Assembly: GCA_019155205.2 (NCBI GenBank)
Contig: JAHNZQ020000277.1
Span: 1,208,272-1,272,271, forward strand
Length of the DNA stretch: 64,000 nt
Reading direction: 5' to 3'
From: Gracilaria vermiculophylla
Lineage: Eukaryota > Rhodophyta > Florideophyceae > Gracilariales > Gracilariaceae
Shown: one piece after another, positions 1 through 64,000 of the stretch
Layout of the letters: each line of letters opens with the position of its first letter
Position numbering within the stretch: position 1 is the first letter of the stretch
Made by a program: the position numbers and the translations under genes
The notes under the pieces: model-generated
The model's input: the letters and a program-made list of their open reading frames with translations, nothing else
The model's database searches: none
Told to the model about the DNA's origin: nothing

Positions 1-1715
1 GACAGAAACGTGACGAGTTGATTTCATGTAAACACCAGTTTTTCTTTGTCATTACTATACAACCATATTCGCAGCCAATGTTGACAGCGCGAGACAAGTA
101 TGCTCTCGTACGCAGTACGCATACCCTGCGAAAACACCCAAGCCTCAGGCTTCTCTGCCATGTTAATGAAACATGACAGAGACCCTGAGGCTTGGGTGTT
201 TTCCGGGGGTTGTCTCGGAGAGTTTGGGATAGAATCCATGAACATTGATCAGTTGCAAGCTGATTCTCTTGTTCTCGTTGTCGCACACTGCATAGCGTTT
301 GGAAGAAGACAAGAAATTCACGATCTCCAATCCCCTGGAACGCCTATCGACGTTTGTGTGAATGGGACATGTCGGCGCACTATGTCTGTCTTTCAGCATG
401 CTTTCAAGAGTGTCGCGAATCCTCAATTTCACAGAAGACCCTGAGCCCCTGACATTTACCAGTACGGAGCGAAAGGATGCACATATCAAACACGTAACTC
501 GTAAACGCTACACCAACACTGCAATTTATGACGGCTTCTATATCTTCACTCATCTTTTAGCAAAGATACAGCACAGTTGACCATAACGTGAAAAGTCAAA
601 AGGCTCATGTCGTGTTATGGAACCCATACCGTCTGCAGTGTGACCTTCGATACCGTTCGTGAAGCTACATATTCCGTCTTGCTCTCCCATTTTTCAACAA
701 TTGAACAGAAACACACAATCCCAAACCCCCTCGAGGACTTGTTTGTCGCATTACGTTATGCATCGCTGCCGCTTGCGAGTTGTGAACGTCTCTGAGCACC
801 AATGTGCTTATTGCACACTGTGTAAACTCTTGTTCCATTCCACTGCATCAGCTACACACAAGAGGTCAGCGACGAGGTGGGCCTATGAACACATTCCTGT
901 TCTCAAGTCTTCAACCGAGAAGTGTGTTTACCACTTGATACATTCGCACAGATACACTCCATTCTCATGCGGCACCACAAATAATGCAAGAAGCAGTTTT
1001 CATGTTGCCATTTGATTCATCTCGTTGACGCTTTTCGAAGCGATGAGAGAAGACCAGGTGCATGACCATCAATCAGTTCAAACAACTGAATCTATATGTA
1101 TGAGGATGGAAGCATCGCCGGATCTCATCTACGATTAAACATTGCTCGTATTTCTTTACCGCACTCGAATTTCTCGACTGGCGGCAATCAAGCAACTGCA
1201 CATCACGCCTTTTGACATGATCCGCCCATGAACAGCCAGAAATCCGAGAATCACTGCCAATTATGAAGAGCTCGTACAAGCAGACCAAACTTTTCATCGG
1301 CACCACTGACATTAGAAGCGGGAATGGAATTTCTAAGATCGTAGAATTCGTTTCATATCGCACTGGATGGGGTTCGGTGAGAGATCTCCGTGCATTCGCT
1401 CGCTTGGCAGTCAGCAGCCGCCCAGGAATAAAACCTTTTGTCCACAATCATGGTATGGCGATCCTATCGCTATTGCTGATCGTTGCTACTGCTGCATATC
1501 CTTCCTAGGCCATGCGTTTTCTCACCGCGGCTGATTGCGCTCAGTTTTACTCACCGACCCACCCGGAAAACCAGTTTGAGATTCATGATCTTGATTGAAC
1601 CCAATTGGGTGTTTCAATCGACGTAGAAGGGCATACGCTTTTGCGGCCCCGTGTCTCCTACTCTTTCCCCATACTTCAAAAGCTTTCAAAGCAGCCCTCG
1701 GTGAGGCAGTTATGA
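1..1715. other. Intergenic region, no gene recognised
   Basis: Several short open frames occur on both strands, none over about 125 residues and none resembling a known family. The one clear structure is the foldback hairpin at 130-203, listed separately. The remainder has ordinary composition and I see no repeat, tRNA or transposon ends. Confidence 0.5.
130..203. repeat. Long foldback hairpin (about 34-bp arms, 5-nt loop)
   Basis: The arm at 130-164 is an inverted copy of 170-203. The outer 20 bases (130-149 against 184-203) are perfectly complementary and the inner part has only a few mismatches. The loop at 165-169 is AATGA. A transcript from either strand would fold into a nearly continuous stem of miRNA-precursor size, but a small foldback (MITE-like) element or a protein-binding palindrome would look the same. 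No gene overlaps it. Confidence 0.8.
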
Positions 1716-2261
1716 TCAATACATCACATTGCAAAAATGATAGACTCCAGACGAATCCAGTACAGCGACTTCCGTATGACATACCCGACAAGCAACGGGT
1801 GTAAACAGTTCTTCCGTAAGACGTTTGCCGTCTACCGTAAGCCTTTGCGAATGAACAGTTTCGCAGTTGAGCACAAACAAAGAGCGAAACTGACCAGTAT
1901 ACCTCTGATGTGGTTGGCAGCATACTGACAGGACAGTGAAGCAACAAGGGCACTGCACAAGTTCGTCGGCATCTCCTGAGGTAGTGCCGTGCCGGAGATG
2001 ACGATTTACCCAAGTTTCATCTTCAGAATCTGCGGCTTCATCATGTAGTGGTTCACTTGTTTGCGGTTTAGAGGTGTTGTCTTCGTCATCCACGTCGCTG
2101 GATCCAGGCTCACTCTCGTTCTCATTCTCGTTCAGACTACTTTCATACGACGATTTGCTTGAATCGGTTTTAGACGAGCTTGACGGCCATGAAGAATATA
2201 CTTCCGTTGAAGCGGAGGCATCGTTTTGAGAAAGATCCAAACTTTGGTCAAGGTTACTCAT
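1716..2261 (-). CDS. EAPP: E2F-associated phosphoprotein (EAPP) homologue
   Basis: The single exon encodes 181 residues. The N-terminal half (about 1-100) is a low-complexity Ser/Asp/Glu-rich acidic segment. The C-terminal part is the EAPP C-terminal domain, recognised by its CPCCFTVLSVCC cluster near residues 104-115, the QFRSLFVLNC segment, and a second cysteine pair in the VACRVCHTEVAV stretch followed by HFCNV at the C-terminus. The two CxxC pairs presumably bind zinc. Animal EAPP is a nuclear phosphoprotein that binds E2F factors and modulates E2F-dependent transcription. It is conserved in many lineages that lack a studied function, so the role here is inference. The ATG at 2261 is the first in frame. 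The protein is shorter than the human one (about 285 residues), mainly in the acidic N-terminus. Confidence 0.8.
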   Translation of the reverse strand: MSNLDQSLDLSQNDASASTEVYSSWPSSSSKTDSSKSSYESSLNENENESEPGSSDVDDEDNTSKPQTSEPLHDEAADSEDETWVNRHLRHGTTSGDADELVQCPCCFTVLSVCCQPHQRYTGQFRSLFVLNCETVHSQRLTVDGKRLTEELFTPVACRVCHTEVAVLDSSGVYHFCNVMY

Positions 2262-5229
2262 GGATGTATGACGGCGTTAAGTTAATCTTCCGCGGGGACC
2301 TACTTGGCCCAGCTTCTGCGGAAACAGGTGCAGTTGTGGGAAAAGAGAGAGTACCGCATCTCCAGGCAGCCGGCTGCAGCTAAGAACCTTCAGGCAGAAC
2401 TGAATCTACGAAAGAGACATATTTCAGACGTGGACGCAACATCGTAAGAAGCGTTGCGAAATCTGGGTTGCATCCGGACTGCTCCAGCATGGCACAGGGG
2501 AAAATTTGAGCGATATTTCACGTTTAATTTTTGTTGCTTTTTCATAGTTTGAGAAATGTGCCTCACAGATGAGCCGTTCCTCGCACCGGACCGGAAGCTT
2601 TTTACGATGTCGACAACTCTACCTCCCCCAGTACACTCCCTCTAAAGTGCCATAAAACTGCAACTTTTGCTTTCATCCGCAAAACCGTTGCAATTTCTTT
2701 ACTGATAAGTAAATACCTTGTACTTTGCTACTCTGAATACGAAAACTTCATGCGACGATCCACAGTGATAACACATTAAAATAAACTTAAATGCGACAGA
2801 AAGCTGCCCTGTTTGATAGATGCAGGCACTTTCTAAACCAGTTTCACGGTTCAAAATCTGTTCATTACAAGCAGAAAAAGATATGCTTTGATTAACAAAG
2901 GAGCTGTTCTCCCGTGATTTTGACAACAGCACTTGTTGGTGACAGAAAGCAACCGCCTATCTTCTGATAATGATACAAAATTAAAGTTACAGCTCATGAA
3001 AACTATTGTCCGCAATAATTTTCTTCTTTGCTTCTCCTCCAAACGCTGTGTATACTCTGATACACTATCTTCTTTTTGATAGTTATTTCTGCTTGGGGAT
3101 GGCGCTGAAATCAGCAGTAATGCATAACATTAGCTTTTAAACAATAGCCATCATTGGAGTTGGCTCTTCTGGTATTTTCAAAACGCTACTCTGAAACTCT
3201 AATTGTTCTATAGCTTCAAACTTTGCAAAAATAAAAAGTTCTATTGTTATTTTAATTAGAACAAGGAAAGAACGCTGATTTTAGAATGTCAAAACTCTGG
3301 TTGTATACATTCTATGTGTAGAGCAGGTAAAAGGTTTAAAAATGAATGTCCTATACACTGAGTATCTTGCTCTTTGAATTTGTTTCTAAATCTTTAATTT
3401 TATTGCGATTGTGCTTCTGGGATCATCATCCTCAATTTGAGTTGGCCCCCTTGACTTAGACAAAAATTGCAGCATATAGAGCTTTCTCTAATAACTTGGT
3501 GGATTTTTAATACACAAGAGATGAAATAAAAGTTTACGTAGTGGTACAGCTTTTTGAATCATATGAAAGAATTGAACAAAGGCTTCATGAATAGGAGTTA
3601 TTTTCAAGTAAACGAATTCTGAAGATTATCATGCACTACTTTCAATGCTGATTAAGAATTCGTCGCGCTAGGGTGGCCCAATGCGAATGATGTTTACATG
3701 AACGCAGCACTTATTCATGTCTCGATCTGTTTACCAACGATTGTTCTGGACCCTTGTCGTTTTAAGGCTTTTTGGCTACAATTTTAGTGACATTAAAAAA
3801 AAGAGAGAACTAAAGAGAGGGATTGGTGCCATAATTTTCTGATTCTTCAAACCGCTTTTCGACTCTGCTTTTCTTCATAATTAGAGTAATATGTTTTGCA
3901 ATTTGTCATAGCGGATTTAAGCTCGATCTCGTTGAATTTTCTGTTAGATTTCTTTTTAATGTATTTCGCATCTGATTTAGGACTTGCTCCAGTATTTATG
4001 TTTTTCTACTGGTCGTATTTTCTAAAAGTCATTTATTTTTGGTTTTTTTTCGCAGTCAAGATGTTGAGCTTTTATTTTATCACTTTTAGTCTTGCAGATT
4101 GGGAAATTTTATATTATTCGGACTTGCCACTAAATTCTTTGTACTCATATGCGTGAAGGCCGATGTAGAATTTGATTGATTTCTGCAACGCATCAATAGG
4201 TTGTGTGTGATAAACGCAACATACATGAACTGAAAGGCATAGTGTCATGAAAACCAGACGTGTCTTTAAACAATTTTGAAGCAATTCAAATACTTTCTGT
4301 TGGGTCTTATTTGCAACACATACTTTATGGTATGTGTTCTGTTGTAAAGAATTATAGTTTGCATGAAAGTGATACACATTCTTTGAAAGAATTGAGATTC
4401 GAAGTGACGCTATGGAATGTCAAAGATACTTCCAATCAGTTTCAGTGATCCACGCTTTGCGTAACACAACATTTTTGAGATTTGCAACGAGCTCTTCAGT
4501 CAACAAAAATAAAGATCACCTCAAAGGAATTCAATTGTTTTAGAAAATGCATCGGTTTGACCGTGCTAGGGGGGTATGTCATTGACGCCTGACGCATGTT
4601 GCGGAAGAGCAGATATTTGAAAGAACGGAAGCTGCCTTATCTGTGACGCATACGTTGGAAGGGATGCCCGTAGGTCATGTCAGAGACACTATCAAACTGA
4701 CTCTATGGACGCTTAATTGCTCTACGCTGGTCAAGACAACAGCTCGAAGTGACAGATCTCACCCGAACTGTGGCTGAGACTTGAGCGTCTGTGTCATGGT
4801 ACGTTGCGACGGAAAGAGAACGCCGCTGGCTGCGATACAAACTTTGCAGTATTCGCAAAAGCGGAAGAATCGCGACCTTTTGGAGCGACTGCTGGCCAAT
4901 TGACTGTTGTTCAACTTGTTCCTGCCGTTGATAATGGGCAACTGCGCGGCAAGGCCGCAAAGGCTGAGGGCAAATTGGGCCACCGCGGGCACATGCCGGC
5001 AGATGGCCGCATGGTGCGCGGTGCTGTGTCGGGACACGGCACGTGGCCGCAGTGGATTGGACTTCCGCCGCAGGGCCGAGCACCGTGCCACGTCTTCGCG
5101 TGAGATGGCGCCGCGCCTAGGCGTCAGCGGCGCTGCGGCTGTTTGGGCGTCTGGCGGCGCACGTTGGGCGCAGCCGAGCGGTTGCCATTCGCGCGCTGCA
5201 AGGAGCTCTCGCCGCCGCGCCGCGCAAGC
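2262..5229. other. AT-rich intergenic region
   Basis: About 3 kb between the EAPP homologue and VPS18. From roughly 2500 to 4550 it is strongly AT-rich and has only short open frames without recognisable similarity. From about 4800 the composition shifts to GC-rich, leading into the VPS18 promoter and 5' region. No repeats or RNA genes were recognised. Confidence 0.5.
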
Positions 5230-8229
5230 ATGTCAGCCGTCTTTCGCTTGGAGCCGTCCTCGACGCGGCTGCAGCTGTCCCCCAGCGACGTCGTCACCAG
5301 CGTCGCCGCCACCGGCGGCCTGCTGTGGGTCGGCACTCAGAGCGGGCGCCTGCTCCGCCATCGCACGCACAACGACCAGACCGACGAGGTGCGCGGACGC
5401 CTGGGCGTTGGCAGGCTCGACAACCCCGTAGAGCGCATCTATGCCGATCTGCACTCGCACGCCGCCTTCATCCTGTTGAAGAATTCCTACGGCTACTACG
5501 CTCAGCCGTCCGGCCCGCTGCGCCCGAGATGGCTGGCCAAGCTCAGGGGCTTGCGCTGCGTGTCTGCCGCCTGGGTGCGCGTGCAAGACAAGTCCAAGGA
5601 GCTCAGCAGAAGCATTGCTCTGCTGGGAACCGCGTACGGCGCTCTATTCTCGCTGACCATTGACGACAAGTACGAAAGAGACGATTCTCTGGCAAAGCTT
5701 TGGTCCGCTCCGAACGGCGATCGCATCGACGGAATCCGCGTGGAAAATGTCGCCTCCAAGTTTGTCGGCACTATTGCCACCACGTCTGCGCTGTACCTCT
5801 TCTCCGACGCCGATACTCTTGCCGACTTGTTCACTCAACACAGAATGACCACGCTCACACACCCCGACACCCCGCCGTCTGCGTCATCGCAGCAGCTGGT
5901 GCTCCCGTCTGAGCTCCAATTCATGACAGGCTCCTCAGGATTGGCGTCGCGTCGATTCGTGTGGGCAGGTTCCCAAGGCGTTACTCACGCACAACTCGCA
6001 GTTCGTCGCCGACCCATTGAAAGGGCTGCAACCACCGACGGGGAGAGTGCCCATGTCAACAGGTCCACCGTCATGGCATCCATCGTCGACACGGAGACCA
6101 TATCCTGGACCACTCTGAAGGGCGTGTCGGGCTCCTCCGTCCCACTGGCATGCAACTTATCCTCCTTCCACGTGCTGGTGCTGTACCCCGGCGCAATGTA
6201 CGCTTTCAACCACATCTCGGGCGCGCTGACCCAAAAGGTGGTGCTGTGGAGGCCTGAATCCGGCTCCATCGCTGACAGAGGCGCCTCGGACAATGCCTCC
6301 TTCACTTCGCCGCGCACCGCTTCCCTTTCCGCGTCTCCGACGCCAATGGCTCGCCGCAGCCGCGACGAAGGCACGCCCAGCAAATTCTTGTCGTCGCCGG
6401 CTGCCGGATTCGCCCGCGACGTCTCGTTGGATGCCCTGTGGGTTTACACGGCTGACGGCGAGTTCACAAGACTGGTAGCTTCCAACGAAGAGTACACTGA
6501 AGCGTGGAAAGCTGCCAAAGCGATGGGCAAGTTTGAACTGGCCATGGCTCTCGCCCCTCACGTCTCGAGCGGCATGGCCGACGACTCTGCCACCCTGCAG
6601 ACTCAGGAAGCTGTGCGCGAGGCACAGGCAGACCATGAGGTACAACAGGGCAACTGGGACATCGCTGCACAATTGCTGGCCAGAACCAAACGCCCGATCG
6701 AGTCGGTGGTTCTGAAAATCGCGGAGGCAAACGCCGCGCTATCCAAGTCAAAGGTAACCGCAAAGGGGGAGTTCACTCTGGAGAGCCTGGGCATTGCGCA
6801 GAGACGAGAGATGACGAGACATATCATTACGTATCTCGTGAGAAGGCTGGATCGAATGGATATGTCACGCCCGACGCAGCGCACGATTATCGCCACTATG
6901 CTTGTGCAGCTGTACTCGCTTCAGCTGTCGTCGGGAAGCAACGCGGAGGACAGGGAAGAAGTGCGTCAAGACTTTGGTCATTTTCTGGCTGACCGGCATC
7001 AAGACCTGGACACAGGCACAGCGCTGGACATACTGCACCGGAGTGGATGTCATGATGAAGCATGGAAATTGGCCGTTCTCTCAGGTGACGTAGTGCTGGC
7101 ATCAAAGCTTTTGTCGAGGCGAGGCCAAGTGGACCAGGCGCTGACTTTACTCAAAAACCACATCGTCATGAGCGACAACGACACTTTTAGTCAGCTAATT
7201 GTCAGCATGTCTAACTTTCTTATCCCGCTGGCTCCGCAGAAGGTGACGGCCGCCATCTCACGAGCGCTGAAAAAGGACTCGCACAGCGTCGATTACATCA
7301 CAGTGGTTCAAGCACTGGCGCGTGTGGCGCGAGAGGCGAAATATGCGGACAAATCGAGAGAAGCCTATCTCGCCGCCGTTGGGTTCCTGTATGAGCTGCT
7401 GCACGACTGGAAGGATATTAATTCCAAGCGATGCGAGTACGCGGCGGATGAAATGGGCACACCGGGCTGGCACAGCCTTGTGACGTTGCTGTTCCAGTTG
7501 CACGCCGAGTTTGGCAAAGAAAATGAATCGCAGCGTTCCTACGATCATTTAGTCGCCCCTCGGCTGAGCAAAGATATGAGCGGGGAAATCAGCAACACAC
7601 TGGGGGCAATTCTGAGGTCAGCTCAGAACGCAGGGTTCCGAAGACTATGCGTGTATTTGTACCAGGCCCTCGGTCTGCACGAGGCAGCAATCCGGCAGGC
7701 GGTAGACATCGACATGGAGCTAGCCGAGGCCAAAGTGACACAGCTGTGCGGCACAGACATGCCAGAGAAGGTGAGAAAATCGCTGTGGTGTTTGGTGGCC
7801 AGCAAAAGCGACGACGCCGTCGGAGTGGTGGAACGCAGCAAAGGGCTACTCCACATTGAAGACGTGTTGACAAGCATGGCGCCGTTCGAAAGCGCGACGG
7901 AGCGCGTGAAAATGTCAGTGGCAGATTCATTGGAGGAACACAAACGACTGGCCAACGCTGCGAAGAGCGAAGCGACGTCGGCACTGGAGGTGATACACAG
8001 CCTCCGCGAAGACCTGACAAGGGCTCACCAATGGCAGCAGGCGAAGCAAGTGAAGCGGCATAGGCAACGATACAGGACATACAGCTGTGGGCATAAAACC
8101 AAGACAAGTGCAAGAACAGCGGCAGGTGGAGCGACGGAGGAGTGCGCTTTATGCGGCAGACAGGCGATTGAGTCAATCGACAAGGGGTTTGACAGCGGTC
8201 TGTCGCTCCCAATACATGAAATGAAGTGA
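5230..8229 (+). CDS. VPS18: Vps18/Pep3-like HOPS/CORVET subunit
   Basis: The protein has 999 residues from the ATG at 5230. Vps18 is a core subunit of the HOPS and CORVET tethering complexes that act on late endosomes and vacuoles. The N-terminal half reads as a beta-propeller, including an ALLGTAYGALFSLTIDD blade and the FVWAGSQGVTHAQL segment typical of the Pep3/Vps18 domain. It is followed by an alpha-solenoid with clathrin-heavy-chain-type repeats (about residues 420-900). The extreme C-terminus keeps only part of the usual RING-H2 finger: YSCGH and ECALCGRQAIESID are present. The first CxxC pair and the following metal ligands are not found, and no nearby splice sites would restore them. 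Length matches the family (about 970-1000). An upstream in-frame extension lacks ATG. Strong family match, with a degenerate RING. Confidence 0.88.
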   Translation: MSAVFRLEPSSTRLQLSPSDVVTSVAATGGLLWVGTQSGRLLRHRTHNDQTDEVRGRLGVGRLDNPVERIYADLHSHAAFILLKNSYGYYAQPSGPLRPRWLAKLRGLRCVSAAWVRVQDKSKELSRSIALLGTAYGALFSLTIDDKYERDDSLAKLWSAPNGDRIDGIRVENVASKFVGTIATTSALYLFSDADTLADLFTQHRMTTLTHPDTPPSASSQQLVLPSELQFMTGSSGLASRRFVWAGSQGVTHAQLAVRRRPIERAATTDGESAHVNRSTVMASIVDTETISWTTLKGVSGSSVPLACNLSSFHVLVLYPGAMYAFNHISGALTQKVVLWRPESGSIADRGASDNASFTSPRTASLSASPTPMARRSRDEGTPSKFLSSPAAGFARDVSLDALWVYTADGEFTRLVASNEEYTEAWKAAKAMGKFELAMALAPHVSSGMADDSATLQTQEAVREAQADHEVQQGNWDIAAQLLARTKRPIESVVLKIAEANAALSKSKVTAKGEFTLESLGIAQRREMTRHIITYLVRRLDRMDMSRPTQRTIIATMLVQLYSLQLSSGSNAEDREEVRQDFGHFLADRHQDLDTGTALDILHRSGCHDEAWKLAVLSGDVVLASKLLSRRGQVDQALTLLKNHIVMSDNDTFSQLIVSMSNFLIPLAPQKVTAAISRALKKDSHSVDYITVVQALARVAREAKYADKSREAYLAAVGFLYELLHDWKDINSKRCEYAADEMGTPGWHSLVTLLFQLHAEFGKENESQRSYDHLVAPRLSKDMSGEISNTLGAILRSAQNAGFRRLCVYLYQALGLHEAAIRQAVDIDMELAEAKVTQLCGTDMPEKVRKSLWCLVASKSDDAVGVVERSKGLLHIEDVLTSMAPFESATERVKMSVADSLEEHKRLANAAKSEATSALEVIHSLREDLTRAHQWQQAKQVKRHRQRYRTYSCGHKTKTSARTAAGGATEECALCGRQAIESIDKGFDSGLSLPIHEMK

Positions 8230-8271
8230 GCCGTTCACGATAAGTGCAGGGTGATGCGTCAGGGAGTAAAA

Positions 8272-8312
8272 GAAAAAAAAATATATATATATACGCAGTG
8301 TGTGTGTGTGTG
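8272..8312. repeat. Short A/TA/TG microsatellite
   Basis: A run of A is followed by (TA)n and then (GT)n just downstream of the VPS18 stop codon, in the probable 3' untranslated region. Confidence 0.85.
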
Positions 8313-8371
8313 TTATATAAACAGGATAGTCAAACGCGAACATTTGTTTTGAACAGAGTGGGATGAATGAA

Positions 8372-9220
8372 TTAAGGAGAGTGATTGGTGGAGAAGGTCA
8401 CCTGCGAAGTCTCTCGCGGCTCATAAAACCGCGGAAGGCTAAGGTGCTTCGTTGAAGGGAGGAAACTGGAGGGCACATTCAGCGAGCTTATTGAGGGCAG
8501 TTTCTCAGTGGGGTGAAAAGGTTGGGGCGACGGGATGAGGGGGGGACGGGGCAGATACGTGGCTCTTGCGCAGTGGATTGGATAGTTGCTGCTGGCCGTG
8601 GTTATGGAAGATGGCTGGGGCGCAGAGAAAGGGGGTGGGACATTGTTCTGGAGAATGTTAATCTTCTGCTGGATGCCTGCAAGCATGACGGAGTAGTTCT
8701 TGAGCTTGTCCTTGAGCTGATCGTTGACTTTAGTTCGCAGATGCAACTCGTCTTCCAACTTCTTCTCGTAGAGGGCATTCTTGCGTCTGGAGACAATGGC
8801 GGAGCGGACTTTGCGCTTCTTCTTCTCGATGGCTCTCTGCTTTGGATTCGAGGCGGAGTCTGGGAGCTCGACGAGCGGGCCGTAGGTGTCGTCGTACTCT
8901 CGCTCAGCCTGGGTCTTGGACTCGTCCTCGAAGGAACGGAGGTTGATCATGACGGTGGTGTCCGGGGAGGGCTGGGACTTGATGAGCGGGGAGGGGGCGC
9001 GCTCGGTGGCCGGGAGAATGGTCGGGTAGAACTTGGACATAGTGGGCGGGGATGTGGAAACGGGGGGCACAGAGGGGCGCCAGTTTAGTTTGGTGGTGGA
9101 GGTGGTGGCGTCGACGTCAGTTGGCCTTTGTGCAGAGAGGCTAGTGGTGGATTTGTGGCGTTGGCAGCGAAGAAGGCAGTGTGGGAGGGAGCAAAGAAGG
9201 GACGCAACGGGGCGTAGCAC
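8372..9220 (-). CDS. bZIP-like transcription factor with atypical basic region
   Basis: The open frame encodes up to 282 residues. An ATG at residue 61 (about 9040) is an alternative start. The central region (about 128-180) has a lysine/arginine-rich segment, EKKKRKVRSAIVSRRK, running directly into a predicted helix, NALYEKKLEDELHLRTKVND, with further leucines at 169, 173 and 180. This is the layout of a bZIP DNA-binding domain. Aligning SAIVSRR with the conserved bZIP (S/A)AxxSRxRK core puts lysine 137 where the otherwise nearly invariant asparagine should be. The C-terminal third is rich in Pro and Ser. The gene runs divergently from UBC13 across a CpG-dense island. DNA-binding specificity cannot be predicted. 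A coiled-coil protein that is not a DNA-binding factor is the main alternative. Confidence 0.55.
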   Translation of the reverse strand: MLRPVASLLCSLPHCLLRCQRHKSTTSLSAQRPTDVDATTSTTKLNWRPSVPPVSTSPPTMSKFYPTILPATERAPSPLIKSQPSPDTTVMINLRSFEDESKTQAEREYDDTYGPLVELPDSASNPKQRAIEKKKRKVRSAIVSRRKNALYEKKLEDELHLRTKVNDQLKDKLKNYSVMLAGIQQKINILQNNVPPPFSAPQPSSITTASSNYPIHCARATYLPRPPLIPSPQPFHPTEKLPSISSLNVPSSFLPSTKHLSLPRFYEPRETSQVTFSTNHSP

Positions 9221-10735
9221 AGGGACAGAGCAGGGGGCGCGGCGGGCGGCGGACGGGCAGAGAGCACTCGGGGAAAGTGGGAAAGAGGGAAGGTGAGGTG
9301 GGGAGGGGTGTGAGCGTGGAGACGGGGGTGGCAGCTAGGACAAGCGGCGTGACTGGGGAGCGTGGTGCAGGTGCGTGGACGTTGAACTGGGCAACGCGGC
9401 GAAGGGCGAGGAGGGGGAGTGGTTACTAGTTAAGCGGTTGGGGGGGGCCGGGCCGGGTGGGGGTAAGGCGGGCGGACGGGCGGCGTAGTTGGGGCGGGAG
9501 CGACCAGCAAGCGAGGAGCTATCTAGGGTTGGGCGGCAGCGAGGCAGGCGGCGACGGCAGCGACGGCGGTGCGGGGCGGGCGACGGCGCCTGACGCGAGT
9601 GGGGCGACGGTCGAAATTGAGGTGTGGGCGCGGCGGGCGCAAAAAGCAGCGACTGGCGGGCGGCGCGCGTTGCGTTGTTGCCGGCTGCGCGCGCCTTTTG
9701 TGGCGGCGCTTGCGCGCGCGCGTCTTTAGCGTCGGCGCGGCGGCGCGGCTGCGCGGCGGCGCGGCGGCGCGGCGGCGCGGCTGCGCGATCTATCTTGCGC
9801 GGCGCGCATTGGCGCGCCGCTCGCCGCGCGCGCTGACGCGAGGCGCGCGGCGCCGCGCGCGGAAAACGGCGGCGAATTTGCATTGTTTCCGCGGCGCGGC
9901 GCGTGCGCGCTTGTTGCCGGCGCCAGCGGCGGCGGGCGCGCGGCGCGGTAGCCGCGCCAACGCCGCGCCTTGTTGCGCCGTAGCGCGGCGTTCCGACTCG
10001 CTCGCGGCGGCGGAGGCAGCGGCGGCGGGGGCGGCGGCGGAGGCGGCGCAGGCGGCGGCGGGCGCGTGCGGCGGAGGCGCCGCGCGCCCTGTCTTCCACG
10101 GCGGCACGCACCGCCGCCGCGGCGACCACACGATTGGCGCCCTTCCGGCGCCGCCGTGGCTCGCCATCAATGCTGCTTGCAGTGGCGAGCTGTGTTAAAG
10201 GCGCGCCACCGCCGCCCTCGCTGCCACGCGCACCCTGTCGTGTTGGCGCCGCGCGCAGCCCACGTCATTTGCGCGCGCCGCGCACACACCCTTTTCCCCG
10301 CCCCCCCCCCCACCCCCCCTAACGCTCACACCTGCTTCACTGTCAGCATTGTCTACTCCCTGTCGCCGTTGTCCACGTGCAATTGCTGTCCACGCGCCAA
10401 ACTGTGCACGCGTGGCTCTGTCCACATATCCTTCGTGGCCACGTGCACCACTGCTCCACGCGCGCCAGCTGTGCGCTCGCGCGCGCGACCACCAGCCCTC
10501 GTCCGGCTCGGCTGCGCCTGCGTTGGCTCCGACTCGCATGCCGCAATGTGCCGAGCCGTGCGCCACGCCGCGTACGCGCCCCATCGCAGCTGCCACCGCC
10601 GCTCCCCCCCGCGCATCCGCCGCCACGCCCCGCACCCGTTCCGCGCCGTCGTCCTCTTCACCAACCCCCCGTTCTGCGCCGTTTTCCCCCGCCAGTCCCC
10701 CGTCTCTTCTGCGCTCACCGCTGCCGTGCCCAAAC
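9221..10735. promoter_or_regulatory. CpG-dense GC island between divergent genes
   Basis: About 1.5 kb between the bZIP-like gene (minus) and UBC13 (plus). From about 9440 to 10320 the sequence is almost entirely G and C, with GGC/GCG triplet runs, GCGCGC palindromes and dense CpG. A long C run lies near 10301-10319. Long open frames on both strands here are composition artefacts. CpG is not depleted, which argues against heavy germline-type CpG methylation. It likely acts as a bidirectional promoter. Confidence 0.6.
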
Positions 10736-11314
10736 ATGGCGTCGCTACCGAAGCGCATCATGAAGGTAATTTGCTTCTGCTTGCTTTGCGTGCCGTGCGT
10801 CCCCGCCCCCTCCGTGTTCCTCCCGCCGTTCCGCGTCTGACCCCCGAGTGCGCTCTCTGTCGCTCACTCTTTCGCCCCCGCCGCCCCGCAGGAGACCGAG
10901 AGACTGCAGAGCGAGCCGGTCCCGGGCATCAGCGCTGTCCCGAGTGATTCCAACGCCCGTCTCTTCTCCGTCGTCATCATTGGCCCGGAGGAGTCCCCAT
11001 ACGCCTCTGGCCGCTTCAAACTCGAGCTCTTCCTCCCCGAGGACTACCCCATGGCCCCGCCCAAAGTGCGCTTTCTCACCCGCATCTACCACCCCAACAT
11101 CGATCGCCTGGGCCGCATCTGTCTCGACATCCTCAAGGACAAGTGGAGCCCGGCCCTGCAGATTCGCACCGTCCTGCTCTCCATCCAGGCCCTTTTGTCC
11201 GCCCCCAACCCGGACGACCCGCTCAACAACGATGCCGCCGAGCTGTGGAAGACCAACGAGGTACTCGCCATGCAGACCGCACGTGACTGGACCAAGCAAC
11301 ATGCCCTGGAATGA
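10736..11314 (+). CDS. UBC13: Ubiquitin-conjugating enzyme E2 of the Ubc13 type
   Basis: There are two exons: 10736-10765 (ten codons, starting [10 protein letters not shown]) and 10892-11314, joined across a 126-bp GT-AG intron. The 150-residue product is a complete E2 core. The [23 protein letters not shown] and [12 protein letters not shown] segments are Ubc13-like, and the active-site context is [20 protein letters not shown] with the catalytic cysteine in ICLD. Ubc13 pairs with Uev1/Mms2 to build Lys63-linked ubiquitin chains used in post-replication DNA repair and signalling. The methionine that anchors Uev binding and the SPALQIR E3-contact loop match the family, and length fits (about 152). 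The intron near the 5' end is consistent with an intron-poor genome. Confidence 0.95.
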
Positions 11315-11604
11315 TTCTCCTCTTATGTCTTTACTTGCTGCCCCACTCTTTGCGTCTTATGCCTTCTCACGCTCAGCTCCCGCCTCCCGTAATTCTGCCG
11401 CTACAGCTAAAGCTACATTTCACCCTCACGCCCCTTTTCGTCGCCGTCGCCACACCCCACGTTTGTTGTGCACTGCTTGTCTGCTTGTTGGCCGTTTACC
11501 TGCCTCTTTCGCGTCGTTCACCGTTCACGTCGGTTTTCTCTCTTGTTTTTCTTGCTGCAGCAGCTCTCGCGTGCCAAGGTACCGCACCTACTTACAGTAG
11601 CTAC

Positions 11605-13258
11605 TTACATATCACCACCACCTTGTACAAAGTTTTCGATTCCAGAAATCACCTTCACCGAAGCTATCCTATCTCCAACTTCCAGCTGCGGAAGGAACTC
11701 TTTCCCGTCACCCACGTACCCAAAAGTGGACAGGCTACCGGTCAATACGCTCCCCCCGAAAGATCTCGCCTGATACGACGCGGGATCAAGCGTGAAAAAG
11801 TAGAACTGCGAAGAGGCGTCGTTCGCGTCTTCCACGCTGTGCACCATGGCCATGGCGCCGAACGCCGAAACCGGTAGAACAGGCTGTAAATCACCTATCC
11901 CAAGCTCGTCCAACGTCGCGCCGTACGCGGGCGACGACTCGCCGTCCACCAGAATCTCCAGCGGGATCTGCCTCCGCCTCCCCGACCGCGGGTCGCTGAA
12001 GCCGTCGACGCCGTCGTCTTCGCGTTCGCCCATCTGCACGAAGAAGTCCTTCTGCTTGGCCAGGATTCGCGTGTTGTCGTAGTAGCCGCGCCGCGCAATG
12101 TCCACAAAGTTGCCGCACGTCAGCGGCGCCGAAAACCCGTCCAGCACGGCGGTCAGCGTCAGGTCCTTTCCGAGCGGCGCCAGCGTTTTGGGGTCCGTCC
12201 AAGTCGCGTCCCCGCCCTTTCTCACGTGCAGCTGCACCACCGCTCTGCCGGCAAGGCGCGGGAAGCTGCGCGCGCCCGCAAGTCGTTCAAAGCGCAAGTT
12301 AACGTCCGATTTGCCCCGGAGCGCGAGGAGCCGGCGCGAGAGTGGCTGTCTTGCAACCGACTGCGCACGTACCTGTTGTAGCGACGTGGAATCTTGAACG
12401 GCAGGCCGATGCCTTCCACGGCAATTTGCTCAATGTTTGCAACATGTTGCAGCGCTTGCTGCCTGATTTCCTCCACCACGGCAGCTGGGCGCACGCGAAA
12501 GGAACGCGGTGCGAAAACGCGCGCGCGTTAGGAAACCACGAGCGCACGGGCAACACGCAGAGGAGAGAGGGAAACGTACCGTCAAAGTTTGTTTTCTTCG
12601 ACATGGCATTTCTGCGCTCAAATACGTCCGACAGAGTTTGCTGAGCTCTGGAAAGCTCCGGGGGAAACAAGTTGCTGTTTACAGGCGCGGACGAGATTTG
12701 CAGTTCTTCCTCAATCTCGAGAAGACAATTCTCTAATGCTGAAAGAGACTGGGCCGCTACTTGCCGTTTGCTGGCGGGCACGTCCAGCAACACATCCACC
12801 TTGGCTGTGCTCATTATTTCTCTGAGCTTTTGAACGTCTCTTCTACCGGATATACGTCCGGCTGCTCCACGGGAGCGCAGATCGATCCCCAAGCGCTCTA
12901 GTTGTTCCTGGATTCGACGAATTGGAATAGGCTCCGTTGAGTAGCGTTCACTGGGTATGGGAAGGGAATAGCGAAGGATGGCGTCCGAATCTGTTATGAG
13001 ATACCGACGGAAGATGGTATTTCCCGAGAGCAGACCTTTTGCTTGTGCACTGGATGTGGGCAACAGCAGCAATGCCGCAGCTGCCGCGGCTGTAGTGGCT
13101 GCCGCAATTGCTGTGCGGCACGGGGGAGACTGTGAAGAACAGCATGGCGCGATTGACGATGGGGTTATGACACGCGGCCGCTTAACCAAAGGTGTCGCGG
13201 ACCGATAAAGAAAGGCCACAGCTAACGTCGATGACCAGGGCGCTTTCTGTGTTGTCAT
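11605..13258 (-). CDS. CYP38: Thylakoid-lumen cyclophilin-type protein, CYP38/TLP40-like
   Basis: There are three exons on the minus strand: 13258-12580, 12484-12373 and 12265-11605. The GT-AG introns are 95 and 107 bp and phases match exactly, giving 483 residues. The N-terminus looks like a bipartite lumenal targeting signal: a Ser/Arg-rich region, then an Ala/Leu core ending in SSAQA at residues 69-73, a good lumenal cleavage site. Next comes a helical region with leucine-rich segments (about 95-250), then SFPRLAGRAVVQLHV and a divergent cyclophilin barrel (about 300-480). CYP38/TLP40 assists assembly and repair of photosystem II; plant members have little or no isomerase activity. The barrel lacks a clean set of cyclophilin active-site residues, in keeping with that family. 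Read without splicing, the frame breaks into two partial proteins. Confidence 0.85.
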
Positions 13259-13653
13259 GTAGATGAACTTGTACAGCTAGACGGTTCGTGCAGAGGTTCT
13301 GAACGGTGCGAATAAAGAGATAAATTCGAGAAAAAGCTTCTGGTCCTGGATGAATCGCGGGTATTGGATGGCTTCGCTTGGGCGTGACTTGGGAGGAGTG
13401 AACCTTTTAGTAGGGTAGCAGGATCACGTCTGTCATTGATTTAGAAGTTGCATCTTTATCGCTGCAAGAATCTCGGAAGGAGATTGGGTGGTACCTTGCA
13501 TACGATCAGCAAACAGCACTATGCAAAAATGAGCGGTTGCAGATCTTGCCACGCACAGAGTCGCAAATTGTGATCTCTCTAAACCACTCTGGAAAATACA
13601 ATAAAATCTAAATACACATTTTGAACAGCTCACTTTCAGAAGAGAGCGACGTC
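13259..13653. other. Intergenic leader upstream of the permuted tRNA
   Basis: Spacer between the CYP38 start and the tRNA locus. It holds the 5' leader of the tRNA transcript, including GAAG at 13639-13642, which could pair with CTTC in the anticodon loop. No open frame of note. Confidence 0.4.
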
Positions 13654-13729
13654 AGCTGAGGTTCCGGGTTCGATTCCCGGCGGGCGTACGTAAGCGCCTG
13701 TAGTCAAATGGTATGATATCAGCCTTCCA
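13654..13729 (+). tRNA. Circularly permuted tRNA-Gly (anticodon UCC)
   Basis: The tRNA 3' half precedes its 5' half. The 3' half, 13654-13688, holds A38, the anticodon-stem strand GCTGA (13655-13659), a four-base variable loop, T stem CCGGG/CCCGG with loop TTCGATT (13664-13680), acceptor strand CGGGCGT (13681-13687) and discriminator A (13688). Five bases (CGTAA) follow. The 5' half, 13694-13729, holds acceptor GCGCCTG, D arm GTCA/TGAT with loop AATGGTA, A26, anticodon stem TCAGC (13719-13723) and loop CTTCCAA with anticodon TCC (13726-13728). Rejoined at 37/38, the acceptor pairs at all seven positions (two G-U) and the anticodon stem at all five. Sequence and arm sizes match plant tRNA-Gly(UCC). 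No conventional partner half lies upstream or downstream. In Cyanidioschyzon such genes mature through circularised precursors. Uncertainty is whether it is expressed. Confidence 0.78.
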
Positions 13730-13753
13730 AGAAGGCTATCTCCTCGCCTATCA

Positions 13754-13757
13754 TTTT
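13754..13757 (+). terminator. Possible Pol III T-run terminator
   Basis: Four consecutive T residues lie 24 bases after the tRNA 5' half, the minimum for a Pol III stop. It is weak but correctly placed. Confidence 0.35.
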
Positions 13758-13887
13758 GTTTAGCTCTCGGGTATGGCGAGGGCCAAGATTTGATCCTCTT
13801 TCGGGGAAACATTCTTCGACACTTTTAGTTCACCTGCATTGAGGACATCATCTGACAAACTTGGGTTACTTACTGTTGGTCTCCAAC

Positions 13888-15210
13888 ATGCAAACTAATG
13901 AAGCCAAAGACTCATCATCCTGGAGTCCTGGTGCGTCATTGTGGGGCGGCATAGATCATCTACTTCGAAACGCTGGACCTCTTTCACCCGATCTGAGAGT
14001 CGAAAGCGCCGATTCCACGGAGAAATTTTTACGTCAACATTGCAAAGTACTTATCATCGGTGCAGGTGGTCTAGGCTGCGAGCTCTTGAAAGACGTAGCC
14101 CTTTCAGGATTTCGTCAAATCCACGTCATCGACCTCGATACCATCGATGTCACCAACCTCAACAGACAGTTCCTATTTCGTTCGACCGATGTGGGAAAGT
14201 CCAAAGCCCAGGTTGCTGCTCAGTTCGTCAATTCACGAGTGCCAGGATGTTGCGTCGTTGCTCACCATGCGAATATTATGGATTTTGACAGTGACTTTTA
14301 CCAGCAATTCAACATTGTGATTGCGGGACTTGATTCTGTCGAAGCACGTCGATGGTTGAATGCTATGTTAGTGAGTTTGGTTCAGTATAACGCTGATGGG
14401 TCAATCAATCAATCTTCCGTGGTGCCATTGATTGATGGGGGTACTGAGGGGTTTCAAGGTCAGGCGCGCGTCATATATCCGCGATTTTCATCGTGCTTCG
14501 AATGCACACTCAACTTGTTCCCCCCGCAGCAGAACTACCCTTTCTGCACGATTGCAAACACGCCGAGGCTGCCAGAACACTGTATTGAGTACGCCAATAT
14601 AATTCTATGGGATAAACTCAAGCCCTTCGGAGAGGTAAAATTGGACATGGATAACATAGAGCACACAAAGTGGTTGTACGATACCGCAAAAGCAAGAGCA
14701 GAGCAATTTGGAATCCGAGGCGTTACCTTGCGACTGACTCAAGGCGTTGCAAAGAACATCATTCCAGCAGTAGCCTCAACGAATGCAATCGTAGCCGCCG
14801 CCTGCGCCAATGAAGCTCTCAAGATGATATCTTATATTGCAACAAATATGGACAACTACATGATGTACAACGGAACGATTGGGGTATACACATATACGTA
14901 CAAGAGCGAAAAGAGACCAGACTGCCCCGTGTGTGGAGTTCCGCAGCCAAAAACCATGAACGTGTCGGGTACCGATTCTCTTGGTGAATTCCTAGCGCAA
15001 ATAGCAGCGGACCCTGACATTCGCTCCAAAAAGCCGTTCTTGCGCTCAAACACGGGCAGAACCTTGTACGCGTCCTCTGCGCCTCTCCGAGAAGCAACAA
15101 AAGTAAATCTGGAAAAGAAGATGAACGAACTGATAACTTCCGGCACGGAGGTAACATTGGCAGACAAAGATTTGCCATTCATTCGAACTCTTGTCATTAA
15201 CTACAAATAG
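13888..15210 (+). CDS. UBA3: NEDD8-activating enzyme E1 catalytic subunit (UBA3)
   Basis: The single exon encodes 440 residues from the ATG at 13888. UBA3 with its partner APP-BP1/NAE1 adenylates NEDD8, forms a thioester with it and passes it to Ubc12 for cullin modification. The nucleotide-binding motif GAGGLG is at residues 58-63, followed by the conserved VIDLDTIDVTNLNRQFLFR stretch. CFECTLNLFPPQ and the later CPVCG supply the zinc-binding cysteines. The PRLPEHCIEYA segment contains the catalytic cysteine in its family-typical setting. The C-terminal ubiquitin-fold domain is present but short. Length agrees with human UBA3 (463). The gene begins about 160 bp after the tRNA and converges on AP-3 delta, with 145 bp between the stop codons. 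Confidence 0.95.
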   Translation: MQTNEAKDSSSWSPGASLWGGIDHLLRNAGPLSPDLRVESADSTEKFLRQHCKVLIIGAGGLGCELLKDVALSGFRQIHVIDLDTIDVTNLNRQFLFRSTDVGKSKAQVAAQFVNSRVPGCCVVAHHANIMDFDSDFYQQFNIVIAGLDSVEARRWLNAMLVSLVQYNADGSINQSSVVPLIDGGTEGFQGQARVIYPRFSSCFECTLNLFPPQQNYPFCTIANTPRLPEHCIEYANIILWDKLKPFGEVKLDMDNIEHTKWLYDTAKARAEQFGIRGVTLRLTQGVAKNIIPAVASTNAIVAAACANEALKMISYIATNMDNYMMYNGTIGVYTYTYKSEKRPDCPVCGVPQPKTMNVSGTDSLGEFLAQIAADPDIRSKKPFLRSNTGRTLYASSAPLREATKVNLEKKMNELITSGTEVTLADKDLPFIRTLVINYK

Positions 15211-15355
15211 CTACCTCGACTATGATCAAGTTAGGTGGAAATAGATTGGTTCGCCCTAAGGTGCTCTACGCAATCTTCTAATCAAACCAATGAATTACGC
15301 TTCTCCATAGTGCCCTCCCACAAGCATGGAGACGAGACTCTGATTCTGGAATTTA

Positions 15356-18245
15356 TCAAATCAGAGACTCCGTCACATTTATTGACGTCTTTGGAGCAGT
15401 TGCGTCACTGGGTGCATCGGGCTTTGAAATTGAAGGAGAAACGTCAAAGTCAATCAAACTTTGCTGGGTTACTACTGGTTTTGATGACAGCATGCTCTTA
15501 GAATGAGCGTTCGCGCTTTCCTTCTTCTTCTTCTTCTTCTTCTTCTTCTTCATGGGCTTTTCATCTTTCTTCGACACGCTAGTGGTGGTAGGTTGATCAA
15601 ATGCTCCTTCGAAGGCAGCCTGGTATTTTGCATCGCCCTTCGTGGTAGTGACCTGTGCGTTGTCTTCATCGCTCAGATCCAAGCCCAATGGATTCTCTTC
15701 AGAAATCACTACGGCCGCCTCTGATGATAACTGTGTGGTATCATACCTCACCCTGGATTTATCGTCATCCTTGTCCAATATTTCTTTCTTTCGACGATCA
15801 TTACGCTTCTTCTCAGGGGCTCCGAGATAGAACGGATTTTCGCCTCTCATTTCGGCACCACGGTAATTATTCAGAAGCCCCCCTTGAACTGAGTTGGCCG
15901 AAGGCGACTGTGCGTTGGTGTCCGTCATACTTAACGTACTACTTCCGAAATTAAAATCCTTGAAAAGAACTGCATCATCATCTCCATCATCCTCTTCCTC
16001 GTCTGTGGAACCGATTGTCTTCAAAAGATATGAATATAGTGACTCAGCTCCTGTGTCAAGTAAAGGCGTGTCGAGGTCAAGGTCAGGACTGATGGGCACT
16101 TTCGATTGGGCTCGATGGTCAACTGGTATAAGCTTTCCTTCGAATAACGAGGCCAGCATATTTCTTTCAGAAGCATTCAACTCTGACAAAAGGCAATTAA
16201 AGAAGCAAGCACGCTCCTGAACCTCAGCATACTGACTCCCAACCAAGGACTTGGCATAATCTAAGACAATGGCTCGCAATTCCTCTGCATCCTCATCTCG
16301 AGACAGCGAATAGATTTTCATACAGGCGGTGAGAATTTTAACTTGTGCAGGAGCGTCAAGATATTTTCTCGGAAACGAGGTAAGGATCTTGCAAGCCTGA
16401 AGGTGATTATCAACCAGCTCACAGTATTCTCCTGCGACCCAAGCGGCATTGCCAGCAAGATTTGCCGACAAGACTGGTTTGCTAGACAAAGAAGGGCGTG
16501 TATTGTTCCCATGCGTATCACCTCCAGACGCATCGGGTTCTTCTTCCTCCAAGGTTTCTGATTCTGCAGTTGATACTTGGTCGGTAGCAGGGCTTTTTTC
16601 TGTATCAGACTTCTCCGCAGATCCTATTCGCAATTCCAGCAAAGAGAGAGCCACCTTCAGAGTTACAGGTCGAATAGCTTCGACTCGGGAAGTAATTTCT
16701 ACCAACTGGTCTCCTATTGTTTCCCTTACATCCTGAGGAAGCATAGAAATCTCAGCAAGACCCCCCAGTATGACATTCATGTACCACGCGAAATCATCCC
16801 CAGTTGAAAGCATCTCGTAGCCTCTCTTGGCCGCGTTGGAAGATCTTCTGAACTCACCGGCCTTCAAAAGTTCCTTCGCCAAAGCGCTTCGGTATGGGGC
16901 CTCATGATCGATCGGTGCAGACAGTAAAGAATCTTCCAGCCCGTCAGCACTTCCATTGCTATCATTCCGGGGTCCTGCACCGATAACAGGAAATCCATCA
17001 ACGCAGGCTATACGGAGCTTTCGGAGTAATATCCGCGAAACATCTCGCAATGTCCGTTTCGATATGAACTCGGATACAAGTTCTAACGCCCGCATCCGAA
17101 TACCAATGTCTTCATCATCGAGACAATCAATAATGTTATCTCGATGTTCCGTGGCCACTTGAGGCTGCTCTTGAATGAGCTTGCGCATGGACAGCAACCC
17201 AAGGTACTTCAAGTTTTGGTCCCTATCGTTCATGAATTCTCCAAGTCTCTGCGCGCACAACTCAACCGCTTCAGGATATGCAAGAAGACCAAGAGTTACG
17301 GTGCTACAACACTCGTAGAGAAGACTCTTTGCTCTTGTCGATCTCATCAAAGTTGTCAACGGCTCCACAAGCTTCTTCCCTAGCCTCGGTTCCAATGGTG
17401 TCAGTACTCCCATCAACTTGACAATCTTAATGAGCATCCAATTGCTACTCTCCTTGCTCATGAGCAGCTGGTACAACAGGGGTGCTAGTGATAAAAAGCT
17501 TCTCGGGGCTGCGCGTGCAAGTTCGCAAGTCACGGTGACGGCAGCACACACCACACTAGGGTCCTTGTCCGTTAGACGCTCCTTAAAACGTGCACTCACG
17601 ACCGGGAGTGTATCGGGATGTACCATAATCAATCTGTAAAGCACAAGCAACGCCTTCTTTCGGATGTACGGTCGAGGACTGTTGAGCAGGAGAGATACAT
17701 CACTCTCTAGATCGCGACCCAACTCCTCAGTGACGAGTTTGGCCAGACATGTCAATGCCTGAGAGCAATCTTGCATTCTGACGCTAGTCATGTCCTTTTT
17801 GAACTGATTCGTGGTAAGCAGTAAGACATCGGTGGTCGGAGAAAAGGATTGGGCGGCTGCAAGATAGCCAATGCGCTTAGAGAAGAAGTCTGGACTACTC
17901 ATTACTTCGACGATGTGAAACGACGCAAAACCAATGCTGTAACCCATCATTTGCAGCTTTAGGTAAGAACACAGTGACCAAACGGATAAAAGTCAGTGAT
18001 CAAGAAACAGAAAACAAACGCTATGCGACAGAATGAAAGCAGGCGGAGGTACTCATAGACTTTGCAATACTTACGTGCGTGAGCTTCAGAACGGCAATGC
18101 CCTTCTTCGAAACATCGGAGCTCCGACATTCTTCAGCAATCTCTGTGATTTTCGAGCGAATAAACTCCTCCTCATCTCGTCTATGGGCGCGAATCCCTTT
18201 TACGAGATCTTGAAGCGACTGCTGGAAGAGAATGCCGTTGAACAT
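15356..18245 (-). CDS. AP3D1: AP-3 adaptor complex delta subunit
   Basis: There are two exons on the minus strand, 18245-18075 and 17956-15356, separated by a 118-bp GT-AG intron in phase 0. The product has 923 residues. AP-3 sorts cargo from endosomes or Golgi to lysosome/vacuole-type organelles. The N-terminal adaptin trunk matches the delta family throughout: SLQDLVKGIRAHR in exon 1, and LTH joined to LQMMGYSIGFASFHIVEVMS across the splice. KRIGYLAAAQSF, PYIRKKALLVLYR, NWMLIKIVKLMGVLTPLEP and LLYECCSTV follow. The hinge is acidic and contains a run of ten lysines (KKKKKKKKKK) coded by a CTT-type triplet tract on the plus strand near 15520-15552. Like yeast Apl5 (932), it is shorter than the animal protein. 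Confidence 0.93.
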
Positions 18246-18657
18246 AATGAGGGGAGTAGTTCGATGAAATTACCTGTTCACCCGCAGTGCGCAATTCACG
18301 TTGGAGGGCTCAATATGAGTGTGATCCGATATGCAAGACACAGGTCGCATTGATTGGCGATTACCGGAAAAGAAAGTTCGTGCCCTTGAGCGTTTCAACG
18401 AGAGCAGCTGCGTCCAATGCTAGGTACTTTAGCATGACCAAAGCATTCCAGGATGCGTACTTGGGACAAGTCTTACACTATAAGTTGATAAAACCATCAT
18501 ATCTCAAGTTCGTGTATTAATGCACATCTTTTATGACAGAGGTGGACAGCAAAAAGATCCCTTTCCAAATTTTGGAGTCAAGTTATTAAACGACCTACCT
18601 TACTGCCAACTCTGGGCGGCTGTTATCGAGAACCACGGCTGGTAATCAAAGAGAGAT
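18246..18657. promoter_or_regulatory. Divergent promoter region, AP-3 delta / bL33m
   Basis: A 412-bp interval between head-to-head genes. It holds only short unrecognised open frames and no obvious TATA box, so it presumably drives both genes. Confidence 0.4.
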
Positions 18658-18828
18658 ATGGTGAAGGGGAAGTCCGTTCTCATTCGCCTCATGTCCAAGG
18701 CGGGCACTGGCTATTTTTACGTCAAGAGGAGGAATCCCAAGTCAATGCCCCACAAGCTAGAACTCATGAAGTACGACCCAGTTGTGAACAAGCATGTTCT
18801 ATTTTCCGAGCTCAAGTTCAAAAAGTAA
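18658..18828 (+). CDS. MRPL33: Mitochondrial ribosomal protein bL33m
   Basis: A very small complete gene of 56 residues, from ATG 18658 to TAA 18826-18828. The protein begins [20 protein letters not shown], continues through YVKRRN and [20 protein letters not shown], and ends ELKFKK. This is the full bL33 fold: bacterial L33 proteins are about 55 residues. The [15 protein letters not shown] and KHVLF positions match the mitochondrial form in animals and fungi. The zinc-binding cysteines of some bacterial L33 are absent, as in most mitochondrial copies. It is a component of the large mitoribosomal subunit. There is no long presequence, which is usual for this protein. It is easily missed because of its size. 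It converges with the histidine gene downstream. Confidence 0.88.
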
Positions 18829-18954
18829 CGCCCCAACACGGCAACACGCCTTATCTCTTCCTTCCCCCCTCGGTTCGCAACAACTGCTTCGATCAATGAC
18901 ATACAAGGCATGCTTCAGGGACTAGTCGCGAACTCCATTTGTGTACTCCAACTA

Positions 18955-19563
18955 CTATTTAGCGCTCTTATACAGTTCATTCGGATCCATCAATACGTCG
19001 GAAATGATCTCTTCTTCACCATGCGGTGGTCTGAATGCTTTGTAAAAACACGATCGTCGACCTGTATGGCATGCAACTCCCAACTGATCCACCTTGAGTA
19101 ATATAGTGTCTCCGTCACAGTCAAGCAAAACATCTCGCACCGACTGAATCTGGCCTGAGGTGTCACCTTTCCGCCACAGTTGTTTTCTAGATCGTGAATA
19201 GTAAACCGCTCTGCCTGTTTGCATAGTTGCAACGATTGAATCCTTATTCATCCAAGCCATAAGCAAAACTTCTCCCGTGTCCCATTGCTGCGCAATTGCC
19301 GGAACCAGTCCCGCGTCATTGAACTTCACACCATCAATCAGAAACTGGGCGTCAACCGTTTCTCCCTTCCATTCTTCGTTTGCTAAAGATGATTTATGCG
19401 ATTGCTGATGAATACTTGACGTAATCATTGCATTTTTACGGAGATGTTGTCTATTGTACGTGGCTGCTCGCCGACACTTTGAATTTGACGAAAGGCATGT
19501 GTTCCTGGACGACCAAGCAGAATCCTTTAGACCACACGGAGCTGCCCAAGCTGTGCTTTTCAT
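18955..19563 (-). CDS. HISI: Phosphoribosyl-AMP cyclohydrolase (HisI), plastid-targeted
   Basis: The single exon encodes 202 residues from ATG 19563. The enzyme opens the purine ring of phosphoribosyl-AMP in histidine biosynthesis. The catalytic domain occupies roughly residues 60-190. LMAWMN, GRAVYYSRSRKQLWRKG, TSGQIQSVRDVLLDCDGD and the metal/active-site stretch VACHTGRRSCFY are all intact. The first 45 or so residues are Ser/Arg/Ala-rich with few acidic residues, consistent with a plastid transit peptide. In plants and many bacteria this activity is fused to phosphoribosyl-ATP pyrophosphatase (HisE); here the protein ends just after the cyclohydrolase domain, so the HisE step must be encoded elsewhere. 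An alternative start at 19431 would remove the transit-like region. A different open frame overlaps the N-terminal coding region. Confidence 0.9.
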   Translation of the reverse strand: MKSTAWAAPCGLKDSAWSSRNTCLSSNSKCRRAATYNRQHLRKNAMITSSIHQQSHKSSLANEEWKGETVDAQFLIDGVKFNDAGLVPAIAQQWDTGEVLLMAWMNKDSIVATMQTGRAVYYSRSRKQLWRKGDTSGQIQSVRDVLLDCDGDTILLKVDQLGVACHTGRRSCFYKAFRPPHGEEEIISDVLMDPNELYKSAK

Positions 19564-19941
19564 ACCAATCTGCGACTCTGACCGTCCGCGTCGACATGGT
19601 GAGCGGAAGCGAATCCGCCGTAAAATTCTGACCACTTTTCAATGCGAGCGCTTCTCCAGCTCACTCAAAAAATTGGCTCTAGAGCACATCCCGTCAACAC
19701 TGCATGAACGCGTCGTTTGCTCCCCAGAGGAGAGATAACAGCAAATGGTAATCGTAACCATGCTTACCCGTTCCGTCTGATGAATATATTTTACTTGCTC
19801 ATCTCGAAGTTCCGAGTGAGAACCACGCTTTTCCCAAAAGCAAAGGCTGGCATAGCTATGATGCATCGCAGTCGCTTTCTATGACGCTGCAGAGACGTAT
19901 GTAGTTGACTGTGCGCATTGGATTTATCGGGGCAGTTAGCA
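19564..19941. other. Short intergenic spacer
   Basis: 378 bp between the HisI start and the uL3m stop, both genes being on the minus strand. No feature was recognised beyond a short open frame entering the HisI N-terminal region. Confidence 0.4.
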
Positions 19942-20784
19942 CTATTCAATGGCCTCTACGAGACCGACACCTCTCCACTCCACAGTTCCATCTGTGCTCA
20001 TGCGCAGCGCAGGGGGCGCTGGATCATTCCGCCGCAATTTCTTCACCGCATCTCTCACGCGAACCCAATTGCCCGAGTTTCCTGGGACGGCGCCCCGCAC
20101 GTAAATGAGATTACGATCACAATCTATTCTGTACACCATCAGGTTATGCACGGTAACCTTATCATTGCCCATTCGCCCAGCCATTTTCTTGCCTTTAAAC
20201 ACGCGCCCCGGTTTGGTCGACATGCCTATCGATCCACCCTTCCGGTGCGTCTTGCTCGTGCCGTGTGTGGCGGGAGCTCCGGAAAACCCCCAGCGCTTCA
20301 TCACGCCCTGCGTGCCCTTTCCTATGGAGGTTCCTGTGACGTCCACAAGCTGCCCGACGGAGAAATGGGTCGCACGAATCTCGGTGCCCGCATCAAGTTT
20401 GAACATTTCGTGGACACGGAATTCAGCCAACTTGTACTTGGGCTCGACGCCAGCCTTGGCGCAGTGGTAGCGGTGGGCCTTGTTTGTTTTGTACGGCCGT
20501 TTCGGACCAGCTCCAACCTGAATTCGCCAGCGTTCCCGGTGGTCGTTCGGGTTTGGGGGCGCGACACTGATGACATGGCAGCGGTCCACGCAGAGGACTG
20601 TGATCGGATGGCGCGTGCCCTCGGCGTCCCATAGATTCATCATTCCCACCTTGCGCGCTAGCACTCCGCATGGGCGGAACTCACCACTGAAGCCCGGCAG
20701 CAGCCTCGGGGGCTGGGCGTCAGCGAGCGAGGTGCAGAGAGAGCGGGCAATCAGTGTGCATCTGGTTCGCAACGACGAGAGCAT
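19942..20784 (-). CDS. MRPL3: Mitochondrial ribosomal protein uL3m
   Basis: The protein has 280 residues from ATG 20784. uL3 binds near the peptidyl-transferase region of the large subunit. The N-terminus, MLSSLRTRCTLIARSLCTSL, is a basic, hydroxylated, acid-free mitochondrial presequence. The mature region starts at GVLARKVGMM and carries the hallmark GTSIGKGTQGVMKRWGFSG and THGTSKTHRKGGSIGMST segments, then GRVFKGKKMAGRMGNDKVTV, in the bacterial-type order. Because red-algal plastids generally keep rpl3 in their own genome, this nuclear copy is best read as mitochondrial. The frame stays open upstream of 20784 without an ATG. The gene is divergent from the CDV3-like gene. It lies close to bL33m, so two mitoribosomal genes sit within about 2 kb. 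Confidence 0.93.
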   Translation of the reverse strand: MLSSLRTRCTLIARSLCTSLADAQPPRLLPGFSGEFRPCGVLARKVGMMNLWDAEGTRHPITVLCVDRCHVISVAPPNPNDHRERWRIQVGAGPKRPYKTNKAHRYHCAKAGVEPKYKLAEFRVHEMFKLDAGTEIRATHFSVGQLVDVTGTSIGKGTQGVMKRWGFSGAPATHGTSKTHRKGGSIGMSTKPGRVFKGKKMAGRMGNDKVTVHNLMVYRIDCDRNLIYVRGAVPGNSGNWVRVRDAVKKLRRNDPAPPALRMSTDGTVEWRGVGLVEAIE

Positions 20785-21239
20785 TTGGGCGTCGCGCAGC
20801 GCGGAGGCTGTGGGATCGGATGAAGCTGCGGCGAAAAGGCTCTCCGCCGACGAGCGGCCATCCACCTTCGCCAGTGGATCAGCTTGCAGAGGGTGCGAGC
20901 GCAGGGTCGGGCACTTCACTAGGCTGCTTTGCTACCTTTGGTAGAATGACGCGCACGGCTTTGGACTGCCTCGAGTATCCCAAAACACCCCACAAGGCGC
21001 TGTAGCAGACGCTTTACTGTAAACCGAGCCGGTATGGTTACCCCCACATACGGTCGCCTTTTGGGCGCCTTTGCCACAACGCTGCTGTAATGGCGTGTAT
21101 CCCCCAGGCTACTGCTTCCCCAACGCAGGCTCTCCACCGCCGCCCCGCCGCAGATAAAGGCGTGAGCGCTATCTTGTCGCTACGACCTTCTCCCAGGTAC
21201 TATCCCGTTTGTTTGTTTCATTATTCGTCAACGTGCACC
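20785..21239. promoter_or_regulatory. Divergent promoter region, uL3m / CDV3-like
   Basis: A 455-bp interval between head-to-head genes. No clear TATA box was seen. A short CT-rich stretch precedes the CDV3-like start. Confidence 0.4.
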
Positions 21240-21942
21240 ATGAGCGACCTCAACGATTTCTTCGCCAAGAAGGACCGCAAGAAGAAGAAGGCTGCCGCTA
21301 AATCCGCGCAGGCCGCCGCTGCACAAGCCGTCAAGCAGACGGAGTCTCCGTCTGAGAACCCGCCGCCGCCGCCGCAGAAGCAGCCCGACGATGGGTGGAT
21401 TGAAATCGAGGACGTACGCGGTTCCCAAGTCAACACCGGTGGTCGCACCATCGTGCAGATGAGACGGTACGACGCCTTCATCCTTGCTACCATCCTGTTC
21501 TGCCCCATCTTGCCGTGACTTACCTGCGATTCATCTTCCACCGCGCGTTTGTAGAGATGGTGAGGAAAAGGAGGCTAGCGGTGAAAGAAATACCACCTCG
21601 GAAAAGTTTAGCGGATGGGCGAAAACTGACGCCGTGCCCACGGATGGTATGATCACCCACTTTGAATCCATGTGCCCATGTGCAGCACTAGCGCACCATC
21701 ATCTAACCCGCCTGTTACTGTCATAACGTTGTGTCACAGAAACTCCAACCCCAGTGGCACAAGCTCCGAGCAGCGCGTTCCCCACTCTAGCAGACGCCGC
21801 TAAAGTGAAAACGGTCGCCCCAGCGCAGGCAAACACACAGCAACCGTCGACAGCCCGTCGCCCGCGATTCACCCTAGCAAACAGAGAGAAACTGATGCAG
21901 GCTCTATCCAGAGATCGCGCACCAGTCAAACCCACAAAATAA
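21240..21942 (+). CDS. CDV3: CDV3-like small protein
   Basis: There are three exons: 21240-21466, 21555-21646 and 21740-21942. Introns are 88 and 93 bp with GT-AG ends and consistent phases, giving 173 residues. The N-terminus SDLNDFFAKKDRKKKK matches the LDNFFAKRDKKKKK start of the CDV3 family. Downstream come an Ala-rich helix, a proline run, a DDGWIEIED acidic-aromatic motif, and near the C-terminus AFPTLADAAK, equivalent to the FPSL-type motif of CDV3. The function of CDV3 is poorly known in any organism. The composition (basic N-terminus, disordered middle) suggests an RNA- or ribosome-associated role, which is inference only. Unspliced, the reading frame is broken, so the exon model is needed. 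Supporting evidence is motif order rather than strong overall identity. Confidence 0.72.
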
Positions 21943-22081
21943 GACATCCATACAATTGTACAAACATACCATGCTTAGCTAATCATCGACAAAAATCATG
22001 CGATGAATGAATGATATCTCACGGATGAGTTGTCAAAAATGCATCACACACACATCAGAGAAACATATAGCTTACCTCTGG

Positions 22082-23365
22082 CTAAGTTTTTGACCGTCTT
22101 AAACGACGAGCTTTTTCACTTTGCCGACGTTCTCTCTCCAACACAGCTTTTGTTGTTTCTGGGTCTCCGGAGTTGGCTCGCAGTACTTGGAATACGCGGC
22201 GTTGTGTCATTTGTGTCTCATAGGAGAGCGAGCGAACCAAGCGTCGAATTAAATCTTCCCTCTGCGGTTGTCGAGTGTTAACTTTAGCCTTGTTCCGGGT
22301 CTTAGCCGCGCCCTCACGATCTAACTTCAAAACGCGCCGTACTTTGGTAGCGCGGCGTTCTTTGCGGTCTGGTTGTATTTCGTCATCTTGGATTTCTTCG
22401 GACCGTCTTCGGGCAGGTTTTGTCTGCCTTCGTTCCTTGTCAACGGCCGGCTTGTCTTGTTCTTTTTTAGAAATGCGCAGATACAGAGCGCGTTCTCTGC
22501 ATTCTTCGATCGTTCGATCAGGCGGCAAGACATTGCTGTTCCCCAAGGCTTTCCAGGTGTTTAGCAGGAACATGTGATTTAGATCTTTTTGCTGTTCTTC
22601 AAGTTTGGTTTGAAGGGCGTCGCAGATTTGCCGAAGCTTTTGGTCTTCATCGGGAGTCCACTGCTCCGTGTCAGCTGGAGGAGAGATTTCCTCTAAAACA
22701 ATGGATGAACCTCTGTCTCGTCGTTCTGAGTGCTTAACGGCTCGTTCGATGGCAGCACGGGTGTCGACGACTGGTTTTATTTCGTCTCTTTCTTGCGGCT
22801 CACCGCTGTCACTCGTGGGCAACAGCTGCGGCGGGTTGCAAGGCTCGGATGAGGGTGGTTTGTGATGACTGTCTTGGCGTGCGTCATTCTTTTTGTCTTC
22901 AGCAGATGGACGAGACTGGCTTTTGCTGCGATTAGGGGTTCGCGGTGACTGCGTGCCGTTTGCTTGCTTCACTGGCGTGGATTTAAGCGACGGCGAACGG
23001 CTTCGTTGCGCATTACGAGGAGGGTCATTACAATGCGGAATTCGAAAGGAGTCGATATCAAGTAACTTGCCCGCCATGATACACTTGGTGACAAAGTCCA
23101 CAGAATACGCCTGTGGGCCGTGTGGCGAGGGCTTGGACAAGGGATCGATGAGGGATATGACGCGGTGTAACGCAGAATGGGCCTCAGAAACGGTTACGCC
23201 GCCGTTTTGCCTTATGAGATGCTCGATGGGGGCTCGGCCGTGCTTGTTGAGACCGACATAGAAGTAGAGCGGACGACGAATTTGGTGTTTCCCGAACGAA
23301 ACAAACCTGGAGAAGAGCGGCGGCGGATCCGTGCTGGTCTTGACGGAACCTTTAAGTTCGGGCAT
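22082..23365 (-). CDS. RAP1: RAP1-like telomere/shelterin protein (BRCT-Myb-RCT layout)
   Basis: The protein has 427 residues from ATG 23365. The layout is that of Rap1/TERF2IP. An N-terminal BRCT-like domain (about 20-115) contains PLYFYVGLNKHGRAPIEHLI, NGGVTV and a closing YSVDFVTKCIMAGKLLDIDS. A long basic, Ser/Pro-rich linker follows. A single Myb-type segment (about 225-300) starts EQWTPDEDQKLRQICDAL and includes LNTWKAL. After a highly basic stretch the C-terminal 55 residues form a small helical domain with VFQVLRANSGDPETTKAVLE, resembling the RCT protein-interaction domain. Rap1 binds telomeres directly in yeasts or through TRF2 in animals, and plants lack a recognised copy. Sequence identity appears low, so the call rests on domain order. 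A generic BRCT-Myb protein is the alternative. Confidence 0.55.
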   Translation of the reverse strand: MPELKGSVKTSTDPPPLFSRFVSFGKHQIRRPLYFYVGLNKHGRAPIEHLIRQNGGVTVSEAHSALHRVISLIDPLSKPSPHGPQAYSVDFVTKCIMAGKLLDIDSFRIPHCNDPPRNAQRSRSPSLKSTPVKQANGTQSPRTPNRSKSQSRPSAEDKKNDARQDSHHKPPSSEPCNPPQLLPTSDSGEPQERDEIKPVVDTRAAIERAVKHSERRDRGSSIVLEEISPPADTEQWTPDEDQKLRQICDALQTKLEEQQKDLNHMFLLNTWKALGNSNVLPPDRTIEECRERALYLRISKKEQDKPAVDKERRQTKPARRRSEEIQDDEIQPDRKERRATKVRRVLKLDREGAAKTRNKAKVNTRQPQREDLIRRLVRSLSYETQMTQRRVFQVLRANSGDPETTKAVLERERRQSEKARRLRRSKT

Positions 23366-25575
23366 GGCAGGATTGAAAGCGGGGCTTGGAAAGATACGGG
23401 TCGGGCGCGGCAGATTACGTAGTTGCGAGAAAATTGAAAAGTGTCGCTTTGAGGGCTGGCAGACGGGAGCGGCAGTGCGGTTCGACCGCCTGGACAAAAA
23501 CCTGCGAAACACAAAATATTTTTGGGTGTTGCCGAAAACGGGCGCGGCGAGAGGCGCTGGCACCAGCACGCTGCCGACGGCCACAAGCGATGCGACGTAT
23601 CAACCGACCGCGGGGCACCCACGCGCCACGCCGCGGCCGCGGCGCGAGGCGCGAGGCGCGAGGCGCGAGGCGCGAGGCGCGAGGCGCGAGGCGCGAGGCG
23701 CGAGGCGCGGGGCGCGAGGCGCGGGGCGCGGGGCGCGAGGCGCGGGGCGCGGGGCGCGGGGCGCGGGGCGCGAGGCACGCGCGGCGGCGTTTTCGAGCGC
23801 GCCCGCGGAAACCGCGGCCGCAGCTCCCGAGACCAGCGACAACCAAGTCAAGCGCGACAGCGTGGCGCCCCGCCACGCCGCTTCTTGTCGTTTGCTCCGC
23901 GATGCGCTGCGCCACTGCGGCGCGCCGCAAGTCGCCGCGGCGCGCGCGGCCCCCCGCCGCCATCAAGGTCTCCGCGCGCCGTGACGTGGTTGCCTCGCAG
24001 CCCCGTGCCGCATTTCAAATTTGGGTTTTTGAAAACGCGCGGCAGCGCGCGCCGTGGCGCCCAGGCCCACTGGTCCTCCGCCGCCCCCGCGCCCCGGCCC
24101 TGTTCCAACGTATGCGCGCGCGCGCACGCGTGCGCGTCCAGAGCTGGGCGGCCACGCTTCGTTTTCCATGCGTGAGCTGACTTGCAGTAGTTTGCGCGCA
24201 CCACGCGCAGCTGCGTCATCTACATTCTTCTACACGCCTCTCGATCTTGTCTCCCGCGTATGCGCTGTTCCACACAGCCGGCGCCTTCGTGTGCAGTCCA
24301 CACCCTCCCCCGCCCCCTTTCCCCGCTCTATAGCATCAATATACCGCTGTCCATTCTCCGTTCCACGGCGCTCCCGCACCATGTACGCTTCCATGATCTC
24401 GCGCTCGATCGCCTGCCTCCTGTACAATTTGATGCCCTGCCCACTGTAACAGAGGTGCGCATGACAGCTGCGCATGAGAGCTGCGCAGCACCTGCGTATG
24501 AATAAAACAACATGATGTTTAACCGAATCCGCGTGTCCTGTGCCGTCTCTGCAGATACAATCAGTACACCAACTCACTCATTTAATGCTGCTCGAGCAAC
24601 AACAATCCCCGCCCTCCTGCTTCGCGCATCGTTCATTCCATCCTGTTCCCCTCAACCCTTTGGGGCATGAGAAATGGCGAATGTTTCTAAACCGCCCGCA
24701 CTGCTTAACACCCTCAAATCTGCGTGAGAAAAAAAAAGCGAACAGTTTATTCGTTTTTCCAATTGGCTGTCCCCACAAAGCTCGCTTATTGTCTGCTTGT
24801 ACATGCATCACCATCAACGAAATATTAAAGCTGCGCCAGTGACAGGGCACGTGCTTGGTCAAACCAATGACTTGTTGTCGTATTTCAGACGACCCAAAAC
24901 GGAAAATAAAAGAAATCTTCTTTCAAACAGCCTTCTCTACAATATTTCCTCCACTCAGCGCTACAGCAGCTGCTTTTTCATATCTTGTCGCTCGGCCTGA
25001 TCTCAAGACAGCTAGGTTTGCCGTTGTCTCAGATGTTTTTGCGCCTCTACCAGCCACTTCTTCGTGGCAGCTCTTGACAGCACCACTGCTTCCGAAAGCG
25101 AGTGAAGTGACAAGCCCAAAGTCACAAGTGTGTCCACCATCGAAAATGTTCCATTCAGAAACACTTGAGACTGCTTGCGGCGCTTGCATTCAAGAACACG
25201 TGCAATGATGGACAGATCCAACCGCCAGCTGCCAACTGTGAAGGCTGTTTTTAGATAGACCTTGCGCCGTGTGGAAGCATCTTTGAACCGCAGATTGCTG
25301 TAACGACGCGTTGATGGATAGTTCCATGTTCCATTAGAGAAAAAGTACTGGCAGAGTGATTTCACGTGGTGATGAATGGTCGAAAACTCTCCGCGAAGAG
25401 TGAAAAGGAAGCTTGTATTTTATGAGAGGCAAGTCGGTTGTTTAAGATGGGTTCATTTTTGGTTAATGCGTAGTTGTAATGATTGTTGCTCCCGAGGTTT
25501 AAAAAAAAAACGGGATGACTATGTAATGAGTTGTGCGAAACAAAGGTGGTGCTGGCGCACGAGATGGCGCCAGTG
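23366..25575. other. GC-rich then ordinary intergenic region
   Basis: From 23366 to about 24180 the region is very GC-rich and contains the 7-bp minisatellite listed below. Long open frames here occur on both strands and are composition artefacts. From 24180 to 25575 composition is ordinary. An open stretch of about 118 codons on the minus strand (25012-25365) has no internal early ATG and no recognised similarity; it could be an unplaced exon. No RNA genes seen. Confidence 0.4.
23641..23776. repeat. 7-bp minisatellite, GGCGCGA/GGCGCGG units
   Basis: About nineteen tandem copies of a heptamer alternate between GGCGCGA (mostly the first half) and GGCGCGG (mostly the second half). Because seven is not a multiple of three, the array reads through in all frames as Arg/Gly/Ala repeats on one strand and Ala/Pro/Arg repeats on the other, which creates spurious open frames. 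Confidence 0.92.
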
Positions 25576-26436
25576 TCAAACGTTGACTTTGTGGACGACG
25601 GATGTGTGTCTCTGCAAATGGCTCTTCTTCTTGAAGCTGGCGGGACACCGTGTACACTCGAAGGGGCGATCATCAGAATGTTTCATACGTTGGTGCTCAG
25701 TGAGTCCGTTTCGAAAAGGGAAGGAGGCAGGGCATTGGGTGCAAACAAAGTTGCGTTCCTTTCTATGAATGCTTCGCACGTGCTTGTTGAGATTGCCGCG
25801 TTCACCAAAGGACAGAGAGCATTCGTCACAGTGATAGTCCCTTGCCTTCTCATGAACGGTCTTTTGGTGCTTTCTAACATCCGCTTTTTGGGTGAATCTT
25901 TTTTTAAGGTGACGAGAAAGAAACAGATATAAAGGTCAAGCGAGAGTGAGTAAGTGAGTGACAGAGAGAGAAAAGAAGAAAAGGAGTAGAACCAATTGAA
26001 TGGACATAGCATACCTCTTCAGACATTGGTCACATTGATAAGACTTTGAATGTGAGGAGGAAGGTTGTGGAGGTCGAATAGGGTCTCGAACAGGATCGTT
26101 GAGAAGTGAAGAGATAGCAATGCGCTGGTTGGACGTGGTGGGCGACATGGTGGGTTCGTGTTTCACGGAGGATGTGGAAAATGTGTCAAGCGAGGAGAAG
26201 GGCGAAAGCGCGGGGGATGAACGACGAGCTTTGGACGAAGAGGAGGCAGCAGAGGAAGCAGCAGAGGAGGAGGAAGATGCAGAAGGGTGCCCCGTTCGAT
26301 ACATGGCTTTAAATAAGGTGGAGAAGCGGGGAGGGGCGGTGGTTACGGAAACGGTGGACGGCAGCGAGGGAAGGCAGTCTCGCGTGAATGAGTTGTCTGG
26401 ACTACGGGGGAGGGGAACGATTTTAAATGAGGTCAT
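25576..26436 (-). CDS. Four-finger C2H2 zinc-finger protein
   Basis: There are two exons on the minus strand, 26436-26015 and 25897-25576, with a 117-bp GT-AG intron inside the first finger. The product has 247 residues. Residues 1-130 are Ser/Thr/Pro-rich with poly-Ser runs and an IAISSLLNDP motif. Four C2H2 fingers follow in tandem from residue 133. The first begins YQCDQCLKRFTQ. The second, YHCDECSLSF, ends HVRSIH. The third begins FVCTQCPASF and the fourth FECTRCPASF, ending RHTSVVH. The splice restores the first finger exactly (CLK joined to RFTQKADVRKH), which supports the intron. It is a probable sequence-specific nuclear transcription factor; no orthologue can be named. The ATG at 26436 fits; the frame continues upstream into the GC-rich promoter. 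It is divergent from the S1-domain gene. Confidence 0.82.
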
Positions 26437-26976
26437 GTGACGGAATGCGGGATAGCGGCAGGTCGCCCGGGCGTACTCAAAGCCAACTGCGTTTGCCGCG
26501 TGGACTGGCGTGCGGCGCGGCGCGCATGCGCCGTGGCTGCGGCACGTGCGCGCCACGCTGAGAGCCCTTGTCGGTTCCATTTGGCTGGCGGTCCGCACGC
26601 AGGGGCGCGGTCCGTTCGCGGCGCTGCGCACCCCTGCGTGCCGACCGACGGCGCCGCACCGGTGGCTTACGCGCCGGCCCGCCACCGTTGGCTGTTCCGA
26701 TTCGCGCTGCACTTACACCTGCACCTTGCAGTTCAAACGATTGCACGGACTTGCGCGCCCGCATGTAAGCCTCCTCAGCTGGCTGACATCGTGCCCGCAC
26801 GCAATAGAAACGTGGTCTGTGTGGCATCGTGGTCACGTGTCCAGGCCTTCGTCGTTTTCACGCCCCACCCCCTACCCCCCTCCATCGAGATCGCTCGTCG
26901 CGCGCGTATTATCTCCGCTCACCTCGCCGCGCGGGAGCATTCTGACACCACTCCGCCGCACCGATCGCCCGTCACA
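26437..26976. promoter_or_regulatory. Divergent GC-rich promoter, zinc finger / S1 protein
   Basis: A 540-bp GC-rich, CpG-dense interval between head-to-head genes. It is open in several frames because of composition. No TATA box was seen. Confidence 0.45.
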
Positions 26977-28137
26977 ATGTCGCCGTCCGCCTTCGTCGTC
27001 CATGTCGCCACCGCCCCGCTTCGATTCCCCTCCTCTTCGTCTTTCTGCACCCGAGCTCCGCTCTCAGGTGCTCTTCGCCCTGCCGTTCGCTACGCCACTC
27101 TCCCGCGCGTGACTGCGTGCCTGCAGCCCGAGGCGTCCGATGCCGAACAGCTATCGCCCCCCCCGCAGAACGGCGCAGACCCCGCGCAGCAGCAGCCGGC
27201 CCCCGAAGCCGTCGCGCCCGAGGTGCAGGCGCCCGAGACGCAGCCCGCTGATGCGCCCGAGACGCAGGCCGCCGCAGCCGCCGCGTCGCCGCAGCATGCT
27301 GAAGCGCTCGAAAAGCCCGCGCCAGATTCTGCCGCAGAGCCTTCCCCGGAGTCCGCCTCGGAGCAGCCACAGCGTCGCCGCCGCCGCCGCGTTCGCCAGA
27401 GGCGCGAGGTCACCCTCCCCCTGGAGACCATGACCGTGGGCATGGAACTCGAAGGAGTCGTCAAGAGCGTCATGGAATACGGCGCCTTTATCGGAGACAC
27501 TGGCGCCCCCACCGATGGTCTGTTGCACGTCTCGCAACTGGGCGATGGTTTCATTGAGAACGTCGGCGATGTCGTCAAGGTCGGTGACAAACTTAAGGTC
27601 AGAGTGCTTGGTGTCGATATCAACAAGGGCAACTTCTCGCTCACCACAAAAACGGCCGAAGAGCTTGAGAATAAGGAGTCTAAACGGGGGACCGGAAAGG
27701 AAGCTGCCGCCAACCGCAGGCGGGAGTTGAGCAGGAAATGGGACTCATTTTCGTATGATGACAAGACGTTTGTCGACGCCAAAGTCGTTTCCCTCACTGA
27801 TTTTGGGGCCTTTTGCCAGTTGGTGAATGAAGACGGAACGGCCCAAGATGCTCCCACCGATGGTTTGATCCACATATCCGAACTTAGCAAAGAAAGAGTG
27901 TCAAATGTCGCCAGCATCTTGAGCGTTGGACAAAAGGTCAAGGTCAGAGTCGTATCGGCTGATCGCAAGAGAAACAGGATTTCGTTGTCTATGAGGGACG
28001 CTTCGGCGAAACAAAATGAGCAACAGCAGCACAATGCGTCTGCCGAGGATATTGCAGAGGCTGTCAAGAATCAACCAGAGTTCAAGACAGCTTTCCAATT
28101 GGCGTTCGAAAAGGCTGAGGCTACTTTGAGCCAGTAG
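26977..28137 (+). CDS. Plastid S1-domain RNA-binding protein
   Basis: The protein has 386 residues from ATG 26977. The first 45 or so residues (Ser/Ala/Arg/Thr-rich, almost no acidic residues) form a convincing plastid transit peptide. A long Ala/Pro/Glu/Gln-rich acidic linker follows, then an Arg-rich patch (about 128-142). Two S1 OB-fold domains come next. The first, about 149-225, contains GVVKSVMEYGAFI and TDGLLHVSQL; the second, about 263-350, contains AKVVSLTDFGAF, TDGLIHISEL and NRISLSMRD. The pair resembles the S1 modules of the plastid EF-Ts polyprotein (PSRP-7) of green algae and plants, but no EF-Ts part follows the second domain. A role in plastid translation or RNA stability is likely. 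Red-algal plastids usually encode their own rps1 and tsf, so this is probably an additional factor. Confidence 0.78.
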   Translation: MSPSAFVVHVATAPLRFPSSSSFCTRAPLSGALRPAVRYATLPRVTACLQPEASDAEQLSPPPQNGADPAQQQPAPEAVAPEVQAPETQPADAPETQAAAAAASPQHAEALEKPAPDSAAEPSPESASEQPQRRRRRRVRQRREVTLPLETMTVGMELEGVVKSVMEYGAFIGDTGAPTDGLLHVSQLGDGFIENVGDVVKVGDKLKVRVLGVDINKGNFSLTTKTAEELENKESKRGTGKEAAANRRRELSRKWDSFSYDDKTFVDAKVVSLTDFGAFCQLVNEDGTAQDAPTDGLIHISELSKERVSNVASILSVGQKVKVRVVSADRKRNRISLSMRDASAKQNEQQQHNASAEDIAEAVKNQPEFKTAFQLAFEKAEATLSQ

Positions 28138-28358
28138 ATGCTTTTTTTTCCTTCTTTTAAGTTTGTTTACGGTTCGTGTGAGTTTGCTTTTTCTTATCTA
28201 ACTCATGGGCGAGATGTGGCAGGCAATGTTTGCATCATTTCCGCAATGTGCCTTAGCTCCGCTATGATCTCAACAAGCATGCTAAAGACAGGCGCTACTT
28301 GCTTAAAGCTGTCTCCCGTAGCTGTCAACTCGCTTTATTGTTTTACTTCTTTGTCTTT

Positions 28359-30623
28359 CTACCCGACTTCTCTGTTCTGCCATTGGGCTAAGAAAAATTC
28401 CTCCATCTTAGCCTCATCGCTACTGAGCTCTTCATCCCCGTCTCGCGCCTCTTGCTGTGGAGACAAATACAGATCCGTTTCCGAGCGACCTCGTTTTCGA
28501 TGGGTTACCAGCATTTTAGGTTGCGGCGCCGGATTAAATCCGCCGTCAGCGTTTGAGAATGCTTTCGCCTTAAACAGAATACTCGTTGTGCTCTTCGCAA
28601 GTCTAGATCCGCAACATCCAGCAGTGCATTGCCTCGCAATATCCCGAACCTTCGGATGGAACGAATTCGCTAAACAGCTTAATTCCCATGCGGCGCTTCT
28701 ATCAGCCATGGAAATATCGGGGTCGTCCGTTTCCATGTCAAACTTCTGAACCAATCCAACGTCATCTATCATGCTCAGTTCATTATTTTCGTCCACCTGA
28801 GCAAATATGGGAGAAACAATTGAAGCAGGCATCAATGTCTGAGCTGCATACAACAGCGCTATGGTGCACGAGTGAACGGGGGCGTTTGTTGCTGAAATGG
28901 CCAATCTTCTTGCGAGCGCCGCGCGTCTTGCGACGGGCATGTCACGGAAACTTGTTGCTGCTATAACAGCTTCAATTGCGTCAAAGGTGATGGATTCGTC
29001 TTCTCTTAGAGGCATTTCGGTCGTGTAGAGTGCTCCTATAGCAGTGTAAAGGGCTGTATCAAGTGAACGTGTGTCTCCAGTGAATGAATCGGCACTTACT
29101 TTCTGAGATCGTGCATGTACCCCTAGAACGGCATATGCTGCTGCAAGGCAGCGGAATCGACTGCCCAGTGGCAATTGCCCGGTTTCCAGCAGTGGCGTCA
29201 AAGCCCCTAGAATCGCATCGATTATGTCACTGCTTATGAACGTGGATATTCTCAACAAGCCCTTTAACGCCGGCGAAAGCGCTGCAGGAGGTTTTTTCTT
29301 CTTCGGTTTTGGCTTGTTGTTGTTCGCATCTTCCACATCGTCGACGTCAATAGATGCCGCACGGATTATGTTGAAGTATGCATGACACACAGAGTTCAAC
29401 AAACTTTTCTTCGCACTAAAAAGCTCTTGGGGCGTCGCTTCGGCATCCGCCTCACGCATGTCTTTCTCGACGTCCTTGTCATCCACCGCATGTTTCTCTT
29501 CTTTTACCAAACGTTTTCGTTTCACCTTGCTCAACCGTTTTGAGCCCTTGGAACCTTTCTTAGCTTTGGTCGAGGTTGGAAGCTTTGCAAAGCGAGAAAA
29601 CTGGATCTCTGTAAGGGGGTCCACGAGTTCCGCAGGCGCTGATCGCTTTTTCTTTCCCGCAACCTTTGCAAGATTTTTTGTAATCGACACACATAGATCA
29701 AGAGCGCTTCCAGAGGCTCGATGCGCGTTCTGCAACACCGCCGAGAGCGCCTTCGAGGACAACTTTCGAATTTCGGCCTCCTGGCTACACACATGAGCAC
29801 AAACAGCGCTGGCAATAACTTCTGCTTCATTGAAATGGGGCAAAGAGCGGAGGAGCTCTGAAAGCGCCTTGCACGCAGCAAATCGAACCGTGATCATGTT
29901 TCGGCTTGCCGGGGTATGTCTGACCCCCGAGAATCTCCAATTGGATAGACTGATACACGATTTGACAAATCGCTGATAGCTCGTAAGCAGATATTCTTCA
30001 TAGTCCCGCAATTGCTTGGTTTCTTTGGAAACTTTTGTTTCTGCCTCTTTCTCTGTCACACGACGTATTCTGTAGCCGGGAACTATGTCCTTGTAGACCT
30101 GTGACTCAGTGAGCAAAACTAGGGCTGCTACCTTTCCCTTCGAATCACGGCCAATGGAACGAAGTTCCCGCAAAAGTGAAAAACTTGCCTCTGGGTTGGC
30201 AGTGATCTTGGAGGCCATGGAGGCGATGTTAACTTTGATGGACTCTAGTTTCTCAATCTGCTGCGCGTATTTCTCCAGAGCACGGCGAGGGCGTTTCTGA
30301 GCTCGCTTTTTGCCTCTCTCCACGCTTCTGTCACCTTCTGGCTTCTTGTTTTCGTTGACATCCTTTAAAGCCTGCTCAAACACAGCTTTCGTCTCAGCTT
30401 TCGTCTCTTTCTTCGTCTTTGTTTTAGCAACGAACTTTGGACGATTGGGTTGTGCTTTTTTCACTATTCCATTGGCATGAACCACAGGTAAAGGAATGGA
30501 CTGCCGTTCTTGACTGGAAAACGTTCTGGACACTTCCCATGAGGGAGGCAAGTGTTCCCTGATCTTCTTTTGTCTCCGGCTTTCCATCTGAATTTTTCTT
30601 TCACTTGAGTGTATGTTGCACAT
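28359..30623 (-). CDS. NOC3: Nucleolar complex protein 3 (Noc3)
   Basis: The single exon encodes 754 residues. Noc3 with Noc2 forms a complex that matures and exports pre-60S ribosomal subunits, and in yeast it also supports replication initiation. The diagnostic segment YKDIVPGYRIRRVTEKEAET is near residues 172-191, preceded by the conserved ALVLLTESQV. The KQLRDYEEYLLTSYQRFVK and CKALSELLRSLPHFN stretches follow. The N-terminus and the middle are lysine/arginine-rich, with several nucleolar-type basic tracts such as KRLSKVKRKRLVKEEKH. The C-terminal CBF/Mak21-like domain includes GAHARS-type repeats and FNPAPQPK. Length fits the family (yeast 663, human 800). An alternative ATG lies 12 codons downstream. 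Convergent with the S1-domain gene (221 bp between stops). Confidence 0.92.
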   Translation of the reverse strand: MCNIHSSERKIQMESRRQKKIREHLPPSWEVSRTFSSQERQSIPLPVVHANGIVKKAQPNRPKFVAKTKTKKETKAETKAVFEQALKDVNENKKPEGDRSVERGKKRAQKRPRRALEKYAQQIEKLESIKVNIASMASKITANPEASFSLLRELRSIGRDSKGKVAALVLLTESQVYKDIVPGYRIRRVTEKEAETKVSKETKQLRDYEEYLLTSYQRFVKSCISLSNWRFSGVRHTPASRNMITVRFAACKALSELLRSLPHFNEAEVIASAVCAHVCSQEAEIRKLSSKALSAVLQNAHRASGSALDLCVSITKNLAKVAGKKKRSAPAELVDPLTEIQFSRFAKLPTSTKAKKGSKGSKRLSKVKRKRLVKEEKHAVDDKDVEKDMREADAEATPQELFSAKKSLLNSVCHAYFNIIRAASIDVDDVEDANNNKPKPKKKKPPAALSPALKGLLRISTFISSDIIDAILGALTPLLETGQLPLGSRFRCLAAAYAVLGVHARSQKVSADSFTGDTRSLDTALYTAIGALYTTEMPLREDESITFDAIEAVIAATSFRDMPVARRAALARRLAISATNAPVHSCTIALLYAAQTLMPASIVSPIFAQVDENNELSMIDDVGLVQKFDMETDDPDISMADRSAAWELSCLANSFHPKVRDIARQCTAGCCGSRLAKSTTSILFKAKAFSNADGGFNPAPQPKMLVTHRKRGRSETDLYLSPQQEARDGDEELSSDEAKMEEFFLAQWQNREVG

Positions 30624-31117
30624 CCAGATTTTAACAAAGACCAGTCTCTTGATTAAGACCTAGAGATGCGAGGGCTGTGTGTGTCTGACGCGCGAACAGC
30701 TATCGCTATTTTAGTATCTTTGCGCGACGACGACAGAGCCCGATGAATATGAAGATCTAGCGCACGTGGCCAATTTTAAACTAATTTTTGGTTCAGTCGA
30801 ATAACAATTAAGATAAAACACGAGCATTACACATCCTGTACGTTTCCCGCCATTGCTGTTTTCTGTCTCCCAGCTCCATGAAGAAGCGATGGCAATCCCG
30901 CTCGGCGGCAGTAGGTGGCAATGAACATCTCCCAATCTGTCAAGACGTTTTTTTTTTCGCAGAGCACCTGAGCAAACGCAAAAGCTTCCAGTCTCAAGGG
31001 AAAAGAAAAAGAACCAAGTCCTCGTCATTCTCGAGGCCATCAGAACACGAACTAGGAATCCTACACTCTTGTTGAAAACAGGACCTGTTCCATTTGCGTT
31101 ACATTTTGACGGAGCTA
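30624..31117. promoter_or_regulatory. Divergent promoter region, NOC3 / E(z)
   Basis: A 494-bp interval between head-to-head genes. It contains a 65-codon open frame (30878-31075, plus) of no recognised similarity; this could be an upstream open frame or noncoding 5' sequence of the E(z) gene. Confidence 0.4.
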
Positions 31118-33385
31118 ATGCAGCGAAGGCGTTCGCCCAAGTATGGTAGTCTGAAATCTAGAAAGCAGTTGTTGGGTGAAATTCCGGATTTGGTAAGGTA
31201 TGCTCAATAAGACAAAAAGGTGGCGCTGAAGCAATTTAGAGTAGCTCGTTTTCTAACTTCAAATCCATATTCATGTTTCAGAAAAGTTCTGTACCAACAT
31301 CATGAAGACTGTACCATCTACGCCAGAAATGTAATTGAGGAAGCAGTTGCCGAAGCAACTGCTTCTCAATCGCTGGAGCGCATCAGAAGAGAATCCTATC
31401 TGGAAGCACACGAGTGGTCACTGTCATCTAGAATGGAGTCCATAAGAAAGAAATATAGCCCCGAAGATGCTATGGTGGACCCGGGCCTCATCGCTTTGGA
31501 TGCCATCGTGGAAACATCATCTCAAAGCAAAAGACAATCGCAACGAGCCCACGGACGGCGATTGGGCAAACATGGCCACATCAAGGTATCAATGCCGTTC
31601 GTTCATGGACCGCCAAAATATGATGCGTGGATCCCTGTCAGAAGTAACTATTGGGTAGGAAAGGAATTGAACTTGGAGCCGTACATGCCCTTCTTGGGTG
31701 ATCAGGATCAGGACTGTGAACTGGCGTTCGAAGTATTTGAGGACATGGCCGGAGGCGCAGACAAGGAAATTGATCTGAGTGATGGCGAAGTAACGAAAGA
31801 GGGAAAGTTTCGCATGCCAAAAGATGACGTGGAGCGCGTCGACTTCTACTCACTATCGCAGATACGGTGGCGAGAAGGTTCACGAAAGGCGATTCTAACT
31901 GTGCTGCACCAGTTTATCAAGTTTGACGATACAATGTGGCGCGTGCTCGCCATTGCGTTGGGGATACAGGACGTGAGCAGAATTAAGGCCATAGCAAAAG
32001 TGGCAAAGAAGAGACGACGAGAACACTTTATGCGAATTGACCGGCGTAAACGACAGAGCCGTCAGCAGCAAGCTTATGAAAAGGCGTGGACGGAAGGCGC
32101 TGGATGCGAACTTTTAGAAAACGAGGAGTCAAAGCGTGGGACAGGTTTTGTGAAGCATTATTGTCTGATTTGTCATATGTTTGCGTGCCGGCAGCACGAG
32201 TCATTCAACATAGAACCTATCATATCCATCCCGGACAAGCGGACGGTGGAGAGGGAACGTGTTTTGAAGACAAACAGCGCAGTGCCGTGTTCTGCAGAGT
32301 GCTTCATGCACCAACGGGGCGCTGTAGGCGAGAGTGCGGAATGGGGTGTAGAAGAAATCTTGTGTATGAGAGAATGCATCGCAATATTTGGCCTAGATCC
32401 GTGTTCACTTGCGCTGGGTGTGGGGTCAAAGTCATGTCTTCAGGTGCATGAGAAGCTACATGACCCAACTGAAGCAGAGATAGCAAAGCACGAGGTGGAG
32501 AAGTCACGTCGCGCGCGGCCACTGGATGGTAAAAACGCCAACGGGGCGGAAAAGGGCAAGGCAGACAAGGTGACGGTGGACTCGTACGACCCCAACGCGA
32601 TCGATCAGGACTTTTCGCCGTGCTACCACAAGGGGCCGTGCACTCAGGAATCATGCTCGTGCGTGAAGAAGGCGATGTACTGCGAGAGCACTTGCGGGTG
32701 CAAGAGCGGACGGTTCGTGGAAGGAGGTGAAACGGGGGGGATTGTGTGGGAGCCGTCGACGGCGACGAGAAAGGGGGGGGCGTTGCGCAGCTGCGAGAAC
32801 CGGCACTACGGGTGCGGATGCGTGGACGGAGCGTGCACGAGTTCGAGATGCCTGTGCTGGGAGCACAACCGGGCGTGTACGCCGGACTTGTGCGACTGCG
32901 ACTGCGTGGCGCTGCCGAAACACCCGACGCTGTCTGGGCGCAAGTGCCGCAACATGCCGGCCAACGTCGCACGGCACAAGCGGACGTTCTTGGGCAGGTC
33001 GGAGGTGCACGGGCTGGGGCTGTTCGCGGGGGAGCGGTTCGAGAAGGGCGACCTGGTGGGCATGTACAACGGGCAGATGATCGACACGCGACTGGCAGAC
33101 GTGATCGGATTCCTGTACGACGCGATGGAGCGCACATACATCTTCAACGTGACGGAGTCGCTGGTGATCGACGGGGGATTGCTGGGCAGCAAGGTGAAGT
33201 TCGTGAACCACACCAAGGCGGGCGCGGCGGACAACTGCGGCAGCCGGCTGGTGCGCGTGCGCGGCGATGCGTACGTAGGACTGTACTGCAAGCGGCGCGT
33301 GGAGGCGGGCGACGAGTTCCTGTTCGACTACCGCTTCACGGGCGCGGTGCCGCCGTGGGCGCAGGCCAACGAGCCGCGCCGCTGA
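31118..33385 (+). CDS. E(z): Enhancer-of-zeste type H3K27 methyltransferase (PRC2 catalytic subunit)
   Basis: There are two exons, 31118-31197 and 31282-33385, with an 84-bp GT-AG intron; the splice joins ...PDLV to RKVLYQHHEDC. The product has 727 residues (human EZH2 has 746). E(z) is the catalytic subunit of Polycomb repressive complex 2 and methylates histone H3 Lys27. The middle holds a SANT-like region and a cysteine/histidine segment (VKHYCLICHMFACRQH). A cysteine-rich CXC domain starts near residue 469 with CYHKGPCTQESCSC and continues through YGCGC and CDCDC. The SET domain (about 590-720) has HGLGLFAGERFEKGDLVGMY, VNHTKAGAADNCGSRL in place of the usual NHS-x-xPNC, and EFLFDYRF at the end. 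The altered NHS loop is unusual but keeps Asn-His. The SET tyrosine in FDYRF is retained. Confidence 0.9.
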
Positions 33386-33787
33386 ACGCCGCCGCCGCCG
33401 CCGCCACCACCACCACCACCGCTGCCGCCGCCACCACCACCACCACCGCTGCCGCCACCGCCACCGCCACCAAGGTACCGCCGCCGCCGCTACCAAGGTA
33501 CCGCCGCCGCCGCCACCAAAGTACCGCCGCCGCCACTCCCGCCGCCGCTGCCGCCGATCTCCCGCGATGCAAAAATTGCATCGCCGCCGCGCCCGCTGGC
33601 CGCGTACGCCGCAGATTTTTTGCTCAGTCCAAGTCGTTTCGTTCCGCCGTGCATCTCCTTCGCCCATACGCGCCGCGTTCCGTTCGCTACGCGCCGCACG
33701 CGCCATCCTCGCCCCCACGCCCGCCCTCGCCTCCCCGCCCTCGCCTCCCCGCCCGTCCCCCCCCCCCACGCCCGCCCCCAACGCGAT
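33386..33787. promoter_or_regulatory. Triplet-repeat-rich intergenic interval
   Basis: 402 bp between the E(z) stop and the HAT-repeat gene ATG. The first 160 bp are GCC/ACC/CCG triplet runs, followed by C-rich sequence with a T-rich patch near 33615-33621. It serves as the 3' end of E(z) and the promoter of the next gene in the same direction. Confidence 0.5.
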
Positions 33788-36700
33788 ATGGCGCCCGCGG
33801 TCGTCTGCTATGTGGGCGTGGCGCGTCCGCCCTTCCGCCCGCCGCTCGCCCGCCCATTCGCGACCGCCGTTTCGCACCCCTCCGCCTCCGCCTTCTCGGC
33901 CGCCGTCACCCGCGCCCTTGGCCCCCACGGCAACCGCTCCTTCGCCAACGGCTACTCCAACCTCTTCTTTCACTCCGACAGCATATGGTCGCCCACCTTT
34001 GACTCCCATCGCGGCGACACGGTCGGCAACTCCGGCGGCACCCAGTTCGGCGGCCCTCGCGACGGCAACTGGGACATGGGAAACAATAATTCCTTTTCCA
34101 CCTTTCCCGGTGGCACCCTGGAGTACGGCCGTCGACGCGTGCGAGATGACTCCAGCCCCAATCCCGTCGCCTCGCTTACCCTGCCCCCGCTAGCCTCGCA
34201 CTTGTCGCCCCCTTCCCTCGCATCTTCGTTTGATTCCTCTTCGTTTATCCACGACTCTCCCCCGCACTCCACCGACTTCCTGGGGCCAAAGTCACTCCCC
34301 ACCCCAAGTCCCCACCGACAGTTCCAAAATCCCTCCCGATTTTCTAACACCTCTAACGTGATCACCTCCTCCGCGCTGCCTGCCCCCCCGGCCGACCAGA
34401 ACTCCACCGTCGTCCCTGGCAAATTTAAGGCTCCTAGCGTATCCAAGCCCGCTTCGGAGCCCTCTGTCGGCGTGCGGCGAAGGAAAAGGCCCACCGATTC
34501 ATCTTCCCCGAAGCACGATCAATCGCGCGGCCCACCCCCGAGGTCCAACAAGTCTTACTCTTCGAAGCACAACAACCAGCCGTTTCATGGCAAGATCCGC
34601 CGCCAGGTGCGCACTATCTTCGAGCACGCGAAGGAGGAAGAGAGAAAGGGCAATTTCAACGAAGCACGCGCCCTGTTGCGCCAGTGCCTTGATCTCGATA
34701 AGCAGGACAGTCATTCGTGGTTGGCACTCGCGAGGCTTGAAGCGAGGGCTGGTGGTGTGTCAATTCGCAACTCTTCGCCTAACAATCAACAAAATGACAA
34801 CGATTCCGAACCTCACAACCATCCCCCGAACGCCACTCGCGGCACAGAGATCGCCCGTTCCATTTTCAAGCTTGGGCTCGAAGAGTGTCCAAATAGCGTC
34901 CATCTCATTCAGGCCTGGGCTGTTCTTGAACACCGATGCGGGAATCGCGACACGGCACGGGAGCTGTTTGCGAGAGGTTTAGCTCTAGAACCTGACAACC
35001 CGTACGTAAGTCAGGCATGGGGCTTGTTGGAGCAAAGAGTTGGAAACACCGAGAAGGCTAGGGAATTATTCCGACAAACCGTGTCGTTGCGTCCCCATCC
35101 GGAAGTGTGCGCAGCGTGGGCAGTTCTCGAAGCCAGAGAAGGAAACATCCACTATGCCCGAGACTTGTACCAAAAAGGTCTGAGAGCGTGCAAAGCCGCG
35201 GGCAATCAGTCATCCGCAGCCATATACAGATCGTGGGCGGAAATGGAGGAAAGGGTTGGTGACCTTCCCAAGGCTCGTGAGCTCCTCAGCATGGCGATCG
35301 CAGCACAGCCGCGTATGACTGAGGCCTACGTTGCGCTTGCACGTCTGGAAGCCAGACGAGGCGGTACTATCCGGGCCTTGGAATTGATGCGCACAGCCGC
35401 GTCTTTGAGCACCAAGCCGCCTGCCTCAGTGTTCAATGCTTGGGCTCAAATTGAATGGACATGTTGCGGTCGAGTTGATGAAGCGCGCAAGCTTTTGCAG
35501 AGGGGCCACAAGTGTCATCCATCAGATCCTGCCATTCTGCAGAGCCTTGGCACGCTTGAAGAACGGTGTGGAAATCCTGAGGAGGCCAAACGGCTGTTTT
35601 ACGCAAGTGTATGTGCGAGGCCTACAGCCCCAGCATTCGTCGCCTGGGCACTGTTGGAAGAGAAAGACGACAATCTCGATGAAGCGAAGCGTCTTTTTGA
35701 GGAAGCTCTCAGCACAGATGCTTTGCATGGGGCTGCGTATAACGCTTACGGAATGATGGAGGCGAGACGAGGACAACTGAATCACGCTAGAGCTGTATAT
35801 GAGCGGGGCTTGAAAGCACATGCGTCAGCTTCTGTATGGCACGGGTATGGCCAACTTGAGCTCAAACAAGGTCGAAACCCTGATCGTGCCCGAGAGTTAT
35901 TTCGACAAGGGGTGGGGCAGACAAGAGAGGACACTTCTTTCATATGGCACTCATGGGGAATGTTGGAGCTTCAACAGCGTAAAGTGCGCTTGGCTCGAAG
36001 AGTGTTCCACGACGCACTGAAGCGATACCCTCGCAATTCACGGGTGCTCGTGGGAGCTGCACTTGCACACGCAGCATCATATTCCCGCACTCACCCCGAA
36101 GAGGAAGAAGCCGTTGAATTCTTTAAACGTGCCGTTGCGGCAGATCCAACTCATGCGCATGCATGGCAAGCTTGGGGTGTGTTTGAGCTTCGCAGAGGTC
36201 GTCCGGATGCTGCGCAAGCATTGTTTAGGCGGGGGTTGCGGTTGTGTCCATCTCACGGAGCTCTATGGCAGGCTTGGGGTGTTTTGGAAACCTCGCGAGG
36301 AAACTTCAGCAAAGCTCGTCAGCTTTACGAGAAGGGCGCACAGGCATGCCCGGCACATGTGCACTTGTTCCAGGCGTGGGCCTGTATGGAGGTTAGGTCA
36401 GGAAACATCGACAAAGCCCGGAGCCTGTTAAACCACGCTCTCGAACTGGACACCGGCCATGGCGCCGTTTGGAATGCATACGGACTACTGGAAGCTAGGC
36501 ACGGAACTTTAGCCAAGGCCCGACAAAACTTCACAACGGGCATTCGTCGATCTCCTCACCACGCTCCGTTGTACAGGGCGTTTGGTCAAACAGAGTCGCG
36601 TGCAGGTAATTACGAAAGAGCCAGACAATTGTTCCAACAGGGCCTCCGAGTCGATCCCCGCCACGCTCCTTTGTACCATGCCTATGCACAACTCGAGGCG

Positions 36701-36913
36701 ATGCTCGGAAATCTTTCGGCACTTGGTGGGTTAAAGAAACAAGCTGAGGAATTCTTCGGGTCTGAGGATCAGGCAGTTCGAGTTTTGAATAACGGGGAAC
36801 ACGATCCCGACGCTGAGGTAATGGAGAATGTCGATGAAGGGCTAGATGGAAACTACTCGGCTGTTGTTACACCAATGGAACTTGCATTGGACGGAAGTGA
36901 TTTGTATGATTAA
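33788..36913 (+). CDS. HCF107/MBB1-like HAT-repeat protein, probable plastid RNA factor
   Basis: The single exon encodes 1041 residues from ATG 33788. The N-terminal 55 residues are basic and Ala/Pro/Arg-rich with few acids, as in a plastid transit peptide. A Ser/Pro-rich low-complexity region runs to about residue 265. From there to about 1000 the protein is a continuous array of half-a-TPR (HAT) repeats with the consensus AW..LE...GN...AR.LF..G. Examples are AWAVLEHRCGNRDTARELF and AWGLLEQRVGNTEKARELF. The closest families are plant HCF107 and Chlamydomonas MBB1. These bind the 5' ends of plastid psbH and psbB transcripts, stabilise them and help photosystem II assembly. The target here is inference. 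It is longer than HCF107 (about 650) because of the N-terminal linker and extra repeats. Confidence 0.8.
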   Translation: MAPAVVCYVGVARPPFRPPLARPFATAVSHPSASAFSAAVTRALGPHGNRSFANGYSNLFFHSDSIWSPTFDSHRGDTVGNSGGTQFGGPRDGNWDMGNNNSFSTFPGGTLEYGRRRVRDDSSPNPVASLTLPPLASHLSPPSLASSFDSSSFIHDSPPHSTDFLGPKSLPTPSPHRQFQNPSRFSNTSNVITSSALPAPPADQNSTVVPGKFKAPSVSKPASEPSVGVRRRKRPTDSSSPKHDQSRGPPPRSNKSYSSKHNNQPFHGKIRRQVRTIFEHAKEEERKGNFNEARALLRQCLDLDKQDSHSWLALARLEARAGGVSIRNSSPNNQQNDNDSEPHNHPPNATRGTEIARSIFKLGLEECPNSVHLIQAWAVLEHRCGNRDTARELFARGLALEPDNPYVSQAWGLLEQRVGNTEKARELFRQTVSLRPHPEVCAAWAVLEAREGNIHYARDLYQKGLRACKAAGNQSSAAIYRSWAEMEERVGDLPKARELLSMAIAAQPRMTEAYVALARLEARRGGTIRALELMRTAASLSTKPPASVFNAWAQIEWTCCGRVDEARKLLQRGHKCHPSDPAILQSLGTLEERCGNPEEAKRLFYASVCARPTAPAFVAWALLEEKDDNLDEAKRLFEEALSTDALHGAAYNAYGMMEARRGQLNHARAVYERGLKAHASASVWHGYGQLELKQGRNPDRARELFRQGVGQTREDTSFIWHSWGMLELQQRKVRLARRVFHDALKRYPRNSRVLVGAALAHAASYSRTHPEEEEAVEFFKRAVAADPTHAHAWQAWGVFELRRGRPDAAQALFRRGLRLCPSHGALWQAWGVLETSRGNFSKARQLYEKGAQACPAHVHLFQAWACMEVRSGNIDKARSLLNHALELDTGHGAVWNAYGLLEARHGTLAKARQNFTTGIRRSPHHAPLYRAFGQTESRAGNYERARQLFQQGLRVDPRHAPLYHAYAQLEAMLGNLSALGGLKKQAEEFFGSEDQAVRVLNNGEHDPDAEVMENVDEGLDGNYSAVVTPMELALDGSDLYD

Positions 36914-38001
36914 TAGGAGTAAGAAGCACAAATTCTGAAGACCCGCCCTGATTCTACTCCTTCAGCGACTGAGGAGTAAGAAACAGACATTGAATAGTTA
37001 TTTCTTGAACATAAATTCAGAGACACAGTACATGCGATTGTGTTGTACTTCTGAAACAAGGATACGGAGGGGGAGTGCTTTTCTTGATCTTCAGACCCGC
37101 TAGTTTGAGAAATCGAGACAGGCACTATCCGACGAACATCCTTTTAAGCATATGTGAAAACTTTTGCTCAGCGAAAACCTCACTTTCGTCCCTCTGGATA
37201 CCTCCTCCGCTGTGGAGGTTGTACTACTCTAGACAGCGCTATGGCTAAGGCTTACATTATAAGCCGTTCTCTTCCCCCTAACATATCAAATGAAGCTAGA
37301 GATAATTGTTTGCCTCGCATATGTCGTGCTCATATATTTCATGGAGAGAAGGGCATTCAGTTGTAACCGAGTACTACAACCGACAAAAGATCTGTAGACA
37401 AACAGCTGCAAGCTGAGGTTAGGGGGTACCATGGAAGCCCAAAAGCATGCTGGATAAAAGGTCCGCAGACAATAGTTACACGTTCTAAAATAGAATCCCA
37501 GAGCTTGTTGAATATGTCTTTCTTCGATTGCGTTTTGTGAGGACAATTGCTTAGACACGGAGAAGTCCCACACTAATATTGGATGTCGCCGATGGTGGCA
37601 TGACCCTTCAAGTTTTTGCGTATTCTTCATTGATGTAAAGCATTCTTGTTCAATTGTTGTAGACTGTGAACACCTTCGTTCTACATTACGATGAATACTT
37701 CCGATGTGCGGCCAAGTTTACCCATTTGCTCCGTTTTAAGGATACGGAAAATCACGTGCAAAAAAGACCTTGCGGCCCACCTGCCGCGTGAGTCATGTGG
37801 CCGTTAGGCGCGTCGTCCCCTGCTGATTTAGTGCTACTAACGTTCGGGAACAGTTGTACAATACCTCCTGGCCAGGACTAAAACACGGTTGACCGTAGAG
37901 GGTTTTTGTTTTTACTTTTTTCTGGCTGCCATAAGAAACTGTAAATTCGGCGGTTATCGACGGACTCCTTCAGCTCCATTAAAATAAGAGATCCAGAAGA
38001 C

Positions 38002-38062
38002 GGGGGGAAGGGGATGGGAAGGCAGCGGGGGGGGAGGGGGGCGTGAGGGTCGCCCAGGGGGA
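38002..38062 (+). other. G-run block, potential G-quadruplex
   Basis: Several runs of four to eight G separated by one to seven bases occur on the plus strand, enough for at least one intrastrand G-quadruplex. No gene is near. Confidence 0.55.
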
Positions 38063-40133
38063 TTTAAGAAGTTTTTGGCTTATTCAGGCACCCCAGGCGC
38101 TCTCCTCCCAACTCCCACTACCTAAACCGCTGTTTTGAGTGGGCCAGATACACTGCCTGCTGAACGCTTGACATCTGATCTTCACTCAGACCCATCCCCA
38201 TGCGGAAGTGCAAGCGCTCTTAGGTATTCTCTCTCTCGAAAGAAATTTGTTTCTGATGCTGCTATTTTCGTGTTTAACGCCAAAATGCACCGCAAAGAGG
38301 TATATTCTCTCTAGAAGGCGATCCCCTTTTCCCCATCCGTAACGCCCCTCACCCCTTTTTTGCTTTTTTGCGATTCAGGGCGTTCTAAAACCGTGTGTTT
38401 GAGGTACGTTCTTACTTATCACACGCTCTCAGCCACGGCCAAGCACGATGAATTTGTTTCACAAGGGTACGCAGCATTGTCTTCAAAAATTTGCGAGTTA
38501 CCTCATGCTGTAATAGACAGCAACATTAGATCCAGTATTTGGGAGAAAACAGACAAGCGTGAAGCCACCCACTCCGTTTGGTTAATGTCGAGAAAAGTGC
38601 TTTGTCTCTGTAAACATCTGTTGCATCTTGAAGTGCACTGCCCGTGACGAGTGTAAGGAGACGGCATTGGCCGTCGGATGCGCATTCTGTAGTGACAGCG
38701 CTGAAATGTGTTCTGAGCCGTTGTTCGCTTCGAATCTTCTTCGTGGAAAAGCGAAAAAGCTCTAGATCACAAAAGTACCAAAAGTATTATCGTCCAGAGG
38801 TATGACTGGCTTCTGGCCATCATGATCTCTTTGTCGTCAACCGTTGTGCAATAAAGCCTTTTCACTCACTTGCTCAACAAATATAATGTTTGCTACAAAA
38901 TGCGCTGCTCCTTTTGGCAGCACAATATCTGCCATTGAAAGAAAAGGATCGATGACGACCGGGACTGTTGAAGTTGTAGAAGACATTTGCCTTAATTCAG
39001 GTTCGTTGCCTCAAAACATGTGGTTTATCTGCTGAGATTCGCCGATGTGCAAATCAAGAGTAAAGATATGGACACATGTCGGAGACGCGTAAGTGTGCGT
39101 GTTCCAAGGGCAACGCAAGCGCGAGCGCCGGTGAGGTGGAACTTTCACTCCTGACATCGCTGGACTATTCATCTGGGAATTGCCTTCCGACGAAGCAAAA
39201 CTTGTTGGCTCCTTGCGCTCTACGACACGCCATAATGTGTTCTAATCGTGACGGGAACCATGACAGAAAATGTCTCCATTTCGCCTGAGAAACGGGCTCT
39301 TCTTGCTGCATGCCGTCAATTTCATCGGCGGCCGGAACGTGTTTCGTCTTTAAGGGGAAAGAGGCCCCGAGAGCAAGACTCCGTTCTGTATCAGTTCAGT
39401 TTCTCATTCTGCCAACTCCTGGCGTACACGAGTATGGCTCTGCAGGGGCCACCCCCCTGCTTCAAAGCACCGTTAGGCGGGCCTAACAACAGAGTTAACC
39501 AATTCGCCTTCAACTTTTCTTAGCGCACGCTTCTTTTTCCATCAGCGGCTGTAAACTGCACCCATTCTCTTCTTCGCCGAAACTCAGGGTGCCAATCCTT
39601 GCAAAAACTCTGTGCAAGTAGCAAGGGGAGACGGTCCGTAGCCTCGAAGGACTTGCATCCTGTGCGACGCGTTTACAGTTGGAGAGGACACGAAGGTAAC
39701 CATTTTGATCCATTTCCATTGCAGCGCACCATGTCAGCGCACTGGATGTCACATGCAACGCCGTCCTCCGCATCTTTCTTCTCTCATATGTTCACATGAG
39801 GGTTACAACATTTGTTCAGCGTAGGCACACAACACCCGCAGTTTCACCAGCAATGATAGCCCATGACCAACCCTCAACCTCGCAGCGCTATATCTGTAGC
39901 AATGTTATTCCCGGAGCAACGTCACGCTCCAGCGAAAACAATGTCGTCCTGGCTGTTCGACACACTTCCCAGTGAGACAACCATGTTGGTAGCGAATTGT
40001 TCTTTGGCCCACACGTCACTTCTCAGAACATATCACCAGGAAGTCCATCATGGCTGGCTGTCCGCCAAACCGGACCGCATTGTTTACCGACGCAGCACGT
40101 TCAACATTTCAGAACACAAACTCATCACTCGCA

Positions 40134-40140
40134 TATAAAA
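40134..40140 (+). promoter_or_regulatory. TATA box of the VWA gene
   Basis: A consensus TATAAAA lies 104 bp upstream of the ATG at 40244. Most other promoters in the window lack one, which suggests that this gene is regulated or strongly expressed. Confidence 0.6.
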
Positions 40141-40243
40141 GCGACCAAAGCTCATTCTGTTTCCCTCACTCGATTACCACATCCCCATCTGTTCCAACAC
40201 CCATCACAGCTCCCTACCTCGGATTCTTATCGCCTCCCCCACG

Positions 40244-41893
40244 ATGCGAAGCTACCTTCTTCTTCTCGTTACCCTTTTCGGGTTTTGGGCTATTTCATGT
40301 GCAGTGCCCACTGTGATTCGTCAAGAGACAGACACAGATACTTGTCCAGTGGATGGCGTGTGCTTCGCGTTGGACCAAAGTGGATCGATCTCCATAAACT
40401 ATCCTGACCTGCAGGCTTTTGTGGTTGCTGTCGCTCGCGAAATTGAGACTAACTCGCCGTCTACTCTCTACTCGGCGTTTGGCTTTGCAAATAATGTAAA
40501 TACCATTCAGTCGTCTACTTCACAGTTGGAGTCAGAATTTGTTCCTGCTGTCAATGCTCCCGTCACGCCTATTGGGTCTACGAATATGTTCGCAGGTTTG
40601 AATGCATGCTTCACCGAACTTTCGGATCTTACCGGCACCAAGGTGATCATTCTTTTGACAGACGGCGTGGATAATGGGTCTCCCTTTGCAATCGACCTCG
40701 CTCCTACAATCAAGGACCAAGGAATTGGAATCATCACCGTTGGGATTGGAAACGGAGTGTCCAGCCAATACCTCCAGCAACTTGCAACAAGTCCAGAGTT
40801 TTTCATTGCCTCAACATTCACCACATTGCCGATCGAAGTGTTTAAACTTACTCAGATGCTGTGTGAGCTACCTGCTGTCTCTCCGTTGCCGACAGATGGT
40901 GAAATCGAAAACCCCGGGACAAGCGAAACCCCGGAAGTGAGCGTGAGTCCAGAAATAACTGAGACGACGGAAGCAATCCCTACACCGGAGGTGAGCGCAA
41001 CTCCAGTGGTGAGCGAAACTCCGGAGGTGAGCGAAACGGCAGAAGTGATCCCGACACCGGAGGTGAGCGCAACTCCAGAGGTGAGCGTAAGTCCAGAGGT
41101 GAGCGTGAGTCCAGAGGTGAGCGTAACTCCAGAAATCACCGAGACGGCGGAAGTGACCCCAACACCAGAAGTCACCGAGACGGCGGGAGTGACCCCAACA
41201 CCAGAAGTCACCGAGACGGCGGGAGTGACCCCAACACCAGAAGTCACCGAGACGGCGGGAGTGACCCCAACACCAGAAGTCACCGAGACGGCCGAAGTGA
41301 CCCCAACACCAGAAGTCACCGAGACGGCGGGAGTGACCCCAACACCAGAAGTCACCGAGACGGCGGAAGTAACCCCAACACCAGAAGTCACTACAACGCC
41401 AGGTGTTACTGAAACGCCGACAGTATCACCAGTCGTCGACGAATGCGAAACAGCCTTCCAGGAGTGTGGTTTCTCCTTCGCCGGAACATCGACCGTCCCA
41501 ACTTTCGTGCTTCCAACAATCCCTGATCAGCCGTTTTCTCCGAGAATAGTGTCGAGAAATTCAAACATCAACATCGGCGTCGTGAACACCAACGGTATTG
41601 TCCCAGAGTTTATTGAACCGGACGGCAATGCTACGCCGATTACGGACGATACGGCTGCCTCCCAGCCGTTTTCTCCTTCGCAATTCAAGCCATTCTCTAT
41701 CCCTGACGATAATGGCTCCGCTATCGGCCATGAGACGTTCCAGGCCAATCAAGCATTTGTAATCTCTGACCGATGCGTCCGTGTATTCTTCTCTTCATTC
41801 CAGCTACTTTCAACCCAGGAACCGGTCTCCGTGGTCGGTAATGTGGAAGCCACCATTGATGACAATGCATGCGTTGTGTTTAGAACCGCGTAG
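40244..41893 (+). CDS. Secreted VWA-domain protein with 12-residue repeats
   Basis: The protein has 549 residues. A signal peptide is clear (RSYLLLLVTLFGFWAISC, cleavage probably near residue 21). A von Willebrand factor A domain spans about residues 35-205. Its metal-ion-dependent adhesion site is complete: LDQSGSIS for the DxSxS motif, the GSTNM threonine, and LLTDGVD. A Thr/Pro/Glu/Val-rich stalk follows (about 210-390). It starts with irregular short repeats (SVSPEVSVSPEV) and ends in seven near-identical 12-residue units (xTETAGVTPTPE) encoded by 36-bp DNA repeats. The C-terminal domain (about 400-549) contains paired cysteines, including CETAFQECGF, and no recognised family. The protein is likely extracellular or cell-wall attached, possibly O-glycosylated on the stalk, and binds a protein or polysaccharide ligand through the VWA domain. 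Ligand unknown. Confidence 0.85.
   Translation: MRSYLLLLVTLFGFWAISCAVPTVIRQETDTDTCPVDGVCFALDQSGSISINYPDLQAFVVAVAREIETNSPSTLYSAFGFANNVNTIQSSTSQLESEFVPAVNAPVTPIGSTNMFAGLNACFTELSDLTGTKVIILLTDGVDNGSPFAIDLAPTIKDQGIGIITVGIGNGVSSQYLQQLATSPEFFIASTFTTLPIEVFKLTQMLCELPAVSPLPTDGEIENPGTSETPEVSVSPEITETTEAIPTPEVSATPVVSETPEVSETAEVIPTPEVSATPEVSVSPEVSVSPEVSVTPEITETAEVTPTPEVTETAGVTPTPEVTETAGVTPTPEVTETAGVTPTPEVTETAEVTPTPEVTETAGVTPTPEVTETAEVTPTPEVTTTPGVTETPTVSPVVDECETAFQECGFSFAGTSTVPTFVLPTIPDQPFSPRIVSRNSNINIGVVNTNGIVPEFIEPDGNATPITDDTAASQPFSPSQFKPFSIPDDNGSAIGHETFQANQAFVISDRCVRVFFSSFQLLSTQEPVSVVGNVEATIDDNACVVFRTA
41135..41386 (+). repeat. 36-bp coding minisatellite (seven units)
   Basis: Seven contiguous 36-bp units encode (I/V)TETA(G/E)VTPTPE. 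They differ at only a few bases, mainly a Gly/Glu switch, so the array is recent or homogenised. The units keep frame, and changes in copy number would lengthen or shorten the stalk. Confidence 0.95.
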
Positions 41894-42231
41894 AGCATCA
41901 TAATCTTGTACTATGTATTTCAATCCAATTTCTCATAGGTATCAATTGACTTCTAGACAGATGCAAACCTTTACATGACCTATTCCGAGAATGTAGTAAG
42001 GGCTCACTAATAAACTTGCGTTTACTCATACATTTGTGACTGCATCACTTATGATGCTGGCTGACAGAAGAGACCGTGAATGGTCGTATGACCAACAAAG
42101 AAGGGGAGACGTCAACGAGGCGCTGCCAAACAGTATGCAAACATATTTTGACAAGCATCATCTCGCAGACTCTCCGATGTTGGTGAGACCACTTTGAAGC
42201 ACAGGTGCTGCGTCTTCGTGGAGGACAACCC
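41894..42231. other. Intergenic spacer with VWA gene 3' end
   Basis: 338 bp between convergent stop codons. An AATAAA at 42009-42014, about 115 bp after the VWA stop, is a plausible polyadenylation signal. Nothing else recognised. Confidence 0.45.
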
Positions 42232-43197
42232 TTATTTTAGAGGTCGGAAAGAGTTCTTTCTCTCCCTTAAGGCCTTCATGACCGCAACAGGATCTCCATT
42301 AGCTACGCCAACTGTTTTAGCAAGGTCGGGGCAGTCTGTCCTCATGAATGGATTGAAGAGCTTCTCGTCTCCAATAGTACTGGGTACGGTTGGGGTGTCA
42401 TTCGCGACTTGCTCTTTCGCCCATGCTAGCTTTTCCGCGGTCTTCTCGTTATGAGGCTCAACAGAGATAGCAAACTGCAAATTAGAAACGGTATACTCAT
42501 GGCCACAAAACACAAGAGTGTCGTCTGCCAGGGAAGCCAAAGTAGAGTTCAAAGATTTTTGCATGTCATTCGCGGTGCCTTCGAAAAACTTCCCGCAACC
42601 ACCGATAAATAGGGTATCGCCGGTGAATACTGCTTTCTTGGTGGTGTCAGTGACAAAACATAGATGGCCTTGGGTGTGACATGGAGTGTTTAAGGCAGAG
42701 ACGGTCAGAGAGGAGCCTTTGATGCGGTGGGAAGTACCAGTTTCGAGCCGCTTAGTGACGCCATCAGCAGTTTCGTAGGCGGAACCGACAATTTCAACGT
42801 CTGGAACAAGTTTCGAAAGCTGCACATTTCCGCCAGCATGATCCCAGTGGTGATGGGTTGTGAGCGCCGTAGTCACATCTGCATTCAGCTTTTCGGCGAC
42901 CTGCAGAAGCTTTTCTGGTTCTGCAGGGTCAACGAGTGCGGCGGTTGAAGTGGATTTGTCGTGGATGAGATAGGAGAAATTGTCGGACAGAATGGGTACC
43001 ACGTGAACATCGACAGAGGAATTAAGTGGCACAACAGAGGCACTCATTGTCGCGGGACGGTGTGACACGCTGGAGGGGTAACTTGCCGATCGAAAGAACC
43101 GCGAAGGTAGTGAAGTAAGGAACGCTGGTAGCATGTTGGTGATGCGCACCGGATTTGAAGGCGAGCGTTGGCAATCGTTGACCTGCTTCGGTGGCAT
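42232..43197 (-). CDS. HAGH: Hydroxyacylglutathione hydrolase (glyoxalase II)
   Basis: The single exon encodes 321 residues from ATG 43197. The enzyme hydrolyses S-lactoylglutathione to lactate and glutathione, the second step of methylglyoxal detoxification. The metallo-beta-lactamase fold is complete: THHHWDHAGG at residues 114-123 holds the metal ligands. Other key segments are TPCHTQGHLCF, GDTLFIGGCGKFFEGT and FCGHEYTVSNLQFA, plus the C-terminal helical domain ending NSFRPLK. The N-terminal 50 residues contain MLPAFLTSLPSRFFRSASY from an internal ATG at residue 22. This looks like a mitochondrial presequence, and another ATG at residue 51 would give the cytosolic enzyme length. Both targeted and cytosolic forms from alternative starts are therefore possible, as known in animals. 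Confidence 0.95.
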   Translation of the reverse strand: MPPKQVNDCQRSPSNPVRITNMLPAFLTSLPSRFFRSASYPSSVSHRPATMSASVVPLNSSVDVHVVPILSDNFSYLIHDKSTSTAALVDPAEPEKLLQVAEKLNADVTTALTTHHHWDHAGGNVQLSKLVPDVEIVGSAYETADGVTKRLETGTSHRIKGSSLTVSALNTPCHTQGHLCFVTDTTKKAVFTGDTLFIGGCGKFFEGTANDMQKSLNSTLASLADDTLVFCGHEYTVSNLQFAISVEPHNEKTAEKLAWAKEQVANDTPTVPSTIGDEKLFNPFMRTDCPDLAKTVGVANGDPVAVMKALRERKNSFRPLK

Positions 43198-44186
43198 TGG
43201 TGCCCCACGGGTGGGCTCTCTGCCAGCTACAGAGCATCGTTTCCGCGCTACGTTCAGTTTTGGGCTCGGGAGGTGAAAAAAACAACAAAGGCTTTACAGC
43301 GACACGACAACGAATGCACCACAGTCAATTCTGTCAAGTGTGGGCCGTCGAATCTTCTTTTTCAGGAATACAGGGCCGCTTCACGCAATGAAGATTCCGT
43401 GCAGGAACGACATCTCTGGCAATGGCGAGTTATGCTGTCGTCTTTGTGGTGATTTCGACTAATGCTTCTGCTGCCGATGGTTTTTGGAAGTCGGTTCTTA
43501 TGGAATACATGGCGTGAACAGTGCCGAACAGCGTCAAAGATAGCAATCACCGAATTTTATTGGGGAAGGGGATGCAGTAGTGGAAGGTCGACGTTCAGAA
43601 GGCAGGACGTGGAATGAAAGAAAATGGCGTCGATAGAATGCTTTAGTTCATGGAGGACGAAAAGGAGTACAGCCTGGCGTTTGGAATCGGCGACAAGTCA
43701 AGAGAACTGGTTACTACTTTATACACTGCTGTGAAATGCCAAGACGTGCGCCAAGGGTGCGGTAAGCGCAACCGTGCAGCGGCTCACTAAGGTATGCTGC
43801 TTCTGTGACCGATGGTTTTGCGGCCGGCGGAGTGGGGCAGCTGTGGCACAGGTTTGACGCCACGACCGGTATACGTAAAGTATTAGCGCACCTTTCTTGA
43901 GCTTGCGAAGTCCGCAGAGTAGTCGCGGGCGGCGGGACGGCCGGTGGGTAAAGTGGCAAATGGGATCATCTCAGCGTAGCGCTCTTTGCATCCAGAGAGG
44001 TGGCCCTCAAAAAAGGCCCCGTGTGCCGAGATATTGTAGACAGACAGATACCCTTCTTCCGATGAAACACAGCTGCCCGCGCGCACTCGTGCCCACACCT
44101 GCCTCTCCCAGGCGCGCCTTTCGACCCTCCGTGCGCGCTCCTCTCTTCCCTCCCTCGGAGTAGTCTCACGCTGTGAGCCGGCAAAA
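43198..44186. promoter_or_regulatory. Divergent intergenic region, glyoxalase II / HEATR5-like
   Basis: About 990 bp between head-to-head genes. It has moderate GC content and short open frames of no recognised similarity. The last 150 bp before the ATG are CT-rich. Confidence 0.4.
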
Positions 44187-47100
44187 ATGGGCATTCGCAG
44201 CCGAGCGCCCCGTGCCAACCATCCGCTGCTGGTCGCCGCTGCTGCCATCTCTAGAGCTATCGATCCTGCCTCCCCCATTCGAATCACTGTCATCCGCCTT
44301 CTCGGCGACGCTTTGCACACAATTCAGGAGTCCCAACTGGCCGTCGATGCACTCAAGTCGCGAGCTGCTTCCTTCTCATCCTCATCCCAGGCATTCATCA
44401 CGCGCATTCAACTCGAGGGCGATGCTCGAAAGCGTTCCGCTCATGAGCATGGATGTCGCGCCCTGTTCTCGGCCACCGTGGCTGCCTTGCTCAAACTGCC
44501 TAGTCGCGGAGGCCCTTTGCGTCGACGCGCCATGCAGCTGCTCACTATTGCCGCCAAAGCAGCTGGTCCTGCCGTTGCTATGGCTGCTGCCGATAAGTGT
44601 CGGTCGCACATTGAAGGCTTGAAGCGAATGACCTGGGCTAATTCCGAGTCCGCAGATTTTGAGGTTGTTTGCGCCGTTTTGACTCTGGCCGAAATCTCTT
44701 CTTGTCATATTGCGGGTAGACAGGTCGCTACCGACTCTATCCATTTCCTGCTCAGCCCTCGTGTTCGTCAAAAATGCAAACGACCAGACCTGTCGCATGC
44801 TATTGCCGTGATTGTTCAAAGCTTCCCCCCTCATGCGCCTCCTGAAGATCGTCTCGTTGATAACATGCTGGAATATTCGCTATCATCCTCCTCCGTCAAG
44901 CAGGGGTCCGCTGGCTTTGCCACTGCGTTGCTAACTGCTGTTCTTGCACCGTTCCTTGTGTCCAGAGGACCACAACCTAGTGATGACGTCTTCGGAACAT
45001 GTGCAAAGGCTTTGCACGTAGCTCCATCACCAACGGAGCGAGCTATGTGGGCATTAGCCATGGTTCGAGCGTCAGTCACTGCGCGACGATCTTCCTTGTA
45101 CCAACTTCGGAGATATGGAACATCAGAGGTTGGTTCCAAGTTTCCGCAAGATGGCGTCAAATTAGGTGCCAATCCTGAGAAAGTATCAGACGATTCAGAT
45201 CCGGCGAATTGGGTATCCAACATTACTTTTGAAGATTCACTATTGCAAGTTGCGCGCGAGACACATTTAGCTCAAGGGGATATTGACTCTTCCATAGCCG
45301 TAGCAGCCGTGTTGCGAATGTGGTCACAAGCTTTGCCGGACAGCATTCCAATTATAATCCCAAATGCAATTGCCAAACTCATGCCCGATCTCCATAATGT
45401 TAAAGCTGTTTCCACGTTGGTAGATGCAATATGGCTAGGTTTGTTAAAGAATTTGAAGCCAAGTTTGTCTACAACCGTCTTCAAAGGTCTTCTACCCGCA
45501 CTGGAATCAGAAGGTTTGGAATTCGCTACCACACTTCATCTCTGCGCTGTGTTAATCGCCACACATGGGCGACAGGCTTTGAATGAAAATGGCGTTTCCA
45601 CTGATTACAAAGACTCCACCAAGATGCTTCTATCATCTGTTCACAATGCTCTCAAATCTAATTCGTCTGCTACGCGCTTGTCAGCTATCCGTCTCATGGA
45701 TGCATTAGTAGGAGCATTGCCACGAACTTGCGCTCAACTTTTAATCACCACGCTTCAGAATTTGAGAATATCTGACCTCGCACTGGCAACTAAGTACTCC
45801 TCTGCTGGAGAAGAAAACACCGCCGATGGTATTTTCGAATCCGATATTTCTTCTCTCCTGGGAAACGCTGCTGCCCTTTCTGTTCTAATTGAGCGAATAA
45901 CGTTAGGAAAATGTAGTGTTCCTGCTGCCTTAAAGCACCAAGTTGTTGTCGATAGTTTAGCATTGCTGCGCGTTCATCTTGTCGATCAAAATAGCAGTGG
46001 GTTCGATGCGATCAACAGTGTCAGGCGAAGGGCGGGTTGGGGTCTTATAGCGGCGCTTGCGCGTGGAAAACAGAAGGAGCTATTTGAAGGGGAGAATCTC
46101 ACTGAGCTTTTGGGTTTATGGAGAGAAGAGCTTGGATATGCTGCTCCAAAGTCGTCAACTCAACAGAACGCGAGATATTTTGGTCAACAGACAAGCGCAA
46201 CTATCCCGGATTCTTCAGAGTTGTTTGATGTCAAAACCTTTAAGCATACGGTGAGCAATTCTTGCACCAGGTCTGCGGCCCTCCGTGCCGTCGTGGATGC
46301 GGTTCACAATATTCCTAGTCCCCGATTGGAGCAATGTGCATCTGCCGTATGCAGCGCATGCGCGGCGCGGATCTCAGCGTTTCTCACGAGCATTAACATG
46401 ACTGCGCATAGTGGGGGAGGTTCTTCCACTTCGGGACTTGTCAACTTATCACTAGGAACCGAAAATGCTGGAGATGCAACAGCTACGAAAAAGCGTATGG
46501 CAGTGCAGCTTGTACGTTCTCTCACAAAGGAATGTATTCAATTAGTCCAATGTCTGGCGATTGTTCCACCTAAGGGGGATGCGGGAGAATTGTGCTACTT
46601 AATTTCTATTTCGCTGGCTGAAGAAGCACAAAAGATATTGGGAGAAGATGCTTCTCATCAAGGGCTTGTTTACTCTGTTGGAGGCGGATCCATTCATACG
46701 GAGAAAGATATGACTGAGATTACCATGTCCAATCGTCCCTTGACGATCCATCACTTTTCATCTCATCTAAGCACTCTTTCAAGCTACGAGGGCATCAGAC
46801 GGAAGCGCCCGGAAAGGGTCAAATCGAGCACATCGGCGAACTCAACTCTTGATCAATGCGAGCTTGGCTGGATATATGACTTGGAAGGCATCAGTTCTTC
46901 ATGTCCTGAGCATGTACTCGTGCATTCGGCTAGAGCAGTTGCAGCAATCGTTGCCGAAGATTTAATGACCTCTGGTTCGCTCATCGAGTCGATGTCTTCC
47001 ATTGGATTTTCTCCACCCATGAGCGCTTCGATATGCTTGGAACTTACAAAACGTCTTTCTCGTTCAGATTTAGCTGAGATTAATCGTGCTTTGGCCATGT

Positions 47101-50100
47101 TACAAATTCTAGCCCGTAAGGCTTTGGCCGTAACAAATGGCTGTCAAAGATCTATTAGTTTGCAAAACAAAACAGGGAAGATACAAACACCTGGGAGAAA
47201 TGGAGATGGCAACTGTCATGAAATACGTGACTTACCTGGCTATGCGTTACAACTGAATACCCATTCGGGGCATCGGCTAGGGTGGGCTCGAGCGTTTTCC
47301 GATGAAGGACACATAGCAAGAGTGCCATATCATAATTTTCACACAAGGGCTATGGGAATCATGTATGCTACGAGAACAATATCGGCCGAAGCTCATCGTG
47401 AGCTAAGCATAACTGGAGGACCAACATTGTGGGTTGGTTTGATGAGAAGAGTAATTTCCTCAGTGAAGAGCAACGTTAGTGGTTCAGGTGCTTCGCAATC
47501 TATGATTCTTTCAAACGCCATTGCAGCTTTAGGTGCACTTTTGGAAGTGGTTCCTGAGCCATCTAGTAGTGGTAAAGGAGATGGAGGTTCACCTCGTAAA
47601 ACGAGAGCGAAAGAGCATGATGATCTGTCTGAAGTTTCTGAGCAAGCTATCGACATAATTGCCGAAGCCATTGGGTCAGGAAAGAGCGAAGTTCAAGCAG
47701 CTGCGGCCTTGGCGCTGAGCAGCTGTTCACACAGGGTGGCATCTGCATCCGAACGCCTTTTGGGATCTTTACTCCGTGCATGGTCCCAGGATCGGGGCGA
47801 GTTTGGTTCTTTAGGTCATTTTGGAAGGTGTGCTTACGAAGTTGATATTTGGCTTTCGTGCTTCGGCCATCTTTGGAAAGGTATGGGAATTAAAGATGTT
47901 GGAAACCGTATTCATTTCTTTACTCAAGACTTTCATGGATTAGGTGGAGCTTCGTCTTCATTTGTCACGGCTGCAGCTGCTGTAGTGTCTTCGTGCCGAC
48001 TTCACTGGTGGCCCATAAGTGAATCCAGTCACTTCTCTGTGAAAGAAATGTCGACCGAGCTTCTTGAATGGACTGGAGAGACTTCGAGAAGAGCTAGAGC
48101 AGCCGGTATTCATGGTATGACGAGCTTATGGACTGCAAAGATAGATTATGCACAATCAGAATTTGTGTCCAACTCAGTTTCGGATTCTGAAGCTTCTGGA
48201 GTCTTATGTAAGGATGACAAGGATGTCGAAAAGCCAATTTTGCCTGTTGAGACCTTTTCCCTCAAAGACCAGTCACGATTATTAAGCCCTGTTGGTCCTT
48301 TTCTGGACGAAGTCCTCTATGATGCACTTGCACCGCTTCAGGACTGCGATGATTCAATAGAACTTCAGGATTCTGCGACAGGTGCTGTTCAGGAGATAAT
48401 AAGAGGTGCTGGAGCAGCTGAAATATGTACAAACTTACCGAGACTTGCTGAGTCGTTATTTGCCACAGTCAATTGCGGTATTGTAGATGCAGAAAAGGCT
48501 GTGTTGAAGCTTGTTCAAGCAGATGCGTCTAGAAGACCACGCTATTGGTTCGGTTTATGTCGAGCAATATGCTTAGGTGGGGAACGCTTGAACTTCGGAG
48601 AAAAGAAAACTGAATGGGATGTTTCGTCAGCCACAAAATGCTTCACCGTACGGGTTGCAATGATTGCCGTCGATGTTTCACTTGCTGCTTGCAACTGCTC
48701 TCTTTCGAAGATAAAGTCAACCAAAGGGTTTGGAAGTCACACCTGTGCGTATGGGTTTATCCGCAAGGTCTTTGATTTTGTACAGCAAATATGTGGGAGG
48801 AACTGTGTCGACTTTGAAATATGCACTGAAGGATGCAAGCTATTGCAAAGGATCACTTTAAGGGCAGGATATTGGTTAGCGAACAGGGAAGGAGAGGTTG
48901 ATCTCTTTCCAGAGTTCAAGAATATGTGGGAATCTTGCTCTACCCTCGTAGAGAAACTTCTCACAGATAAATCTCCTGATTGTCTCGTGGAAGCGGCGTC
49001 CTCTGCTGTTACGGAAAAACTCCTTCTTTCTCTTCGACGCAGAAAAGTTAGTGAATCTTCGGTCGAGGCGGCCACTATTTTTCTCGATCGCATGGTTGAA
49101 AAAAACTCGAGGACGGGACTCTTATTTTCAGATCAAGGAGAAGATATAGGCACAAAAGCAGCTCTTGGGTTTATCTCAAAGTATGGAATGATCATTTCCG
49201 CACTTGGCGCCCTTGAACAAGATTCATATAGCCACTTTTCGAAAGGAATCACACTGAATCCAGTTATTCAACAATTTCTTTATGCATGTTGTGGTGATTT
49301 TGTCACCGCTTTAACAGATGAAGGCCTTCGCAACTTGGCCAAAAATGGAGGTTCGATTACTTCTCGAGCACTTTCGGAAAAGATGTTATTAAGTTCATTC
49401 CTTTCAAACATCGCTCCAATTGTTCTCGGGGCTGTTTCATCGCCCTGTCTTGAATACCGAGAGCCAGATCATCATGCAGCAAGTATTTGGGAGAACTCTT
49501 GTTCACCTGGAGTGAAGATGGCGTCAGATATCTCAGAATACGTACCGGTTGCTCTGTCTACAATGGTCTGGCTGATCAAACACGACCAAGGGGAATCTTT
49601 CAAGTTGAAGACCCTGTCAAAGTTCTGCACACAATATCAAGAAACACTAGCTTGCCTTCTGAAATCTGGTTGGGGGAATGATACGCTTGGGTTAGAAGCT
49701 CTTTCTAGCTTTGCTGAGTGGAATCAGACGGAATTTCTCATATTTGCAGAGCAGCTTTCTATACGTGGAGATCTCAAAGCAGACGCCGTCTCGTTGATGA
49801 TTGATCTTGTGCTTTCAGTTTTTGTGGATGCTGTCGAAGATGAGTTCAACGCCGTCAAAGAAATGGAAACGAAGAGTGTGAGACGTGCGCTCTTCTCTTT
49901 GTGCGGTTTCGGTGACAGGCTCGCGAAGATTAGCGTTTTGGATGTGAATTTCGTTCACGGCAAGATCTTGGATGCGATTCTAATGGCAACCGCATCTGAA
50001 AGTGTCGTCGTTGCTACTGTGTTCAGCAGCAATGATGTACTGGCGGCACTTTGCAATCTGATGCACAACTGCATTTCAAGATCAGATTCGTCATTGTCGA

Positions 50101-50774
50101 CCACAAAGTTTTGCTTTGACCACGCTAAAGCTCTTGTTTCGCATGCGATCGACAACAAATCTCTCCCACACTTGAAGATGGGAATATCAATGATGATTGC
50201 AGTGCAAAGTATCTCAGATGGCATTTCTGTGCAAGACGTCGTTAGCGTGTTGGCTACGGATCATTCTTTCGATTTTGGGAATTCAAGCGGACAATCACTG
50301 CTCGCTGTTTCTCTCGGCTGCCATGGGACAGAGGATTTCTTAACTCGAGTTCTCAATGAAATCTCCGTTGATTCAAGGGCCGAGAATGTTGACAGAGTTC
50401 TTCTACTGCTCGAACAGCTTCACAAGGTGGCCTCATACGGTGAGCAGTTTGAATTACCAGTTGCGATGAAATTTGCATTGAACGCGGTATTAGCTGATGG
50501 TGCCGGGAGTGATGAGATCAACAGGAGTGGTATGATACTCTATTCCACACTTCTTTCACTTTTGGTTCGTGCGTTGCCGGAAGGCTCAGATGAAGATGGC
50601 TCCTCTCCTTTTTCAGATGGAGTTACAAGCTGCGCTGAATTTTTCGCTGAACTTGTCGAAGAGGAGAAGGACACTCTTGAAACGCTCGTATCCTCTCTTC
50701 AACCTGAAGAACGTGAGAAGGCCATAAAGTTCATCACGTGGTGGGAAGAAGCAAAATGTAGTGTTAAAAATTAA
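44187..50774 (+). CDS. Giant HEAT-repeat protein, HEATR5/Laa1/SWEETIE-like
   Basis: A single uninterrupted exon encodes 2195 residues and is the largest gene in the window. It consists almost throughout of helical HEAT-type repeats without a catalytic motif. Length and N-terminal pattern (IRLLGDALHTIQ, GCRALFSATVAALLKLP) fit the HEATR5 family: animal HEATR5B (about 2070), yeast Laa1 (about 2014) and plant SWEETIE (about 2150). A family-like segment is the region near residues 1160-1240, including EVQAAAALALSSCSHRVA, LLRAWSQDRG and DIWLSCFGHLWKGMG. Laa1 and HEATR5 are cofactors of the AP-1 clathrin adaptor at trans-Golgi and endosomes. A low-complexity patch is near 1130-1150. The family call rests on length, architecture and partial motifs; another HEAT scaffold cannot be excluded. 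Confidence 0.68.
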   Translation: MGIRSRAPRANHPLLVAAAAISRAIDPASPIRITVIRLLGDALHTIQESQLAVDALKSRAASFSSSSQAFITRIQLEGDARKRSAHEHGCRALFSATVAALLKLPSRGGPLRRRAMQLLTIAAKAAGPAVAMAAADKCRSHIEGLKRMTWANSESADFEVVCAVLTLAEISSCHIAGRQVATDSIHFLLSPRVRQKCKRPDLSHAIAVIVQSFPPHAPPEDRLVDNMLEYSLSSSSVKQGSAGFATALLTAVLAPFLVSRGPQPSDDVFGTCAKALHVAPSPTERAMWALAMVRASVTARRSSLYQLRRYGTSEVGSKFPQDGVKLGANPEKVSDDSDPANWVSNITFEDSLLQVARETHLAQGDIDSSIAVAAVLRMWSQALPDSIPIIIPNAIAKLMPDLHNVKAVSTLVDAIWLGLLKNLKPSLSTTVFKGLLPALESEGLEFATTLHLCAVLIATHGRQALNENGVSTDYKDSTKMLLSSVHNALKSNSSATRLSAIRLMDALVGALPRTCAQLLITTLQNLRISDLALATKYSSAGEENTADGIFESDISSLLGNAAALSVLIERITLGKCSVPAALKHQVVVDSLALLRVHLVDQNSSGFDAINSVRRRAGWGLIAALARGKQKELFEGENLTELLGLWREELGYAAPKSSTQQNARYFGQQTSATIPDSSELFDVKTFKHTVSNSCTRSAALRAVVDAVHNIPSPRLEQCASAVCSACAARISAFLTSINMTAHSGGGSSTSGLVNLSLGTENAGDATATKKRMAVQLVRSLTKECIQLVQCLAIVPPKGDAGELCYLISISLAEEAQKILGEDASHQGLVYSVGGGSIHTEKDMTEITMSNRPLTIHHFSSHLSTLSSYEGIRRKRPERVKSSTSANSTLDQCELGWIYDLEGISSSCPEHVLVHSARAVAAIVAEDLMTSGSLIESMSSIGFSPPMSASICLELTKRLSRSDLAEINRALAMLQILARKALAVTNGCQRSISLQNKTGKIQTPGRNGDGNCHEIRDLPGYALQLNTHSGHRLGWARAFSDEGHIARVPYHNFHTRAMGIMYATRTISAEAHRELSITGGPTLWVGLMRRVISSVKSNVSGSGASQSMILSNAIAALGALLEVVPEPSSSGKGDGGSPRKTRAKEHDDLSEVSEQAIDIIAEAIGSGKSEVQAAAALALSSCSHRVASASERLLGSLLRAWSQDRGEFGSLGHFGRCAYEVDIWLSCFGHLWKGMGIKDVGNRIHFFTQDFHGLGGASSSFVTAAAAVVSSCRLHWWPISESSHFSVKEMSTELLEWTGETSRRARAAGIHGMTSLWTAKIDYAQSEFVSNSVSDSEASGVLCKDDKDVEKPILPVETFSLKDQSRLLSPVGPFLDEVLYDALAPLQDCDDSIELQDSATGAVQEIIRGAGAAEICTNLPRLAESLFATVNCGIVDAEKAVLKLVQADASRRPRYWFGLCRAICLGGERLNFGEKKTEWDVSSATKCFTVRVAMIAVDVSLAACNCSLSKIKSTKGFGSHTCAYGFIRKVFDFVQQICGRNCVDFEICTEGCKLLQRITLRAGYWLANREGEVDLFPEFKNMWESCSTLVEKLLTDKSPDCLVEAASSAVTEKLLLSLRRRKVSESSVEAATIFLDRMVEKNSRTGLLFSDQGEDIGTKAALGFISKYGMIISALGALEQDSYSHFSKGITLNPVIQQFLYACCGDFVTALTDEGLRNLAKNGGSITSRALSEKMLLSSFLSNIAPIVLGAVSSPCLEYREPDHHAASIWENSCSPGVKMASDISEYVPVALSTMVWLIKHDQGESFKLKTLSKFCTQYQETLACLLKSGWGNDTLGLEALSSFAEWNQTEFLIFAEQLSIRGDLKADAVSLMIDLVLSVFVDAVEDEFNAVKEMETKSVRRALFSLCGFGDRLAKISVLDVNFVHGKILDAILMATASESVVVATVFSSNDVLAALCNLMHNCISRSDSSLSTTKFCFDHAKALVSHAIDNKSLPHLKMGISMMIAVQSISDGISVQDVVSVLATDHSFDFGNSSGQSLLAVSLGCHGTEDFLTRVLNEISVDSRAENVDRVLLLLEQLHKVASYGEQFELPVAMKFALNAVLADGAGSDEINRSGMILYSTLLSLLVRALPEGSDEDGSSPFSDGVTSCAEFFAELVEEEKDTLETLVSSLQPEEREKAIKFITWWEEAKCSVKN

Positions 50775-51173
50775 CTGTTATACACAACTTATCCGTTAAC
50801 TCATAACTGCGGAATGCTAACTTTAAGATACAAAGAATAATCTGAATGCACAGCCTCATCGAGGACTAAACGTACGAGAAGCAGAGCATTTATATGTAAT
50901 CTGAACTTGGTTTAATAGGAAAGAAAGAGTCGTACTACCAGATCGAAAATAGAAATCAGACATTTCGCATCGATCGAGCCCTCGTTCGCTTCGCATTGCG
51001 GCTAAAGAGCATACCCCTCGAGAGCTTTGCACCAAATGAGAAACTATTTGCGGGATCAGTGAGGTTCATCCCAGTGATATATTTCAACGCTGATTGTCTT
51101 GTTGCATCGCATACGATAACCTGACATTCGCTCTCACGTCTCTGGTTATGCACTTCAATGTTCTTTCCCACGA
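50775..51173. other. Intergenic spacer between convergent genes
   Basis: About 400 bp, AT-rich after the HEATR5-like stop. The minus-strand open frame here overlaps the end of eL33 in another frame and is not a gene. No other feature. Confidence 0.45.
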
Positions 51174-51509
51174 TCAAATCTGGCTTGGATAGAGCATGAT
51201 ACGCACAGGCTTCCCTATGGAGGTAGCGGGCAGATTCTTGGTGAATTTCGCCTTGACATGGCCGTTGTTTCCGTGTGGTGCGATGATTCGCCCCCACATG
51301 AAGCGATATTTGCTCATTTCACCGGTTCGAGATTTCTTCAGAGTATTCGCCTTGTACACATACGCAATTCGCTTTCCCAGGTAAAACCGGGCGTCTTTAC
51401 GGTCTTTGACGCCTTCAATCTGAATTCGGGACTGACCACAGTGTTGGTTCCGACGATTGCGCTTATAGCCCAAATGAACGCCCTTCACATGTAATCTGAC
51501 CTGAGACAT
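51174..51509 (-). CDS. RPL35A: Cytosolic ribosomal protein eL33 (RPL35A)
   Basis: The single exon encodes 111 residues, MSQVRLHVKGVHLGYKRNRR to VRIMLYPSQI. It is a component of the 60S subunit. KGVHLGYKRNRRNQ, FYLGKRIAYVYKA, WGRIIAPHGNNGHVKAKF and the terminal GKPVRIMLYPSQI are all characteristic of eL33. Length equals the family norm (107-112). It forms a head-to-head pair with uS11 across 440 bp, so one large- and one small-subunit protein share a promoter region. Confidence 0.97.
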   Translation of the reverse strand: MSQVRLHVKGVHLGYKRNRRNQHCGQSRIQIEGVKDRKDARFYLGKRIAYVYKANTLKKSRTGEMSKYRFMWGRIIAPHGNNGHVKAKFTKNLPATSIGKPVRIMLYPSQI

Positions 51510-51949
51510 GGTGGCTTTTCTAAACTGCTAAGCTGAGCAGCAGAAGATGCGCGATGTTCAAGGAGGTTTAAGAAAATGATCGTAGTCTCGTAGCGAAACG
51601 CTTTCCTTTGAGATCGCGATCCTGAAGATGACGGAGTTCCTCAGGATGACGACTTCACTATCGCGGGTCGGTGCAGGCGGTGGGTGATGAGAAGCAACGA
51701 GCCCAATGGAGCGACGGCCGGCGTCAAAAATTAGACTTTTCTAGATCAGAAAGTAAAAATTATTTGAAAAGTCTCATCACCAGTACCAGCCTCGCGCACC
51801 GCCGTCGTCCATTCCTGATCCAATCCCCAAGCATCCGCTGGGCTCACTCGACACCACGTACACTCCTTCTGACCTAGCACCGCTTGTATACGTTCCAGCA
51901 AGTCTCTTCGCAGCCGTTTATTGCGACTCTGTTGACTTAAAGAGCAGAA
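51510..51949. promoter_or_regulatory. Shared promoter of eL33 and uS11
   Basis: A 440-bp interval between two ribosomal protein genes transcribed divergently. No clear TATA box. A shared bidirectional promoter is the simplest reading. Confidence 0.5.
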
Positions 51950-52393
51950 ATGTCTAAGAAAACTCGGAATGACGAGCCGGTTAAGCTCGGGCCGACGCTG
52001 CGGGATGGCGAGAACTGCTTTGGCGTTTGCCACCTTTTTGCCTCCTTCAATGATACTTTCATTCATGTCACCGATTTATCGGGAAGAGAAACTCTAGTCC
52101 GCCGCACAGGAGGTATGGAAGTGAAGGCAGATCGCGATGAGAGCTCTCCGTACGCTGCTATGATGGCGGCTCAGAAGGTTGCCGAGAGACTGAAGCAACT
52201 TGGAATCACAGCTATTCATATTAAGCTTCGTGCGACCGGTGGAAACACTACGAAGACGCCCGGCCCTGGTGCCCAATCTGCGATGCGCGCTCTTGCCCGT
52301 TCTGGATTGAAAATTGGTCGTATTGAAGATGTGACCCCGATTCCCACGGATTCCACAAGGAAGAAGGGCGGTCGCCGTGGTCGTCGTCTCTAA
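51950..52393 (+). CDS. RPS14: Cytosolic ribosomal protein uS11 (RPS14)
   Basis: The single exon encodes 147 residues. It is a 40S platform protein near the mRNA exit. [53 protein letters not shown] and [20 protein letters not shown] are conserved, as is the basic C-terminus [14 protein letters not shown]. Complete in length (family 150). ATG at 51950 is preceded by a pyrimidine-containing leader. Confidence 0.98.
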
Positions 52394-53177
52394 CATGCTT
52401 GCCTGGCCTCTACTGCAATGTCAAAGTACATTCGATAAACGTTTCATTTACGTATCCATTCTGAGGATATTAAGCTTTCACCACGCTGGTGGTCTATGTT
52501 TCTCTGGTGCTTACAATAAACGAAACCCGCAGAGGCTGGCTTGATAGGGCTTTCTTTTTCTCAGATCTATTCATTTGAGTATCATTTGTGCTCGGAGAAG
52601 TCCCTGTTTTATTCAAAATGTGCAGCGTGTATTAAACTTACCTGTCGTCGAGACTCTGCCAGAAGTGGGCGTTTCTTTCTTTCTTTTTGTTAACGTTGAA
52701 TATACTGATGAGCACTATTTCACGTGCTCCGTAAAACGTTTGACTGGAACGTGGGTTGGTACGGATTTCGATATGGACCGTAAAAGCTTACCAGAACATA
52801 CGGGGGCAAAAGGGAGTGGAAGCGTACAAAACCGTCTCCAGCCAGAAGACCATGAGTTTGATTGCATTGTAAGGCTCATGGAGGCTCACAGACGTCGGAT
52901 ATTTCTGTAAGCACTATGGGAGTCTTGTCGTTTTGCGCCGTCCATGACATTGACTTCGAACAGAATATCACCGCACAAAACGTGCAAGTGATAAGCCGTC
53001 TCTGAAACAGAACGCAACCGAGAATGCGTGAAGCCGTAGCCCTTGGCGCGCGAAATGGCCGAGCGATTTATGGAAACTAAAACGACGCAAGGATGTTCGT
53101 GAACAAGCGGAACTGCGGCTATCTCGCGCTTCGTTTACACTTTTAAATGTTTTAAAAATATGTTGAAGAGAGAGTGT
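52394..53177. other. Intergenic region between ribosomal protein genes
   Basis: 784 bp between convergent genes. AATAAA near 52516 may be the uS11 polyadenylation signal. A 111-codon open frame at 52575-52910 (plus) has no recognised similarity. Confidence 0.4.
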
Positions 53178-53639
53178 TTAAAGGCCAGTGAAGAGTTTCT
53201 TTCCATCTTCTGCGGGAGCGGTGCGGTTGATCTTGAGAACAGCGAAACGCTTGGTCTTGGAAAGAGGGCGCGTCTGGCCGATTGTGACCTGATCCCCCTC
53301 ACGCAAACGGAAACAGGGCGACGCATGGGCTGGAATATTTCGGTGGCGCTTCTCGAAACGCTTGTACTTGCGGATCCAATGCAGGTAGTCCTTGCGAATG
53401 ATGACGGTCTTCCTCATCTTGGTGGAGATGATGACGCCTCGGAATAGCCTCCCTCGGATGGACACATTGCCGGTGAAGGGGCACTTCTTGTCAATGTAGG
53501 TTCCTTCGATGGCTTCGCGGGGGGTCTTGATGCCCAGCCCGACGTTCTTATACCAGCGGCCTTGCTTTCGACTTGTTCTGCCGACAAGCGAGACGGCGCC
53601 TTGCTTCGGGAAGCTCTTGTCGTGGATGATTTCGGCCAT
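53178..53639 (-). CDS. RPS11: Cytosolic ribosomal protein uS17 (RPS11)
   Basis: The single exon encodes 153 residues. It is a 40S subunit protein at the base of the body. The eukaryotic N-terminal extension includes [20 protein letters not shown]. The OB-fold core has [34 protein letters not shown] and [20 protein letters not shown]. It ends in [19 protein letters not shown], the family signature. Length matches (about 158). Divergent from EF-1alpha. Confidence 0.97.
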
Positions 53640-54464
53640 GGCTCGACCAGGATTGAATACAACTGCGAGGCTCTGATTCGGTCGCAGACCAGAAGTGCGT
53701 GTGCGTCAGTGAGGATCGGTCGACTCGCGCAATATGGGGGAGCGCGGCGGTGGGACGTCGCCCTGCGGAATGCGAGTATCCGCCGTCGACATTGCAAATC
53801 GTGTACAGGCGCAAACGGTGTCCAGAAGAATCAGATCACTGCACAGAGCCGAAGCTGAAATGATGGTTGTCAGATCTGATCCAGTGACTTACAGCACAGT
53901 ACGTGCGTAGAGCGCGACGCGGCAGAGCGCGAACAAAACAGAATTACTGTGGGGCAGAGGCGTTCTGGTCACAGCGTGATTATGTTGCAGCGCGCGATGT
54001 CATTGGTCTGCTGGCAGCCACATTGATCCCACACGGCCCAATCAGCGACTTGCAGAGGACCAGCACGAGCCGCTGGAGGGCGCCCGCGGCCCCAGCCGAT
54101 GGACGACGGCGGTGAAAGGCACGCCCGCCGCCGCCGCCGCCGCGCGCCGCCGCCGGCAGCGCCGGTCACGCAATGCCGCTTCCCGCTACTTTTTCGCAAT
54201 TTTTTCCACGCGGCCGTCACAGCGCCGCCATCGCCGTGGGCGCCCACAGCGATCTAGCGCCGCGCAGTGCCCCGCTGGCGCATTATTTGTTAATTTTCGC
54301 TTCGCGCCGACGGCGTATACAAATAGCAGTTTACCCGCCGTAGCGCCAAGCGCCCGCCGTCCGCCGTCGCCGCCTTCACCACCTCCTCCTTCTCTCGCCG
54401 CTCCTTCCGAGGCCCCGCTGCTTCTTGATTCCGCCTTCGTCCGTCTTTATTTCATTTTTGCACC
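53640..54464. promoter_or_regulatory. Shared promoter region of uS17 and EF-1alpha
   Basis: 825 bp between head-to-head translation genes. The EF-1alpha half is CCG-rich, with a TATACAAA-like element at 54316 about 150 bp upstream of the ATG and CT-rich sequence immediately before it. Confidence 0.5.
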
Positions 54465-55868
54465 ATGACTGAGGGTAAGAAGCACGTTTCCATCGTCATC
54501 TGTGGCCATGTCGATGCCGGCAAGTCAACCACCACTGGTCGACTCATCTTCGAACTTGGCGGTATTTCCGACCGTGAAATGCAGAAGCTCAAGGATGAAG
54601 CCAAGGCTCTCGGAAAGGATTCCTTTGCATTCGCCTTCTACATGGATAAGTCCAAGGAGGAGCGTGCTCGTGGTGTCACCATTGCCTGCACTACCAAGGA
54701 ATTTTTCACAGATTCCTACCACTACACCATCATCGATGCCCCGGGCCATAGGGATTTCATCAAGAACATGATCACTGGCGCTTCACAGGCTGATGTCGGT
54801 CTTCTCATGGTTCCCGCCGACGGTAACTTCATCACTTCCATCGCTAAGGGTGACCATAAGGCTGGGCAAGTGCAGGGCCAAACTCGCCAACATGCCCGTC
54901 TACTCAACCTTTTGGGTGTCAAGCAGCTCATTGTCGGTGTGAACAAGATGGACTGTGATGTTGCCAAGTACGGAAAGGACAGATTTGATGAGATCCGCGC
55001 TGAAGTCACCACTATGCTCGTCAAGGTGGGGTGGAAGAAGGACTTTGTTGCCAAGAACCTCCCGGTCATTCCGATCTCTGGATGGATGGGTGACAACCTC
55101 ATCACCAAATCTACCAAAATGGATTGGTGGAAGGGCTGTGATGTCATGGTTGGAAAGGAGAAGGAGAAGGTTCACATCGACACTCTTTCGGATGCCCTCG
55201 AGAAGATGGTCAGGATTCCGCCTCGCCCCGTAGACAAGGCTCTCCGTATGCCGGTGTCCGGTGTGTACAAAATCAAGGGTGTTGGTGATGTTATCACTGG
55301 TCGTGTGGAGCAAGGTGTCATCAAGCCTGAAGATCAGATTCTCTTCCTTCCCACTCACTCGACTTCCACCCCATGCCAGGGTAAAGTCTTCTCCGTCGAA
55401 ATGCATCACAAGCCCGTGAAGGAGGCTGGTCCGGGTGACAATGTCGGTCTCAACATTAAGGGTCTAGAGAAGCTGAACATGCCTCATGTTGGTGATGTCA
55501 TGATTCTTCAGAAGGATACTACCCTGAAGCGTACTGCCACATTCACCGCCCAGGTTCAGATCCTTGACCACCCTGGTCAGCTCAAGGTTGGATACGCCCC
55601 TGTTGCCTTCGTCCGTACTGGAAGATCGGCCTGCAAGATCAAGGCTATCAACTGGAAGATGGGCAAGGAAACTGGCGGTGCCAAGGTCGAGCACCCAGAA
55701 TACGTCAAGGCCAATGAAGTTGCCGAAATCTTGTTCGAACCGCAACAGCCATTCGTCGTGGAGGGCTTCAAGGCTTGTGAAGGTCTTGGTCGTGTGGCCA
55801 TTATGGAAGGAAACACTGTTGTCATGCTTGGAAAAGCCATCAAGGTCGAATTCTACCAGGACAAGTAG
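54465..55868 (+). CDS. TEF1: Translation elongation factor 1-alpha (eEF1A)
   Basis: The single exon encodes 467 residues. The GTPase delivers aminoacyl-tRNA to the ribosome. The G motifs are intact: GHVDAGKST (P loop), DAPGHRDF and NKMD. The effector region with RARGVTIACTTKEF follows the P loop. Domain 2 begins near residue 240, with KIKGVGDVITGRVEQGVIKP, and domain 3 contains KTGGAKVE-like and MEGNTVVMLGKAIKVEFY at the end. The sequence reads as a canonical red-algal EF-1alpha. Codon use is strongly biased toward C-ending codons, as expected for a very highly expressed gene. Confidence 0.98.
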   Translation: MTEGKKHVSIVICGHVDAGKSTTTGRLIFELGGISDREMQKLKDEAKALGKDSFAFAFYMDKSKEERARGVTIACTTKEFFTDSYHYTIIDAPGHRDFIKNMITGASQADVGLLMVPADGNFITSIAKGDHKAGQVQGQTRQHARLLNLLGVKQLIVGVNKMDCDVAKYGKDRFDEIRAEVTTMLVKVGWKKDFVAKNLPVIPISGWMGDNLITKSTKMDWWKGCDVMVGKEKEKVHIDTLSDALEKMVRIPPRPVDKALRMPVSGVYKIKGVGDVITGRVEQGVIKPEDQILFLPTHSTSTPCQGKVFSVEMHHKPVKEAGPGDNVGLNIKGLEKLNMPHVGDVMILQKDTTLKRTATFTAQVQILDHPGQLKVGYAPVAFVRTGRSACKIKAINWKMGKETGGAKVEHPEYVKANEVAEILFEPQQPFVVEGFKACEGLGRVAIMEGNTVVMLGKAIKVEFYQDK

Positions 55869-56206
55869 TTAGCCGGGTATTGCTAATGTAGTTAATTTTA
55901 ATCTCAACAGCAAATACAAGCCGGTGATTTCCACCCATAGATGGCAATGAGTTGTTTCCGTGTTCAAAGCAATCTTTTAAGCTTCCTGCTTCTTACTGCA
56001 AATTCAATTGGTACAGCCAACTAAACTGGGTTGCTTTGGAATGATTTGGTTTTCATGTTTCTTGTCTCGCCCATTTAATGCTTTCGTTGAGGGACGTTTT
56101 GGCACCACACGCAGAGCTTCTACAGCCCTGTGCAAGCGTCAAGTAAAATGTTCTAATGATGGAAAGCCATACTTTGCTTCGAGTGCACCACGGATGCGAT
56201 CGCGTA
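55869..56206. other. Intergenic spacer between convergent genes
   Basis: 338 bp that include the EF-1alpha 3' untranslated region. Nothing else recognised. Confidence 0.4.
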
Positions 56207-57009
56207 TTATTCTTCGAACCTCTCCAACGTCTGCATGTGCGTGTCAAGCGCTGACGGTCCCAAGTAGGAAATATACCCCTGACCCAAAACATATCTACCC
56301 GGTAATCTGACTTGGTAATTGAGATTACTGTTACTGTCCCACTCCACATCGCCGTCTGTGAAAGCACAGTTTATACCACTTTTGGCTTCGAATCGCTGAA
56401 ACCAGAGTCCAGACTCATCCAATAATTCCATTTGTTGTTTGTGCCATTCCAGCGCATTCTCGTCCGCCATGCAAAACGTCACGTAGCAGTTTCGCCAGAT
56501 GGGGTTGGCGTTGAACATTAGTTCAATATAGATATCTTTTGGTCTCTGAGCGCGGAGGCAATCTGCAATTTGTGCGTCTGAAACTCGTCTACAACCGCTC
56601 CCGCTTTCAACCACGTATCGCCCATGAGCCTCAACCAAATAATTGCGCCCCACGTTGTTGTCCACTTCTGATCCTGACTTGCTCGCCAACTTGAATTCCA
56701 GCCGCTTTGCCTTAATGCGAAAGACTTGAAATCCGGGCTTTATGCGGTCCGCGCCTATAAGCTGTTTGCGTTTGCGAGTCATAATCCCTGCGGTGAGAAA
56801 GAAGGGCTTCGCATCAGCGGAGGAGAAACACCATCTATAATAGAGGAGCTTACCTTAAACTTTCCGAAAGGAATCCATTCGTCAAAGTCTTTCTTGAAAG
56901 ATATCTGAGACACTTTCCAACTGGGTCTCGAATGGTAGACTTCGATCCACGCATCGTAATGCTCACTGTCGCGAAATGCGGTGTTTGGGTGGTCGTGAAC
57001 AGTGTCCAT
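56207..57009 (-). CDS. Protein with two starch-binding-type (CBM25/CBM53-like) modules
   Basis: Two segments on the minus strand, 57009-56854 (starting MDTVHDHPNT) and about 56806-56207, give roughly 250 residues. Both carry beta-sandwich modules of the CBM25/53 pattern. Module 1 includes IEVYHSRPSWKVSQISF, then VFRIKAKRLEFKLAS and DNNVGRNYLVEAHGRYVV. Module 2 includes IWRNCYVTF, INCAFTDGDVEWDSNSNLNY and QVRLPGRYVLGQG. No catalytic domain is present. Such modules bind alpha-glucan; red algae store floridean starch in the cytosol, which suits the lack of a targeting signal. The join is uncertain. A GTAAGC donor follows residue 52, but the polypyrimidine-preceded acceptor (exon from 56787) breaks frame. 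An acceptor with exon from 56806 keeps frame but makes a 47-bp intron. A frameshift is also possible. Confidence 0.6.
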
Positions 57010-57422
57010 GGTCGAAGGAAACGTCTATCAAAAAACGTCAAGACATGACCTGCATATTGCTTCGAGGTACAGCCTTTACGGGCGGTGGTCGAGCTTCTTC
57101 ATCTCGATTGGGGTGTACGACATACACAGACAGCACTGCGCAGCGAGAAGTCGCGGGCATTTTGCGCCATTTGAGACACTGGGTGTTTACTGTAAAGGCT
57201 TCCGTATTTTTCTAAACGTGCACACCGAATCCTCAACAGATCATCTCATGTACGACGGCACAAGTTATCAACAGAGCGTTTGACACAGCGTCTCGTGGTA
57301 AATCGGCAGCTCTTTGGCGCCGCCGCTCGGCATTCACCCATCGCAAACCCAAGTCGAACAAGCTCTATCCTGGAATGCCCATCGACCAAAATCGTGCTTG
57401 GCAATAGCTCAAATTCATTAGG
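57010..57422. promoter_or_regulatory. Divergent promoter region, CBM protein / RNase Z
   Basis: 413 bp between head-to-head genes. Short open frames only. No clear TATA box. Confidence 0.4.
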
Positions 57423-59042
57423 ATGCTTTCATACTATGCCCTGCAAGCGACAAGGCGAATGCCGTTCAGACAAAGCGGTTTCTTCAGTTTTCAAAGCAAA
57501 CAAACAAAAATTGGTTTATCCTCTAACATCAGAACCAAGTGCACCTACTCGAGCGAACCGCTAGCACCCTCAGGGACTGGGGGATTCGAGCTCACATTTC
57601 TGGGCACCAGTTCCCAAGGCGGCGCCAGACGTTATCCATCGTCACTGGCGGTGCGGTTGCGCGGAGCGTCGAACTCAGAAGTATGGGTGTTTGACGCTGG
57701 AGAAGGCGCCATGGCTCAGCTTCAACGTTCCAATATGCGAATAGGGCTGGTGCGCAATATTTTCGTATCCCATTTGCACGGCGATCACTTGTACGGTCTT
57801 CCGGGCTTGGTCATGTCAGTTCTCGGACGGCGTGAGATATTTAACAGGCAAGGTGAGACCACCCTCAATGTTTATGGGCCGCAGGGTATCAGAGGATTTC
57901 TGCGCATGGCTCTCGGAGTTGCGAGTTTTCGCATCCCAGGCAAATCTGCCTTGAGAATCAATGAGTTGATCTGGCCCGACGAGTTTGGTCCTCGATCATT
58001 GCAGAATAAGCATAGAAACGGGAGCGCGTATTGGAAACACTCTGTGAAGCGACTCCCTTTCGAGACGATTGGTAGGGACATCGTTCCAGAACAAGATGCC
58101 AATGGGCAATACACGTATCAGGTATCCGGCGGGGAAGATACCGCACAAGACATTGCACTTTCCAAGCGGAGATGGCTGGGTACAGGACCCGCAACCGTCG
58201 TGGCGGCTCCAGTGTTGCACACCATTCCAACATTTGCATATGGCGTTACAGAGAACGTCGTAAGTCTCCGTTTCGACAAGAGAAAACTTCTTGAATTGGG
58301 AATTCCCACTGATGGTCGGGAAGAAGTTCGGGTCTTATTTGAACAGTGGTTGATGGGTGAAAGAGGAGTCTGGCAAGGGAAAGAAATTCCCATTGATAAC
58401 GTTTTGCAGAATGGGAGGAAGCCAAGAACATTGTGTATTGTAGGCGACACATATGACGCTACCGCGGCCGCCCATATTGCCAAAGATGCCGACGTATTGG
58501 TGCATGAGGCGACCAATATGGCTGCTGGAACCCATACTGCGAAAAGCCGCGGACACTCGTCGACTGTGGGCGCTAGCGCATTTGCCAGAAGAGTTGGCGC
58601 AAAACGTCTTATCCTAAATCATGCAAGTGTTTCTTACAGCGAACGTAAAATCCGCGCAATGGAAATGGAGGCAAGAGGAATGTTTGGAGCCAATAAAGCC
58701 TTCGTAGCGAGAGATCTGAGTGTTTTCAGCATACCGACTTGTGAAGAAGATGATGAAGAGTTTGCATTTAGGAGGTTTGCTGGTTTTGCTGATTCGTTAG
58801 AATATAAGTCTACTCAAGAAACGCCTTTCAACAGCGAATTTTTGGTTGACGATGGAGAACTGGATTCTCCTCAGGATGAGGATTTTGATTCATTGAAGTC
58901 AGAAGAGTATGCTGATGAACAAGATGAGGAAGAGAGGTCAATTCTTTTAGATTCTCATGAGCAATCAGCGATTGCAGAGGAAATAGAAATACATAGTAGC
59001 ATATATCGCGAACAAGAAAGGCAATCCGTGTTGACCATTTAA
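57423..59042 (+). CDS. ELAC1: Short-form RNase Z (tRNA 3' endonuclease), organelle-targeted
   Basis: The single exon encodes 539 residues. RNase Z cuts the 3' trailer from tRNA precursors. The N-terminal 45 residues are Arg/Ser/Gln-rich with few acids, as in a mitochondrial or plastid targeting peptide. The ribonuclease core carries FLGTSSQGGARRYPSSLAVR, FDAGEGAMAQLQ, the metal-binding HLHGDH at residues 117-122 followed by LYGLPGL, GDTYDA, HEATNMAAG and LILNHASVSYS. In the HEAT motif the usual phenylalanine is replaced by Asn. The C-terminal 100 residues form an acidic extension with many Asp/Glu and Ser, not part of the fold. Longer than bacterial RNase Z (about 310) because of both ends, yet only one beta-lactamase domain, so it is the short type. 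Confidence 0.92.
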   Translation: MLSYYALQATRRMPFRQSGFFSFQSKQTKIGLSSNIRTKCTYSSEPLAPSGTGGFELTFLGTSSQGGARRYPSSLAVRLRGASNSEVWVFDAGEGAMAQLQRSNMRIGLVRNIFVSHLHGDHLYGLPGLVMSVLGRREIFNRQGETTLNVYGPQGIRGFLRMALGVASFRIPGKSALRINELIWPDEFGPRSLQNKHRNGSAYWKHSVKRLPFETIGRDIVPEQDANGQYTYQVSGGEDTAQDIALSKRRWLGTGPATVVAAPVLHTIPTFAYGVTENVVSLRFDKRKLLELGIPTDGREEVRVLFEQWLMGERGVWQGKEIPIDNVLQNGRKPRTLCIVGDTYDATAAAHIAKDADVLVHEATNMAAGTHTAKSRGHSSTVGASAFARRVGAKRLILNHASVSYSERKIRAMEMEARGMFGANKAFVARDLSVFSIPTCEEDDEEFAFRRFAGFADSLEYKSTQETPFNSEFLVDDGELDSPQDEDFDSLKSEEYADEQDEEERSILLDSHEQSAIAEEIEIHSSIYREQERQSVLTI

Positions 59043-60765
59043 AGGTGGGCAACTCAAGAACCTAATACATGTACTTCTGAGTGGCAGCGTGTCAATTTTA
59101 TTCCTTTACTCATATTGAATGTAGAACAAAGCTTACAAGCAAAACATGCCAGAAAGGGAGAGGTCTGATGTAGACTGGGAATCTGAAGCCTTTCATGACC
59201 AGAATCTGAGTTTTAACACCGGGGTACGCAGGTTCAAAAGAAAGGTAGCATTCTGAACTGTTGGGTAAGCGGGTGACATCTGACAAAGTGGTAGTTTTCC
59301 GGTTGTCCTCTTGGACACATCACGAGTTCAAGAGACGGTGTTGTACAGAAGAATCTAATCGATAGAACCTTTCTTTGTTACTTAATAATGAAAGATTCGT
59401 CTAGAAAACACTCCGGTAGTGAAGCAAGGAGAGAACTTCATCTTTGAAGAGCAGTCATGCTTGCAGTTCACGAGGTCTGGACATCTTCTCAACGATGTGG
59501 GTCATTGCGCATTGCGATATCCCAAAACGATCGGTTTTAAGTTGATTTTGACATTAACCTTCTACGCGAGCGTCACAGCTTTCGGTTTTCAAGGAACTGA
59601 TACAGCAAATGGCCTGGTTATGTTGCACATTCGAGCCCATGATCAGGCAACGTCCAATGATGAACGATAAAGAAGCTGCAGCTATAGCATGCACAGACCT
59701 CATGTTTAAAAGATTAAAAAAAATAGCGCACATAAGAGAAAAAAAGCAATACGAAATAGAATAAATGTGGACCTACAAAAGAAATACAACAAAGAACATA
59801 AAAAAACGTCATCAGTACCCAGCATTCGCAAGCGAGGTACCCACGAGCACCTCCTAAAGGTTCGAACCCGCGACCAGGCAGAAACCCAACTTGCGAGGCC
59901 CAACCCCCATTCTCCCAACCGAACCACCGCCACTGCGGCGATGCTGAGCAAAGATAGCTCGAAATACAGCCTTTCCGAATCGATAAAAAGCAGAATACGG
60001 AGCCATACGTTTGTAATTTTTGAACCTCTCAAATCCATGCTCTTCTCAATTGAAAGATGCTTAAGCAGCAATTAATATACCGAAAGAAGTGTTCTTGAGT
60101 ACTCTTGAGAACTGAGGTTGAATGCAAGCGAAGCTTTTCGAGTTTCATGGCACTTATTTAAGCACTCATATCATTATTACTTTTTATAAATTAATTAATC
60201 ATAAGAAGTGCATAGTAAGCAACGACTGGGAGCAACAGAGCCTCAGTTTGAAAAAAGAAAGCTCTTGGGCCAATGAGTGTACGGCTCATTACGCGCCGTG
60301 ACAGCCAGTCAACGTACTACAAACTTCAGCTCTGGCGCTGGTGAGAGGAGAGAAAATGGCTCCCAGCTGCCCACACTGAGGGAACGCACTGGTGGGCAGC
60401 ACACTACAATCTGCGTTTCACGCATCGAGATCTGCACAGTGACGCCGGCCGGCTTCACCCACAGCCCCCCCCCCCCGCATCACCTGACGAGCCTTCGTTG
60501 ATTTCCGCTTGAACGCCTTCAAGTCAAACCCGAGCTTGCCCTCTACCTCGGTGAGGACGATTGCAAACTTCCATTTTGTGCTTCATTTGTTGCCTTTTGC
60601 AGTTCATTCAGCGTGTTCAGTTGTCCCTTGGACTCGCGTTCTTCTCCCTTCCTTTGCATCGTAATCATTGTCGTGGCATCGGTGAAAACTTACATTCGTA
60701 GTCCTGCAACGTGTTGAACTGAACGCATCTAACGTATTCTATGCTCTGATTTGCGACCGGCCACC
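59043..60765. other. Intergenic region containing a tRNA-like element
   Basis: 1.7 kb between RNase Z and ClpS. It includes the Pol III-type element at about 59800-59925 and an AT-rich stretch from 60060 to 60250. The ClpS promoter and leader region has a C run at 60466-60477. No protein gene recognised. Confidence 0.45.
59800..59925 (-). ncRNA. tRNA-like Pol III element (possible SINE)
   Basis: On the minus strand an A-box-like TGGTTCGGTTGG is followed about 60 bases later by a B-box-like GGTTCGAACC, then by a run of seven T near 59804-59810 that would stop Pol III. Acceptor and T-stem strands do not pair as in a real tRNA, so it is a tRNA-derived element or a small noncoding RNA rather than a functional tRNA. 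One copy only in this window. Confidence 0.4.
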
Positions 60766-61351
60766 ATGCAAGCCACACACTGCGCTTTCATATCTCAAGC
60801 TCCATTTCTTTTTAAAGCTGTTAGCTCTAGTGCAATATGCACTTGCAGAAAACCTATCAGGGCTTCTCCTGTGTCAATGGCAGATATATCTAAACCACGG
60901 CCTGGCATTGGAGGGCCCAAAGGCCCTCAATTTGGTGACCCCGATCGCGGTGGAGGGGTTGCAGTCATTACCAAGCCAGTTACAAAGAAGAAGACAAAGA
61001 GGAAGTCACAGACTGAGTATGAACCTTCTTGGCGTGTTTTGCTTCATAATGACGATGTTCACACTTTTGACTACGTTACTGGTGCAATTGTGAAGGTAAG
61101 TACAAACCTGTATACTAATCAAATCATTGCGTCAATACTTTCCACCTGTCTAACACTTCATACGTCCTTTATCACAGGTCGTTCGCACAGTGTCAAGAAA
61201 GAAAGCACATCGCATCACCATGCAAGCTCATGCCTCAGGGGTCGCCACAGTCACTACCACATGGAAAGCTCAAGCCGAAGAATACTGCAAGGGCTTACAA
61301 ATGCAAGGCTTGACAAGTTCTATTGCCCCAGACTCTTCCTTCACACATTAA
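60766..61351 (+). CDS. CLPS: ClpS adaptor (plastid N-degron recognition)
   Basis: There are two exons, 60766-61095 and 61178-61351, with an 82-bp GT-AG intron in phase 0; the product has 167 residues. ClpS binds proteins with destabilising N-terminal residues and delivers them to the Clp protease. The core starts near residue 86: PSWRVLLHNDDVHTFDYVTG includes the conserved LLHNDD. It continues through the splice as AIVKVVRTVSRKKAHRITMQ and AHASGVATVTTTWKAQAEEY, ending GLTSSIAPD. The first 45 residues are Ser/Ala/Cys/Lys-rich, fitting a plastid transit peptide. A linker GPKGPQFGDPDRGGG precedes the fold. Without the splice the reading frame diverges at residue 111, so the exon model matters. 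Confidence 0.93.
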
Positions 61352-63351
61352 GAGAAGCATCGTTAATCACCCGCGATACTTCATGCGCGAAAGAAACTTC
61401 TGATTCACCTATCTGCAGTCGAGATGACCGTTTAGGACGTTTTCTTTCATCTTGTCAGTGCTCAAGCCCATCCCTAAGTTTTCATTGGAATCAGGATCAT
61501 ACAAGGAGACAAATCCCGATCTCCTATGAATCTTTCTAACGAACAAATCCACAATATAAGCGTGGGCACTGCATTTCGATCCCGGGGAAGGACACTAGTA
61601 ATCCGCGTTCAACTAGCATGAAAACCGCCTATCATCGTGCTTGTCCGTAGGATCCGCGATGTAGTTTCCCCATTTTTGAGGACTGTCGCTCTCAAAAGAA
61701 GTCTGACATCATTTCTTGAATCAAGAATCACTAATGAAACTGCGTAGACCATAAAAACGAACCCTCCTCATGCGCTTTTACGGATTTCCTTTTGACACTT
61801 TCCCTTGACAATTTTGTTAGTGAGGCACTTGTGTTTTCTGTGTTGAGCCTGCTTGTCCTTGGATCATACGATATCATTTGTCCATCTTCTTGCGAGCCGT
61901 CTATGATAATTGGCAACCGCCACTTTAAAGATACAGAAAGACAACATTGGCATAGATTAGAATGCCACCATCTATGACTCACTGTTGAGCCCCCGAACTC
62001 AATCGTTCACCGTACGTTGCGTCTGGGGTTCTTGGGAGAGCCGCACGCCGAGGTACTTCCGGTACGAAGTTAACCAATCAGGTATCCCGAGCTTAGATCA
62101 ATAGCGATACTTTCGCATTTTTTGCAGGGCAGAGGAGCTGGTATTCCTCAACATCGCCAACAGTTTTTCAATCACGGGCGCTCGGAAGCAACCCCGCCAA
62201 GAGATCTTCATTGTCGCTCGTGTCATCTGCGCTTTTGCATCAAATAAGTTGCAATCTTAGCAAGCATTGTACGTAGCGGTTGTAAGGATTTGGCCTTGTT
62301 TGGAATCTGACCTTGGTAGATAAAGACGGAGCTACAGTAACGTATATTAAATCAAACACAAAAAAAACGAAGTCGTTGGACGCATCGGATGTGTTCAATG
62401 GGCCCAACGTTAGAGCATAAAAGTTATACCCTTCACACCCCGCTGGAAATATTTTGCGTTCATTCTGGCCAACTTGAAGCAGGATATTGTCCCAATGATT
62501 ATAATGCAAGAGCCTGGACCTCATGGATGAAGAAATATGGCGATATCGCAAAGCAGATTGCTGTTCGTCGCGTGCCGTGTTAGGTACTATACGGGCCCAA
62601 ATTATAGTCGAGGAATCAAGGAGCTGTGAGACAACCTTTGTTGACGATAAGAAGGCCAACACTCTTAGCCATGCAAACACTGTTTGGTTCCAACGAGCAT
62701 CAAAGAACCGGTTTCCCGTAGCGCATGTTTCTCGAAAATTTCTGACCGGACTGGTGCATAAGCTCCTTCGATGTTATTACAGGAGATGCCCTCAATCCAT
62801 TGTGCCCTTGAAGTAGCCAATTTTACGAGATATGAGTCCCATAGCTTTTACCTTGCCAAAGGGACATAGCTATTGCCAGCCCGTCGATGGTCATCAAATT
62901 TACACTCGAGAATATACAATGTCACACGAACATTCGGTCATACATCACAACGGAGCAGTATGTTTAGGCCAGAAATCACATGTCATTGATCGTTTCATGC
63001 ATTTCGGTCAAATGTTTTGAGCGACAGTGAGGTGCACATGTCTCACTGAAGACGGGTCGCATCAGCCAAAATTCAAGGTCTGCACTTCGCGACGTCTTCT
63101 TTTCCACGACAGGTATGTTCAAGAAAAACACGAGTCTGCTTTGAGTGAGACATCAGAAGTGAGTTTGGCACCAATAACGCATTTCCGCCAACTTTTCCCC
63201 CAAAATGGTATCCTTCCGAGCTCTTCGGGGAGCAAGTGACATCGAAACTGAAATGCCTGCGCCAACACCATGGCGACATTCGCGAACGCCATCTGTCGGG
63301 AGTCTTCCCAACTTACAAAGTAGCATTCCATCTTCTGCTAAGGTCAAATCG
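61352..63351. other. Gene-poor intergenic region of 2 kb
   Basis: No protein or RNA gene recognised. The longest open frame is 146 codons on the minus strand (62240-62680), of no recognised family. B-box-like and 5S-like short matches were considered and rejected. Confidence 0.45.
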
Positions 63352-64000
63352 ATGCTTGCGCAACTATTGCTCGTCTCCGTTCTTGTCTTTTACATCCTGT
63401 TACCATCGCACACCGTGAGAAGAATATCATCTAAAGCATCATTAACATCCGTATCGGAAATTGGATTGAAAGTTATCTCAAGTGTGTCCAGTGCTGCCTC
63501 GTCTGTCATTAGAGATAAAGTGACAGAGAATGGAGTGGGCATAGTAGCCGCGTGTATGAACCGCCAAGAAACCCTTGAAAAAGTCCTTCCTACCTGGCTT
63601 GCTGTAGAAGGAATAGACGAAATTATTATCGTTGACTGGGGAAGTGACCCGCCACTAAGAGCGATAGTTAAACCTGAGCAGGATCCACGGCTTCACTTAT
63701 ATCGCGTGAACAAAGAGAATTCATGGGTACTTTCTCGTGCGTACAATCTTGCGCTGAATAAGTCGACAAAAGAACATATCATCAGAACTGATTGCGACTA
63801 TTCATTAGATCCAAAAATTCTGGAAGCCCACAATCTGAGTGAAACCGATTCCGGCTTTTTCTCAGGAAATTGGGAGCTTGCAAGGAATGAGAATGAAGTT
63901 CACTTAAATGGAGCAATGGTTATGAAAAGAGCAGCATTTTGGAATGTTGGAGGTTATGACGAACGAATTCAAACCTATGGATGGGATGATGAAGACCTGT
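63352..64000 (+). CDS. Glycosyltransferase family 2-type enzyme, 5' part (cut by window edge)
   Basis: The open frame runs from ATG 63352 to the window end without a stop, giving 216 residues of an incomplete gene. The N-terminus MLAQLLLVSVLVFYILLP is a type II membrane anchor of Golgi-enzyme type. The lumenal part begins GVGIVAACMNRQETLEKVLP, a GT-A start of family 2. EIIIVDWGSDPP follows, then a probable nucleotide-sugar/metal-binding DCD in IIRTDCDYSLD. The last visible part, GGYDERIQTYGWDDEDL, matches the WxxEDxD-type acceptor motif of galactosyltransferase C-terminal domains, where WDDEDL is probably catalytic. Likely role: adding a sugar to cell-wall or secreted glycans; the acceptor is not known. 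It does not resemble the neighbours in function. Confidence 0.8.
   Translation, partial: MLAQLLLVSVLVFYILLPSHTVRRISSKASLTSVSEIGLKVISSVSSAASSVIRDKVTENGVGIVAACMNRQETLEKVLPTWLAVEGIDEIIIVDWGSDPPLRAIVKPEQDPRLHLYRVNKENSWVLSRAYNLALNKSTKEHIIRTDCDYSLDPKILEAHNLSETDSGFFSGNWELARNENEVHLNGAMVMKRAAFWNVGGYDERIQTYGWDDEDL

Follow-up and report, generated by a model that had tools for sequence, protein, structure and literature searches.

The window analysed here, a 64-kb stretch of contig C12 (positions 1208272-1272271) in an assembly (G000) of 44.84 Mb and 27 contigs, carries the two halves of a tRNA-Gly(UCC) in reversed order, and the question raised by this locus is whether they constitute a permuted tRNA gene and, if so, whether that gene could supply the organism with a working tRNA.

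Anatomy of the locus and its detection against chance

The first-pass annotation had placed the 3' half of the tRNA five bases upstream of its own 5' half, and its coordinates proved right to the base (Table 1). When joined with the 5' half first, the two parts give a tRNA-Gly of 71 nt with anticodon UCC and an ARAGORN score of 120.6 (an overlapping alternative solution for the same joined sequence scores 102.1). Pairing is complete in all four arms, as had been proposed: 7/7 pairs in the acceptor stem, 4/4 in the D stem, 5/5 in the anticodon stem and 5/5 in the T stem, three of these pairs being G-U (1-72 and 6-67 in the acceptor stem, and one in the D stem). The B box and the UCC anticodon were likewise found where they had been described, and rejoining at the canonical 37/38 junction is borne out by the sequence and by ARAGORN; because an A is present at both 13730 (after A37) and 13654 (before G39), the join may lie at 37/38 or 38/39, with an identical product. 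The locus has the anatomy of a type II permuted gene, in that both halves lie on one strand, the 3' half first and a few bases of spacer between them (as at a second locus described below), and that rejoining them yields an entire cloverleaf whose anticodon is usable (ARAGORN 120.6; model R2, 55.3 bits). The observation of a permuted tRNA-Gly(UCC) gene at 13654-13729 is thereby confirmed.

Table 1. Features of the locus, its neighbourhood and the second copy (window positions unless a contig is named)
Feature	Position	Strand	Description	Basis
AT-rich upstream stretch	13594-13633	+	-60 to -21 from 3' half; 0.75 AT; possible TATA-like Pol III promoter	
Leader end	13651-13653	+	GTC; C32 is a possible pairing partner of G13651, as in the anticodon-intron pair at eukaryotic splice sites	
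3' half of tRNA-Gly(UCC), A38-A73	13654-13688	+	35 nt; AGCTGAGG...GGGCGTA	sequence reading, ARAGORN, model R2
B box	13667-13677	+	GGTTCGATTCC; inside 3' half	
Spacer	13689-13693	+	CGTAA; joins both acceptor-stem ends; without CCA, without T-run	
5' half of tRNA-Gly(UCC), G1-A37	13694-13729	+	36 nt; GCGCCTG...CTTCCA	sequence reading, ARAGORN, model R2
A box	13701-13711	+	TAGTCAAATGG; inside 5' half	
Anticodon	13726-13728	+	TCC; inside 5' half	
Trailer	13730-13753	+	starts GAAGGCT, able to form 7-bp hairpin with AGCCTTC of 5' half	
Possible Pol III terminator	13754-13757	+	TTTT	
NEDD8-activating enzyme E1 catalytic subunit	13891-15210	+	neighbouring protein gene; 91% identity to Agarophyton chilense protein, 89% to Gracilaria domingensis	
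tRNase Z-like ORF	57423-59042		539 aa	
Second copy, 3' half	C14: 4336706-4336740			
Second copy, 5' half	C14: from 4336748			

Chance matching of so many pairs had been judged very unlikely, and this judgement was upheld by a model blind to the gene. Model R2, a covariance model prepared from 15 ordinary nuclear and organellar tRNAs of the assembly (the candidate being excluded from the training set) and permuted in silico at 37/38, matches the window just once when E-values of up to 10 are admitted, at 13654-13729, with 55.3 bits and an E-value of ~6e-18 (E-values are rough); in an unfiltered run over bases 1-40000 the runner-up reached 8.9 bits (E 1.1). Neither ARAGORN (bacterial setting) nor Rfam at gathering score reports a conventional tRNA in the window. 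No direct or inverted repeats of at least 10 bases (9-base seeds) occur at 13200-14200, and neither an exact 24-mer of the gene in a genome-contig collection nor a 20-mer in viral contigs gave a match.

Three other readings of the locus were rejected: a conventional intron-containing tRNA gene, because its halves would stand in the opposite order and no significant outer halves flank the window copy; a tRNA-derived repeat or pseudogene, by the presence of just two copies in the DNA search, with identical mature parts; and split tRNA genes, with halves at separate loci joined in trans, by the distance of 5 and 7 nt between the halves at the two loci.

A second copy and the search for a conventional nuclear gene

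When the joined tRNA was used as DNA query against the assembly, four pieces were found in two places, namely the window locus and a locus on contig C14. The mature bases of the two copies are identical at 71/71 positions, both halves matching letter for letter, whereas the C14 spacer is CTCATGA (7 nt vs 5 nt at C12) and the flanks are unrelated (22/60 positions equal upstream and 14/60 downstream, with local alignment scores that shuffled sequence matches, p 0.93 and 0.11). The leaders of the two loci end in the hexamers GACGTC and GATGTC. Model R2 scores the C14 copy at 54.7 bits, and model R1, a permuted-tRNA model built with the candidate gene included, gives each copy 72.7 bits. Among the fetched loci (35, 40, 32, 20 and 20 sources, mostly picked by their B boxes) the best R1 score beyond the two copies is 33.6 bits (L044); the assembly may contain further permuted tRNAs outside the loci scanned, as these were mostly B-box-picked. 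With long introns allowed, ARAGORN reports a 745-nt 'tRNA-Glu' at the C14 locus, which was taken as spurious, as it borrows the T-arm of the permuted gene. The C14 copy lies ~1.4 kb upstream of a 921-aa ORF (L025 7146-9911), which we take to resemble Argonaute.

A copy with another spacer and unrelated flanks argues strongly against both assembly error and a relic. Assembly error had been raised in the first-pass annotation as an objection to permutation, and an assembly or scaffolding artefact that placed the 3' half before the 5' half is now barely credible: the assembly does seem to hold mis-scaffolded or foreign organelle DNA (C17 3.02-3.23 Mb, C2), but two loci that differ in spacer and flanks have the halves in the same order, and no N lies within about 500 bases on either side of either copy. 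A conventional half close to the gene was the other structural objection raised. Lost outer halves were therefore sought within 300 bp of both copies in four shuffle tests (p uncorrected), and none was found around the window copy (p 0.90 upstream, 0.45 downstream); for C14 the values are 0.45 upstream and 0.05 downstream, and the 3'-half-like match behind the last value, equalled by 5% of 300 shuffles, can be no more than a faint sign of a remnant.

The assembly was also searched for an ordinary tRNA-Gly(UCC) gene, whose presence elsewhere had been named as a sign that the locus is a relic. With tRNA-Gly(GCC) as DNA query four full-length conventional genes are recovered, so that close copies of tRNA-Gly(UCC) would be seen as well; these four genes (L086, L095, L101, L103) have identical mature parts and unrelated upstream 60-mers (11-19/60 equal), a pattern shared with the permuted pair, and the base after A73 is C in all four as in both permuted spacers. 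Since the first step of the DNA search is strict and would miss diverged copies, B-box motifs were listed in addition. In these lists contigs C2, C6, C16, C19 and C20 and C17 3.02-3.23 Mb are set apart as organelle-type, an assignment suggested by dense tRNA clusters and a GC content of 0.21-0.32 in the stretches read. These regions hold organelle-type sequence of more than one kind, with a plastid-type stretch sitting inside a 5.16-Mb contig, and may represent foreign algae, mis-scaffolding or nuclear insertions.

The exact B box of the gene, GGTTCGATTCC, occurs at 32 sites (10 organelle-type, 22 nuclear); two of the nuclear sites are the permuted genes, and the other 20 (L061, L064-L082) yield no tRNA by ARAGORN or Rfam. 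All 23 nuclear sites of GGTTCGAATCC were read (65 sites in total, 42 of them organelle-type), giving four tRNA-Ser and no glycine tRNA. For VGGGTTCRANYCCC, with 90 sites divided into 36 organelle-type and 54 nuclear, two of the latter are again the permuted genes, and the remaining 52, all read, include as glycine tRNAs the four GCC genes only. No glycine tRNA was found at the 24 nuclear DTGGGTTCRANYCCCA sites read, out of 30 nuclear sites and 53 overall. The 90 sites of GGTTCGACTCC (187 less 32 and 65) were read in part, and a conventional gene could therefore remain among them. The position on an ordinary gene elsewhere is thus divided: organelle-type tRNA-Gly(UCC) genes are present on C2, C20 and the C17 segment (44-49/71 positions equal to the permuted gene), and no nuclear one was found, with the GGTTCGACTCC sites partly covered. 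To judge from these searches, a conventional nuclear tRNA-Gly(UCC) gene in the assembly is unlikely.

The common pattern GGTTCGAHTCC has 187 sites, vs 26 for the reversed control. This excess was considered as a sign of many tRNA genes and rejected, as 11 of the 15 nuclear loci read first hold the dispersed-repeat motif GGGCCCAG, two more look like repeat copies by eye, and Rfam finds no tRNA in the fifteen. Two types of dispersed repeat bear a T-arm-like motif adjoining TTATGGGCCCAG, some copies being partly masked (first type: L033, L034, L036, L037, L054-L062, L144-L150, L155-L157, L176 and L177; second type: L106, L115 and L158-L175 except L162), an arrangement that presumably recalls a copia-type primer-binding site.

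The loci read also include several nuclear tRNA genes with D-loop insertions (L134 compared with L114; L110, L111; L153; L085, L092, L102). L134, which Rfam does not report at gathering score, is the tRNA-Glu(UUC) of L114 plus 13 bases after GGTT, with one T-arm base differing, and similar insertions are seen in Lys(UUU), Leu(UAA) and Asp tRNA genes; they recall the disrupted tRNA genes of Cyanidioschyzon merolae. A tRNA-Asp gene lies within a match to eukaryotic small-subunit rRNA (L102 1-411; Rfam, 70.8 bits). At L117 (~500-620) a T-arm and 3' end are followed by TTTTT and preceded by A-box-like and D-arm-like stretches without a matching 5' acceptor strand; neither ARAGORN, Rfam nor R1 makes a call there, and the stretch may be a disrupted tRNA or a remnant.

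The identity of the mature parts bears directly on whether the two loci are non-functional remnants, either of a tandem tRNA pair that lost its outer halves or of a reverse-transcribed RNA reinserted into the genome, the tRNA itself being supplied by a conventional gene that escaped the search. Tandem duplication is the favoured origin model of permuted genes in the part of a 2014 review that treats their origin (PMC3978253), and the weak match on the downstream side of the C14 copy (within 300 bp; p 0.05 in one of four tests) and the incomplete coverage of GGTTCGACTCC sites are compatible with remnants. However, decay of a relic should affect its mature part no less than its surroundings, and agreement at every mature base while spacers and flanks are unrelated therefore counts against this explanation, as does the failure to find a conventional nuclear gene; we regard it as improbable.

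Transcription signals, precursor folding and processing

For comparison of flanking signals, 37 of the 38 nuclear non-permuted tRNA genes read were used, the uncertain L087 being left out. TTTT occurs within 40 nt downstream in 36/37 of them, and the permuted loci have T4 at +24 (C12) and T5 at +8 (C14), whereas TTTT would arise in the window background with a probability of 0.118 (29 nt) and 0.044 (12 nt). The AT content at about -60 to -20 is 0.75 (C12) and 0.68 (C14), against a window 40-mer background of 0.486; upstream of the 37 nuclear genes it has a mean of 0.62 and a range of 0.25-0.85. AT-richness upstream is thus not specific as a mark of permuted genes, and some ordinary genes are without it. 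Both loci have the signals of type II genes, with an AT-rich upstream region, a T-run downstream and none in the spacer; the permuted genes of C. merolae are described in the review, in the part concerned, with TATA-like sequence upstream, a T-stretch downstream, and A and B boxes in reversed order (PMC3978253).

Candidate genes for the processing enzymes are present. One protein with a PF01974 catalytic domain is encoded on C4, its nearest solved relatives being Sen2 chains, and the Pfam PF01974 model detects no other endonuclease subunit in the assembly. An RtcB gene lies on C8; the last ~30 positions of the profile match a separate, weaker piece that is perhaps a second exon. The PF09511 profile (T4-type ligase) has no match, but no control matched either. 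The tRNase Z-like ORF of the window has 2cbn as its best solved match (E 7e-36) and resembles ribonuclease Z, the class to which cleavage on the spacer's 3' side is ascribed.

The bulge-helix-bulge splice-site motif at the junction appears weak: the C32-G(-3) pair and 3/4 central-helix pairs are possible in both copies, and ~10% of window positions also fit. Folding of a long precursor is predicted to be unfavourable. In these predictions, which treat secondary structure only, without tertiary contacts or proteins, the minimum-energy precursor with a leader of 20, 30 or 45 nt has no anticodon stem at either locus, the cloverleaf costing 5.7-6.7 kcal/mol (C12) and 2.0-2.4 kcal/mol (C14) with pair probabilities of at most 0.01. 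When the leader is shortened to 6 or 12 nt, C12 has the full cloverleaf as its predicted minimum-energy fold (probability ~0.7 and ~0.3, respectively), and for C14 the cloverleaf lies 0.9 and 4.2 kcal/mol above the minimum.

On the grounds of its anatomy, second copy, flanking signals and candidate enzyme genes, the locus is very probably a functional nuclear type II (37/38) permuted tRNA-Gly(UCC) gene whose product is processed via circular RNA; its transcription, processing, charging and role as sole source are our inference. RNA polymerase III, directed by the upstream AT-rich element, would produce one linear RNA ending at the T-run, in the order leader, 3' half, spacer, 5' half, trailer. 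The halves would fold into a cloverleaf with the acceptor stem closed by the 5-nt spacer; tRNA splicing endonuclease would take off leader and trailer at the anticodon loop, and RtcB would ligate A37 to A38, giving a 76-nt circle. Excision of the spacer by RNase P and tRNase Z, followed by addition of CCA, would then complete the tRNA.

It is probable that the nuclear genome encodes its GGA-reading tRNA at the C12 and C14 loci alone; GGA accounts for 158/563 glycine codons in 13 window ORFs (predicted starts), and this tRNA perhaps reads GGG also. It might instead be supposed that transcription of the loci gives a stable RNA, circular or fragmentary, that serves a function outside translation. 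Circles are a known intermediate of permuted genes, according to what the review says of processing (PMC3978253), and nothing specific to these two loci points that way; against it, every stem is intact, as is the UCC anticodon, and GGA codons are common, so that we consider such a role most improbable.

Relation to known permuted genes and significance

The permuted tRNA-Gly(UCC) is a known kind of gene in an unexpected host. The protein identities of the neighbouring NEDD8-activating enzyme gene (Table 1) support a red alga of the Gracilariaceae as that host, probably Gracilaria vermiculophylla. The earlier statement that such genes are described for Cyanidioschyzon, green algae and nucleomorphs agrees with the 2014 review, in whose tally 34 permuted tRNA genes are spread over one archaeon and six unicellular algae, and which reports circles and charged tRNAs for those of C. 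merolae (PMC3978253); later cases appear in extracts on the Amorphochlora nucleomorph (PMC4494063) and Auxenochlorella (PMC12633428). Among the titles and abstracts listed from the open-licence literature, none has a florideophyte or multicellular case, in keeping with the earlier inference on florideophytes.

As the review's relevant parts describe it, the type II tRNA-Gly(CCC) of C. merolae shares with the present gene a red algal host, glycine and the 37/38 junction; there, too, one mature tRNA is encoded by two separate genes, with a 7-bp spacer (here 5 and 7 nt) (PMC3978253). Unlike the present gene it has anticodon CCC and an intron at 55/56, and its host is unicellular with a 16.5-Mb genome, whereas the host here is probably a multicellular florideophyte; the likeness is one of described features (PMC3978253). 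The permuted genes of prasinophyte green algae and the Bigelowiella natans nucleomorph resemble ours in that nearly all junctions are at 37/38, most are intronless and spacers are short (5 bp in B. natans, as at C12), but they belong to a unicellular green lineage and, among the tRNAs named in the part of the review concerned (Ser, Leu, Cys, Met, Arg, Asn), there is no glycine (PMC3978253). Thermofilum pendens also has the 3' half before the 5' half with a short spacer; in that archaeon, as the same source outlines it, the junction is at 59/60 and there are further introns and a gene-encoded CCA, in contrast to 37/38 and no CCA here (PMC3978253).

A more far-reaching proposal is that a multicellular seaweed relies in every cell on a circular intermediate for its only GGA-reading tRNA, and that the permuted gene was inherited from an ancestor shared by Cyanidiophyceae and Florideophyceae, its reversed order having persisted from close to the root of the red algae through the divergence of anticodon and copies; we think this unlikely. 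The fact that two ordinary scans (ARAGORN, Rfam) missed the permuted gene means that tRNA inventories of red seaweeds may be incomplete. If a permuted pair is indeed maintained, apparently without conventional nuclear backup, in a 45-Mb assembly that probably comes from a florideophyte seaweed, then multicellularity and a larger, repeat-rich genome would be no bar to the upkeep of such genes, and the pair invites the question of an ancestral origin for the permuted glycine tRNA in red algae.
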